From Apteryx mantelli (taxonomy: Eukaryota; Chordata; Aves; Apterygiformes; Apterygidae), in NCBI RefSeq assembly GCF_036417845.1, contig NC_090020.1, positions 41,896,425 to 41,960,424 on the forward strand: 64,000 nt of DNA, given 5' to 3'. The stretch's first letter is position 1; every line of letters starts with the position of its first letter. Shown piece after piece: positions 1 to 64,000 of this stretch. Below the pieces are notes generated by a model, which was not told the origin of the DNA, made no database searches, and saw nothing but the letters and a program-made list of their open reading frames with translations. A program made the translations under genes and the position numbers.

Positions 1-744
1 TCATCATCTTTGTATCCCTTTATACTTTCAGAAATCATTGCTGAGCAATCATGCTTGATGTTTTTGTGCTGATATTTTTCTTTGTCAAATTTAAGAACTG
101 CCAAAGGAACATATATTAAAACACATGAAAATATAGTCCATATATTCCCTACAAGCCAAATTCTAAAATAAATTTTTTGAAACATACAGTAAGAAAAAAA
201 GGAAAATTCTGAAAGTATGAAAAAAATGCAACACTATAAATGCAAAACACCAGATCAAATCATAATTCATCATGCACTTACCACACCTGCACTGTTCTTT
301 TATTACCATACAAAATAATTAAACTTTCACTAGTCCATCCCTTTCTCCATCTTTTCTTCTTCAACAGCCATGCAAAAGCCCTATGAAAACAAAAACTAAA
401 GATGCAAAGTTAGAAGGAAGCCCCTTCCATGCCAGTGAATAAAAGAACCTGAGTGAACCACATCACTTGCTTTGTTTTAGGAGCGTTCCTGTAGAGATTT
501 TCTCCCATTTTAGACATGATAATAACTAAGCAACCTCTTTACCAGAAACTGCATTAAATGGTGTGAAAGAACTGCAAGTTCTCGTGTAAAAAAGAAAACT
601 GGCTAAGTTAATAGCCACCAAAGGTCGGGCCTTCTGTAAAGCAATCTGCAATGACTGTGCAGTGAAAATAAAAGATGGATGTTCCTCAGCTGAGCTTTTC
701 CATGCAGTTCTGGATTTATATTAACATATTTTATATTAAGTTTT
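1..744. other. AT-rich non-coding sequence
   Basis: No gene, repeat or RNA signature was recognised. The open frames here are short, rich in low-complexity residues and lack splice or coding features. Confidence 0.6.
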
Positions 745-905
745 ATACATATGTATATGTGTATGTATGTATGTGTGTGTGTGTGTATATATATAAAATG
801 ACACACATATACGCACATATACAACATATCTATATATAGGCGTGTGTGTATATATGTATATAGTGTGCCTGTGTATGTGTATACATACACACACAGACAC
901 ATATG
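745..905. repeat. TATG/TG and CA microsatellite cluster
   Basis: Compound simple repeat. TATG and TG units on the left (about 752-797) are followed by TA-rich spacer and then CA units (about 880-903), so the two ends are partly complementary. The whole tract alternates purine and pyrimidine, a composition compatible with Z-DNA or hairpin formation. Open frames crossing it on both strands are repeat artefacts. Confidence 0.85.
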
Positions 906-1469
906 GGTGTGTTCTCTTTGCATACTTGATAGAAACATTGCCAGAAGCTAGAGCTTCATATTCAGATTTACTGAAATTCATTTCAACAGAAGCGATCATG
1001 GGCAGTCAAGAAAACAAGATGTTATCTTCACATTTCCTTCCCCCTCACTCCTTTCTGCATCTGAGTATGGAGGAGGAAGTAATTACGAAATGTCAGCCAT
1101 GCTCTGAAATCACAGCATACATGCTGCTTTTTAGTATGAACTCCAAATATAATAAGAGCCAGTTAGCTTTCAAAGGTCATATAGATATGTTTTCACCTGT
1201 CATCTCTTAGAAATGTTCTACAGCATTTGTTGCTGAGAGAGCTGAATATTTTCCTTTCCAAGTCAGTTACGGAATGAGAGTAGCTAATATCTGTTTCCTC
1301 TTTGCGTGCATTTTGTATCAGCACTGTTCCTGCACAATATGATGAAGATTTCAATTGGACTTTATGTGTCTCAATTTCTTAGCATCCATTTTAGGCTCTA
1401 CAAGTAGCAAATTAAATTTATGCATATTAATATATAAATATTTGCATATAATCATATAAACACATATAC
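906..1469. other. Non-coding sequence
   Basis: Nothing recognisable was seen between the two microsatellites. Confidence 0.55.
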
Positions 1470-1522
1470 ACATTTGTGTGTGTGTGTGTGTATGTTTTTA
1501 AATATGCACAAACACACACACC
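1470..1522. repeat. Inverted TG/CA microsatellite
   Basis: A (TG)n run at about 1475-1491 faces a CA run at about 1507-1521 across a short AT-rich spacer. Together they form an imperfect inverted repeat able to fold as a hairpin. Confidence 0.75.
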
Positions 1523-4500
1523 CCAGAAAGTTAAGAAAAATTATGTTGTCAGAGTAATGACAGATCACCATTTGGTTAACGCTTAAACCCTGAACTTTCT
1601 TTCCAGCGCACCCCTAGCGTTAGACAGCACAAACGCCACATTTGGAAACAGGTGTGGTGGAAACCTAGAAGACGGTGCCTTTATTAATAAACTGATTTTA
1701 ACCCACGTGTGTTTATGTCCCTTTGGAAAAGACAGGATTTGTATTAGAAAAGATTTAGGATTCCTTCCTGCATCAAATATAATATATTTAGTAATCATTT
1801 GAGAGGCATTTAAATTCCATGTAATTGCATTAGAAAGCCACTATACTGAATGAAATTTATTATCTCCTTAAATGAATTAATGAAGGCTTTTTTTATTTAT
1901 GTACTGGAAGCATTCGCTATGATAATGGTTAGTGACTTAATGTCTACATGGATGACAAAGCCTTAGAATTCTTGGCCTCCCTGAATCTCAGTGTAACAAC
2001 TGTAAAACTCAGATTAGAGGTGGCAAATCATCTTACTAAACAAAATACATAGACTATTTCAAAAAAATTCCAAGTGTTTTTTGCTCTGCTTTGCTTAGGA
2101 ATAACCTATGTTTATGTCATGTCAGAGAAAACAACATTTTAGTTGTAAATTGATGTGCTTGTTTCTACATAACTCTGCTTTCCTCTCAATTATTACAAAA
2201 TACCTTCTTTCTTAAACACTTAAGATAGCAAACCTCTCCTGATATAATAAACGTATAAAAAATATAATAATATATAAATAATATATAAGTGAAAACAAAA
2301 TTCCATACCATAAATTCTAATAATATTTCATGTTAACAGCTATGGTTTGTATAAATTACAGCAATATTATGTTATCCACCACTGATTATTAATTTAGAGG
2401 ATATATTTTCATCTAAACATATGTTGTATTAAGTGAGCAACTCATTGGTATTCAAAAAGTCTAAGCATTTCTTTACATCAGAAAGGAAATTTTCTAGTGT
2501 GCCAGAAGAGGCAATGCCTTCTTGCATGACAGTAAAAAGACAGTATTCAAGAATAGTTATTTTTTATATATGTATATATGAAGAAAGTAAGGGTATTGGA
2601 CTTCTGGAACAGAATTTGACCTTTAATAATCTTTAGGAAAACAGAGCAAATCACAGTTAAAGCAGAGCATGTGTTTACTGAAGGCGACATGACCTGCAGC
2701 CCTCATTAGCACCAGCAGGGAACGGGACAAGCTCCAAGTTGCAAGTCACAGTATTTCCCCCCCATTCCTCACTGAGGTGTTTCTAGTCTTTGTTCAAACT
2801 ATAACTTAAAGATGCTTGGAGAGTTTCCTGCCACAAAGGCAAAGGCACCATAACTATCAAGTTGAGGAAAAATTACAGTCTGACTACATATGTAATAGCA
2901 GATGGTCTATTCATGAGCTGAAACCACTAACAAGACAACCCATGAAGGAGCTGAGCCAGTGAAAGAAAGAGCAATAACAGTTCATTTGCATCCATGAAAG
3001 CCGAAGACAGATGCTTTTTCCTCCATTCATGAGATTTTGGAAAAAGAAAGAAAGAGGGCTGATCCTGAACTGAACAACTGAACACACTCTCTATCCTCAT
3101 CTTCAGTTCTAGAGAATTTTTCAGAGCTTCTCAGCCTTACCCAAACTCTCTCAAACAGGAAAGAGGAGAAAAAAACAGCTATGGGATCTATCAAGAGGAA
3201 TCAACTTTGTCACCAAGTTAAACTTCAACATGAATTGCAAAGCACAACAAAAGGAATTGGGTTTACATCTGGCTGAAATTATTTTAATGGAATATCAAAA
3301 TACTACTTTAATTTAAGATGCTAAGGCTTCTCCAGTTAAGCGCTTTGTCTAGACTAGATTTTCAAGGATAAGATGTGAGTTAATGCTGGTAAACAGATAA
3401 ATCATGTGATTTCAAGTTTTTAATATCCTTTGAAGCACATCTACAGAAAAGTCAGGATGTGAGGATTAATGAAAGCATTGACTCACTCGGGGCTGGAGAA
3501 GGCAAGGGAAATGATCATCTCTTTCCTTTAGAATCTTTGTCTGAACATAAAAGGGGATTTTGGATATTTTTTCAAGTTTTCTACATGTCAGGCAGCCTCA
3601 CTGGGCTGTTGCACATGCACATCATGGAGAGCCACTACTTATGCACTAAGTCCAGCATGTCAAGATACACCAGACCTACTGTGTGAGCTACACACCATGC
3701 ACGTATCCATATTTCTGCATTTCCTGACATTTTAGAAGCTCTCTGTTAAAATTTGCATCCCCTGTCCATATAACATCTTTGCCCAGGAACACTTTTAGGC
3801 TGCCTGAACAACTCCATGGAGCACAAGGCTCCTTACCATGGTTAAGGAAACTTAGAAGCTTTCTCTGGTCTGTCAGGAGAGATGTGCTAGTAATAGACAA
3901 AACACATTACTGTAATCTACTTGTCTATCTTAGGGTATTATTTTCTTTCCAGTGTGTATTTTTGTCCCTTAAATGGAATTTAATTATTATGATTATTTAA
4001 TTATTTTTCTTTTTTTAGTCAGGCAATAATCTGATATAATTTTAGGAATTAATTAACAGGGAGCTAAATGTGATAGCAAATGAACCTATATGCTGAGGTT
4101 GACTGCCTTTTAAGAGGTTTTATTTTTACCAAAAAGGGAGAAATAAACAAATCACAAATTCCAGTCAAGTTTTATTTATATCTTTGGTGGATATATATTT
4201 TTTTGTTATATTTTGCAGATAAAACAAAAAATGTCTTCATTAGCTTCATGAAATTAATTGCTCAGTGAAAAAACCTAAGGGGAAAATGTGTACTGGACGG
4301 AAATTTGTCATTTTCCAGCTATATTATTTTGATGAATCAAACTAACTGATGCTACAAAATAAGTTACCACATTTATTAGCATCTTGAGCCTCTGCATCCC
4401 AGTGAATACATACATGCATAAATAGTTTGCAATAAGCAATTTATGAATATAGAACTAAAGTCTAGTCACAGTCTACAGACTACTTCACCAGCTTGTTCAC

Positions 4501-4800
4501 AATTTACTAATCTATAAGTAATATGCCTGTTTATGTCTGGATGCCACAGATTCCACATGAACTATCCCTGCCAATATTCCCTTGCCTCGGAAATACTCAA
4601 ATACAAGATGGCCGATCACTTAATTCAAACTATTTCTTTATTATTTCATGACTGTAGGCCCCAACAAACAACTCACAGTTCATTTTTAAAAAAATTTGAA
4701 CTCTTAATCTCTGGCCATCTGATGCAGAGATGTGAATGAGTATAAACTCACTGCTAAAGATCAGATTGATTTAAAATTTGTTACAGGTTTACCTGGAGAC
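1523..4800. other. AT-rich non-coding sequence
   Basis: No supported gene or transposon was seen. Open frames are below about 80 codons and have no recognisable protein content. The composition suggests intergenic or intronic avian DNA. Confidence 0.6.
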
Positions 4801-5290
4801 TTAAGGACTATTTTGATTGCATGGCTGTCGTTTTGTTGGCCTGTCTTGAACACAGGTTCAGAGCCTAAGCTTTTCTCTCTTTGGCCGTTCATTGCAGTGG
4901 GGCTTTGCTAGCAGCCGCTCTTTGCCCCAGGCGCTGCCTGAGGGTTTAGCACGCGAGTCTTTTATATTTCTGCTAACATGAAATGACAGAGTCTTTCATA
5001 ATCCTGCCAGAATGTAAATTCTTTAGTCTATTAAAGACTAAAAGTTTCATCTGTATAAAAATGACAAAATATATCACACTAAAATTGACAGAACAGCTAT
5101 AATGTAAAGGAGATGTGGCTTAATTAGAGCTCTCTCCCCAGATAGACTGAGCTTGCCAATGTAATTTTAATTATTTCTCTCTATTACATCTACAATCACC
5201 TATTACCACTGCTATACATCACATCAGAAGAGTACTCCCTTCAGGAAGGCACTGCCATTTTTAACAAGAAAATATTACCGTTTCACAGTG
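4801..5290. other. Possible conserved non-coding element (tentative)
   Basis: Mixed-composition block that is less simple than its surroundings. It contains TTAATTAG and TAATTTTAATTA homeodomain-type cores near 5120-5175, and a more GC-rich start at about 4880-4955. It has no open frame of note. The idea that it is a conserved enhancer rests only on texture and motif density. Confidence 0.2.
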
Positions 5291-8200
5291 CAGTCCCTTA
5301 TCACCAAAACTGCTGTCAGTAAGTCAAATTCAAACATCGTTACCCTGCAGAACTATGCATCCAATAGTAAATCAGGAATGGTTGGTGTGAGGAATACAGA
5401 AATATCCACTTCCTAATTGCTGGAAGTAACAGGCCAGATTCTTGGTAATCCAGGGAAGTCAGTGGCCCTGCCTTTTCTTAAACCAGAGAAGTGTCTGCCT
5501 CATTGCCTTTTTTCTGACCTGTCGTCTTTGTTCAACCGTACTGTTGAGGTTCACCAAACCAGAAATAAGAAGAAAGGAATCTAGGGAGTAGCAATATTGT
5601 TCTGGTGACCTGTTGAGTTTCCTTCCAGGTCTGTTTTTCTCAGATTCTGTAATTCAAAATCAATGTGAGCAAAAGGTGTGGGGGGAGATGATAGCCAACA
5701 TTACCACTTCATTCATTTCCTTTTGCATTAATCTAGCACATACATTTTAATATACACATAAAGATTTGTAGTTTAAAGTATAACAACAGCAAACAACCAT
5801 TTTAAACCTAATGCACACAACCAATGCTAATGAATTCTAGCACAGTTAGGACAGTTGGATTCGTTTCATACAAATATGGCTCACGCAGGACTGAAATAAT
5901 TTATTTTAGTAAACTGAAGTAGCAACCATCATCTCCTGTGTTTGGTAAGTGCCCGTCTGGCTTTGGGTCCTGTAAGCAAGCAATGCTTAAGTGTTATTTT
6001 AGATTTCTGTTTACATAGTCATCTAGATAACCCCCCACCTTTTTTTTTTTTTTTTTGCACTTGATTTGTCAAAAATGAGGAAGAAAAACATAAAAAAAAT
6101 AGCAAATGCTTGTTATCTAATTCTGGTGACCTGTAACAGTCTCCACCATCAACTTGCATAATTTTCGAACAGGCACTGTCTGTGAGGCTTAGGAAGAACT
6201 GCAGCAACCATGTGAAAATGTAACTCTGCCTCCTCCAAACTCTTTCTCAAACAAATTTCTTTGTGACAGGATCAGCTTTCTATTCCAGATTTGGAGATAC
6301 TAAGGTCTAAGACTGTTGTTTCTAAGTAGTACAGCAAATAATACTGTAATAATACTAATAATTTGCATTGTTAGCCAGTTCTCAGAGACTGTAAGTGCTA
6401 TTATAAATGAATGTTCCAAACTAGACAGAGAGGAGTATAAATTACAGAATAATAATTTGGAAAGTACTGTGAGCTGAGATCTCTGTAAGTAGGAGAAAAG
6501 AATTACCACTGTAAATCAGATAAAAGTTTCCAGAATAACTGTGTAAAAATACCATGGAATTTTTCAGTCCTTACTGCTTATGAAATATATGCTAGGAAAT
6601 GGGACAGTGATCACAAAAAGAAAGGAGGGAAGAAGCACTATCATGGAGTTTCCCACTTGACGAGAACATTTACTTAGCAAAGGAGGTAACATAAAATGAG
6701 GAACTGAGGAGAATGTGGGGAGGAGAACATAAAAAATGTAATATTTATGGTGCTGTGGGATCACCTACTACTGGATTTGGATTCACAAATGCACTGCTTA
6801 TTCTATAACCATATAACTATAATTTTTCATAAAACAGCACAGGTATATGCCTTTAAAGCCCAGAGGCTGATCATAATACTCTTACCAAAATCCTGGAACT
6901 TTCAGCTACTTTCAGCTCCGGTATTGTCCTGCCTGTCTGCATCCACGCTAGAGATCCCAGATTGTGAGATATTAGTCATTTAATAAAAGCCAAAGACATA
7001 ATTTTAAGCTTTTGTAGGTAGAAAAGGTATAGTCTTGGCGTGCATATTGACAATAAAATTCGCATAATAAGCAATCAGGATTTTTCTTGAGGGGGAGCTG
7101 AATAAAAACCCAAGAAATGTTCCAAAGTAAATAAATGTAGACCAGTAGGACTTCTGCTAATAGAGTTTTCGTAGCAATATTTTTACTGCACAAACATATA
7201 TTTCATTTTCATTTTGACCAATTAAATTACCTGGTGACACGTCAGACAGTACAACCAGGAAATTGAAATCAAAATCCAGCATCAAACAATGCCAGAAGAA
7301 AAGTAAACAAGAAAGGATGTAGACTGATACAGAAAGATTTAGACTACTGAATGAATAATAAATAAGAGTTCTGATATGCATCATTAAAACAAACAGATTC
7401 TTCAGAGACTATCAAAATTTAGCATTAACAGTGGGAAAAAAAATACTAGAAGGCCTCAATAAACATTTAATCTATCAGCCCTGAATATTTTTCACCACCT
7501 GAAAGAGACAGGACAACACGCATGTTACACTTTGGCTTCCAGTGCTCCCAATCTTTAAGTCTTTTTCCTTAAGACTGTTTTATCACGGAATGCATTTTAG
7601 TCACACTACGACGTAGCTGGAATAGTCTTGACAGCAAACCATACCTAAGATGCTGGGCACCTTTTGCACTTGTTTCCCAGATAAGCCAATAAGTTAGGTA
7701 TTCCTGATGGAATCCGAATCAGGATAGCGACCTAACCACAGTGCTACAAGGTTATTCTGTTTTAGATGGGAACTTTCAACCTTCCTATGGGTATTGGTCT
7801 GTTCTGTGTGATCAAAAAAGGACTGAAACTAAAATATAAGTTAAGCATCCTAATCAGCTTGCTGATTATTCTCAAACTCTAGCCCTCCAAGTCAACCGGT
7901 ATTTCACAGCCAAAGGAAAACTGAATGGCTTCACTAATATAAACAAGGAGTTTTTCCCAAGACCACCCATAAAGCTCTCTATGCAGACTTACTCTGAGAC
8001 CTAAAAGAGCTGGTGTGCCCTCAGACTGAGGAGGAAATTGGATCCAGCTCTCCTTCGTCTTGAGTGAGTGTTTAATTCAATGATTAAAAGCATCATCTCT
8101 TCCAGAATTTGGCAATTCCAGTTTCTACTCACATTTTCAAGCAAAGTTATTTTGAAAATCCAGTGTCTATTTGAATAGAGTACAGAAGGGTTTTGGAAAT

Positions 8201-9440
8201 GTTACTACTTTTTCATAAATTCACAGTTACATCAGAAACTGGAAACAGGCTATTTATAACACAATAAATATGTTCATTCTAGTAAGTCTTCATTCCAATA
8301 CTTCGTAAGTGCCACAGTGAAACCGTGTCCTTCTGCAATCAGTAACAGTAAGAAAAAGGATTTCTTAAGAGGTACGAATGCTTTAAAGACACTTTTAAGA
8401 AAGCAACTCAGAAATAAAAATAACTGGTAAAAAAGGCAGTGACCAGAGTAGCAAAAATCCAAAAACTCCGAATCTATGTTTAAATGTTATGAATACTCTA
8501 AACGAACAGTACCAGTAAGCATACACCCTTTAAAAAGGAGGCTGCGTAACCCAAACAGTTAACTTCTTAAGAGGCTTACAAAGACTTCCTTATTGCCCAT
8601 ATCTTCCTAAAAACGCTACTAATATAATCCACACACTTTCTGAATACTCAGCTCCCAGTGGTACTTTGCACTTCTCGTGAAACAGAATGTTTTAGTGCAG
8701 AAGACAGAGAGAGGATAGATATACATAAAGCATCAAATAATAACCATCATCATCTTATGTTCGCTTAGTAACATTCATTTCAGGCCCACTAAATTCCATG
8801 TGGAAATAAAAAAAAAAGTAGATTCTTTAAAATGCCAATCCATGCTTTAGCCACCTTTTACTGCTATTATTTTGTAATGTGAAACCCATTAGGAGGAGGG
8901 AAGTTGATGGTTAGAAGGACTATTTAGTCATATGCATTATAGTATTAAATTTAAAGGTATTTTAAAATCCAGACTCATTTCAAGGCAAACTAAGTGTGGA
9001 AGCCTGTGCTTCTTACAGTAAACTTCTTCACTGGGTGGGGACAGAAAGAGCATCTAATATTCCAGACTTGAGAGGTATATAAGAAGCCCAGGAAGGAAGC
9101 CTGTATATTCTGAAATGCCAAGCAATATTTGCTGTTAGAAGTTCAAAACTGCAAAATCTGAATTTCTGTGAAGGCCAAATCTGTACAGGAATTTAGATGT
9201 ATAAATTTGCAGGTAGAGACCTCTGAATATTTCTGAAAGCAGGGACATCTAAAGCTCCATGGAACAACGCTGCTTTTGGAAATCTCTGCTCTGGATACCT
9301 CTGTGCTCTTAAAAATCTTCAGCTGTTACCCAGGAAGAACAAGCAGTAGCAGAGGATGATGAAAGCTGGGGAGGGGGAAATACGCAGCTCGAATAACCTA
9401 GATACCATTTTGTGCTATCAGCAGATACTGATTCTTGGGT
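5291..9440. other. AT-rich non-coding sequence
   Basis: No gene or transposon was recognised. A 17-T homopolymer lies at 6040-6056. Other short A or T runs are present. Confidence 0.6.
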
Positions 9441-10010
9441 GGCCCCCACCACGCTCCGCCGGGGCACCTATTTTATGCGCAGATGGAGCATTCTTTGCAG
9501 CACAGCTTTTTTCTTTTCCAGCAGCTCCTACTGTCAGGGATCTTGCTCTCCCAGGTTGTCTCTGGCCAGCACAAGGAGAAGCTCTGTGGGCCAGGAGAGC
9601 CACCACGGGGCTCTTCAGGCCCAGGCAGGAGGCATGAGGAGAGCAGCCTGCCTGCCCTGCCGTGCCCTGCGCAGCGGCAGCCCAGCGGAGTCACCAGCAG
9701 CGCGAGACAGTCCGATTTAGCTGCCCTCTGCAGTTAATTACGGAGTCGCTAACCCACTTTTGGCGCATCTAAGGCTTTACGGCTCTTTTGTCAGTGTCCT
9801 TCGCTTCCCTGTCTTCTCTTACAACGCGGCATGTTGCTCGCAGGTAATTGCGGGACACGGGCTACGGCGGGCTGGGGACTGTAATTCAGCTGTGTCAGGC
9901 GGGATGCCGAGGGGAGCTCTAGCGCACAAAAACCTCCTGGGACCGAGCAACCAACTTCTGTACTGCGGTAGCTACATTACAAACCACTGGTCTTCAGAGA
10001 TGCAGGAAGA
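9441..10010. other. GC-rich patch with a small signal-peptide-like ORF
   Basis: This is the clearest GC- and CpG-enriched stretch outside the provirus. Several overlapping frames stay open because of composition. One + frame, ATG at 9483 to a stop at 9735-9737 (84 codons), starts with a hydrophobic stretch (FFLFQQLLLSGILLS) and continues with KLCGPGEPPRG. It has G at +4 of the start. A donor-like GCAG/GTAATT lies near 9840. I do not recognise the product. It could be an alternative first exon, a CpG-rich regulatory region or noise. Confidence 0.25.
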
Positions 10011-11726
10011 TCAAGAGTTTAATTATATTATTAGCATGGTACACTTTTAAAGCCTGCTCACGTACGTCCAGAGGTGGCTTTACACAGAAATAAGGCAAAG
10101 AAGAAAAAGGAGGCACAATCATTAAAACCAGAACCCTCTGGCATATCAGTTCACATAAAAAGGCCACTACAGGGTCTTTCTGAGTCCAGGACTCAGTGAA
10201 ATTATATCATTTGCAGCTGCCTATTCCACTTGAGTTTAATTAAATAAATTTAATCAATTAGTTGAATTAATAACATTCTCCTCAAGTTTAATTCAGATCT
10301 CCTTATTACACTCACAGTGCGTCAGAGGTGGTCAAGACTATTTCATGAATGTCACATATGAATTGTATAGAAGCACTTTCCACTCTAAATATAACAGCCA
10401 GCGGGGAAAGTGGCCCAGAAAAAAAAGACAGCTTGAATCAGCATAAGCTGCTACTTCCAATAAAAATTCATTAGATCATCTAATGAGAGAGAATTAACAA
10501 AAGCACCTGTTCTGGGTAACTAACTTCTAAACCTGAATGCAGGCTACTAGTAGGGTGTACTTGACAAAAGGAGTCCATGCATAGATCTGTAGTGATACTT
10601 TATAGCTATGAAAAAATAACAAGTACTGCAAATGCGGTATTTATATGTTCATAAGTAACAGAAACCAGAAAACAAACCAACAAACAAAAAAATTTCCGAG
10701 CCCAACATTCACCTGATTTTCTGCTTAGCAAATATTATACAATTATCCTTTAATATTCAACACAAAAAGGTACATTAAATTCTCTGTTAACATTCAAAAT
10801 TCTTCTAAAAGTAACTGTAATACTGTGTTCATTTATGAACATAACGTAGTCATAGAAACACTGAAAATGTTAATTTTGATTTTTTTTTGGTGCATGTTTT
10901 TAAACTGTGGAAAGTGTGCTACTTGGCTACTCACTTTTCCCAAAGGGGTACTTGGTTCTGTTGAATGGCTGATTTCTAAAATCGGATTATTCCTAGAAAG
11001 GCACAACTACAAAGATAATGAGCACATTAATATCTGTTTACACTGTATTGTCAGGGAGATGGCATAAAGTAAACTGTTTGAAAGTGATATGACAGGCTTA
11101 TATAGGTAAAGCAGTAGTTCCATCTTCCCACATATCTTCATTAAAAAATTAATTGTGTATCACAGTAGTTTTACCTGCACTATAAGCATCAATTATTGGC
11201 CATTCTTAGGGAACAAATAATGGATTCAATTCAACCTACTGATTTCAACAACAATGGTAGTTCCTATTTTCTTAAATTCCTATTTTCCTAATTGTCATAG
11301 ATTGTGTAGCATACATATCATACTGGATTAGATTAGTCATGTAGGCTCTGACTGTCAGGACAATAAAGAAAACATTGACATAAATCACAATGTATGAACA
11401 CTGTCAGGTAACAAGAGCATTTCAACTGGACATATTGTTTGTGGCTATCAGGTGCAATCAGTAATAGCCCTCAATTTAAAAAGGGGTTGAAAATATCTAT
11501 TAAAAAAATGAGCGTGACATATCTCTGGAATCTGATTCTGATCTCAGGTAAAAATGATAATAAACCTCTGAACTAAAATTGCCTGAGCATTATGTCCAGT
11601 TGTCTACCTACAACACGTTCACTGAGATTAGAACTGAATCCAGCTTTGGGGATTTTACTCAGTTTTTCCTAACTTTGGGAACTGAGTAATGCTGAACAAC
11701 TTGGCTTCATGTTCTTTTTGCTTTTT
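10011..11726. other. AT-rich non-coding sequence
   Basis: No gene was recognised. Segment 10210-10300 is dense in TTAATT/AATTAA motifs and carries two related blocks, TTGAGTTTAATTAA and CTCAAGTTTAATTC. Confidence 0.55.
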
Positions 11727-11746
11727 ATTTATATATATATATATAT
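11727..11746. repeat. (TA)n microsatellite
   Basis: Short perfect TA dinucleotide run in an AT-rich context. Confidence 0.8.
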
Positions 11747-12658
11747 GAATATGCATTGTATTTATATATTTTTTATATAAAGTATTAGAAATTCAAACTC
11801 ACTTTAAATTTTCCAAGTCTGTTTTGTCCAGAATACTCTTTGGCCTTTCCCAATTGTCAGAGGTAATTGCAGATACAGATATAAACTCACAATTCAATTT
11901 TTTTAAGTCACTTTCTCATCACCACTGGTATACCACATACTAGCACCAGTAACCAAATAAGCATAGCTGTTAAAATTGCAAGCATAATGGTGACAGCTGG
12001 CTGACAGCAGCTAGTAATAATTTAGCACATACTGTCTGCCATTAGATGCCCAAAGCAAGGAAACAGGTTCCACCAAACCTGGTGATAAATGAATGTAAAA
12101 AACAGTAAAAATTAACAAGCATTGAGAAATATCTAATAAATCCCTGCAGGTCACAGCTTGCAACCACTGCACATCAAATTCCTGCAAGAGGAAGAGAGAA
12201 AACATAAATAAGGCAAAGGTACTGCTCCTACACATGTGCAGCCTACTGCCATTGCCTCGCCATGCCCCGCAGTGGCCGCGAGCAGCGCACTGACTGCTGG
12301 CTGCCCTGCTCAGCTCACGCTCCAGCCACATTCACGAGATGAGCATGCAAGGCCACTGGACGTGTCTGCAGAGTAGCACTCGTCACACGGTACGGATCCG
12401 AATTGCTTTTTTTAAAAGAGGGAGTACAACTGTGAAATACCAGTGCACCAAGGCAAAAACAGCGGGTGCTGTCAGCTGCCTTAACCCCCACCATTGCACA
12501 AGACAGAGCTTTTTGGCCAAGTTTTTGGCACCGTATGAATCCCTTTTCATTGCGTTCCCAGTCCCAGGGCTGACATGACACTGCAACGAATGCTCTTGCA
12601 TATAGGGATTACTCGTGTAATCCTTGCAGTTTGGTCACTGGACTTGGTATCACATATG
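11747..12658. other. Non-coding sequence
   Basis: Open frames of 80-106 codons occur on both strands between 12011 and 12601, where GC content rises slightly. None has a recognisable domain and the frames overlap on opposite strands, so they look like composition effects. Confidence 0.5.
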
Positions 12659-12826
12659 AATAGGGAGGTTGTAGAGTCTCCTTCTCTGGAGATATTCAAA
12701 ACCCGCCTGGACGCAATCCTGTGCAACGTGCTCTAGGTGACCCTGCTTGAGCAGGGGGGTTGGACTAGATGATCTCCAGAGGTCCCTTCCAACCTCAGCC
12801 ATTCTGTGATTCTGTGATTCTGTGAA
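12659..12826 (+). mobile_element. CR1 LINE, 5'-truncated 3' end
   Basis: Typical avian CR1 tail. It includes a GGAGATATTCAAAACCCGCC-type block, then gttggactagatgatctcca followed by gaggtcccttccaacct, and ends in three attctgtg octamers. The fragment is about 168 bp of the 3' UTR with no coding part. The clear consensus-like sequence suggests a fairly young bird CR1 subfamily. Confidence 0.95.
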
Positions 12827-15800
12827 TATCATGGATAAGCATAAACTAAACCCATTTCTGACTACAAGACTGCTCGGAAAGCTGACACTGAAAGATAAGG
12901 CATTCCTAGGGAACAAGGAGATTTTGTAGCAATTTTCTGAAGTACTGTAGGCTTAAATATGTCACTGAAGAATGATGCTAGTTCTTGGTGTGATCCGTTT
13001 ACTAAGATTTTATAATTGTCAGTGGACATCAGCGATCCACTCATCAGCTACTGTTTACAGGAATATAAATGAGGCAGAGCTAGTAGCAGCAACAGGCTAT
13101 AACGGTGAAGAAAAGTCATAGTGACACAGTGCTGGTCAGCAAAGGCTCAAACGAACTGATGAGAAGGTGACAGATACTTGAGCTGAACAGCCTGGCCTTC
13201 ACTATCAACATCACTTCCTTAATGACTACCCACACCTTTGAAAAGGCTATTTCATCTGGTGTGTGAAAACTGCTTACAAGAGTTGGTAATCCCCTTTCCT
13301 TCTCATGAGCTCAGACTGATTTTTCAGGGTCCGCTATTGCTATCCACTTGCAGTTAATATGGCACCCTTGTGCTTTGACATAAATCTGAAGACTTCCTTG
13401 GCCTGCCTGAAGGCATTTACATTTGGGGACATGCAAACAATATTCCTGGGGGTGCAAGAGATGGCACTCCTATAAATACTGTTTTAATATCTTGCTTTAA
13501 TTTACGGGCTAAAGAGTTAGCTTTGAAGAAATAGCTCCTTTCTTCGCACTTTGCCAGCTTTGCAGCTGGCTCCTTCCCCAAGCGCAGACCTGATCCTTCA
13601 TGCAGTAGCTGAATGGCCAGAACAAAACAGAACAGTAAATCTCTGAACCTTGTACTTGTAAAGGAAGACCGAGGGAAGAAATTGCTCAGGATTATGTTAC
13701 TGGCATGAGTTCAACTGCCAAGAATGAATCGGGAAGGTGTTTGTTTTACAGAGAGCAAAGGCAGTTGAAACAGCAAAGAGCAGCCCATTTGAGAAGTCCA
13801 CTAAAACTAAAAAGAAAATAACATATGCTCTCTGCTAATGTGATTTGAAGAGCTAGGTGTACAGAGACACACCAGTCAGCGAGGAAAGAAATGGCATAAC
13901 AATTCAATCACCACAATCGAAGGGTGGAAGAGGTTACTTCAAGAGAGGCATCAGCCTCTCATAGTTACTGTTCAACAATGCTTTTTACATACAGCTTTGG
14001 GCAGCGCTTCACATTTTTGTTCTTTCCTTCTTTTAGCTCAATTTTTAATGAGCAGATGTGTCAGAAAAATTGATTAATACACGCAAAAGTATCGGAACGG
14101 CTACATTACATCCACAGCCATACTGACGACAGCCAGGGAAACGTTCCCAGGCACGCACCTAACGGGCAGACCTTTAACTGGTGTGAACTGGTGCCACCCT
14201 ACTGCAGCCGTTAAGGCTCAACTAATTCAACACCAGCTAGAGAGCTGGTCTTCCAGGCCTTCCTGTGATGCTTGCAGTCAGGCCTGGCACAACAGGTATG
14301 TGGTGTTACCGATGCAGGGTATAACCCTGCCCCTTAATACTACTGGTCAGAAAATTCAGGGCTTACGAACAGGGGTTATCAGTCCATTCTCACTTTCTGA
14401 AGGCAAACGATCACTAATTTCTGACATATGTATAGTCAAAAAAATTGGCCATCAGAAGGGTACATTTTACCTCCTCCCTACACAGTAAGTAACACCTTAT
14501 AAATTCCAACAGTTACAAAAAATTACTTTAGTCTCACACTATTTCATATTTTAAACGTAAAAAGTCCAGGTGCTACTATCTATATGAATGTTTCACTACA
14601 GTGGAATATCAGAGATGCCAAACTTCAGTGCATTTAATTTTCAGGAGGTAATCTAATTTGTCATTTCTTTCTACCAGTCATGAGACATGCCCCAAACTGA
14701 AGGCATTAACTTAGTTTGTCTTCCTTATTCTAGCAAGGTTTTTACCTTTTTCAGTAACTACAGCCTGCAAACATGCAAAGATGGGTTTTTAAACAAAAAA
14801 AAATCTTGATTCTAAAGGTGACTAAAATTGAAAAGATAAATACATACATGCGCATAGTTGTTACTTCAGGCAACACCAGAGCAGGCTTATTATTCATTTC
14901 CCAAGAAAAACTGAACCATAAATATTGAGATAGCAGAAATTTGATCAGAGCAGTTTTAAAGAACGCTAAGTGACAAAAACTCCATACCTCATTGCATACA
15001 TAGCCATGAGAAGGTAAACAGACAGCATACCAACTTAGCTAAAATCAGTGACTTTCACTTGAGCCTAGAGGCCATGGTACTTTCCAGATCATTTTGAAAG
15101 CTATTACTCCTGAAAGACAAAAGATTGGCTTGTCTTCAACACTAACATATCATATTCAACCCATTATTTTTACTATGTAGAAGAGCAATATTTAAGCTCC
15201 CAAGTCATCAAAATTGACCATGTTTTCAGACTTAACATATTGCCAAGGATAGCAAACCATAAGACATCTACAGATTAAGCATTACTTAAAAATAAAGGCA
15301 AAGTTAATGATTGTATTTGGTATCTAGAATTATTTGCATTTAGAGCCCAGATTTTATTTGCATCTGTGTACATGTATATATTTGACACCTGATTTTAAGA
15401 GAGGATACATCTCTCTCCCAACACAGATGTTCTTAAAGCGAAATTCTTGGCTACAAATTTTCGCTTATCTCAAAGTTATGAGAGGCTTCTAATATTTTCC
15501 ATCCCAAACAAAATCTGCTAAAGGAACTTCCAGCTTTGTATTTCACATCTTTCGCATTGCCAGAGCAATTATCGCAGCTTTGTGCTAATCAGCAATGCAC
15601 CAGGTGAAAAAGCTGTCACTTCCCTGAAAAGTTCTGGTGACACAATAAACGCAAGGCATCTGCTTCATCCGAGAACGTCTCTGCAATTCCAGCCACTCAA
15701 GCTGTCAATTAAAACATTGTTTTACTGCACAACTGACACAAAATTCCTAGTGAAAGAACTGTCTGACTTCAGATTCATTGTGTAAAAAAAATCACTGCAT

Positions 15801-17023
15801 GACACCGTCACAAAGGAAGCATTCTGGTATCTGCATATTAGCATTTTAAATATCAAATTGCATAGTACTTCTGCAAAGATGCTCAAAAGTTTTTGGTCAC
15901 AACAGTAATGCAACAGCTGCTGGCTATTTAGTTTAGACATAATCTTTGAGCTTAATAAAAGTAATAATGCATAAACACAGATTGAAAGCCCACATTCGAT
16001 ACCTTGTTCCCTCACAAGACACAGCCAGCCTGGGAATTTATTAGACTAGTCCTGCACTAAATTTTACTAGCCTCTCTTGTGACTCCTCTCTGGAAAAGCA
16101 ATGCCTGAGTAAGCCAAGCAATGGCTCTGCCCTCATCTTAACACTTGGGTTAAATGTAAAACAAACTGTTAGCAGTTTCGGGAGGTTAAAAATCCTCACC
16201 AGCCACTTGGTTGTGAATCCCAACAGCTTTGTCCAGACAGCTCTGTCTTCCCCCCACGATTTCAGAAAGGCATACACCAGGAATAAGGGTTTAGTCAACT
16301 ATAGCACGCTTGTACCTGTTTTCTCTTGTGCAAATGCACAGCAAGTAATGGTTTCCCCCCCCAAAATTTGGATATGAATCAAGAAGGATATTTTACAGTA
16401 AACCATAAAAGAAAGCTTCCATTTTAAAACATCAGTTAAAATTGCTCTTTTCTTCTACATAATCTTGAAAAATGTTAACCTAAGGATTTGTGCAATTTTC
16501 AGCTGAACAGTACAAACACAATTTTAGTGTCTTAAAAAGTATAAAAGCCTACTCAGCCTAAAATTGAGGTAATAATGTAGCAGCATTTGTAAATTTTTTT
16601 GCCAATTACTGTAATTAATTTCTTTTTTCTAGGTAGACCTAATCCCACAGCACAGAAACAAACTGTAAAAGTCCATGTTGTAGAATAAAGTCTTTATACA
16701 GCACTGTATCAGCAAATTAATAATTTACAGACCATACATTACCAATATGCCCAAGTCTCCTAGAAGCATATGTCCCACTGAACTGCAAAAGAATCAAGCT
16801 CACAGGAGCATGTATTCCATTTTTAGGCAACTTAACTGTTTTTAATCGATACACCTTACCATTTTTGAGAGCACATCATGGTTGCAAAGGCAACCAGTTT
16901 AGTGCTTTCCTATATAAACTGTTGTCTTCATGGAATAAGAAGCAGCTATGAAATGTTAGCATATATAAAAGTTTTCAAAAGTACATCTGAAAGTCTGAAA
17001 GATAGCATAGCTTCTTACACATC
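12827..17023. other. AT-rich non-coding sequence
   Basis: No supported gene. The open frame at 14183-14488 (101 codons) and others have no recognisable motif. Confidence 0.55.
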
Positions 17024-17089
17024 CCAAAATAAATATTTTCAATAAGACTGTAATTACCAAAATAAATATTTTTAATAAGACTTTAATTA
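17024..17089. repeat. 33-bp tandem duplication, two copies
   Basis: Two adjacent copies of a 33-bp unit starting ccaaaataaatatttt (17024-17056 and 17057-17089) differ at two positions. Confidence 0.85.
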
Positions 17090-18233
17090 GAGAGTACTTA
17101 ACAGATTTTCATGAAAGTTCTCAGTATCTTAGCTCATTAATAAGTTTTTAGTCCCAGTAACTTAAGCTCATTAATGGCCAGTGATGAATTCAGCTAAACC
17201 CATGGAAAATTTGATAATAGTGATTTAAAGTGAGTACCTACCACACATTAAGAGGATGCTGCAAAATATGTACTTACAAAAAATATAATTGCAGAAAAAT
17301 TACCCTGTGAAAAAAGAATTTCTAGAACAAACCTAATGCACGCCAGTATAGAGAAGGAAATACGACTAATTTGGCACTGTTGCTCTGGTGAAAGCTCTCT
17401 GAGGAAAGCTCAGTCAGAGAAGATTACAAAAACCCAAAACCCCCAAACCACATTTTGATCTAAACAATGAAGAGAAACACCTGAATTCACCATCCTTTTC
17501 TGGTTCCTGTTCTAAAAGTTTTACTCCAAAAGATAAAGGTGTGAAAATGGCAAAAGGATGAGACATTCGTTGTCAAAATACCTATGAATTCTTTCACAAA
17601 AAAAAAGAAAATGACTGCTATTTCAAAAAGTCAATAAAATTATTATGCAAGATGGGTTTTAAATGTGCATAATGGTAGAAATTGTAATGCTAAGCTGAAT
17701 ACATGTGAACAACAAAGAACTCTTCTGAGATGCAAAATCGGGAACAAATCCAGACAATCCAACCTCAATTTCAAGAAGGAAAAAAGGGTTTCCTGGAACA
17801 TAACCCACTGGTGTTTTCTGATGAGAAGCCCAAATGAGTTTAAAAGGCGCCTTTAAAACACGTGAACATCTGGACCTTGCTAATTGAAAACAGCGTTACA
17901 GTCTTCCTCTCTATCGCCAATGTCTTTACTGGAGAGAAATGAATTTTCTTGACCCAAGTACATTAATGTAATTGATAAAAGGTTGAGCTGGCATATTTCG
18001 CCATATGTGTTACTTGGATCTGATGCAGTTTCATCTACAATAAAACAATAAAACCTACATTCTGCCAAGACTGCAGTAGGCTGGCAAGTTCTAGGACACT
18101 GTGCAGAATTCCTTTGGTGAGTCTCTATGTATCTGAGAGCTAAGACTTTGCATAGCTACGCCAGCAGGCAGAGCTTGCCATATCCAGCAACAAAAGAAGG
18201 GAGGACCCTGACCTTATTTCTGAGGCATTAAGA
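17090..18233. other. AT-rich non-coding sequence
   Basis: Nothing recognisable was seen. Confidence 0.55.
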
Positions 18234-18475
18234 CCTACGGGTTGAGACAGAAATGATCCGACAGTGAAAAGCCCTGGATTTCTAGTATAATTTAGGGTAA
18301 AGGTTTCAAGTTAGTTCATTAAGTGCAACAAAACATTTCAATTAATGCAGGCAAACCTATGGGTTGAGACAGAAATGATCCGACAGTGAAAAGCCCTGGA
18401 TTTCTAATATAATTTAGGGTAAAGGTTTCAAGTTAGTTCATTAAGTGCAACAAAACATTTCAATTAATGCAGGCA
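18234..18475. repeat. 122-bp tandem duplication, two copies
   Basis: Unit one (18234-18355) begins cctacgggttgagacag and unit two (18356-18475) begins cctatgggttgagacag. The copies differ at two positions (cctacg/cctatg and ctagtata/ctaatata), so the duplication is recent. No coding content was seen. Confidence 0.95.
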
Positions 18476-18908
18476 GATTTAAGTTGCAATACGGTATGTG
18501 CACACTATGTTCTTATCAAGGTTAGAGGCTGTCTTCTGGGCAGAGATCAGCTCCTGACTCTCTCCACTCAGAGGCAGAGCTTTCCTCAGGCCCTTTTTTT
18601 GCAGCAATCAATTCTCAGTCCACCTTCTTGCCAACTACTAGCTATGACTTGACCAGCCCCCACCTTCAACATACATGGCTGCTACACCCTCACCACTCCA
18701 TATACTCGATGAATTATTTAACATTACAGTGACGATCATTAACATAAGTATTAAAAACAAAGACAGACAAATTTGAACAGGGAAAAAAAGGAGGAACAGA
18801 TGCTGTGTAAATCTTTATCAATACGTATTCCATGTCTGAATTCTGTACGAACTATAAAAAATACCAGCCTACCAATAATGACTAACTACCCGTCATGGAG
18901 AAAGCACT
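18476..18908. other. Non-coding sequence
   Basis: Nothing recognisable was seen between the tandem duplication and the G run. Confidence 0.5.
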
Positions 18909-18927
18909 GGGGGGGGGGGGGGGGGGG
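18909..18927. repeat. Poly-G run, 19 bases
   Basis: Nineteen consecutive G residues. Such a tract can form a G-quadruplex and is error-prone in sequencing, so the exact length is uncertain. Confidence 0.9.
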
Positions 18928-21170
18928 AGCTGTCTTGAATTAATTGAAAATGTCGACTTGTGCCCCTAGGTTGCCATGTAACTCTGAAAACTGAATACAG
19001 TTTCCCATCACCTTCTCCCTGTCTTGCCTCCTACTGATTGTCACGCTAACTTCTCAGTGTCTCACTTCAAACCCAGCTCCCCATTGGTGGGAGCACCTAC
19101 GATCGAGACAGCTGAGCACCAGGTGCAGGCAGACCTCAGCTGTTGGCAGGAAGGCTTTTGAGCAAATCCATAACATGAATAATAAGAACCCACTGCTGAG
19201 ACTTTCTTCTGGGTTTCTGTGGTCCCCGGGCCTTATCCCTTTCAGATTCAATTTAAAAGGAAACGCTCAACATTTCCACTTCCTTCCAGCAAGCTATCTC
19301 CTTGGTATCCACTGTCTTCACTCTGCAGAGGGTACTACAGAATTTGCCTCCTTAGTGATTAATACGACAGGGTCCCCCGCTGGTTTAGGTTACTGAATCA
19401 TATATAGCATACCAGAAAGCCTTTTTTCTGGCACATCTTGAAAAAAAATTATTAAGTGTCTGTAGTATGCTTGTGTGTATTTTGAATTAAAGATGACCTG
19501 CAATTCCACTGCAATTTCTCTCAGCCACAGAATGAGCTAATAATGAAAATGTTTCTGTATTACTAAAAAAAAACAAAAAAACTCTTAACTTTGAGATTCC
19601 CAGTAAGATTATGTTAATAGCACTGTTGTTTACAGAGATTATTCTGATTTATGATTAGCTTTTTCAGGGCACTTATATAACTTCTCAAGCACAACAATAA
19701 ATAACTCAGGTCCACCAGAAGATGTCAACAAGACAGTCAGCTAAGGATGAGTCAAATATCTACTAGTCATATTTGTACTGTGTGACACTCCTGACAACGT
19801 ACCAGCTGTCAAAAATGTAATGTACTTTGCACCTACCCTATTTCCATGTATAGATGATGACGATGCATTGAGCAGCTAAAGCAATGCTGAGGACAATGTC
19901 AAATGTGTAAATGTCAAGGAATTTTGCTTGACTAGCAAATGAAGCTGAACTGCATCAGTTTTTTTAATTCCCAGACAGTAAATTCATAGTCATGAAAAGC
20001 ATTCCCTACTCTGAACAAACATGCTGTGAACCAAACATCAGAACAGCATCTATGAACAAAATTAAACATGGTGCTTCACTGAAGTTAATAAAGTTCTGTT
20101 TAATCACTCTTGCGCTAATTTTGATACTATTATTTATGTTGGACCAACACTGAGCATTAGAGAAAAATTAATTTTAAGACAACAGGATTCTAAACTAAAG
20201 GGTGGCTGCTTCTGAATCATGAGATTCAGATAGAATTTTAAAATAAAGTTTTTCTAAGTATTCAGTGGAAGCTGAATTGCATCTTTAATTTTCATTATAT
20301 CATTTGAATATGAGCTATCCTTTTACAGGGATACTTACATGAGGGAGCTGTAAAGTGCATTCTGGGTTCAGGATCAAGAAACTGCGAGATTAGTATGCTT
20401 TTCTTTCTTAAACCACAGAAACTATCACCTAACACTTAAATGTGCTTGCACTGTCAACATCCCTATCCCCTAAAAAAAACTTTAACAGCTGTGGCAAATT
20501 CACAGTGGAATTATGGCAAATGGTCACAATGAACAGCAAGACGAGTTTCACAGTTGTCACTCAAAAGGGAACTGTGCAATCAGTGTGTTGGCAGGTATTG
20601 TGGATAATCTGTTTTTACCTGAAGGAGCCCTCTGGAGGCTTCAGCAATACCTCCCTGCTCCTCTCTCCAGAGGAGCTTAGCTCTGCAACACCATCGGTGG
20701 CCCTGCTCTGAGGGAGAGGATGGGCAAGAGCAGCCTCCTGTGCTGTGCCTAGTCCCAGCCCTTCTCGCCACCACACTGCCAACGGTCATGTCAGGAGCTC
20801 CAGCATCTTCCCAAATGCAAGTGCTGAGCTCCTGGACAGCCCATAACGCAGACCGGAGAAGTAAAAAGCTTCCTTAGTCTTGGAAGAGGCAATGAAACAC
20901 AAAATTCAACTGATTTTTTTTTCCCCCCTTTAGTGCCCAACTACTTGTCATAGGAACAGAGCAACAAAACCTCCAGAAAAGGGTTAGAGCAGCACAAGAA
21001 GAGAACAAAATCAGTTGCCTGAGATTTCATATCCTCCTCTTTTAGTTCTCTTGTGTTTCATCTAATGTATTTTATCTTTGTTTTCATTATCTAATATTGC
21101 TGATCAAAATGAGCATACTGCAAAGTAAATTACTTTTCATATTTTCCTGTACTGGATAAGAAAGTAAGAA
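18928..21170. other. Non-coding sequence
   Basis: No gene was recognised. A GC-richer stretch at about 20600-20860 keeps short frames open on both strands without recognisable protein content. Confidence 0.5.
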
Positions 21171-21380
21171 TAACTGTACTGGATCAGAGTAAAGACCCAC
21201 CTAGCCCCTCTCTTAAAAAGTGGATGCCTGAAGAACCTTATTATAACAGCGCAAGCATATTTGTCCCAGATTCCAGCACTTGGAAGTTCATGGACTTCCT
21301 GAGCCAAAACTCATGCAGCCTTGTGTTTCATAGCTCTCGATGGACTGATTTTCCATCAATAAAAATGTGTGCTTCATTTT
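21171..21380 (+). repeat. Old CR1-type or other amniote retroposon relic (tentative)
   Basis: The block starting tgtactggatcagagtaaag, followed by cccacctagcccctctc and ending near gatggactgattttccatca, resembles in order and spacing a common reptile 3' UTR repeat (actggatcagaccaaaggtcc, then catctagcccagtatcctgtc). It is heavily diverged. The identification comes from recall of that repeat and was not searched. Confidence 0.4.
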
Positions 21381-24300
21381 TCCTTTGTAAATCAGCATAA
21401 CCCTGCTAGTTTTTTTTTTTCAAAGCTGCCATTTATTTTCTATTTCTTTTATCTATTTTTGAATTGGTTTTGTCGAATAGCTTAATTTTGTATCTTTATA
21501 AACTGAACTACCAGCAACACACTATAAAAAAAAGGCTGCAAATTCATTGCCAACCTATGACATAAGATATTATGTTGCTGCTAGTACCAGAAATGGAATC
21601 TGAGGAAGGACATTTCAAAAATAACTCCCAAAGTTCTTAAATTGTTGCAAAACTGCCCCACATGGGAATACAGATGACAATATAGTTTACAGTGGACTGT
21701 AAGTGGATTCAGTTTATAAAAAGAATAACCATATTTTCAGTAACTGTAGTTCATCATATTTTTAGAGCAATTTTTTAATGGCATACTTGAAATCTTCCAA
21801 AATATTCAGAGATTTTTTTTGTTCCCCATAAATCCCATGCCAATTTTACTTAGAACATTACCTATTCCAGAAATTCTTGAATGTATTAATTAAGCACTTG
21901 ATGTGTTTGATTTCTATTCATCTGATTTGCAGTATCACGGACAGCTCAAGTAACAAATAACAGCTCAGCTCAGAACCTGCAGTTTCACACGCCAACAACA
22001 AGCCTGTATTTCAACCTGCTTTGTTTCCCCTCACCTCATACTCCAGCAACTGATCTGGAAAGGACACATTTCTGTTTGGTCCTTTACACAGTGCTCCTAT
22101 TCATCAGGTCTATCTGAAGTGCTCTGATCTCTATGAAATGTGCTCTACAGAGTCTTTCTAGGAAGCGTGTTATGTCTTCTGATTTTCATCAGACCATTAC
22201 ATATTAGTAGGAAGACGGTCAATCATCTGCTTCCTAAGCTTCAGGAGTATCTGAAGAGGATTAGCTGCAATGCCATGTCCTGTGTTCCTGCCTGGCATAT
22301 AAGGCCTGGACTGGCATCAGCATGATGAAATCTCTCTATGCATCTTTCATTTGTATCAATATCTGCTCTTTTTTTTCCCCTGATTCTCTTTGACCTTTGC
22401 GTTTGGTTTCTCTTGGCTGGCTCCCTGGAAGCTCTACATATTTTGAATTCAAGTACTCCAAAATCTTTTGCAGCCACTCAGTTTACCATGATACCCTTTA
22501 TTACCCTAAAAATTTTCAGTTTACGCTGGCTTAACACAATATTTTGACTGTGTTATACCAAGAATCAGGAGAAATAGATTCTGTATTAGGAATTTTTCTT
22601 TCTATTATCCAAGAGATAGGCTGATTCAGTAATGGTAGCTAGTAAAAACAGATAGAAGGCAACATCATTTATTGTGGCTGCTGCTAGTGATAAAAAGAAA
22701 GTCTTCTGAAGAGAGCATATATTTATTTTATTCAATAGGGCCTGTTTATCTCATAGAGCAGCTAAAACTAACGTACTTTGTAACATACTTGTGTGTTGAT
22801 ATTATGCCAACCTAATTTGAATGTTTTCCTTAATCTCTTCTCTGACATTAATATGAAAAAGTAACTGAACATTTATGGAGATTGCATCTTTGTTTATAAA
22901 ATTCCTTAAGAGAAAATTATATTTAGTTTACTCAACCCCGGACAGGAAATATTTCCCAGTATGCCCAGATTTTAGCAAATGGTCTTTAAATACGAAGTTC
23001 TGAGCCATGTCAGTAACTTCAGCTTGTTTTTTCAGGCTTGCAGGCCCAGGTAATCTTCACCAAAATCAAGAAACCATCCTCACTAAGACAATCTTCTTCT
23101 TTTCCCCTTAGTCACATGTTCTAAATTATGCAAATGAACAAAAAGAATATAGCAGTGAAAATAATGATACACCCTCCATACCCAGGTTAAAGTGTAGCCT
23201 TCCAGGCATAGAGACCCAGAATACATGAACAACAAGAGTAGTGATGAAGAAAAAAATTAAATAAAATACACATACACACATATATATACAGAATATGCAA
23301 CAAAATACAAACATACACACATACTTCGAGAGAAAGCAAAATATTTCAGCAAATGCTGTTTTTTTCCAGTACATTTGTATAATGCAGAGAACACATGGGA
23401 CTGATTGCCAGATTTCCAACATGCATACATTTCACACTCTCTGTATAAAGATATCAAGAAAAAGAACACATTTTATCACTTCCTATTTCTTGGATCTTTC
23501 AAATAATTAATTTCATCATACTAACACCCACTTTCACTTATTCAAAGTATTAAACAGATAGCACATCTGTATCTGATACTTCACAAACATCTGATCTGTT
23601 AATAGTTAAGCTTAAATGTAGGCAGTTTTAATCTCAGGGCATACTGGTCAAATTACAAAAGGCCCATTTTGTGGACTGAAGTTGGGCAGCCACATTTTTA
23701 AGTATAGCTTGATAGGTCTTGATACAACAAAAAAATTGAGTCTCCAACTTGCTTCCCAGTTACACCCCCTAGAAGACTTTGGCTACAGAGGAACTGGACA
23801 GTTATTGCTGAAAGATTATTACAGTCCAGCATTGGCTTATAGCATGACATCTTCATGTGTCATGAGAATCAGTAAGTAAGCGGTACTTGCACGACTCTGT
23901 AAAGTATAACATCTTTAGATAATAACTAACTGTTATGATGTGCTTTTTTCACATGTTCCTTAACTCCTGAGGGAAATGCAGTCTGTTGTGAGCCTCCGCC
24001 CCTCCAAGATGATTCATCTTCTGAAGTGAAAACTGAAAAGAACGTTATCAACTACTATATTTTTATACCCTGGAACATCTATTAGATTATTCTAACAATT
24101 TCTAACAGTTTCTTGTCCTGTACAATTCATAGCTGAAGGCAAATTGACAGCATTGCTGTTATAGTATAAGGAGGCTTTGGCATAAGACAATATGCATCTT
24201 GCTAATAATGCATTGCAATATATTACCTGTGTTAAAGGAAAGAATTACTGTCCCCAAAATAAGTGTTAATCCTAGTGTTGGTGTATCAAAATTTAACACC

Positions 24301-25620
24301 AGCAGATAATATTATTAGAAGAAAATTAACAATATGTAGAGGATAACAGTCAAAAGACAGATTGCTACAAGTTTCTTTTACAAAAGTTTTAAATTAAAAT
24401 ACTACTGTAAAAACTGCGTATGCAGGATAAGGCTTTTAATTGTATATGCACATTGCCTGTGCTGGAGGGAGAGGGTTTGTTCCTTTTCCAAATTTTTCTA
24501 AGACAGCAAATAATTTAACAAATCTTAGCACTAGACATACTAAGTCAAAATGTGTTTATGGCTTTTAAGGTGCCTAGATTAGTGGAACGATGTAAATATT
24601 CTTCAGGAAAAAATATTTATACTACTGTAAAATTAATATATTAGTAAATCCAAAATAAATCAATGCAACATAATTAGTTAAAAATGATCTGTTCACCATC
24701 AATAAATTCCTTAACATTGAATAGTATGCAAATTCTTATGTCTTATATAGATCTGTTCTGGAAATGACGGCAAAAGCATGCATCCTGCTTACTCACTGCA
24801 GAAATTATTCAAATAACTTTTTGGTAGAATTTACCATTTTGAATCATGCCATTGTCACCATAGTAACACACCTATCTTTATAACAAACAAAGTTTTCATG
24901 GTATTTACATTTAACAAAAACTCATCTCTATGAATGTAATCCTCTTACATGAAGACTTCTTTCTCCCAGAAATAACAAATTCCACATCTACTATTCAAAC
25001 TAAACTGCTACCTTATGATAGGACAATTTATGGCATGTGCAGGCACTTTTTTTTTTTTTTTTTAATGTGAAACCCAAGACTATTTTCATGACATATACCT
25101 TCGCCTACAACAAGCTTTAGTCACTCTTCCAGGCGGAATACAAAAGTGAAAATATTATTTATTCAGTACTGGCAGTGTGCTAGACACATGCACCATGTAT
25201 GTTGGGCCACTATTTTCTATAGCTTAAAGACTGCTCTGAAGGAAAGTAGCTGCTCTTCTCCTCCCCTGCAGTAATGAAGCCTACAAAGATGTCTTGAGCA
25301 TGCATATGATTTGAAGTTAAAAAATTGATTTTTAACTGCCTGTTGATACCTTCATGAGCCCTTTTTTGTCATGCTTTTTTTTTAAGCAAACCTAGAGCAC
25401 ATCTTGCTCAGCTAGCCCACCAAAGTAGCTGCACACAAAGCACCTAAATCCAGAAGCTCGAGGAAGCAGAAAGATGAAAAGTAAATCCAAGAAACTTAGG
25501 AGAATGCATCAAAAATGAGATCAAGAACTCACATCCCTTTCTAAGATCAAGATCTTTCAAATATACGGCTTTCACTTTTTGGCTATTTTTACAGTGCTTA
25601 ACTTGGTGCCAAGACACTTC
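21381..25620. other. AT-rich non-coding sequence
   Basis: No supported gene. It includes a CA/TA-rich simple stretch at about 23263-23325 and a T17 homopolymer at 25047-25063. ORFs around 23126-23510 come from that simple repeat. Confidence 0.55.
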
Positions 25621-25838
25621 AGTCACAGAGTGACAGAATAGTTGGGGTTGGCAGGGACCCCTGGAGATCGCCTGGTCCAACCCCCTGCTCAGGCTGGGGC
25701 ACCTGGGTGTAGCAGGTTGCCCAGGACTGTGTCCAGGCGGGTTTTGAATATCTCCAAGGATGGATGGATCTCCACAACCTCCCTGGGCAACTTGCTCCAG
25801 TGTTCAACCACCCTCACAGTTACTCAAAGCAAAAAAAT
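25621..25838 (-). mobile_element. CR1 LINE 3' fragment, inverted
   Basis: Reverse-complement CR1 tail. It begins gtcacagagtgacagaatag, continues through gttggggttggcagggaccc and ctggtccaaccccctgctca, and reaches gcaacttgctccagtgttca. Its octamer end has decayed compared with the + strand copies, so it is probably an older or different CR1 subfamily. Short frames crossing it are artefacts. Confidence 0.92.
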
Positions 25839-28800
25839 ACCCACCCCCACCGCTTTGATTCAGAACTCTTTCCTCTCCCCTAAATTACAATATACTTTAG
25901 TCTCTCAGATCCTTTTAGTACGTATAACTTTCCTTCACAACCGAATCTGACTGAAGAGATGAAGGAACAGTCTCAAATTGTGCATTTAAAGGATCAACTT
26001 AATTTTTTTTTTTTTTACTTTTTTCCTACTTTTTGTACTTTTTGCTGTTTCAGTCAACCAAGAATGTAAAAATATACAAATATCTGTCAAGCTAAATGTT
26101 TGTTCTATTTTAGGTTTTAAAGTAAACCTGAAGTACAAAATGAAATACAAAGACAGGGGAACAAGAATAAATATTTTGGACCAAATTTCGAAATGTTTCA
26201 TTAGAAAGTACTACAAATATCTTATCTTTTAGATTATTTTTCTATGAACAAACTAATATACATACATTTTTTTTTTACATACCACTAATATCTCCCCTTC
26301 TGAAATCTTTATTTCCTTGATGAAAACGCAGTTATCAATGCTTTTTTGCCCGATTCTTGTAGTTTTCTCAAAGATATTAGCAATCACATCTTCATTTTCC
26401 TGTTTCCATTTCCAAGAGCTTTTTTATTTCTGAATGGGTGATAATTGTGTCTTTCATAAAGGTTTTTCTTTTCATCAACTGCTTAAAAGATGAATTAGAG
26501 CAAATAATAATAATAATAAAGTCTTAAGCTGAATAAGCATTTCCTCCTTTCTCCATTACTTAGGTCAGCCACATCAAACTGTCAAGATCCTATAATTATA
26601 TAGCAGCTTGATGGGTGTCAAATAAATTTCCAGTCATCTCAGTATTTTCTATATTTCTAAAGATGTAGTTGTTCACAGTCCATAACAGCTACACATCAGA
26701 AACTGGCCAAGCCAGCAAATATGGTCAACAGTGACGGACCAGAAGCCTAAAATAAGCAAAACTTACATTATGCTCTTTCCTTCAAGATATCTGCAATGAC
26801 ATCTTAAAATTTTAGAAAAGTTTTATGAAACCAGACTTGACATGTGAGCAGTGCGAGCTCTGTTGAACACATGGTTTCTAATCCTTGTTAGATACCAACA
26901 GATTCATTGGGAAAAGGCCTGGAGAATTCGGTTTTCTCTAGTCCAAGGAAGAGTTAATTAAGCAATTAATACAAACAAAGCAGAATTCTTTGGCAGGAGA
27001 AAAAGAGAGAAAAAAAAATCTTCACTTCAAAAACATCTTGCCTGTGGCATTCACCTGGGACATAGAAGATGTGGGTTCAAGTCTTCTCAGGGAATTACAG
27101 GAGACAAATGAATCTTATTTTTTAGAAGATATTCAGAAAACATTATTACAGAAAACTGAAGAACAAATGTAGCTTGCATCGATGAAATAATCCACTTTCA
27201 AACATGTAATGTTCTTCTATCTGAGCACACAACAACACTTTCAAAACATTCACAGATGCCACCGTCACTAGACCAGTGGACTAGAATAAATACAACAGGC
27301 ATATCATTTAACTGCAGGATCTAGAATTTTGTGGTCCTATCAGAAAGTTCCCAGTAATTCAGAATATACTAAACATGATTTGTACTCAGTTTTTGTGACA
27401 ATGCAATCTTTCTTTCTGGAGTATTTTCTTTTAGTTAGATTTGTCAATAAAGTGAATTTGTTACAGTGTTAAACCATTTTATTTCAAAACAAACAAAATA
27501 AGAAATAACAGTTATTTCAAGAGTCTCTCTTTCCCCTGTGCATATTACACACATGCTTGGAAGACAGACATTTTTATACTGTTATAATGACAGTAGCTAA
27601 AGAAAAATTTTCTGTACAAAATTAGAAGCTATGCTGAATATGGTCCAGGATTTATCAGTGGAAACTGTAACATTATATCTTGAAAACTTAACAACTTCAG
27701 AGGAAAGTATATATGTTCCTAATATTATATTTCACTTCTCATCACTATCTCCTTTTCCTTCCCCTCCAACCCCCTCAAAAAAGTTAATGGCATTATCCTT
27801 TAGTCAAAGATAACACATCTTTTTCTTTTGGAAGGCCCAGACGGAGATCAGAGAGGATTTGAGCCAAACTTCTCACTTGACAGGAGAGTATCCCTAAACA
27901 TTTAACAGTTAAATAAAGGAGAGACACAAGAAGGACTCTAGCCCTTTGCACCATTGCAAAGAGTTTTACTGCAAATGTCCCAAAATGCTTTAACAATTCC
28001 TTTAACTCATCTTAACAAATCCAAATGTTTTGCCATCTCAATGCATTCAAACTTCTTGGGAGATTTGACCTGAATTCCTGCATCATTTGGGCAACTATGA
28101 AGCATCATTAACAGGGAAATGACTAACCAAAAGCACTGGTGTACTATCAACTCCAAGGCTAGAGAATTATGACCCACTCAACCCTGAACACTACTAGATG
28201 CCTTTTTCTTCAGAACCTGGTTAGCCACAAGGGAGTACTAAAATGAATTTGAGATGCTTCTTTTTCCTAAGATGAGGAGGATGGTGTTTCTGAGAGCAGT
28301 GAGAAGAATGGTTACAAATGTGCACAGAAGTCCTTCTGTTTGCCACTGGAAGGCATCTCAACCCCTTCTAACGCACACCAGATTTAAAACTCCTAAAATT
28401 TTTTCCAAATGTTTCTTCTTTGTAGCCCCATGCCCCAAACCCAAAGAGCAACACTGAATATGGACCACACAATTGTAGCACAAATGTACTCTCATGTACA
28501 GAAAATGTCTTATGTGATTTATACGGTTTGTTTTGATTTTAGTATACACGCTTGTTAAGTGGCAATGACTTTCAGATGGAAAGATTATTCATCCCAAAGA
28601 CTGAGATTTAAGATAGTCCATTTTTCAGATTTTCGTTAAATTTATCCTCTTATCTGTGGCTCACTTTTAAATTACGATGATACTTTAGACTAGAGAAGAA
28701 AGTGAATTTTATTAAGGGTGTTTGGGTTTTTTGAATAAATAGGAAATATACTATGAAAATTAGTATGCTATGTATAGGCAAGTAGAATATATGTGCATCA

Positions 28801-31800
28801 AGCATTAATACAAGTTTGAGAGTTCATATTTTTCTATTTGTTAATCTTTGACTAACTGTAAGGGTTTAATCTTTTTTTAAAAAAAAGCAAATTCTATGCT
28901 CAGTACAAAAAAGTTGGGAGTTAGAAGTTGAGACAAAAAAACAGATAACACATATGGAGTTTGCAAGAGGCTGAAAGCCATCAGAAGGGAATCTGAAGTC
29001 AAGGGCTGCAGAAAGCACTTTTCTCATTGTTAAAATCATCAACTTGGGGGACACAGACTTTGTTCAGAACGATATACAATGATAGGTCAAGCAAACTTTT
29101 GAAAGTATGCCTAGCCTGTCTCCAGTTTCATTTAGTTTTAGATAAACACACTTCCAAAGCAAAGGAAAACACAATAAATTAAACTAACATATAATCTTGA
29201 GCGTATGGGCACCAAAAGAAGTGAACAGACCCTGTAATGGTCAGAGAAATTATTCTCTTTTGGAGAGGCTAAACACCCAGACAAGCTGATTATAGTTCCA
29301 TTTCCATTTACAGAAAGATGGCATTTGCAAATTCATTTTATTTAGATTTAATTATCATATATTGGTAAAATTCCTCTATTGTAGATTTATATAAGACTGG
29401 CAGGCACTGAATAGATTTAAGGTATGCATGCTTTACCAATATAAGTGTCCTAAAATATATATGGCATCCCCCTAGCCTCCCCTGTAAAAGAAAACACAAA
29501 TGGAAAATGAAACAGTTATCAATCAGAACAAGAGCCTTTTCACTTTGAGTTACTTGCACTCTGTAGAATTTTCTGGCATTCTTATACTAATATACTTTGT
29601 TTGTGGGCAATGGGCATAAAAAGTAACATACAGATAACAACCCAGGGTAGCTCCATAGTAAAGATAATTTATACACCCACTTGAGAAGTAGACGTTAGCC
29701 AAAACACTGAAAGCTTAATTAACTACTGCTGAATTTGAGTTATTGCCTATATTTGCTTTTGTGTGATACACACCTAGAGCTGCAGCTTGAGTCAATATGC
29801 CACAGATGGCTCTTTACTGGAGGATTTGTTGTTAGTATCTCCCAAACATATTAAATCATGATACATTAATTTATAGGCATTCTTTTTAATACAGAATATC
29901 CTGTGTGCCCAACTTGTATCAATTCAATCTTCAGAAGCATTTCTGGTCACTGAAGTGCTGAAAAATAATATGCCGACAAATATCCCAGCACATATTCATG
30001 TCAACGTACAAAAGGATTGTTATTTATTCAAATATGCTTTGTTGAGAGTTATTTTATTAAGTTTAATTCACTGAAGCCCATCTATCACACAAAATATTTT
30101 TTAGCAAAAAAGCTATAAATAAAACAGCTAAGGGCTCAGTATAATGTCTTATTACCCATCACCCAGTTCAATTCTCACCGTCCACAAAAATCACTTTATA
30201 TTGCTAAAACATCAATTAGTATGATGTTACCACATATAAAATACCAAGTTAAAATAGCACTCCTTCTGAAGACAGAATATATTAAACATGAATATGAAAC
30301 TGAGGATGTTTTCCAGAAGGTCACATGTGAGTTCTTCTATTCTTTTACTTATTTGTGAAGTTCGGTTTTTAACCTCATTATCTTTCTATCTAACTATGAG
30401 CTATCTAGCATGATCCACAGATCTAAAATCATGTCTAACTTGTCTAATATCAAGGATAGTAAACCACCAGGTCTCAGGCTGGGATTAGCCTTGATTACAG
30501 ATATACCTAGATTATATCACAAAGATCATCATTCAGCTGAGTTCATTCTATTGCCAAATACTCGAATGAACAAAAGAGGGGGGAAAAAAAAAAGAGAGGG
30601 AGTGCGAGAGAGAGACTGAAGTCTCAGCAGGAACCTTTCTGACCCACAGAAAAGATGGTTTTCCTTGACTCAGTGGCAAAACCTGAATGATTCTTCTGAA
30701 GTTTCAAGGATAGTTAGCATAATGAGAAAAATACTACCACCTGAGCTGCTATTAAGCCAGCCTCTGTCATGAGAGAGCTATAAAAATGGCATTGTAGACT
30801 TCTATAACTACATTCTCATTCAATATTCCACAGCAAATAAGCGATATTATAAGTGGAAAAATATTTTTCTAGCTGCCAGCTTTATAAACTCCACCTGCTA
30901 AGCTGCATCCTTCCTACCTGGGGCACCTCTGCCATACATAAAGCAGGCTGCATCCCTGCAGGAGGACCTGGTTCTCAATGACAATGCAGTGGGTACACAA
31001 ACAAGGGCCTCACTGATATACAAGCGACCTCTTAGTCTTCAGAGCTCAAGCATAATTGATTGGAGCCCATAAACAATACGAACTTGTTGATGATGTACAA
31101 GAAGCGCCAGAATCCAACTTATTCCAGCAATGCTGGCTCTGCATTGTCTGGCAGAGTAAATGCAGCAAATCTTCCTTCTGTAACTCAAGTCAGCAGATAT
31201 GTAGCTGAGTACATGAAAGTCACATTAGTTGAATAATCACTTTTCACAGTAATACTGCATGTTGAGCACAGAGGTGGAACTTAAAGAGTTTCTACTAAAA
31301 ATCAACCATGAAGGGCAACGAACTCGAAGGATGTAGTTACAAATTCAGTCAGGACATACAGACTTAGAAACAGTCTGAGACTTTTGGATTTGCACCCAAA
31401 GCAAAACCTGGCTTTTTATATTTCTCTTTCATCTATACTGCTTATTTGTGGGTTCTCAGATAAATGTGCATCATTAAGAGCATGATGATTCTCAGTATGG
31501 AAACTTTTTGGATAGGCCATACAATATAATTCTGTTTCTCAACAGTAAGTTCATGTTACAGAAATACAACAATGAAAAATGAAAAACTATCTTCTGGAAA
31601 AGAACTCATACATAAAGGAATGGTCAGTAAAGCTAGAAAAGGTCAGCTGTGCTGAAAAAATGAGACCATATCGGTAAAATGACCAGCAATAAATCTATTC
31701 CAGGTGCTGCAAGTGGATTAAAATCCCAGCTCTCTATGCAATCTGCCAACAATCAGACAGCCAAAGTTGGCAGCTGTGGCAGGGTCATGAGAGCATCTCA

Positions 31801-32959
31801 TAAATGTGCCAGTTCCATATCTAAGTACCAAATCTTACACATAAGGCAAACATTAAGAGAAGTATTTCCTACTGTGATGGTCCTATTTAGCATTTCCTTT
31901 CCTTAACTGTTATAATCTGCTATTTGAATGTAGTCTGGCTGTGAAGATTCCTAGCCTTCATATTTTTAGTGTTCATAATAATAAAAAGCTTTTCCCATTA
32001 TACAGGAAGAGTAATGAGAAAACCACTCGGGTTCAGCCACAGTCAAATAACCTACTGTTATTAAACTCCGTAGTTATTAAAACTCTATCGTTATAGACAA
32101 CTCTATGCAATGACTAGCAGATTATACACAATGCTAGTCAGCTTGCTTTCTACAGTACAGAACACAGCGGTCAGCACTAAAGAATAATTTAAAGAATATT
32201 ACCAAATTCTTATTCACTGCTGCCTTAATTGCATTCTGCAGAGAACTTAATCCTACAGAGATACAGTAAATTTGTAAATTTGTAAACAAATATTCTGGAA
32301 AAAACAATTAGGAATTAATACCACTCAGCTACTTCTGTCTCCAAAGACTTTAAACACAGCATCAGCTCTCAGTTCAGACCACTGTCCCAGTATAAACGGG
32401 AGAGTGGAAATGAAGCTCATATATAGCCTGGGCTGTCACATCTCCTCTCTCGTAATTTATTCCATTTCATTTATGTGGTATGAAGACAGTCAAGAAAGAA
32501 TATGGGCACAACAAAGCGATGGTCTAGCAATTCCCAGCAACCAGAGTAATAAGATTTACTAGAGCTGCTTTGCACTATTTTGCAGTGTGGGGAGAACTGA
32601 CTCCAGGATGCAGGAGCTACTAACGTGGCCCTCTTACTCCCAACCAGGAAAATTGAGTGTGGCTTGAGCCCAAAGGAGGCTCCAGCTGGTACTTGGAGTG
32701 TAGGAGATAAACAGAAATAAATTAGTGCATAGGCTGGAAAAAGTTCATTATCTTCACTAACATGACAGTGAAAGAAGGAAAGCATCTGCTACCATACAAC
32801 CTTATCAGTAGCTTTTCATGCTTTTGTACATACCAAAAAGACTTATCACATGAGCATTTGAAACTGTGAAAATGCCTGTAGCTGCCAGAGGGAGAGCTAC
32901 CTGCCTTGCTGACAAAGTCCATCCCTTACTGTCACACCAAAGAGGGGGCATAAGTAATG
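25839..32959. other. AT-rich non-coding sequence
   Basis: No supported gene, RNA or transposon was recognised. Simple tracts include AAT repeats near 26506-26520 and GA-rich sequence at about 30580-30618. All open frames are under about 76 codons and have no recognisable motif. Confidence 0.55.
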
Positions 32960-33250
32960 GCCTCTTGAAGAGCTACGGCTTCCTTGCAGCAGCTCACGAC
33001 TGAAAGCTCCCCTCAGCAGGTGAAAGCAGCATGCTACAACCGGGGGCGGCTTGTAAAAAAATCTCGCAAAACTGCCAGCTGCCATCTGAAGTGGCACAAA
33101 GGAGCGCTGCTGTCACTGCTAATCCTCGAAATACACCCAGCCTCCTCCACCGCAGGAGCTCGGGAGGATTCAGGGTCTGAAGCAGAGTATCCTTCCCACC
33201 AAGCATGCATCCACCACTGAGCCAGGCGCCGGTTCCTCAGCAGAAGCAGA
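32960..33250. other. GC-richer patch, function unknown
   Basis: Small CpG-bearing stretch, including CGGGGGCGGC near 33041 and CAGGCGCCGG near 33224, in AT-rich surroundings. Overlapping frames of 60-78 codons on both strands look compositional. It could be a regulatory island. No exon signature is convincing. Confidence 0.25.
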
Positions 33251-36200
33251 TGGCAACAGCTGGAAACTCCAAATAGCTAAAACTCAGCACAGCCTGTGGT
33301 GCTAGCACCATGAAGCCCCCAGAAGAATTTAAAACAAATACGATTATTTAGTGCCTTTGCTGTAGTGCAAAGGGCTCAAATGTCATGCAGAATTGCTGTA
33401 TGCACCTTCCTTAAGCAGCAGTGTTTTATTCAATTGAGCTTTAAATATATTCAGACCAACTCCCTTAACACCTATGTTCCTTTAACTGATTCAGAGGAGA
33501 GAAGAATTTAGGGAAGAAAACAAACAATACCTACCACAGATGAAATGGGCTGAGAGACTCAGCAAGTCTGGTAACAGTGCTATAGAAATAAAAATAAAAA
33601 AGAGCCTCTTCGCTTGCAAATCTCCCAAGTGTAAAATCAGTGGAGAAATACGATGACCATGCAAATCCCCTCCTGTAATTACTTATCGTGAGAATATTTT
33701 CACTATTATAAAACAGCTATTCCTATATCTCCTAAACAAATACTCTTAAGTCCTGTGGTCTGATTGATTCATCTGGTAGTTTAGAAGCAACCTAGGTGTC
33801 TTTATAAACCTCAGGATAACCAATATTTCTATTTATCTAGGCATATATGGCATTCATACAGATATATGAACACACATATCAAATAAACTGGCTATTCCTA
33901 GTTAGATCTATAATATGAAAGAAAAGCAAAAGTTCAAATGGTCACAATTCAAAGAATGATACTATCCTGCCTTTGTGTAAGAAAGGAAACTTTATTTTAA
34001 ATTACAAATAAAACAACTTCTTTCCTTATCTGTGAAGGCAATCAAAATGATCGATATCGCAACTCATTTTCTACATATGAAAGGAAATAAGTAAACCATT
34101 TGAACTCATTTTCTTAGAATGTTCTTAGAACATTTTTCCATGAAGATAATGGGAAACCTTTGCCTTCAGCTTTTTTTTTTTAATAAACACAATAAAATAT
34201 ATAATGAATACATTTTTATGAGGAAACGGTATGGATCAAATCTGCCAAACTAGAATTTAAACAGAAACTATGGAAATTAAAGACAATTGTCAAGTGATTC
34301 TGGCACCCTCATTTAAGTAGATATCTGTTTCCCTCAAATAGTTGATCTGTTTCTCAGAGCAGTGAAGCAAATCATCCCCTGCCAGTAAATCTTTTTTAAC
34401 CCTCTTGGGGAGGAAAAAGAAAAAAACATTTTCCAACACAATAAATTTTACTCATGCTGCAAATTTAGGATCTATCCCTTCCAACTCTGGCTTCCTTTTT
34501 CATTCAGTTACATACAAAATGTTAAGCTAAATAAAAATATTTGCCTTTTTTATATTTATCAAATTAGTGTACCATATTAGCAATTCAGTGATGTCAGCCA
34601 TAACTTAAAGAATGCCCATCTTTCCACTGTTCTGTAAGGCTATAAACCCTTGAAATGTCAATGTCCACCAAAATGATTCAAATGAAAGAAATTCAGTCAT
34701 TGCTACAGAATGCCACTGCTAGGCTTCTGGTCAAAACCACTGAGGGACCACCCCTCAAACAAAAAAGAAACAGTAAGATTATGCATAGAAAAGAGGGGAA
34801 AAAAGGAAAGCTAGAAATTAAAGATGCAAAATGAAGGAAAAAAATATTTTAACATGGCAAGAACAGATAACATTTAGTGGCAAAGAGAATTTGCTTTGGG
34901 TGAACATTTTGACATTATGAACAGTTCAGCAATACAATTATTGAATTTTTAATAATGAATATGACTTAAAATAATCAGTGAGGACACAGTGATTGTCACT
35001 AAAAATCATATGTCAGCAGCTACTATCCATACTTCTCCAAGGACGAAGTTACTGTGCTATGGATGCAGATGAGTTAGCAGCACAGCAGTGATTTCACAAG
35101 TCCACCATATGATCAGCCCTCAGGGACCAATACGGTACTTTGCTCCCATATTGAAAACTTTCTGATACCGCACATAGATTCAGGGTACTCACAGAAAATT
35201 GCCAGCATCCTCCAATATTCACATATTCACTTAAGGAGCGTTATCTTTCCTGTCTAGACATGCCACAACGATTGGGAATGACTGCTGCATCTCAGCCACC
35301 ACTGTGCTTCCAAACAGCGGACAAGAGATGATAGCATGACTTTGATTGTTTCCATGTTGCCATCAATGCTCAGTGTGCAAACAGACTATGTCAAAAGCTG
35401 CAAGGGACGAGCATTTTCCAAAGACATAACTGAGACACTATTAATGTTTTAAAACATTTTCTTAACTTCTGCGAACCGGTAACTGAAGAAAAGAATAACT
35501 GTAAACTACAGAAAAAAAACAAATCTATCTGATGTATCCAGGAGCAGTGAAAAAGTGAAGAACTGTGATCATTAGGGAAAAGATGTCAATACGTAAATTG
35601 TACAAATACAATTTTCTACTAGGAGAATGAAGCCTAAAGCATATGAGTTAGCTTGTATTAGGATTAAACAACAATCAACATTGAAAGGGATACTATTTGG
35701 GGTATAACTACAATAGCCAGAAAAATTAAATTTTACAAAGCTAACAGGAGTTAAAATGTTAAGACAAATAACAGCAAAGGTTGACCAAACAGCAAAAAAT
35801 TTTAAATAAAGGTCATTCCACTTATCATAGAGGAATGGAATTATGAAGAGAAAATACAGAAAGTGTTAAAATGTGAAACTATTTTTTTCCTGCAAGTCAG
35901 TGAATTGCAGCCTGGGATTTTGTAAATCAAAAGCAGGTTTACACTAACAAAAGATGAGTGCTTAGAAAACATCAATATCACACCTATGAATGTTTTTGAA
36001 GGGTTAGAGAGCATTACACTTTATAAGATTTCAAAAGCAGACAACATAAAATCAAGAGGGCTAATGCCACAGGAGCTATATGGACATTAGCAGATGTCTC
36101 GTTACCTATTAGGTTTAGGAGATCACCAAGAATGCGATCTCCAAGGAGTAGTAAGAAGATACCACTTGCCTTCCCCTCTTCCCCCTCTCTCCCTTCCAAC

Positions 36201-36835
36201 TCCAAGACTTAAGACTTAGGGATATAACAGGCCATATTGATTAGTCAGTCAGTTTTAAGTTCATTCTTAAAAGAGCAAATAAAACATAATTGACTGATAA
36301 CCAAAACAGCTTCCAAAAAAAGTCATACTAATCATACTTCATACTAATCAGATATATCCATGTGGGCACTTAAAAACAAATAATTATAAAATAAATTCCT
36401 ACATTTTCCAGTGACAGGACATACTGATTTAGGTTATTTTTACTTTATAAATTAGATAAGAAAAATTTGGCAAATGTCCACTTCTACATTGCCTGACACA
36501 GTTTTCTGACTCAAAAAGCTATTTGTGGAAGATTAGAATGAAAAAGTGAACGTTTTACCACATCACAAGCATCAGCAAACAAAGAGAGACAAAATCCTGT
36601 TTTGCCTTCCCACTTTCACACCAAGAATAGTGGATCATCAATCTACCCAAGCGGAAATCAAGAACCACTGGAGCTAGGAAAATTGCCCGAACTTGACTGC
36701 AGTGAGGGCACGGCTTGTAAAATAGGCAAAGCGTAAACATACAGCTGCGCATAGGCAGAGTTATATTGCAAAGTGTTTCGGAAACAAAAGTAAGCAAAGC
36801 AATGTCTGGATGCTGATCAGTTTTCCTGTATCAGA
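33251..36835. other. AT-rich non-coding sequence
   Basis: Nothing recognisable was seen. Confidence 0.55.
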
Positions 36836-36892
36836 AGGATTGGATCAGATGATCTCCAGAGGTCCCTTCCAACCCCAACCATTCTGTCATTA
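36836..36892 (+). mobile_element. CR1 LINE 3' tail, very short
   Basis: Only the last ~57 bp of a CR1 is present: ggatcagatgatctccagag, then gtcccttccaaccccaacc and a single attctgt end. It is a strongly 5'-truncated insertion. Confidence 0.9.
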
Positions 36893-39800
36893 AAAGATTT
36901 CCTGTATGATGCAGATAAGTCAAACACAGATCTCTCAAAATCATAAAAAAATATTGCCTGTGCCTGTAGGAGCTTGAGGGGTCCAAAAGCATTTTGCTCT
37001 CTACCTGCCTCTGGGATGTCACCTGGGATAACTCAAGCTTCTTCTATCCTTTTGTGCTTCTTTATGAGCACTGGCTGAGCCAGCTAGATTTTATAAACCA
37101 TCACAACTGGCTGACAGCCTTCTTCCACTCTTCATTCTACACTAACAAAATATGTGCCTGAGCATTTTCCAAGATAAAGCACTATTCTAGCATAACAGCA
37201 GCAAAGACACGGTTAGCTGCAGCAGAGTCCACGCTGGCGAGAAGTGCTACAAACAGCTTCACAAATGAAAACAGAACAAAAACTTTCGCCTGCTTTACGC
37301 AAGTCTCAGCCTGGAAGCACCAGGCAGACCAGCCCGCTTGCTGGGGGTCACTGGGGGTCACTGAAGAACCCCTTTCAGGAAGGTTCCTCAGCTAGCAGCG
37401 ATTTAAGTGTATTTGCTGGAGAGTTAAATCTAATCAGGAACGATCTTCAAAAGGACGTCTGAAACGTGAAACTAAGGAAAGGCCTCAGAAAAAGGGCAAA
37501 AGCGCCTGTCTGCCACACCAAGGGGAGCACAGTCTCAGCTCAGTCTGAGCTATCTCAGAGCTGCAGAAACAAAGCCTAAAAAGCCAGAAGGTTTTTTTTT
37601 TTTTTTTCCCCTGTCTTGGTTTGTTTATTTTATGAATGCTAAGATTCAGGTCTCCAGAGACACTGCCTTGCACAGAGTTGACTGATCAGGATGAACAACA
37701 AGAAACTTAGAAAGCAAATGACAGAATCCTCAGTATTTGATATGCAAAAAACAACAAATTTCTGTTTTTAAATTAAATTTCCACTAAAATAAAGGGGGAG
37801 GAAAGAAGAGGACAAAGCAACGCAGCTCAGATTCCTATGTGAAAGAAACAGCAGGGATGAATACAGAGCTCATACCCTAAGGACACGAAGAAGAATACTA
37901 TCTTGAGGGCAGCACCCTAACAAATGTCCTCCAGAGAGTGTGAGCGGCACCACTGTGCAGTCTTACAGAAGTCAAAGGGGGCGTGCATTAGGGAGAAGCC
38001 CATCACAGTTGTACGATCAGAGCCTGCCATATGGTTTCCAGACACTGGTTACAGTCAGGATTTCCTCGCTTGATTTAGGTACATCATTTCTTTACTACAG
38101 TCACAGCAGTGGGGACTTTCTAAGTGAGCCTGCCTCTTGCTCATAGCACAGGCTTCTAACATATATATCACTTATGGAAATTACAGTACAAGTAGTAATG
38201 TCTAAATTGCCTATTGCCTCATAATGTGCCTTCAAAATAAAATCTGTTATTGGAATGGAAAAAAAGAGAGTACGGTATAAAAGCAATAAATGAAAAACTG
38301 GGCAGATTCACTTTCTCAGTAAATTTAAAAGCATAGTAAACCAAAAAACTTTGCATGGTATTCAAAAGCCAGATAATAAGAAATGGGTAACTCTGCCTAC
38401 CTGTGTTTACCGTTGACTGTACTACTAAAAGGAAAGAAAATATCTTGTTACTATATTATAGCTTATGAAACAGAAGGAGACGGTTTTCAGTATTTGTAAT
38501 ATTTTCTTTTCCTGACCTAAGCATGACTCAGATGCAAATAACAGCAGGTTTAGTTTGTGCCCTCTGTGCTCTTCACTCATTTTACTATGTTACAGATAAT
38601 ATATTATCTTCTCCTTATTAATTAGGGAAGAAAATGGTCCATCTGAGGAACATACATTTAATTCATATTAAGAAATATGACTAAATCACTTGATCACTTC
38701 ATGTACTGAAGTGTTCTCAAGAGGAAAAAATGTTCCTTAACAAATTTTCATTCTAATAACAACTATTTCATTTGTCCCTAAACTCACAGATTTACATTTA
38801 TCTGACTTACGGAAATGCCCAAGATGAAAGCAAAACATTTTGTTTCTCAATAAATCAAACAAATCAAGATTCTTTTCATTTATGTCAAACAGTATTGCTG
38901 AGATTTTTCCTCCCTTTTTTTTTTTTCCTCTCCATTTTTCTCCCCAAACACATCTCATTTCAGATCATTTTCCCCCCTTTTGGTTTCACTAACAACAAAA
39001 AAGTTCTGTATTATGCTTTGTTAAAAAGTCAAGTATTTATGTTCTTCTTCAAGATTGATTTGATGGATAGCTTCTTCCTGCAAAGTTTTTTCTGCTTTCT
39101 TTGCCTACACTCTGATGAAGTCTGTCCCATGGTTACATTCTCAGTTTGGCTATGGAAGAGCCTACAATTATCACCTCATACAAAGATAATTCCTGCCAAA
39201 GAAATGAGACACTCATTCAAAATGTGTGTGTTATCCACTCTCAGATGTTATAAACTCAGTCATATTCCTTTCAAACTCCTCTCCAGTTAGATTCATGCTT
39301 TTATAAGTCTCTTATTTATTTTTATATGTAATAAAAGTTTCTATTTTAATTATTATGATTCAGCAGTACGTTGCCTCTATTTCTAAACATGTAGATTCTC
39401 TTAAAATCAGACATGCCGGTAGCATCCAATACAGTATTTTTTCCAGGAGTTTATGAAATAGCTTGATTTGAAAATTTTGAGAGCCTCTTAAATTCAGCTT
39501 AGCCAAGAATGACAGGTAAGGAAATAAAGTATCTAGTTTTTCCTAAAACTTAAATGCTCAAGACATTGTTTAGTACATGTTTTATTTTTTCTCTGTCAAT
39601 ATAAAGCAAAAAACATTGTGGAGAATATGGGAACAATGCTGGTAGAAATAAGAATGCCATAAGAATGGCAACAGAGAAAAGAGGTGTCAAATTACAGTTA
39701 ATGAAAGTATTAAATATGATTAACAAGTGATTCATTTAGACTGGTTCATATTCTGTATTGTGGTTGGGAGCTACTTTCTTCATACAATGTGTGTTTCATT

Positions 39801-41124
39801 GGCATTTATAACCCTTGGTGGCCAAATAATTTCTTAATCATAAGGCAAAAGCTTCTCTTTGGACAGCAGAAAACTTTGTTGACTTTTTTCTTAATAGCTA
39901 CAAGAGGAAATTTACAAAGAAACAGCACAACAAATACTTTTGCAAAGTCACAACAAAGTCAAGAACCACCCTACATGCAGCCCTTTTCATATAGGACATA
40001 AGGGTAAACTTCTCTCAGCTCCTGGCATGAAGGAAAGGTAATGAACCTGCCAATTATTTTCGCAAGCTGTACAGGAGAGGGTGAAGATTTATTGTGTTTT
40101 CAGACAAGATAAAGATGATCTGAACTACCCAGGACTTTCATGATCAAGCTGCCTTCTTGAATCCAGTTAGTCTCTGCCAAAAAAAATCCAATTTCAGTAG
40201 AGAAAAGCTGTTTAATCACAGGTGAGAAATTCTAGGCCTGATTCCAGTTAGGAGGCAGTAAAGTGAAACAAATTACATATAAATTGTATAACATGCTAAG
40301 TACATTTGCCATAATAATAAACCTTTTAATTGCATGGCAGTTGTATATTTGCACTTTGCTGGAATAATCATGAATGATTTCAGATCCAAGTAACAGGCTA
40401 CCCTACAGATACTAATTCCTTAGATTTATGTAAAGCTGTTTTTAGGTGAGTTGCCATAAACTGAATTAGATGTCAGCACACAGTTATTAATATTTTTCTT
40501 GTTTTTCTGGGCTAGTTTTTAAACTCTTACACAGTAAATACAAATTGTTTCCAATAAGTACATTAACTTATTGAAAGTGCCATTTAATTTGGAAACAGCT
40601 TTTTTATGTTTGTTAATAGAGTAGACTCTTCAGTGCTTAAAAAATATGATCCAGAGTCCTGCACCATCTTTAGTCTAGTAAGTACTATAGCTCTTCTGAT
40701 GTAAAACAATAGAGTGTAATATCTTATTTCTAACAATTAAGCAGAAGTTGCTGGTACCTATCAGTAAAATAAGATGAGGGGTTTTATAATGCAAACGTTA
40801 TTGGAAAACTGGGCATTGACAGGTTGGCTTTGACAGACAAATTCCTTCACTAGGTTGAAACTTCTTACAGACACAAGGTTTTATCTTCTCTGGGGCCAAG
40901 TATTGCTTCAAAAGATGCACTAGCAGACAGGTATCCAAGATACCTGCCCTGACTGAGAAGTCACATAGTTTATGTATGTGTCTCCAGTAAAACTGAACTT
41001 TCATTTCTTCATTTATTTTGGCCTCAGTAAACTATGAACTTACAGGCTGCATGGGTTCCAGATGCTGGAGTATATCTTAGGGGCTGGGCAAAGGAAGAGG
41101 AGAGTAGCAGGAAGACCTCCACCT
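36893..41124. other. AT-rich non-coding sequence
   Basis: No supported gene. A 10-bp direct tandem (CTGGGGGTCA twice) lies at 37341-37360. The 172-codon frame at 38772-39290 is T-rich, F/L/S-dominated and without recognisable domains, so I do not call it a gene. Confidence 0.55.
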
Positions 41125-41165
41125 CCCCCCCCCCCCCGCAAAAAAAAAAAGAAAGAAAAAAAAAT
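41125..41165. repeat. C13 run followed by A-rich tract
   Basis: Thirteen C residues (41125-41137) are followed within two bases by an A-rich tract. It is a simple-sequence feature. Confidence 0.85.
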
Positions 41166-41950
41166 AAAAATTTTGTTTATCTCTTTGATCTGATGGAAAG
41201 TTTTTGAAGCTCTGTCTTTCTCAGGATAGATCACGTTTGATTCCCACTGAGTCATTGGTGGGGGAAAGATACTAAAGCAAAAACTTGACTCTGTCATTAA
41301 TTTGGTCCATATTTGACATTCCAAAAAACAGGATCACAGACTGACACTCCTCTAAGCCTCAGAGTCAGTATTTTACCAAATGATTCTGCTGAACAGATAT
41401 TCAAGTATGCTAAAATATTCAGATCTTTGAAAAACAATGGGAACAGGAGCTGAGTACAGCTCCTTTAGCAGTGGTCATCCCACAAAATATAAAATGCAAT
41501 ACCAGGTTAATCCTAAATCGTTACCTACAGCATATCCAAAAACATCTTGGTAGAGCATGGAAACCTAACTGTGTTTGTTAATAGACTGGACTTTTCAACA
41601 GCTCCGACAATATAACCCAGTGGCCTGAGGCACAGAGGTTCTTCAGTCTATGCAAATGCTGCAGCATTTCTGATGCAAACAGAGATCAACAAAACTTAAT
41701 TCTAACAGCTAAGCTAAACAATAACTCTTCTATTATTACAGCCCATTTGTTTTCTTCTACAATTTCTCAAGGAATGGTCTGTCCTTTCTCCCAGGTGAGC
41801 ATATAAGCATGTATATTTTATCTGTTACTGAATTCTCTTGCTCCTTCCATTTATGATTCTTTTCTTCGACCATCATTCTTATTCAGAGACCACTGATTTT
41901 GCTAGCCAGAGGAACTGTAGAAGTATCACAAGCAGGTATTTTCCCCATGA
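41166..41950. other. Non-coding sequence
   Basis: Nothing recognisable was seen. Confidence 0.5.
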
Positions 41951-42015
41951 TTTTTTACCCAAAACACACACATGAAGTATACTTTTTTTTACCCAAAATG
42001 CACACATCAAGTATG
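41951..42015. repeat. 34-bp tandem duplication, diverged
   Basis: Two adjacent copies of a unit with core tttacccaaaa followed by cacacatgaagtat or cacacatcaagtat, with period about 34 and a few differences. Confidence 0.7.
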
Positions 42016-42714
42016 AGAAGTCTTTGTCATGTTGTACAGGAAAATTAAAATAAGAATCGCCTGACTTTTATATCTGTAGTTTCATTCCCCTTACAGATAG
42101 GTAGGCATGTTCATTTTTTATTGTAACACCTACTAAATCTAAGTATTTCCCACAGAATGGTCAGCTCCCCTGAACTGCTTTTTTAGGGCACTCCATCTAC
42201 TGTCTGATAACAGTATAACTGTATAAGCCCAAAGCGTGAAGGTGTGGTAGCATTTTCCCAGACAGAAACTTTTTTAATGGGGGCTAACAAATAAGATTTC
42301 CCCTGTTTCTCCTGGTCAGAAACAGTTTGGTCATTTGGGGTTTCCAAAACAAACCAAGCAGAAACACAGATCTAGCATACACAACCACAGATTAACTATG
42401 AAAGATAAGGAAATTATAAGCAACTTTAAACAGTCTTACAAGGTTAATTTGCAGAGCTTTAATTCTAAACAGCAACTGCAATGAGCAACAAGATGAAGTC
42501 CAAGCAGACATGTATTATACAGCCTGAAAGAGCTCAACAGCACAACACGGTAGTGCTGTGTAATGACGCACAGACCAGGTCCCAAGACTAACAAAGCAGC
42601 TAAGTCAGCAAAGCACTCAGTGTTTTTCTGCTCCCACCCCTGCACAGCTCTCTCATGAGTGACGGGCACTTACTGAGAGGAGCAGAGGTTACTCTAGGCA
42701 GTGCTACTACTGTG
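42016..42714. other. Non-coding sequence flanking the provirus
   Basis: Nothing recognisable was seen. The provirus interrupts this sequence at CCAC. Confidence 0.5.
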
Positions 42715-42718
42715 CCAC
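42715..42718. repeat. Target-site duplication, left copy (CCAC)
   Basis: CCAC directly precedes the TG of the 5' LTR and recurs directly after the CA of the 3' LTR. A 4-bp duplication is the usual size for gammaretroviral integration. Confidence 0.9.
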
Positions 42719-42786
42719 TGTTACATTATATTGATTAGAATAGGTTATACTTGGTAGACTAGATGAAGGTATAATCGCAGGTGTTG

Positions 42787-42834
42787 GGTACAGTACGGTC
42801 TGATGAACTAGGTACAGTACAGTCTGATGAACTA
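42787..42834 (+). repeat. 24-bp direct tandem repeat in U3
   Basis: Two adjacent 24-bp units (42787-42810 and 42811-42834) begin ggtacagtac and end tctgatgaacta. They differ at one base. Their location upstream of the TATA boxes is where retroviral enhancer repeats usually sit. The same pair is at 48932-48979 in the 3' LTR. Confidence 0.9.
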
Positions 42835-42876
42835 GGTAAATGATAAGCAAATCTTGGCAACAGTAACTGAAGAAAC

Positions 42877-42883
42877 TATAAAT
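42877..42883 (+). promoter_or_regulatory. Alternative TATA box in 5' LTR
   Basis: TATAAAT. It lies about 138 bp upstream of the polyadenylation signal, so less likely than the second box if the R region is short. Confidence 0.35.
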
Positions 42884-42938
42884 GGGAAACAATCATGTAG
42901 CTTAGCAATTCTGTTGATTATGTTACGTAACCGAACAC

Positions 42939-42945
42939 TATAAAT
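42939..42945 (+). promoter_or_regulatory. Likely TATA box of 5' LTR promoter
   Basis: TATAAAT located 76 bp before AATAAA. This spacing would give a start near 42970 and a short R region of roughly 60-70 bp, as in gammaretroviruses. The start site is inferred from spacing. Confidence 0.55.
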
Positions 42946-43014
42946 ATTAACCAAGTTAAACGGGGATTTGGGATTCTCAGCTTTGGACATGAGTCCCTGA
43001 GACCCCGGGCCCTG

Positions 43015-43020
43015 AATAAA
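43015..43020 (+). terminator. Polyadenylation signal in 5' LTR
   Basis: AATAAA in the context cctgaataaagca. The copy at 49160-49165 in the 3' LTR would be the one used for viral RNA. Confidence 0.8.
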
Positions 43021-43075
43021 GCACCGCATATAACTGCTTTCGTAGTTATGTGTTTCTTTATGGGCAACAGTTTTC

Positions 43076-43093
43076 TGGTGACCCAGATGGGAC
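43076..43093 (+). other. Primer binding site, tRNA-Trp-like
   Basis: TGGTGACCCAGATGGGAC lies 6 bp after the LTR end. Its first nine bases fit the 3' end of tRNA-Trp, and I count 14 of 18 matches to the usual Trp primer site. Most well-known gammaretroviruses use Pro or Gln primers, while the avian leukosis group uses Trp. The assignment comes from memory of primer-site sequences. Confidence 0.65.
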
Positions 43094-43476
43094 TTCGGGA
43101 GTAGTGTTGACGGTTCGCTTTCCAATTTTGCTCCGTGCCGGCACCGAGGAATTCTCGGGGAGCCATCGGCTGCGCCCGCTCTGCGCTGCTCCTGACGTCC
43201 CAAAGTGGTAAGCCCGAAGGTGCTTTATTATAGTATTTTGGTTGGGTGCCTGCCTAATAAGACGTGACGGCGATTCATGCAAGGTTGGGCTAACGAGCTC
43301 GAGGTCTGGTCTGTGGAAGCCTAGGCGCTGGCCGTCAGACGGAGCGAAAGCCCCACAGGTCCAGCACTCACGGACATACGTGGCTGTCTCGTGAGTTTGG
43401 TTTGGTCTTTTGTTTCCCATCAGAGGCTATCTTTCCGTTTTCTACCCCGTAGATTTAGTGTGTGTGTGTGGAATGA
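43094..43476 (+). other. Untranslated leader of the provirus
   Basis: Non-coding 5' leader between primer site and gag. It should hold the packaging signal, though I cannot locate it by eye. A donor-like GGTAAGC is at 43207-43213. Long minus-strand frames here are shadows of the GC-rich leader. Confidence 0.6.
43208..43212 (+). promoter_or_regulatory. Candidate env splice donor
   Basis: GTAAG within aaagtg|gtaagc fits a 5' splice site and sits in the leader, where the donor for env mRNA is expected. Inferred from motif and position only. Confidence 0.4.
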
Positions 43477-43488
43477 ATGTGTAAGACC

Positions 43489-43686
43489 ATGGTAATACCG
43501 GATAATTCTCCGTTAGGATGTTTATTAAAGCATTGGAAAAGTGCGGGATATTTTCAGAGTATGAGTAAAAGTCGATTTATAGATTATTGTACGAATTGGT
43601 GGCCACAATATGAGTATGATGGACCCTGGTGGCCTGAACACGGAAGTTTAGATCCGGGTGTTATAGGTCCATTAATGAGATATTGA
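43489..43686 (+). pseudogene. gag: Gag matrix-like N-terminal fragment
   Basis: Open frame of 65 codons ending at a TGA that is immediately followed by TAA (43684-43689). An ATG four codons upstream (43477) is possible, but the 43489 ATG has a strong context (gaccATGg). The translated text has the spaced W, WP and GSLDPG-type pattern of gammaretroviral matrix proteins, including SPLGCLLKHWKS near the start. The residue after either Met is not Gly, so the usual myristoylation signal is absent at both starts. The same frame continues after the two stops for another 146 codons. The fragment would yield at most a truncated matrix peptide. Confidence 0.75.
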
Positions 43687-43689
43687 TAA

Positions 43690-44127
43690 GAACTTGAAAA
43701 ATGGGATGAAGTACCATATGTTGATCTATTTTATGATATACGTAATCATCCAGATATGCAGAGAGAATGTGGAATGTTGTTGGTACATCCCGAAAAAGAT
43801 AAAACAAAGTGTGAAGGATGTGTAGGTAATAAGAAGTGTATGACTTGTTTGGCAATACAAAATTCAATAAGAGAGCCAGAGGATGTATCACTTTTAGTAT
43901 CACCGACGGCCCCTGTGATGTCCGATATAGATGCAGGGGACGATAGTGATACCGATAGTATTAAGGCGGTAAAACTGTCAGAACCAATTAATACTGGAGC
44001 GATCCAGATTAAGTTAACACCGAAGGGTTCGCCAGGGCATTCATCATGCCCAAGACAAGCGCAACGAACCCCAATTGCACAGAGAACAAGACAAGGGAGG
44101 AAGGAACAAGAGCTAGAATATTTATAG
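43690..44127 (+). pseudogene. gag: Gag remnant: end of matrix and linker, capsid lost
   Basis: Continues the gag frame after the tandem TGA-TAA. It starts with EKWDEVPYVDLFYDI, a pattern like the end of gammaretroviral matrix, then has a Cys-rich stretch (CEGCVGNKKCMTC) and an acidic linker (DIDAGDDSDTDSIK). It ends in an Arg/Gln-rich tail at a TAG and overlaps the pol frame from about 44046. There is no capsid major-homology pattern and no CCHC zinc knuckle, so capsid and nucleocapsid are missing. The Cys cluster (CxxC then CxxC) is curious, but its spacing is not that of a nucleocapsid knuckle. Confidence 0.7.
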
Positions 44128-44864
44128 TAAAAGAAATAGCTAATACAACAATACCAATAGAGGTAGAAAACGCTGTAGTACCATGGGTATGGGAGACACA
44201 AATACCAGGATTAGCGAAAGCAGCAAAACCTGTCATAGTAGAATTGAAAGAAGGTGTCCAACCGGTAAGAGTTAGACAATATCCTATACAGTTAGAAGCT
44301 AGGAAAGGGGTAGCACCATTAATTGCAAAATTTTTAATGCACAATGTGTTAGAAGAATGTGAATCTGAATATAATACACCAATATTTCCTATAAGAAAAC
44401 CTAACGGAGATTATAGGTTAGTTCAAGATTTAAGAGCTGTAAATGAAATAGTTAAAGATATACATCCAGTAGTAGCAAATCCTTATACATTGTTAACATC
44501 TGTGGCAGAACAATTTAGATACTTTTCTGTAATTGATTTAAAAGATGCTTTCTTCTGCATCCCATTGGCATTACAAAGTAGGAAATTATTTGCGTTTGAA
44601 TGGGAAAATCCGGATACAGGAAGAAAACGACAGCTGACCTGGACCAGGTTACCACAAGGCTTCAAAAATAGTCCTACAATATTTGGGAATCAACTGGCAC
44701 GAGAACTGGAGGATTGGAAGGAGCAAGGATATTTTCAATTACCATCAGAAGCATACTTATTGTTGCAGTATGTGGATGACATTTTCGTGGCGACAGAAAG
44801 GTATGAAAACTGCATTACTGTTACAGTTGCGTTATTAAATTTACTGGGACAGAGCGGTTATTGA
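44046..44864 (+). pseudogene. pol: Pol part 1: reverse transcriptase fingers and palm
   Basis: 272-codon open frame ending in TGA (44862-44864). Counting from the ATG at 44046, RT homology begins near residue 47 (PWVWETQIPGLA), with the first catalytic Asp at 164 (VIDLKDAF), the LPQGFKNSP motif at 202-210 and YVDD at 242-245. About 45 residues before it match neither protease nor RT and lie at the junction of the gag-pol deletion. No DTGA-type protease motif is seen. Pol would copy genomic RNA into DNA. This copy cannot make full-length Pol because of the deletion and stops. The ATG is only the first in the open stretch. Natural Pol comes from Gag-Pol readthrough. Confidence 0.93.
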
Positions 44865-46433
44865 GTTTCTAAGGAAAAAGCCCAAATTGCCCAGGAAAAA
44901 GTGATATATCTGGGATGTGAAATTTCCCAAGGACAAAGACGGTTGGGGGTGAATAGAATACAAGCGATTTGTGCCATCCCTGAACCTAGAAATTTGCACG
45001 AGTTACGAACTTTTCTAGGAATGACAGGGTGGTGCAGACTCTGGATTTTGAATTATGGACTGTTAGCCAAACCACTGTATGAAGCTTTAAAAGAGCCACA
45101 ATTAGTTTGGAGTTTAGAGTGTAAAAGGGCTTTTCAAGACTTAAAACAGGCTCTGCAAGAAGCCCCAGCATTAGGATTGCCTGATTTGACAAAAACATTT
45201 CAACTCTTTGTACATGAGCGGCAACGACTAGCGTTTGGAGTTTTAACTCAACGAATTGGATCATGGAAGAGACCGGTGGGCTATTTTTCCAAGCAGTTGG
45301 ATATGGTAAGTGCCGGATGGCCTTCTTGCCTCCGAGCAGTGGCTGCTACTGTAATGTTAGTCCAAGAAGCTAGAAAATTAACATTGGGAACAAAAATGGA
45401 AGTATTTGTGCCCCACATGGTGATTGCAGTTTTGGAACAAAAGGGGGGTCATTGGTTGTCATCCAGTAGAATGTTGAAATATCAAGCAATATTGAGAGAA
45501 CAGGATGATATATTTTTAAAGATAACAACATGTTTGAATCCCGCTGAATTTTTAGGTAGCAAAATAGAGGAAGGCGAGCTGGAAAATGATTGTATTGAGG
45601 TGATCGAACAAACTTACGCCAGTAGGGTAGATCTGAAAGATATTCCCCTTGTAAATCCTGATTGGACATTATTTACAGACGGTAGCAGCTTTGTTGAGAA
45701 TGGAACACGATATTCTGGATATGCTGTGGTTACTAAGCTTGAAGTAATTGAAGCAAAGGCATTAATGCCAGGAACGTCAGCGCAAAAGGCAGAACTGGTC
45801 GCTCTAATTCGGGCTTTAATACTGAGTACGGATAAGAGAGTGAATATTTGGACAGATTCTAAATACGCTTTTGGAATAATACATATACATGGAGCTTTAT
45901 GGAAGGAAAGAGGATTGTTGACGGCTCAAGGTAGTATTATTAAATATCGAACCGAGATCTTACAGTTATTAGAGGCTGTGTTACTACCTCAGCAAGTGGC
46001 TGTAATGCATTGTCGAGGACATCAGAGGGATGACAGCGATGTGGCACAAGGAAACATGAAGGCGGACCAGGCAGCCAAAATTGCTGCACGGCAAGTATGG
46101 ACTGAATTAGCTCTAATACCTACTAAGGTAAGCCCGATTACTGCTCATCTCTCTGTAAATCCCTTTTATACCCAAGAAGATGAAAAATTAGCCGATTTGG
46201 TAAAGGCACAGAAGAATTCACATGGATGGTATGTAACAGGTAATGGACAAGTAGTAGTGCCTGCTACAATTATGAAACGAATAATACAAACTGAACATAA
46301 TAAATGCCATTGGGGAGCAGAAGCATTGGTGCAGTTTTTAAAGCGGAGCATTATATCTGCACAAATGTTAACAATAGCAAAAGGGGTGAATGCGAAGTGT
46401 CCAGTATGTTTAAAGAATAATCCGGTAATATGA
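44865..46433 (+). pseudogene. pol: Pol part 2: RT connection, RNase H, integrase zinc finger
   Basis: Same frame as part 1 after one TGA, open to a second TGA at 46431-46433. Numbered from the ATG at 44901, it has the RT thumb/connection (FLGMTGWCRLW at 39-49). RNase H follows with the acidic residues D260 (FTDGSS), E298 (AELVAL), D319 (WTDSKYAF) and D389 (KADQAAK). The integrase HHCC finger has H466, H470, C500 and C503. All RNase H catalytic positions are present. The break falls just after CPVCLKNNP, between zinc finger and catalytic core. Apart from the two TGA codons the frame is uninterrupted, so damage is light. Confidence 0.93.
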
Positions 46434-47309
46434 AAACAAATTCAAATGGGAACTTTGAAAGTGGGAATAGAACCAGGTGACTATTGGCAAGTGGATTTTG
46501 CAGAATTACCTAAATCAAAAGGGTTTAAGTATTTATTGGTATATGTATGTACCTTTTCAGGGTGGCCAGAAGCATTTCCCTGTAGAACGAATCAAGCTAG
46601 AGAAGTAGTAAAAACTTTGTTAAAAGAGATCATACCTAGATTTGGGGTACCTTTAGGAATTTCTTCAGATCGAGGCCCACACTTTATAGCTAAAATAGTA
46701 CAGGAAATTAGTGAAATGCTTGGAATTAGCTGGGATTTACATACACCATGGAGGCCACAATCTAGTGGAAAGGTAGAAAGGATGAATCAAACATTAAAAG
46801 GACAAATTAAAAAGATATGCCAGGAAGCTAAAATCCAATGGCCACAGGCATTGCCCCTTGCTTTATTGAGAATTCGTATAAAACCTAGAGAAGGGTTGTC
46901 TGTAAGTCCATATGAAATTCTGTACGGTAAGCCATATACTGCACCAACGACGGGAATGGGAAGCGCAGATTTACACCTTCAAGGAGATCAAGATGTTTAT
47001 AGTTATATAATTTCTTTAAGCAGATTACTCACAGCCTTACGTGCCGCGATCATCTGGAATCGCCCTTTGCCATTGGAGAATCCGGTGCATGATATTCAAC
47101 CAGGAGACCAAGTGTATGTTCGAAATTGGCAAACGGAGCCTTTAAAGGAACAGTGGCATGGACCTTATTTGGTACTATTGATAACATTTACCGCTGTGAA
47201 AGTAGCAGGAATTGATAATTGGATTCATTATACCAGAGTGAAGAAGGTACCATCACAATGGGGGGTAAAAATGATCACTCCTACAAAACTGAGATTTACA
47301 TCTTGGTAA
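46434..47309 (+). pseudogene. pol: Pol part 3: integrase catalytic core and C-terminal domain
   Basis: Frame-continuous with part 2 after TGA. Counting from the ATG at 46446, the integrase triad is D17 (WQVDFAE), D75 (SSDRGPHF) and E111 (GKVERMN). There are exactly 35 residues between the second Asp and the Glu, the classical D,D35E spacing. A GPY/F module (WHGPYLVLL) and WIHYTRVK follow near the C terminus, both gammaretroviral features. It ends in TAA at 47307-47309. The last ~50 bp overlap the env start region in another frame, as is usual for gammaretroviruses. All catalytic residues are intact although the frame is cut from the rest of Pol. Confidence 0.93.
47011..47023 (+). promoter_or_regulatory. 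Candidate env splice acceptor
   Basis: TTTCTTTAAGCAG is a short pyrimidine-biased tract ending in CAG about 235 bp before the env ATG at 47258. It is a plausible 3' splice site for a subgenomic env mRNA. Not proven. Confidence 0.3.
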
Positions 47310-47779
47310 TACTATGCTGGGTAGGATTAAGTAATGGTTTCGCTCAAATAATACATACATATGCTACTGTACATATAGAAGAACGAATGGATGTAAATTT
47401 GACTTGTGATTTTGTTGGAGATATGGGAAGTTCAATCCAAGACATTAGTTGCTATTGGCAGAAGAATGAGTCCAAATTGTCAACTGGGTTTACAATCCGA
47501 TGGGATAGTGATACACGAAGGGGTACTATGATTTTATCATTGCGAAATGTAAGTAAGACAGATGTAGGAAACTACACCTGTATTGTTTGGATTAAAGAGA
47601 GTTTTGATTATGGAAAAAGGGCATTAGAGGTTACTGCAAAATCAGAACCTATGCAGAAAAGAAACAGAGCCAGGAGAGAGTTAAAAGATTTGGAAAAAGA
47701 TGAAATGCAACCAATACAAATAATCCAGGCGCCACAACAGGAAACACAAGAAAATCTAATGCAAAAGAAAGTTAGCTGA
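47258..47779 (+). CDS. env: Env surface region: signal peptide plus Ig V-like domain
   Basis: Intact 173-codon frame (186 codons from an earlier ATG at 47219, used for numbering). Residues 24-42 form a hydrophobic signal peptide. Residues 47-140 read as one immunoglobulin V-like domain: B-strand Cys63 (NLTCDF), Trp80 after an extra Cys78 (SCYWQ), an E-strand-like MILSLRNV, and the F-strand signature D115-x-G117-x-Y119-x-C121. The two canonical Cys are 58 residues apart. Sequons lie at N60, N83, N110 and N118. A furin-type RARR (150-153) follows, then a polar Gln/Glu/Lys-rich tail to TGA. It overlaps the pol 3' end in another frame, where env is expected to start. I know no characterised gammaretroviral surface protein with such a recognisable Ig signature. 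Possible origins are capture of a host receptor domain or strong convergence. It could act as a secreted or receptor-binding Ig domain; this is inference. Confidence 0.8.
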   Translation: MGGKNDHSYKTEIYILVILCWVGLSNGFAQIIHTYATVHIEERMDVNLTCDFVGDMGSSIQDISCYWQKNESKLSTGFTIRWDSDTRRGTMILSLRNVSKTDVGNYTCIVWIKESFDYGKRALEVTAKSEPMQKRNRARRELKDLEKDEMQPIQIIQAPQQETQENLMQKKVS

Positions 47780-48079
47780 AAAACACCCAGTCTAGAACTG
47801 TACAAAAGTATACACTTGTGACAACCCGAAAGTGAAGTTACCTTTCCACCTGTGGTCCTTGCATTAAGGACAGGTTGTGCTTGTAGAGGAATTAAATACT
47901 CAATGAGTGAACCTGTAATACAATTCGGAGTGAGAATAGATTGTAGAACTACGATCAGGAGCATAGGAAATTTAGTTTGGGTTACAAGTGATGGACAATG
48001 GACGACTCACCTCCCCTTGGATGGGTTGGTGACTGAAATAACTTTAGGGTTACCAACTCTCTGCCCAATTTGGAAGTAA
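47780..48079 (+). pseudogene. env: Env surface-subunit C-terminal remnant
   Basis: Same frame as the Ig-like part. The TGA at 47777 is followed by 13 codons, a second TGA at 47819-47821 and then 85 open codons to TAA at 48077-48079. The text has GCACRG near its start, a second Cys (RIDCRTT), WVTSDGQWTTHLPL and a closing LPTLCPIW. This looks like the conserved end of a retroviral surface subunit just before the transmembrane subunit. No basic furin site is evident directly before the TAA. The assignment rests on position, Cys/Trp pattern and frame continuity. Confidence 0.6.
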
Positions 48080-48775
48080 GCGCCATTTAAGGGTAGATTA
48101 GAAAATTTACGGATAATGAAGAGAGAAATAAAGGATGATGATGATTGGCAAGAACCATCATCCGGTGTGAAGTTAGGTTGGGCTTTAGAATCATTGTTTG
48201 CTCCAATTAGTACTTATCGGAATAGAGAAATGTTGTACCGGTTGTTAGGACAAACGGAAAGGCTAGCAAGAGTGACTAAAGAAGGATTTAAGGAAATAAA
48301 CTTACAATTACAGGCAACCACAAAAATGACCCTGCAAAATAGAATGGCATTAGATATGCTGTTGCTAAAAGAACATGGAGTATGTGGTTATTTACGAGAT
48401 AAGATTGATCATTGTTGTGTACATATTCCGAATGTTACAGCCGCGGTAGAACGTGATTTGTCTCAGCTAACACAAATTGAACATGCAACTGAGGAAGAAA
48501 GAGAAGAAAGTACCCATAATGGGGTTGCTGCTTTAGCAAAGTCATTTGGATTGAACATCTCTGGTTGGGTAGCATCTTTAATTCAATGGTGTATAATAAT
48601 TATAATTATTATGTTAGCTATTATGGGAGTGTTGTGTTTGATTCAAAATATTGTTAATAAGGAACGGCAACACTTGGGGAAAATTTTAAAAGCTGTTACC
48701 AGGAAGAATCATGAACTTCCCCCGAGATATGAAGACATTGGAAATAATTCATCGCAGCTACAATCACCAGTTTGA
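48080..48775 (+). pseudogene. env: Env transmembrane subunit
   Basis: Open for 231 codons after the TAA; first ATG at 48116 (219 codons, used for numbering). It has an N-terminal heptad region (about 24-72), then LQNRMALDMLLLKEHGVC at 73-90, which matches the immunosuppressive-domain position of gammaretroviral TM. C90 and C100-C101 follow, that is C-x9-CC where the family standard is C-x6-CC. A hydrophobic anchor spans 152-177 and a cytoplasmic tail 182-219 contains PPRY (202-205) and ends at TGA. The start (KDDDDWQEPSS) is charged, and no hydrophobic fusion peptide or RxKR site is visible before the heptad region. Normally TM fuses viral and cell membranes; this one may not. Confidence 0.85.
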
Positions 48776-48851
48776 GACGGTCCAAAGAATATGGAAATCT
48801 GCGGAACTGATGATGAAAATCCTTGCAGTCTGGAAGACCTGAAGTATTTTC

Positions 48852-48862
48852 AAAGGGGGGAA
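48852..48862 (+). other. Polypurine tract
   Basis: AAAGGGGGGAA lies one base before the TG of the 3' LTR, the expected primer site for plus-strand DNA synthesis. Confidence 0.9.
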
Positions 48863-48863
48863 T

Positions 48864-49214
48864 TGTTACATTATATTGATTAGAATAGGTTATACTTGGT
48901 AGACTAGATGAAGGTATAATCGCAGGTGTTGGGTACAGTACGGTCTGATGAACTAGGTACAGTACAGTCTGATGAACTAGGTAAATGATAAGCAAATCTT
49001 GGCAACAGTAACTGAAGAAACTATAAATGGGAAACAATCATGTAGCTTAGCAATTCTGTTGATTATGTTACGTAACCGAACACTATAAATATTAACCAAG
49101 TTAAACGGGGATTTGGGATTCTCAGCTTTGGACATGAGTCCCTGAGACCCCGGGCCCTGAATAAAGCACTGCATATAACTGCTTTCGTAGTTATGTGTTT
49201 CTTTACGGGCAACA
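48864..49214 (+). repeat. 3' LTR, 351 bp
   Basis: Same length as the 5' LTR and two transitions different (0.57 percent). It carries the same U3 tandem pair (48932-48979), a TATAAAT at 49084-49090 and AATAAA at 49160-49165, which is the expected site for ending viral transcripts. Confidence 0.98.
49160..49165 (+). terminator. Polyadenylation signal in 3' LTR
   Basis: AATAAA in cctgaataaagca; expected to end proviral transcripts about 15-25 bp downstream. Confidence 0.75.
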
Positions 49215-49218
49215 CCAC
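49215..49218. repeat. Target-site duplication, right copy (CCAC)
   Basis: CCAC directly follows the 3' LTR and matches the left copy exactly, so the provirus is a complete integration event without terminal rearrangement. Confidence 0.9.
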
Positions 49219-52200
49219 AAGCATACTCCAAAGCAGACAACCCTCTTGTTCAGCTGGAGGCTGATGCAGCTTGTATGGTTTTGTATGCTCTACAGTTTAG
49301 TGTTGAGACAAGGTCAGTATTTGTCCCAAGCGCACAGGAGACCTTCAGTTTATGCAGAAAGGCAGGCAATAACAGCCTGTTGGGGTACCCTCCTGGATCA
49401 GACACCAATGTCTACAAGTCCACCTTTTTCTTGCACATTCAGCCACTCCTGCTGCCAGGGGCACAAGCCACTGGCCACCACCATGTCTGTCCCTTCATCA
49501 GTCTTGTCTCTTTTGTAACTAGAGTTTTTTTCCATTTTTCAGCCTACTCACCCTCATGGGAGAGCTCTCAGCCCTCTTCCTTGGGATGCTTACCCAGTCA
49601 GACTTCCTCCAAGCTGCAGCACCATGACCTCAAACTCCAGAATGAGGGAATGAATTTGCCCCAAAAAGTCACAGCCAGGCAGCATCTCCTTCCAGCTTCC
49701 CACAGCAAGCTAGCAGGGTCTTCTCACGCTCATCAGCTCATTCCTGGTGACAGCAACAGCACAACAGCGGAAGAAATTACTCCATTAATCATTTTGCCTT
49801 TATGATTTCATTTTTCACATCTGTCTCTTGAAACCTGGTTCCCATATTCTGTGCATATAGAAGAAAAGCAGTAATTTGGGTTATTATTAAATTAGACTTA
49901 TTTCCATTTCTGACTACCAAAACTAGGAATAAACATAGGAATAAAATGATAATAAAACAAATTTAAAAAATGCTTTGATAGTTATGAGCTCCGAAGAAAA
50001 TATAAAAGAGAATGAATAACAGATTAAAGCAGCACATTATGTTGACTAATTTCAGTTCTTAGACAATAATGAAAATTAATGTCAGTCTGAGATTTTATGC
50101 TTTTAAGTAATTTCATTAGAGTTTTAAAGGACAGTAAAATGGTTGTCTTAGCAGCATCCTTATTAGAGTCAGAAAAATTAAGAAATACTGATAACAGCAA
50201 AAATATGCAAATTCACAATTTTTTCAAGGTTTTCAAATTCAACAATTTATGGCAGCCCACCAAGACATTCTGTTATTCATATGACACCCCTTAGTCTTTA
50301 AAAACAAAGGAATTAGTGTTTGAAAGATTATCTTGGTTGTATTTTTTTAATTAAAATAAAATATTCTGGCTAAAGTGCAGTGCCTGTTAATACTGCTTAA
50401 GCACAGCACAGTTTGTAATGGGTGCATAATGCAAGGGCAGTACAAACAAACCTAGCAGTTACCTGATTTTTTTCAGAAGGCTTTTCAGGATAGAATTAAC
50501 TCTTTAGGTAAGGTTCTATTAGGGGAAGAAAAAAAAAGATAAGTATTACACTTTCCAGAAACTCTTCCAGAGTGAAATTACTCCTCACATACCTTTTCAT
50601 GATTTTCTGATTGCTCAGTAAACACATAAAATACTCTCCTGTCTGAGAACCTGATTTACCATCCATTATATTTCCTACCTTATATGTAGGAAAACCACGT
50701 GCTATAATTAGAACTAGAGCAGTGCAGAATTATCATATAGCAGTAGTGATATTCAATGCCTATACAGATTTTAACAGAAATTTCTCAGTGATTATGGTAG
50801 TTAAGTGCATTTGAGAACCTAACTTCTTTCTATGGTTTAAATTTGCTGATTTCATTCTTACTTATGCAGAAGATTCATCCTAATCCATTAAATTTCACTC
50901 TTGGATGAGCAACTAAGAATTTGTATCCTTCCTTCTAAACAAAATCATTTTTTCTCCTTTGCTTACTGCTCTGGGACTTGAGAAAGCAAAAAAGAGGACT
51001 ATAGAAGTGCTTTCCCCAGGAATTTCTTTCCTCCTTTAAAAAACCATACACATACATTTCATTACTTTGATTATACAGATGTTGTGGGAAGAAAACACTG
51101 CCTGTTCAATTCTGCATCCTTGAATTTAGAAAGTCTTCAAAGTAACAATGGTGTTATGGTTTAGGAGAAATCTTATTGAAAATGGTAAACAAAAACACCT
51201 TTGAAGCCCACGGTACCAGTGAAATGTCCCTTGGAGATGGTGAAACAACAAAAGCCATCATACAAACCACATGCCACACGGGAAGCCCGTCAGGAATTTG
51301 AACTATTTGGGCTAACAGTAAATGCTGAAGTGGGAGGACTGACTTGGCTGCAGTTTTAACATTTGTGCACATGTGCAGAGAAAACCAAAAGATGTAGTTA
51401 AGGAAAGAATAAAGCACAAGACATGTCAAAAAAGACTGGTGGAGTAACTTTGAGAGAGGTGAAAAAAGAGAGTTCTGGTGCTGAATAGTGCTTGACTTGG
51501 ATGCAGAACTATGAGAAAAACTAAACTATTAATTAGACTGTTTCCTGGTATTTGATTCCTATATGTTTACATGAAACCAACTGCATTTTCCTGCAAACAA
51601 ATAGGATTGCATAAAATACCTGAGTAAATCATCAATACCTCTTAATCATGAACATATTGATCACATTTTCTAAGTGATGTGTAAAATCAGATTAAGAAAA
51701 AGCCTCCTCTCACTATCACTTTTAAGACCCTACCCATAACAAAATGAAGGTAAAATCACATAAGGCTACAACTGACAAGCACTTACCAAGTTCTTAGATG
51801 TCGATGAGCCAGAAGTAATGGTGTGAATAACACAGAAGAAAGTGTCACTGCAGAAGGAGGAATCTCTCCAGCAACCAGAATACTGGGCTGCAAGAGATGA
51901 CCAGAATTCACAAACCATAAATAACGGGATGCAAGTTTTCACTAACTCACACAAATCCAAACCATGAAATTATCCCAATACAGAAAACAGTGCAATGTAA
52001 CCCAAACAAAGTGAAAAATCAAGCCAACCCATTTTGTCCCATCAGAACCCAAACCTGTCAGAAGGAATGGCAATATAATAACAAACTGTTTCTATCATCT
52101 TTTTAATAAACTCAAAATCCTTATGCCCCTGGGTTCCTCATAAAAAAAAAAAAAAAGAAAAAAAAAACTGCAAGCCTTAAAAAGAATAACTTAATTGATA

Positions 52201-54539
52201 AGTATCTACTTTCTATGATCCAAGGCTTACTAAAACATCACACAATCTTTTAAAAATTTGAAATACAGTTTGGGATATCAAATCTGGGCATTAGAAATGT
52301 ACTGCAGGTTTTCACAGAGATTCAAGCCTGAAGTCAAGTTTTCCTTCCCTAGGCACAATGGAGTACAAAAGAGTATGTCAGTAGGTTGCATTTTGCAGTT
52401 AGAAACCTCTAAACTTTCTCCAGAGGACGTGTCACGAGACGAGGAATTTCTGTGAAGCAAGCAAGACACTCAAGTGCTCTCTATCTCCATCTTTTTCCTC
52501 TGGCAAAGTCCAGCACAGCTTACCCCTTGGCAAAAGAGGAAAGCTGTTTTGTGGAAGGGATCCTTCCACATAACAACATCCTGAGCCTGGCATTTCTTAC
52601 AGGGAGAAGGGCACGAACATGAACGGTCTCCACAGCCGGGCCTGAATGCTGTAAACTGCACCCAGTTCACCTTGTGGTGGTTTCTGTAGACCTCCTTCTA
52701 ACCTCTCCTGTTAGATGTTTGCTCAAATCTCCCAACATCTTTTAAACGCAGTGGGGTTTTGTTAGCCTGCCTTTTCAATGTGTAGCCATCACTCCAGTAT
52801 TTCCCAAAATGTCTCCCTCACTTTCTTCCTTTTGCCTCATTCTTTCCTTTACCAGGAAGTCCTACATCCTGCTGCTAATTTCCAACCATTTCTCTTCCCG
52901 ATATAACACATACTTTTTCAGAAAATGACAGTTATATGATACAAATAGCCTCATCCTGGTCATTGCTGACCCATTAAAAAAAAAAAAATACACACACAAA
53001 AAACACCCCCTCACACACTGAATACTCTTGTTAAAAGCCCTAATTGACCACCATTAAGCAGTTCTTTAGTACATGAAAAAATTGTCACAGAAATATCAGC
53101 TTGATTTTCTGTAGGCTATGACCATGCGTAAGAATACAATCAGACGATCATTTGTGATCATGTTAGCATGTTTTAACAAGGCCATTACTTCACAAAAAGT
53201 CTTAAACCACTGATCTAAGCAGTCCACATTAAGCACTAAATCACTATGAACACACTCTATCCAAATTTGTTCAAAACATTTTGAAAGAGTTTTTACAAAA
53301 CAGATTTTTGTCAAGTACTTTGTTCCAGCGTGTATTGCTTGTTCTCCTGTAATCATAATAATGTTACGTGCATTTTGGTAAAATGGACAGGAATGCAGCC
53401 ATGGCTTATGCCTGATGGAAATCTAATTGCACGGCCAGGTGACACAGTAATGCCCAGATCCCGTATTAACAAGCAGGGAATCGCAGCCTGTATTACTACC
53501 TTTACAATGAAATGCAGTGACAAAGTATCACATGCTATTGCCCATTGCAACACAATCAAAAATGAATTAAATTAGTGAAAAGCAATTTGTGCCATTAACC
53601 AAATTCAGAAGAGTTTTACAACAATATAAGTCAATGTCATTACTTTTTTAATTTACAGCTGCAGAAGAACAGGCCCTCTACTGAAAACTAAACCAAAGAA
53701 GAAAAAAGTTTTAAGGTCAGTGTTGAAATAGTAGTAAGAAGACACCCACAAGTATTTCTTGGAACTCTGTATTGTTTTTATTAGTAGATTCACATAGCAC
53801 ATGTATTTCTAATGTTTTCCCATGTCATCATGTAATAAACACTATACAACAAACATCACGGAATACTTAAAGTCCATCAGAAACAAGCTTCAACAAAGAG
53901 AAGACACAGACAACAGCTAAAGATGAGGTTCTACTTTAGTTTTGCAAGCTAAATATAATAACTAAGTATTTCCTGAAAGAAGGTTAGAAAAATGTGATGA
54001 GTAAAAATGGGATACCTAGAAAATACAAACGAATGCAAGAGTGAAACCTTTTAGATTAAAGGAATTCATAGTATACTGCTAACATGGAGCCAAAGGAACA
54101 AATTGTTCTATTAGAGAAACTGTGCTGTTTCTTGTGCATTAAATGTAAGTGGTTAGTATCCCATTAACTGCTAGCCCTATTATAATATTACAGCTTTCAG
54201 CGCCCTTGGAACAAATTGATCCTAGTGGATTGAGCATCCTTTGCAGACCTCAGATGAAATGGCATGGAGAAATGGCAGGCTGTAAAAATGATAATGTGAT
54301 AATTGAAAGCATCTGTGACTGAAGATGTATAAACAACAGTAAAATGAGAAATGCAAGAATTGGCTTAGAAGCGTGGGCTGCCAAGCAGCTCTGAAGCCAA
54401 GAAAGAACAGAGGATGAGAAATCTTCAAAATATAATATCTTAAATTTTTTTGGCTGTAGTGACTCAAATGTTCTGATTACAGCTGCTATACTCATGCAAG
54501 CCTAAGAGCGTGTTATACTTTGAACAAGCAAGAAATGTC
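49219..54539. other. Non-coding sequence
   Basis: No supported gene. Frames of 107 and 176 codons at 49195-49805 have no recognisable domain and overlap each other in different phases. A-rich tracts lie at about 52142-52168 and 52977-52989. Stretch 53380-53570 has balanced composition and could be a conserved non-coding element, but nothing proves it. Confidence 0.5.
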
Positions 54540-55626
54540 ACGGAAGTCAAAATCACAGATTGGCTAACCTAGGACTCACTTGATCAAGAACTGAAAGGAA
54601 GAACTGTAAATCTAATTACCACAAGTTTATCCAAAACCAATCCTGTCCAACTAAAAACATCTTATTTAGTAATATGACATATGCAGCTGATGAAAGTAAC
54701 ACCAATGCAATATACTTAGACTTCCATAGGATGTCTAACTTAATACCACAAAAACTCCAAATTAAGAAACTCAAAGACTATAAAATACCATGACAGAAAT
54801 TAAACAGATGAAAAATTGAATGACAGCTCTCATAACATCATGGAGAAATCATCATCTTATAGGCATGTCTTAGCATAGATTTCTGTAAATTACAGATTGT
54901 TTACCTGCTCCCATAGAAACACCGCTACAGTCTGTTTTTTTGACAGTCCAGACAGAAGCAGTGTAAAGAACATAGTCAATACTTACAGAATGGGACATTG
55001 TAACCTGGGAAGTGGCAACTCCAAAAAGGACTTGGAAATCATGGTAAATAAAAAGCTGAACATCAGCTCTTAGTTCAATATTGTGGTCGAGAGGACCAGT
55101 GTTGATCCTGAGTGCATTAACAAAGAAATCTTAAGTGAGGAGTTTTATTACCTTTAGCATGCTGTAATTACATTCAAGCTTGGTGTCAATACTTAAAGAT
55201 GCAAGTTGATAAATTGAAGAGAGCTTGAAAAAGCCACTGAAAAGCAATAAAGTTGGAAAGCATGCCTTGTGAGAAACTGAGGATTTCTGTCCATTTTACT
55301 CATCAAACAAAAGGTGAAAGGGTGATACAATCACAGTCCATAAATAACTAGCAAAACTTAAATAATCCCCATACAGCAGACATAGATGAAGAACACGGTC
55401 AAGGGGCTGGAAGCTGAAGCTGTTCAAATTCAAACTATATATACAGTACAACGCTAAGTGTAACAAACCATAACAGAGTCTGCCTTGCTTGCAATTTTTA
55501 ACTCAGGATCAGGTCTTTTCCTCTAAAATTTAAATTCCAATTCAGAAAATTAGTTGGCCTTCACAGACAAGTGTCCAGACCAGATGATGAGATTTCTCAA
55601 GGTCTTACAGGTTGGTGAATCTATAC
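54540..55626 (+). mobile_element. Old CR1-type LINE relic (ORF2 end plus 3' UTR)
   Basis: Heavily diverged but collinear with the 3' half of an amniote CR1 of the type common in turtles. In order: gatgaaagtaacaccaatgc then aatatacttagacttcc (RT palm region), gaaatcatcatcttataggc, gacttggaaatcatggtaaa, aaaaagctgaacatcagc, gttgataaattgaagagagc, acacggtcaaggggctggaa, and a 3' end with gtccagaccagatgatga and tgaatctata. That tail differs from the octamer tail of young bird CR1s. It has many stops and indels and no open frame. The start is approximate. The call is by recall of the consensus, not by search. Confidence 0.75.
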
Positions 55627-57072
55627 AATTAACCATATATCATTGTGGCAGCTTTTGGATCTCAATTTTTAGGATCCCCCTCAAGTAAAAGATCTGCTAA
55701 GAAAAGAGCTATTTAATTCAAGAAGCTCTTATATAACCTTTTCTCAGGGATGTTATATGAAGGTCTGATAAAATATATTCTCACCCTTGACTTTCTTACA
55801 GACATATTTAACTACACAGGCTTTCATAATGCTAAATGCATTTCATTTCATTTGTGCTTCTTGCCCATCTTCTTAGAGCGTACCAGTCTTTACCTCTAAA
55901 GAGAGGCTCGTTAAAATTGCAGGGGGGAATATGGTACTCTTGGGGTTTTTCCTCCCGCCTGCTGTAGTTATGACTTGCAGGAAGGAGCAAAAACAGTCAG
56001 GGTGAACATCAGGCTACAGTTTCATAACACATTGCATCCTGGCAAAAGGAGGTGAGCAAAGACGGGGAGACGAGGGAGGGATTTGTCAGCTGCCAGGAGC
56101 TCTGATAGGAAACAAGAACGAGCCGAGACTGACAAACCTCCTTCTGGGGCTGCTCACACACTGCTTGGCACGTCCTGCTGCCGCACTGCATGGACAGGCT
56201 GGCATCAGCAAATCGACCAAAACACTAACAGCAGAGAAAACGCACACACTTCGGATGAATAAGACCCTGGTGTAACAATATTCACCTCAATGTATTAATG
56301 AGTCTTTTATACCAGGCAAGTATTTTCATTGTTTCTTGAAGAAAGCTTGAGAGATTAATGGTTCTTTTTGTATGCTTTTAAATGTGCTTAATTTTAAAAA
56401 GAAAATTCCAAATTCATGTCATAAAGGAATAAAATGAATTAGAAAGCAAAAACCACCCTTTCCTAGTACAAGAAAATCATGGCAGGAATTTGGTGTTGGT
56501 CAAGTGGTTAAGCAAGTGCTCTCTCATTTTCAAAGTTAGCACACAAAATAAATTGGGCTCTGCTTGGTCTCAGGAGTTTAAAAAGGGAGCTCTGACATAG
56601 GTAAAAGTAGCTGTAGGTCAGACCTTGGAGCACTTCTGTCCAAGTTCAGACCCTTCCTGCCCTCTTGCAGTTGCCTAGGTGATCCTTCCAGCTCTTGCAG
56701 GATTTTAAAAGACAAAATTTTGCTGGGCAGTGCAGCAGAAGTGGGTTTTTTTCCATCTTGTTATTTTAAGGGTAACATCCTGGGGAGATACTTATGTTAT
56801 ATAATTTAATTTAAACTAATAAATCAACTTTGATGGAGATATTTGCATGTGTGAGGATATTCACAAGCACTATCTGCAAGATGAGGCAGAGAACCAGCAC
56901 AAAAACAGAGAAGACAGTTCAAGTTAGCTAGGAATACAGTTTTTAAAGACATGCCTAAAGATGGCAGAGATTACATACGGAGGACTGATACCTATTGAAC
57001 AAAAGGTGAAAATGAAAGAAAACTTCAAGTCTTTGCAAGAAATTCTGATTGCAGTACATTTTTATATCCCCC
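55627..57072. other. Non-coding sequence
   Basis: Nothing recognisable was seen. A slightly GC-richer stretch lies at about 56040-56200. Confidence 0.5.
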
Positions 57073-57135
57073 AAGGTTGGACTAGATGATCTCCAGAGGT
57101 CCCTTCCAACCTCAACCATTCTGTGATTCTGTGAT
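57073..57135 (+). mobile_element. CR1 LINE 3' tail, very short
   Basis: aaggttggactagatgatct, ccagaggtcccttccaacct, caaccattctgtgattctgt: the last ~63 bp of a young bird CR1 with two octamers. No upstream CR1 sequence is present, so it is strongly 5'-truncated. The minus-strand frame across it is an artefact. Confidence 0.95.
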
Positions 57136-59914
57136 GAGCCAATAAACACAAATAAAAATATCTGGATGGAGATCAAGTTTTCCTTATAATGTAATGAAGC
57201 CAAAATAAATACGCCAAAAGGATGGAGGCTCTAGAGTTCTAAAATATTTCCTATAACTCAGAGAGGTTACCCTTCCTGAAGCATGCCACTCTGCCACTGA
57301 TCAAAAGTTATATGCAGATCCTCTATTAAGCTCTATTGAGAGTAAAGGGTCACTGGGATACAGCTAAATGATATTCTTCACTTTCTGCCATAACAAGAAA
57401 GAGAAAAAAATTCCAATGTCTCCAGATAAAATATGTCTGACATTTATAGTATAAACATACTGTGGTATTTGCTAAGGTTTTAAATAGTTATGAGTCTTAA
57501 ATTCTGAGAAGGTGGCTTTTTCCTGAATGCCTGATTAGCAGGGTGAGAGAAAGCCATATTCTGAGAATTTCTGCACACACTTGACATAATCCGGGCCTTG
57601 CTTTTTGCACAAAGAGTAAGTGATTGCTGCAGCATTCAGAGCCGCAACCTCTCCACTGTGTTTAGCAGTCAAGAAGGGCAGATGTCAAGAAGCACTTCAC
57701 ACCCTGGCTCTAGACCGCAAAACCTAAGAACTGGAAAGGAGCCAGTCCAAAGGTAAAGTGGGAAGAGAGCACAAGCTCCTTCTTCAAATTTCAGGATTTT
57801 TTTTTTTCTTTAATGTGGCTTTGGGTAGTTTCCCAGACAGAGGCAGTCAGTAGAAAGGTCAGATTTTTTCCTGCAGCACTACAATTCAGAAATGAATAGT
57901 CAGACACTTAACTCAATTTTTCTTGTGTGGCTGCAAAGCTATTTTATGGAGTATAGGATGCATTTTCAATCTATTTAAAGAAAGCTTTCAGTACAATGAG
58001 GTCTCTTAAACTTCATAAATTGATACACTCTACCGTTAAATTGAGCCTCATGAGACTAAAGCCATTGAATTGTACATCTGTAATGTCCAGAACATGAATA
58101 ACAGGCAGTCTGAAACAGGCAGGGATGCAAAGCTGACTTCTGTAAGTGTGGAAGGTAGGAACTATGGTATCTTCTGCTTTGCTTCAAATTATATCCTAGC
58201 AAGCGCAGTACCACAAGGAGCATATTACAGTGTATTCATCACCACTGACAGAGGAGTATGTCATGAAATGTCAGATAAGAGAGGAAAAGAAAGAAAATAC
58301 ATATATACTTTTAAGACTTTGTTATAAGAGGCACATACAGTTAATATTATCAGATAATTAAATGCAATCATGTTCTTTTTCTACACTGCTCCTCAGAATC
58401 CTTCATCCTACAGCTCTCCAGTTTTCTCCTCTTTGTCCCATTTATATTTTTATTTTTCCTTTTCAGTCACTTTTTTGTCTTTATTGTCCTATACAAATGC
58501 CTTCAATCTTGTTTCCTATCTACTTATTCTGACCACTGTAGTTCAGTTTGTTGAAATAAAAAAAGTCATTGCATAATAGACATATAAATCTCCATTATGA
58601 AACAGCAAACTAAAACCAACCTACAACCTTCTGCTTTTAAATCTTCAATGACATTAAGGAGAGATTGTGTTTAAGGTTCTCAGATAGTTTTACAATAATT
58701 TCAGGGAGCAATACAGCGAATACATAAACCTTCTGCTGATTTGTAGCTCAAAACTGATTAAGAGATCATTAAAACAACACTGTTTCTGTTTTACAACATT
58801 TTCTTAAGCTTCACTGAATTTCCTCTCTTAGAGAGGTGACTTCCCAACACAGCATGGTCACTTACAGGAAATGCTAGAGCAGAGACATCTTGTGGTAACA
58901 AGTAGAGGTGTGCAAACAAAATATTCATTGCACTGTTAAATACTGAACGTGCACGTTTGGGTTTACTACAGCTTTTAAAAGTATATTCAAAACAAGAACT
59001 TTCAAATAAAGATATCAACATGCTTCACTGGAAAAAATGTTTAATATTTTCAAAGAATTGTTTGGAATTTTTGTGGATCGAAGCCATTTCACAGGCATTC
59101 ACAAAAAATCTGTTTTCATTCAAATTTGTATGCTTGTTGGAAAAAAAGTTCTGCTAAAAGGAGATTCAGCTCCAATTGTAGTAAACATACCAGCTTCTGT
59201 AGTTATTTTAATTTATGTAGGAAAGAAATTTAACAAAACAAAGTTATATGAAATTATTATCCTCTTACAGAAGAATACTTTGAAAAATCCCTGGTGCAGG
59301 TGACATGAAATGGCACACCAAACTGCAGCAAGGAAAAGTCAGGAGAGAGGTTGTTTCTTTCAGCAGAGAGTCTCTTAGAAGAGACTAGATCAACATCAGC
59401 TAGATGCAACGAAGGCATAGCTGAACATCTAGAGACAGTGTGGGCTGTTCCCTGTGGCCCCTCCCTGTGCCAGTTTTCTTTTATTCAGTTTCTTCATCCA
59501 AAAAAAACCCCAAAAAAACAAAACAAAAAACAAAAAACCCCTGCTCATCACGTTCATGAAAGGCTTGGAGTTTCTGCTGCCAGGGTTATCCTTTACTATC
59601 ACCACAAATGGGATCCGGATCACTATGAAAAGTACCTTTTCACTTTTGAGAGGCTCCAGTGAGGTTTATCAGATGAAAAGGGATAAATCAGAAGAGTTAT
59701 TATTCAGACTGATCCATGACAAGATTGACTACCCTAGAAATAGTAGTGACCTTTACAGACAGCATTTGTAAGTCTCCAGGAATCCAGATGAGCATATCTG
59801 GTTCATAAATAAGTGCTGTTGATCAATATTCTTTTAAGTGAAAGAATAAATATTTTAAATCTGCAAGACTACTTCACCTCAGAGCTAGAAAACATTGGTC
59901 TTCAGTCAGGGCTG
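57136..59914. other. AT-rich non-coding sequence
   Basis: No supported gene. Frames of 85-105 codons (58070-58327 and 59351-59771) have no recognisable motif. An A-rich CAAA-type simple stretch lies at about 59500-59537. Confidence 0.5.
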
Positions 59915-60020
59915 GATAATCGAGGGGCCATGAGGTTCAGGGAGGTTAAGCACTTTGGCCGTGATCACAAGGAATCAAGGTCAGACACCGGACTAGGAAA
60001 AATGTCTCACACCCCACGTT
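59915..60020 (+). mobile_element. MIR-like SINE relic (tentative)
   Basis: catgaggttcagggaggtta, then agcactttggccgtgatcac and a later gtcagacaccgg, follow the order of the MIR core and 3' half (gaggcacagagaggttaagt, gacttgcccaaggtcacaca, cagagccggg). Divergence is high, as expected for a Mesozoic SINE. Not searched. Confidence 0.5.
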
Positions 60021-63000
60021 TCTGCTTTTAACAACAAACAACGGTCTTACATAGACAAATTATTTTACCCCTCTGTTTGCAGGAATGAAAGCATTCGTGC
60101 ATGAGATACAGATTGTTACTGTAAGGTACCATAAAAAGAGAATGGATCATCTCCAAAAAATGTTTGAAATAGAAGGTGAGTACAGTGTAAGACATAGGAC
60201 TTTACTGCCATTTAGAATATGAGAAAATTTTCTAACAGAACACTATATTCCTATGAATGGATTTATCACAGCTTACCAAAATAGGATCTCATGCATGATA
60301 ACAGATGAGAGTAATGAAGAACAATATTGAGTCTGGAAGACTGAATGAGGTTGCTGAGTGAGAATGGAGAAGAATTGCTATTAACTGACCTGGAAGATAT
60401 CACAGACTATTTTGCCAGCCCTCTAGGCAGTCAGACATTTACGGCAGAGGCAACATACGGTTCAGGAAGAATGCTGCTCCTCTTGCCATTATTTTTTATT
60501 AATATTATTTCCTTTCTTCTGAAGATGAAAAATCTTGGCCTAATGTAGCTTTCCAAAGACAGCAGAGCAGGAAGAAAACAGACATCATCGAGTTCACTTG
60601 GTTCTGCTTTCATGGAATTTTACCACAGCTATTCAATTTTTTTTAAATATTGCTAAAGGAAACATTTCCATTCACCTTTAACCAGGACACACAGTCATTT
60701 TTCATATTAACGGCTTGACAGCTGTTTTAACCCAATTCCCAATTATGAGTACAGCTTCGAGTCAGAACAAACACATCGATTTTTTTTTTTAATCAAATAT
60801 AACAGCTTTAAAAACGGATAAAACTTTGTAAAGGGAAGGCAATCATCCTGTCACTTACTTCAGGCTGTAAACTATGATAACAGGGCAGAATAAAACACGA
60901 TAAGTTCTGAGATCTACCATCAAAGAGATAGTTAGTAAGGAAACAAAACCAACTTAAACACTGCACTTGTGACATAAGCAGTTTGGGGAGTTAAGTTCTC
61001 CTCTTCTCTCACAATTGTTTTCAGCTACTTCAGTTCAATGCTTTCACATTGACCATAAAACAAAAGAATACTGTCCAGAATATAAGAATAGATAAGGAAT
61101 GAGGAAGAGCTTAAGTGCTTACTCTGGTGGCTGGGGAAGTCAGAAGCTGCCGAGGAGCTCTGACTCCAGTGGCCATGCCCGGCTACGGGGGCTAGCAGAG
61201 TTCACAGGTTTTGCCAGGAAGCACTGCAAGGGTGACAGCGGATAATAAGCTGCTCAGCCAGCAGGAGTCCAAGTAAAAGTAAAGTTTCAGCTAAATGGAG
61301 TAAGAATAATGACGCTGCTGCTAGGGATGGAAACAAAACATGCCTTTGAGTTTGAAAAGCCACAACACAGTGTGTTCGTCCTGTAAGGGAGTTAAAACAC
61401 AGAAACCAGTAACTCAGACATGTTGAGATGCTATAAAATCAATGGAATAGGGTTGTTTTTGGCTACAGAAAACACAGTAAAGCTATGTTATGCTTTCCTT
61501 TACCTCCCAGCTAAACCATATTCTCAAAAAGGCTTTTCTACTAGATAGATAATCAAAGAATGAAAACTAATTTATCGCCCTTTCAAAATGACAGAATTAT
61601 TTGCATAATAGAAACATAATGCACTTAATGGACACAAGCACAGACCATTCGCGTGATCCAGATGAATACCTGCACACAGAGGTACATACCTGGAAACCAC
61701 TCCAACATGGAGTGGCTGTGACCTGGAGGCAGTGCCCTGAGGGTAGCTGAGGGCTCATGCAGAGTCTCACATCCCAGCTCACTCACCCAGATGATCCTTT
61801 TTTCTTTTTGGCTTCAAGAAGCAAAAAGCTTCTTTAGGATGGTAGAAAGTAGCCTGAGGAATAGACACAGCACAACAGTGGGGGACAAATTCTTAGTCTG
61901 TGAGAGGGATCACACCTGAAAAAGTTGCCTTTGCGTTGTCACGTTGTGACCACACTTCTCGGCGGTGTCAAGACAACATCATCAGTTCCTGTGTGCACCA
62001 GTCCTGCCTGTTGTACCGGATGAACAGCCTCTGCTTGACCTCTCTGCCTCCTGTAGAGCAGGAGCCCAAGTCCCGTGCAATCACAGGAAGCCACGTGTAT
62101 CATAAGTCGGTTAATGACTGCTGGATCCGCAGTGCCTGCTGATGGCACTGATCATTTCCACAGCAGCTGAGTTGGTACGACCACTCACTGCTCCAACACC
62201 CTTTTAATGCCTTTCCTTCCCAGCCTCTGTTCTGCATGCCCCATTCAAACCACCCAGTGCCCTTCGGGCAACTTCCTCCTCTTCGTTTCATTGCAATGCA
62301 AGTCTGTCTTTGCTCGACATAACACTCACCTTCTTCAACGACTGTGTCTCAACTGATCAGTCTCTCGCTTGCCCCATCATATCCTTGCACCAAGAGGTGC
62401 AGCTGCAGATGTCCAGAGGGACTCGCTTCATTGCCTCTGTTTGAACACAGATTTTAGAGTGTCCTTTCATTGATGCTTTGCTCTCCAAAAGAAATAATAT
62501 TCACAGTAACAGTCCAGTTACCTTGCTTACTTTTCAGATCAGCAGGGAGAATAACACTATTATGCTGCAAGAACTGGACTTGCCTAGGATTCAGATGAAA
62601 GCCAACTTAAAAGACTCTTAAATCAAGATTGATTACATTTATAATTTACTGTAGATAAGAAAATCTTTTATGTAGTCTCTCGGGAATAATTAAAATATGA
62701 GGGGAAAAAATGAAACATAATAGGCTCATCCATAGCCTCTTGCAATAGTTCTAGGGGAACACAGATTTACCCCTGAAAATCCATGGCTGGATTATTAAAA
62801 GAAAACTTTGAATGCTGATATTTTGTGCTATGAAAGACACACCAGTGAAAACAGAATATTTGAATAGAAAGAGCAGACGTTATTCTGCTTCTTCATCTTC
62901 CTTAACTACATCTGATAAAACATTTGCACAGGCTTTTTGCAGGGGTAACAGGAAGAGAAAAATCTGAAATATGGTTATGGACCTCAATAGTACACTGCTT

Positions 63001-64000
63001 AAGAAAGTACTAGTAGAGCTCATTCCCTCACAGCTAGTAACCAGACTTGTTCAGAAAAATAAACCTGCTAGCATTTCAACAGATGTGTACATGGAACAAC
63101 AGCTGTAGCACTGCCAAGGCTGGAGGGAGGTAGAGAAAATTGAGAAAAAAATGGTTCAGGAAAAAGAAAAAAGCAAGACATGAAGAATGATAATATAGGG
63201 AAAGAAAAAAAATCACAAGAAAAAATACTCCCCCAGAGGTATCCATTGCTATCAGCCTTCAGTTTCAGACAATATATTAATATTAAGAGTAACCTCTACT
63301 GATACCTTTTGCTCCCCAAAGCAGTATTTTACTGCTATTGCACCTGCTGCAAATATTGGTTCAAATATAATCACTTTGCTTAGCTTTTCAATAACATACT
63401 GTCAGTTCTGGGTGGAAGGAGGTGTTAACAAACTTCGTCACAGTTATTACAGCTACTCTACAACCAACCCAAACCTACATAGTACCCCTGCTGAGGCCTT
63501 ACCAAAGTCCAAATAGGATAGTCATCCTGGATAGCTATTTGCCTTTCTACCACAATATAATTTTGTTGACTAGTATTTAGTTTACATTCTCACATACCTA
63601 ACTCCTTTCCTGCTATATGATTAGCCTGGTGCTGACTTTAGGTATATGCTAAGCAGACGACTGCTGACAGTGGCAGAATGGCAGAGATGGTAAAAAAAAA
63701 GCCCATCTCACATTCAGTTGCTGGGGTAGTCTTGCAAAGGAAAGGATGACTGCATGTTCCAACTCTTCCAGGTAAGACAGGAGCTTAGGATGACTGTCTT
63801 TGTATAAGAGAGCAACCCTTACAATCCACAAGCATTTTAGAGACTGAACAGTGAAAAGGTAGCAAAAATGAAAATGGCTTTTACTTACAGCAGTCGTGCA
63901 ACTGGAGACAACTACGAATGTAACAGCTGGCCCAGATATCATTCATTGCAGAATGACTCCTACAGTCTCAGTAAGTGCACAAGAGTGCTCAGAGAAAGGT
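60021..64000. other. Non-coding sequence
   Basis: No supported gene. Mildly GC-richer patches lie at 61120-61250 and 61950-62300, with frames of 60-80 codons on both strands that resemble no protein I recognise. Confidence 0.5.

What the first reader, a model, noticed from the sequence alone, without database searches (positions are those of the whole stretch)
47258..47779. Immunoglobulin V-like domain at the start of a retroviral env
Seen: in the env position, overlapping the end of pol, an intact frame encodes a signal peptide and then a domain with the Ig hallmarks Cys63, Trp80 and D-x-G-x-Y-x-C ending at Cys121, plus four sequons. Known: gammaretroviral receptor-binding domains are beta-sandwich folds, but to my knowledge they do not show this sequence-level Ig signature. 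Inference: the surface subunit was replaced by, or fused to, a captured host V-set domain, perhaps giving new receptor binding or an immune decoy.
Basis: partly seen in the sequence, partly recalled or inferred. Interest (0 to 1): 0.9.

Follow-up and report, generated by a model that had tools for sequence, protein, structure and literature searches.

The report
Immunoglobulin domain fronting a bird retroviral envelope
A family of bird endogenous retroviruses carries an immunoglobulin domain, probably taken long ago from a host immune gene, at the front of its envelope protein and set off by what looks like its own cleavage site; the copy in this window has lost most of the envelope behind it but still encodes the immunoglobulin part.

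The parts
42715..42718 (.). target-site duplication CCAC, left copy (right copy 49215-49218)
   Evidence: direct sequence; 4-bp length
42719..43069 (+). 5' LTR, 351 bp, TGTTACA...GGGCAACA
   Evidence: 2 differences from the 3' LTR in 351 bp
44046..47309 (+). pol (RT, RNase H, integrase with MLV-type C-terminal domain), one frame broken by two in-frame stops at 44862 and 46431
   Evidence: (RVT_1 2.7e-22, RNase_H 1.1e-23, rve 5.6e-19, MLVIN_C 1.1e-17)
47258..47779 (+). env N-terminal frame: signal peptide, Ig domain, basic motif, short tail; 173 aa and stop
47258..47341 (+). probable signal peptide, residues 1-28 (end inferred from the hydrophobic helix and the start of the Ig; no signal-peptide program was run)
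   Evidence: helix 6-23; by eye
47342..47644 (+). Ig domain, about residues 29-129 (Cys50-Cys108, Trp67, DVGNYTC, S-F-D-Y-G at 115-119)
47666..47677 (+). R-A-R-R, furin-like basic motif between the Ig and the start of SU
   Evidence: position compared with 12 database Envs
47750..47761 (+). E-N-L-M, start of the conserved SU motif ENLxxGLxxDF of relatives; SU sequence is lost directly after it
47706..47840 (+). stretch that, in another frame than the Ig, aligns with SU residues 165-211 of P0049 (36.7%); its first part overlaps the Ig frame's tail, so the left end of this match is uncertain
   Evidence: tblastn
47822..48079 (+). remnant of the C-terminal part of SU (G-C-A-C-R, WTTHLP, TLCPIW), ends in an in-frame stop at 48077
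48080..48775 (+). TM subunit: coiled-coil region, CX9CC motif at 48383-48418, membrane anchor
   Evidence: (TLV_coat 2.4e-5, 23.7 vs 22.5)
48864..49214 (+). 3' LTR

Best explanation
The window holds one copy of an avian class-I endogenous retrovirus whose ancestral Env precursor was: signal peptide, Ig domain, R-x-x-R site, SU, basic site, TM. The Ig domain comes from a host Ig-superfamily gene, most likely of the B7 kind, taken up before the two main branches of this Env family split. In an intact Env the Ig would be cut from SU by furin-like proteases in the secretory path and leave the cell as a separate small glycoprotein, or stay loosely on the spike; the most likely job is to engage or block a host immune receptor. 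In the kiwi family SU sequence was deleted, so a copy can at most make a secreted 173-residue pre-protein (Ig plus tail) and pieces of the old SU/TM. Shown here: the Ig domain (profile match, predicted fold), its place, its relatives in other birds, the basic motif, the SU loss and the shared stop. Inferred: secretion, cleavage, B7 descent, single old gain, receptor engagement.
For: Pfam above cut-off and a confident Ig model. Related Ig ahead of SU and at least part of TM in P0043, P0049, P0051, P0055, P0056; TM is complete in the first three. Kiwi versus P0049/51/55/56 29-38% identity over 82-99 aa, versus P0043 27% over 66 aa. All six share L48, C50, F52, W67, W82, G89, L93, C108, V110, S115, D117 and Y118. 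R-x-x-R 16-24 residues before SU in 11 of 12 Envs, of the stricter form R-x-[KR]-R in 7 of 12. Ig on both sides of the deepest split of the midpoint-rooted SU+TM tree. Profile of five Igs against PDB: CD276 1.4e-21 for the chain, PD-L2 1.9e-11, PD-L1 about 5e-6 (60 of 1433 rows shown); P0051's Ig alone finds 9 PDB sequences at E <= 0.01, 8 of them CD276 or PD-L2; Foldseek with the P0051 model ranks B7-H3, PD-L2 and PD-L1 first. SU loss and shared stop.
Confidence: 0.68

Rival explanations
1. The Ig domain is the receptor-binding domain of this Env: the virus swapped or extended its attachment head with a host adhesion or ligand domain.
For: N-terminal place in Env; Ig folds are good binders; in the segment S-F-D-Y-G after the second Cys, S, D and Y are kept in 6 of 6 and F and G in 5 of 6 domains. 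Crocodilian CrocERV31 shows an Ig-superfamily gene (nectin3) in the env place, and its authors speculate that it helped infection (PMC4299795, passages).
Against: Database Envs without the Ig exist in songbirds (P0040 532 aa, P0044 555 aa) and keep SU and the basic motif, though both are gene predictions; a cleavable motif between Ig and SU is odd for the main attachment head; in the P0051 model the linker after the Ig is disordered (133-188 below pLDDT 50).
Confidence: 0.27
2. In the kiwi copies (not in the ancestral virus) the Ig frame is a passenger: an unexpressed or useless leftover in a defective family that multiplied through helpers and tandem duplication.
For: SU is deleted, no gag domain was found in the frame tested, pol of this copy is broken; no excess constraint on the Ig among copies; 4 of 22 full-length Ig frames in integrase-selected copies are broken.
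Against: 18 of 22 frames are open, the window's included, but the copies are young, so that says little either way.
Confidence: 0.55
3. It is a host gene in the making: kiwi uses the secreted Ig protein, for instance to block related viruses.
For: Stand-alone secreted-type frame shared by the copies examined, stop 47777 in 29 of 30.
Against: The window copy is young, its LTRs differing at 2 of 351 sites, and no selection signal was found. An old conserved locus was not specifically sought.
Confidence: 0.05
4. It is an ordinary env domain with a chance Ig signature.
For: MLV-type receptor-binding domains are known as beta-sandwich folds (recalled).
Against: Four Pfam Ig models above cut-off; 5 of 5 domains of A5, the window's included, match Ig_2, ig, Ig_3, I-set and V-set at E <= 0.01; IgSF hits in the PDB by sequence.
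Confidence: 0.02

Closest known systems
CrocERV31 of alligators with captured nectin3 (PMC4299795, passages read)
   Same: An endogenous retrovirus lineage carrying a host Ig-superfamily protein in the env region.
   Different: There a whole host mRNA with three Ig-like domains replaces env; here a single Ig domain is fused in front of a kept SU-TM in relatives, in a class-I avian lineage, with a basic motif behind it.
Gamma-type retroviral Env (review PMC9967133, passages read)
   Same: TM with coiled-coil region and C-Xn-CC motif, TLV_coat match, SU-TM basic site, env overlapping the end of an MLV-type pol.
   Different: No CxxC in the SU of the 11 relatives whose SU could be cut out; CX9CC in 46 of 65 proteins where the review gives n = 6 as typical; an Ig domain ahead of SU.
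B7-family ligands (CD276, PD-L2, PD-L1)
   Same: Best PDB sequence matches of the Ig profile (CD276, PD-L2) and of P0051's Ig.
   Different: One Ig domain only, no second C-type Ig domain seen, fused to a viral fusion protein; sequence distant.
Foamy virus Env leader peptide (recalled)
   Same: A leader part of Env cut from SU by a furin-type protease, upstream of the SU-TM cut.
   Different: The foamy leader is not an Ig domain; the cut here is not demonstrated.
Ig-like proteins of avipoxviruses (SWPV1-144, SWPV1-183)
   Same: Best BFVD structure matches of the kiwi Ig (E 2.0e-13 at 25% and 3.6e-12 at 33% identity); virus-encoded Ig domains of bird viruses.
   Different: Stand-alone poxvirus genes, listed beside 'Ig-like domain protein' names in PMC5390406 (passages); common source not tested.

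Membership tests
Immunoglobulin superfamily domain | profile match above the curated cut-off | tested here: met
   Ig_3, I-set, ig, Ig_2 above cut-off; V-set 22.7 below 26
Immunoglobulin superfamily domain | Ig beta-sandwich fold with the Cys-Cys-Trp core | tested here: met
Pfam V-set proper | match above the V-set cut-off | tested here: not met
   22.7 bits, cut-off 26; 25.3 bits for the isolated domain
B7 family | IgV closest to B7 ligands by sequence | tested here: inconclusive
   favour CD276/PD-L2/PD-L1; searches show titin or ties with other IgSF; no tree with bird B7 genes
B7 family | IgV followed by an IgC domain | tested here: not met
   only one Ig domain seen; next comes a disordered linker and then SU
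Class I (gammaretrovirus-like) ERV | 4-bp target duplication and MLV-type integrase C-terminal domain | tested here: met
   CCAC on both sides; MLVIN_C 1.1e-17
Gamma-type Env | C-Xn-CC motif in TM, n typically 6 | tested here: inconclusive
   present with n = 9 in the window TM and in 46 of 65 proteins; the pattern with n = 6 hits only the three fish rows, in P0039 apparently in the tail (and sequences)
Gamma-type Env | CxxC in SU (absent in alpharetroviruses) | tested here: not met
   none in the 11 relatives whose SU was cut out; P0055 was not measured; window SU is mostly deleted
Furin-cleaved leader | basic R-x-x-R between the leader domain and SU | tested here: met
   RARR at 47666; 11 of 12 database Envs at offset -16 to -24, 7 of them R-x-[KR]-R; sequence motif only
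Furin-cleaved leader | actual proteolytic cut | not testable with these tools
   needs protein

The most novel reading that the evidence does not exclude
A long-lived group of bird retroviruses carries its own B7-like checkpoint ligand: an Ig domain of PD-L/B7-H3 ancestry, translated as the leader of every Env molecule and released by furin, so that infected cells secrete an immune-receptor ligand or decoy in step with spike production; some lineages later dropped it, and the kiwi family kept only this part of the outer Env in open frame.
Probability: 0.22. Interest if true: 0.92.

Novelty: new variant of a known kind. Interest (0 to 1): 0.72.

Why it matters
Host-gene capture by retroviruses is usually thought of as oncogenes or whole mRNAs that cost the virus a gene. 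Here a host-type Ig domain seems to have become part of Env without costing SU or TM, was set off by a cleavage-like motif, is found in hosts as far apart as kiwi, parrots and songbirds, and was apparently lost again in some lines. If the B7 link holds, it would be a retroviral case of what pox- and herpesviruses do with Ig-domain immune modulators. It can be tested with single-domain proteins.

Tried and rejected
Ig alone as protein query: 16 candidates, none at E <= 1; full-length Envs fall outside that tool's length range, so this negative says little. IMG/VR scans with the Ig and with profile A5 and phage records: no relative. 'The Ig is more conserved than the rest of the provirus': seemed so in copies chosen by Ig similarity (30 of 30 frames open, the window's included, 0-2 differences in 522), but not in copies chosen by integrase similarity (distinct variants per site 0.089 in Ig, 0.087 IN, 0.094 SU remnant, 0.090 TM); rejected as an effect of how copies were picked. 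Structure as a guide to the Ig subfamily: rejected, ties. 'SU replaced': rejected. Host donor in kiwi: only 28 of 150 scored V-set loci were compared, best 30.0 bits; left open. Intact-SU copies in the own genome could not be sought: the request with P0049 did not complete (18 tries). Literature (ten searches; open-licence PMC only): no paper describing an Ig domain in an avian Env came up in these listings; that is no proof of absence.

Full report
What is there. The provirus runs from 42719 to 49214. Its two LTRs of 351 bp differ at two sites and it is flanked by the 4-bp duplication CCAC. With a bird neutral rate of 1-2 x 10^-9 per site and year (recalled) 0.57% means very roughly 1.4-2.8 million years. 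pol is MLV-like by its integrase C-terminal domain (MLVIN_C 1.1e-17) and carries in-frame stops at 44862 and 46431. gag seems largely missing: only 976 bp lie between the 5' LTR and the RT frame, and the one frame there that I scanned (43756-44124) matches no Pfam family. The genome is 1.5 Gb in 408 contigs and unnamed; the TM piece is 98% identical over its whole length to an uncharacterised protein of Apteryx mantelli (P0001), so I take the host to be a kiwi or close kin (inference).

Relatives elsewhere. Searching with the Ig alone found nothing, since complete Envs are too long for that search. Searching with the TM piece and then with a profile of nine Envs gave 65 proteins in all; the named ones are from birds except three fish rows. 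Twelve of the 65 match the N-terminal SU motif ENxxxGL. Five of these have the Ig domain between signal peptide and SU: P0043 (Strigops), P0055 (Myiozetetes), P0056 (Acridotheres), P0049 and P0051 (unnamed sources). Two (P0050 Poecile, P0052 Hirundo) have what looks in the alignment like a shortened remnant; P0050 has no Pfam Ig match and P0052 was not scanned. Five lack it (P0036 Melospiza, P0040 Ammospiza, P0044 Prinia, P0057 unnamed, P0061 Pezoporus). P0055 and P0056 pass at least one Pfam Ig cut-off; P0049 and P0043 stay below. As isolated domains, the window's Ig and those of P0049, P0051, P0055 and P0056 all match Ig_2, ig, Ig_3, I-set and V-set at E <= 0.01. The kiwi domain is 29-38% identical to those four and 27% to that of P0043 over a shorter stretch. 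P0034 (Cuculus) shows a signal peptide, a Cys-bearing stretch and a basic run, but it looks like a skipped gene model and was not counted. In the alignment the short leaders of P0040 and P0044 line up with the first Cys strand of the Ig; by eye this hints at a remnant, hence loss rather than original absence, but it was not tested.

The basic motif. In 11 of the 12 Envs an R-x-x-R lies 16-24 residues before the SU motif; P0049 has none. Seven of the 12 have the stricter R-x-[KR]-R; four (P0050, P0052, P0055, P0056) only R-x-x-R. It is present in all five Ig-less proteins, four of which are near relatives, so the count overstates independence. The kiwi frame has RARR 28 residues before ENLM. 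A second basic site before TM is found in ten of the twelve (P0061 ends before it and the P0055 cut failed). I read this as a precursor with two cuts; only the motifs are shown.

What happened to SU here. ENLM at 47750-47761 is the start of the SU motif; directly after it the kiwi sequence leaves the relatives. SU-like sequence resumes in another frame (P0049 SU residues 165-211 align with window 47706-47840, 36.7%; the left end overlaps the Ig tail and is uncertain) and then in the Ig's frame from 47825. From these spacings roughly 160-180 residues of SU are missing, and the Ig frame ends in shifted sequence. Among the 30 copies that were fetched (the window included; chosen by Ig similarity; 19 of them on the four contigs C47, C48, C49 and C53, most in tandem arrays), the stop at 47777 was found in 29 (one could not be anchored) and the one at 47819 in 30. 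The stops at 46431 and 48077 were seen only in the window copy among the 28 and 25 that could be anchored. So the loss is a family trait, and the other two are private.

How common. The Ig DNA query gave 40 nearly identical places, all that were scored out of 510 first-look candidates; an integrase query gave 40 scored of 847. Of the 30 integrase-chosen loci that were fetched, 22 (the window included) align over the whole Ig; 18 of these are open and 4 are broken. Of the other eight, seven align over part of the Ig (one of them, L063, over 521 of 522) and were not judged, and one (L090) has neither Ig nor TM. Four of the partial ones belong to one tandem array on C379. Four array copies in the regions fetched differ from the window at 2, 3, 3 and 5 of 522 Ig sites; the first of these was also in the Ig list.

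Selection. In the 29 integrase-chosen copies other than the window (28 with Ig, 27 with SU remnant and TM), differences per base are IN 0.86%, Ig 0.79%, SU remnant 1.91%, TM 1.19%; the IN figure is biased low because copies were picked by it. Distinct variants per site are alike (0.087-0.094), and the crude nonsynonymous to synonymous ratio is 0.74 for Ig against 0.48 (IN), 0.68 (SU remnant) and 0.36 (TM). There is no sign that the kiwi Ig is under special constraint; earlier low numbers came from picking copies by Ig similarity.

History. A tree of the TM part with 26 rows and of SU+TM with 12 rows has two main groups; their split has weak support in the first (33/40) and full support in the second (100/100). 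Ig-bearing Envs occur in both (P0043 in one; P0049, P0051, P0055, P0056 in the other; kiwi falls with the first in the TM tree, at that weak support). The simplest account is one gain before the split, with losses in the songbird group and in P0061; the trees are rooted at the midpoint only, so repeated gain is not excluded.

Source of the Ig. The five-domain profile hits CD276 (1.4e-21 for the chain, from several domains; best single domain 7.8e-5), PD-L2 (1.9e-11), DIP-alpha (2.3e-11), CEA (3.5e-7), contactin-5 (4e-7) and PD-L1 (about 5e-6), the best 60 of 1433 rows being shown. P0051's Ig alone reaches nine PDB sequences at E <= 0.01, eight of them CD276 or PD-L2. Foldseek with the P0051 Env model ranks B7-H3, PD-L2 and PD-L1 first. 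Against this stand the kiwi protein itself, for which titin comes first by sequence, just ahead of CD276, and myotilin and titin by Foldseek, and the VIA ties. Among 28 kiwi V-set loci (8, 20, of 150 scored) the best profile scores, about 30 bits, are L043 and L041; by eye L043 and L045 look like butyrophilins (recalled, not tested). I put B7-type descent at about 60%.

Mechanism. Most likely the Ig leaves the ER as the head of Env, is cut off at R-x-x-R and acts as a soluble or loosely bound ligand or decoy. Ig-less Envs (P0040, P0044) argue that it is not needed for the basic work of Env, with the caveat that both are gene predictions. A receptor-binding role is the main rival. For the kiwi copies the passenger view is at least as likely as any function.

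Literature. In the listings of ten searches (call numbers in Tried and rejected) I found no report of such an Env. The nearest precedent is nectin3 in crocodilian CrocERV31 (PMC4299795, passages). PMC9967133 (passages) gives the motifs of gamma-type Env; PMC5390406 (passages) lists the avipox Ig-like proteins; PMC10072453 and PMC11287128 (passages) mention Ig-like domains in CD4 and in a STRING partner and are not relevant.

Noticed in passing
G000 C14, C379, C47, C49: Copies of this provirus stand in regular tandem arrays: 7 places at steps of 6850 bp on C14, 5 at about 7420 bp on C379, and places at steps of 6925-6982 bp or multiples of about that on C47 and C49, as if a unit of one LTR plus the internal part had become a satellite.
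   Followed up: partly
L059-L061 versus window about 44108: Array units carry roughly 760 bp more than the window copy near the start of the RT frame, so the window copy has a further internal deletion there or the array an insertion.
   Followed up: partly
47342-47644: The nearest viral structures to the kiwi Ig in BFVD are two shearwaterpox Ig-like proteins, SWPV1-144 (172 aa, 25%) and SWPV1-183 (33%), ahead of the other viral Ig proteins listed; a common source with the avian retroviral Ig is possible.
   Followed up: no
48383-48418: The TM motif of this avian family is CX9CC (46 of 65 proteins) with no CxxC in the SU of the 11 relatives measured, unlike the usual CX6CC/CxxC pair of gamma-type Envs.
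   Followed up: partly
P0036, P0040, P0044, P0057: Songbird-type Envs that lack the Ig keep the basic motif, so a short leader ending in R-x-x-R remains ahead of SU; in the alignment the leaders of P0040 and P0044 line up with the first Cys strand of the Ig.
   Followed up: partly
P0001 (LOC106491697, Apteryx mantelli): A database gene model of kiwi, 290 aa and uncharacterised, corresponds to the SU remnant and TM of this provirus family (98% identity).
   Followed up: no
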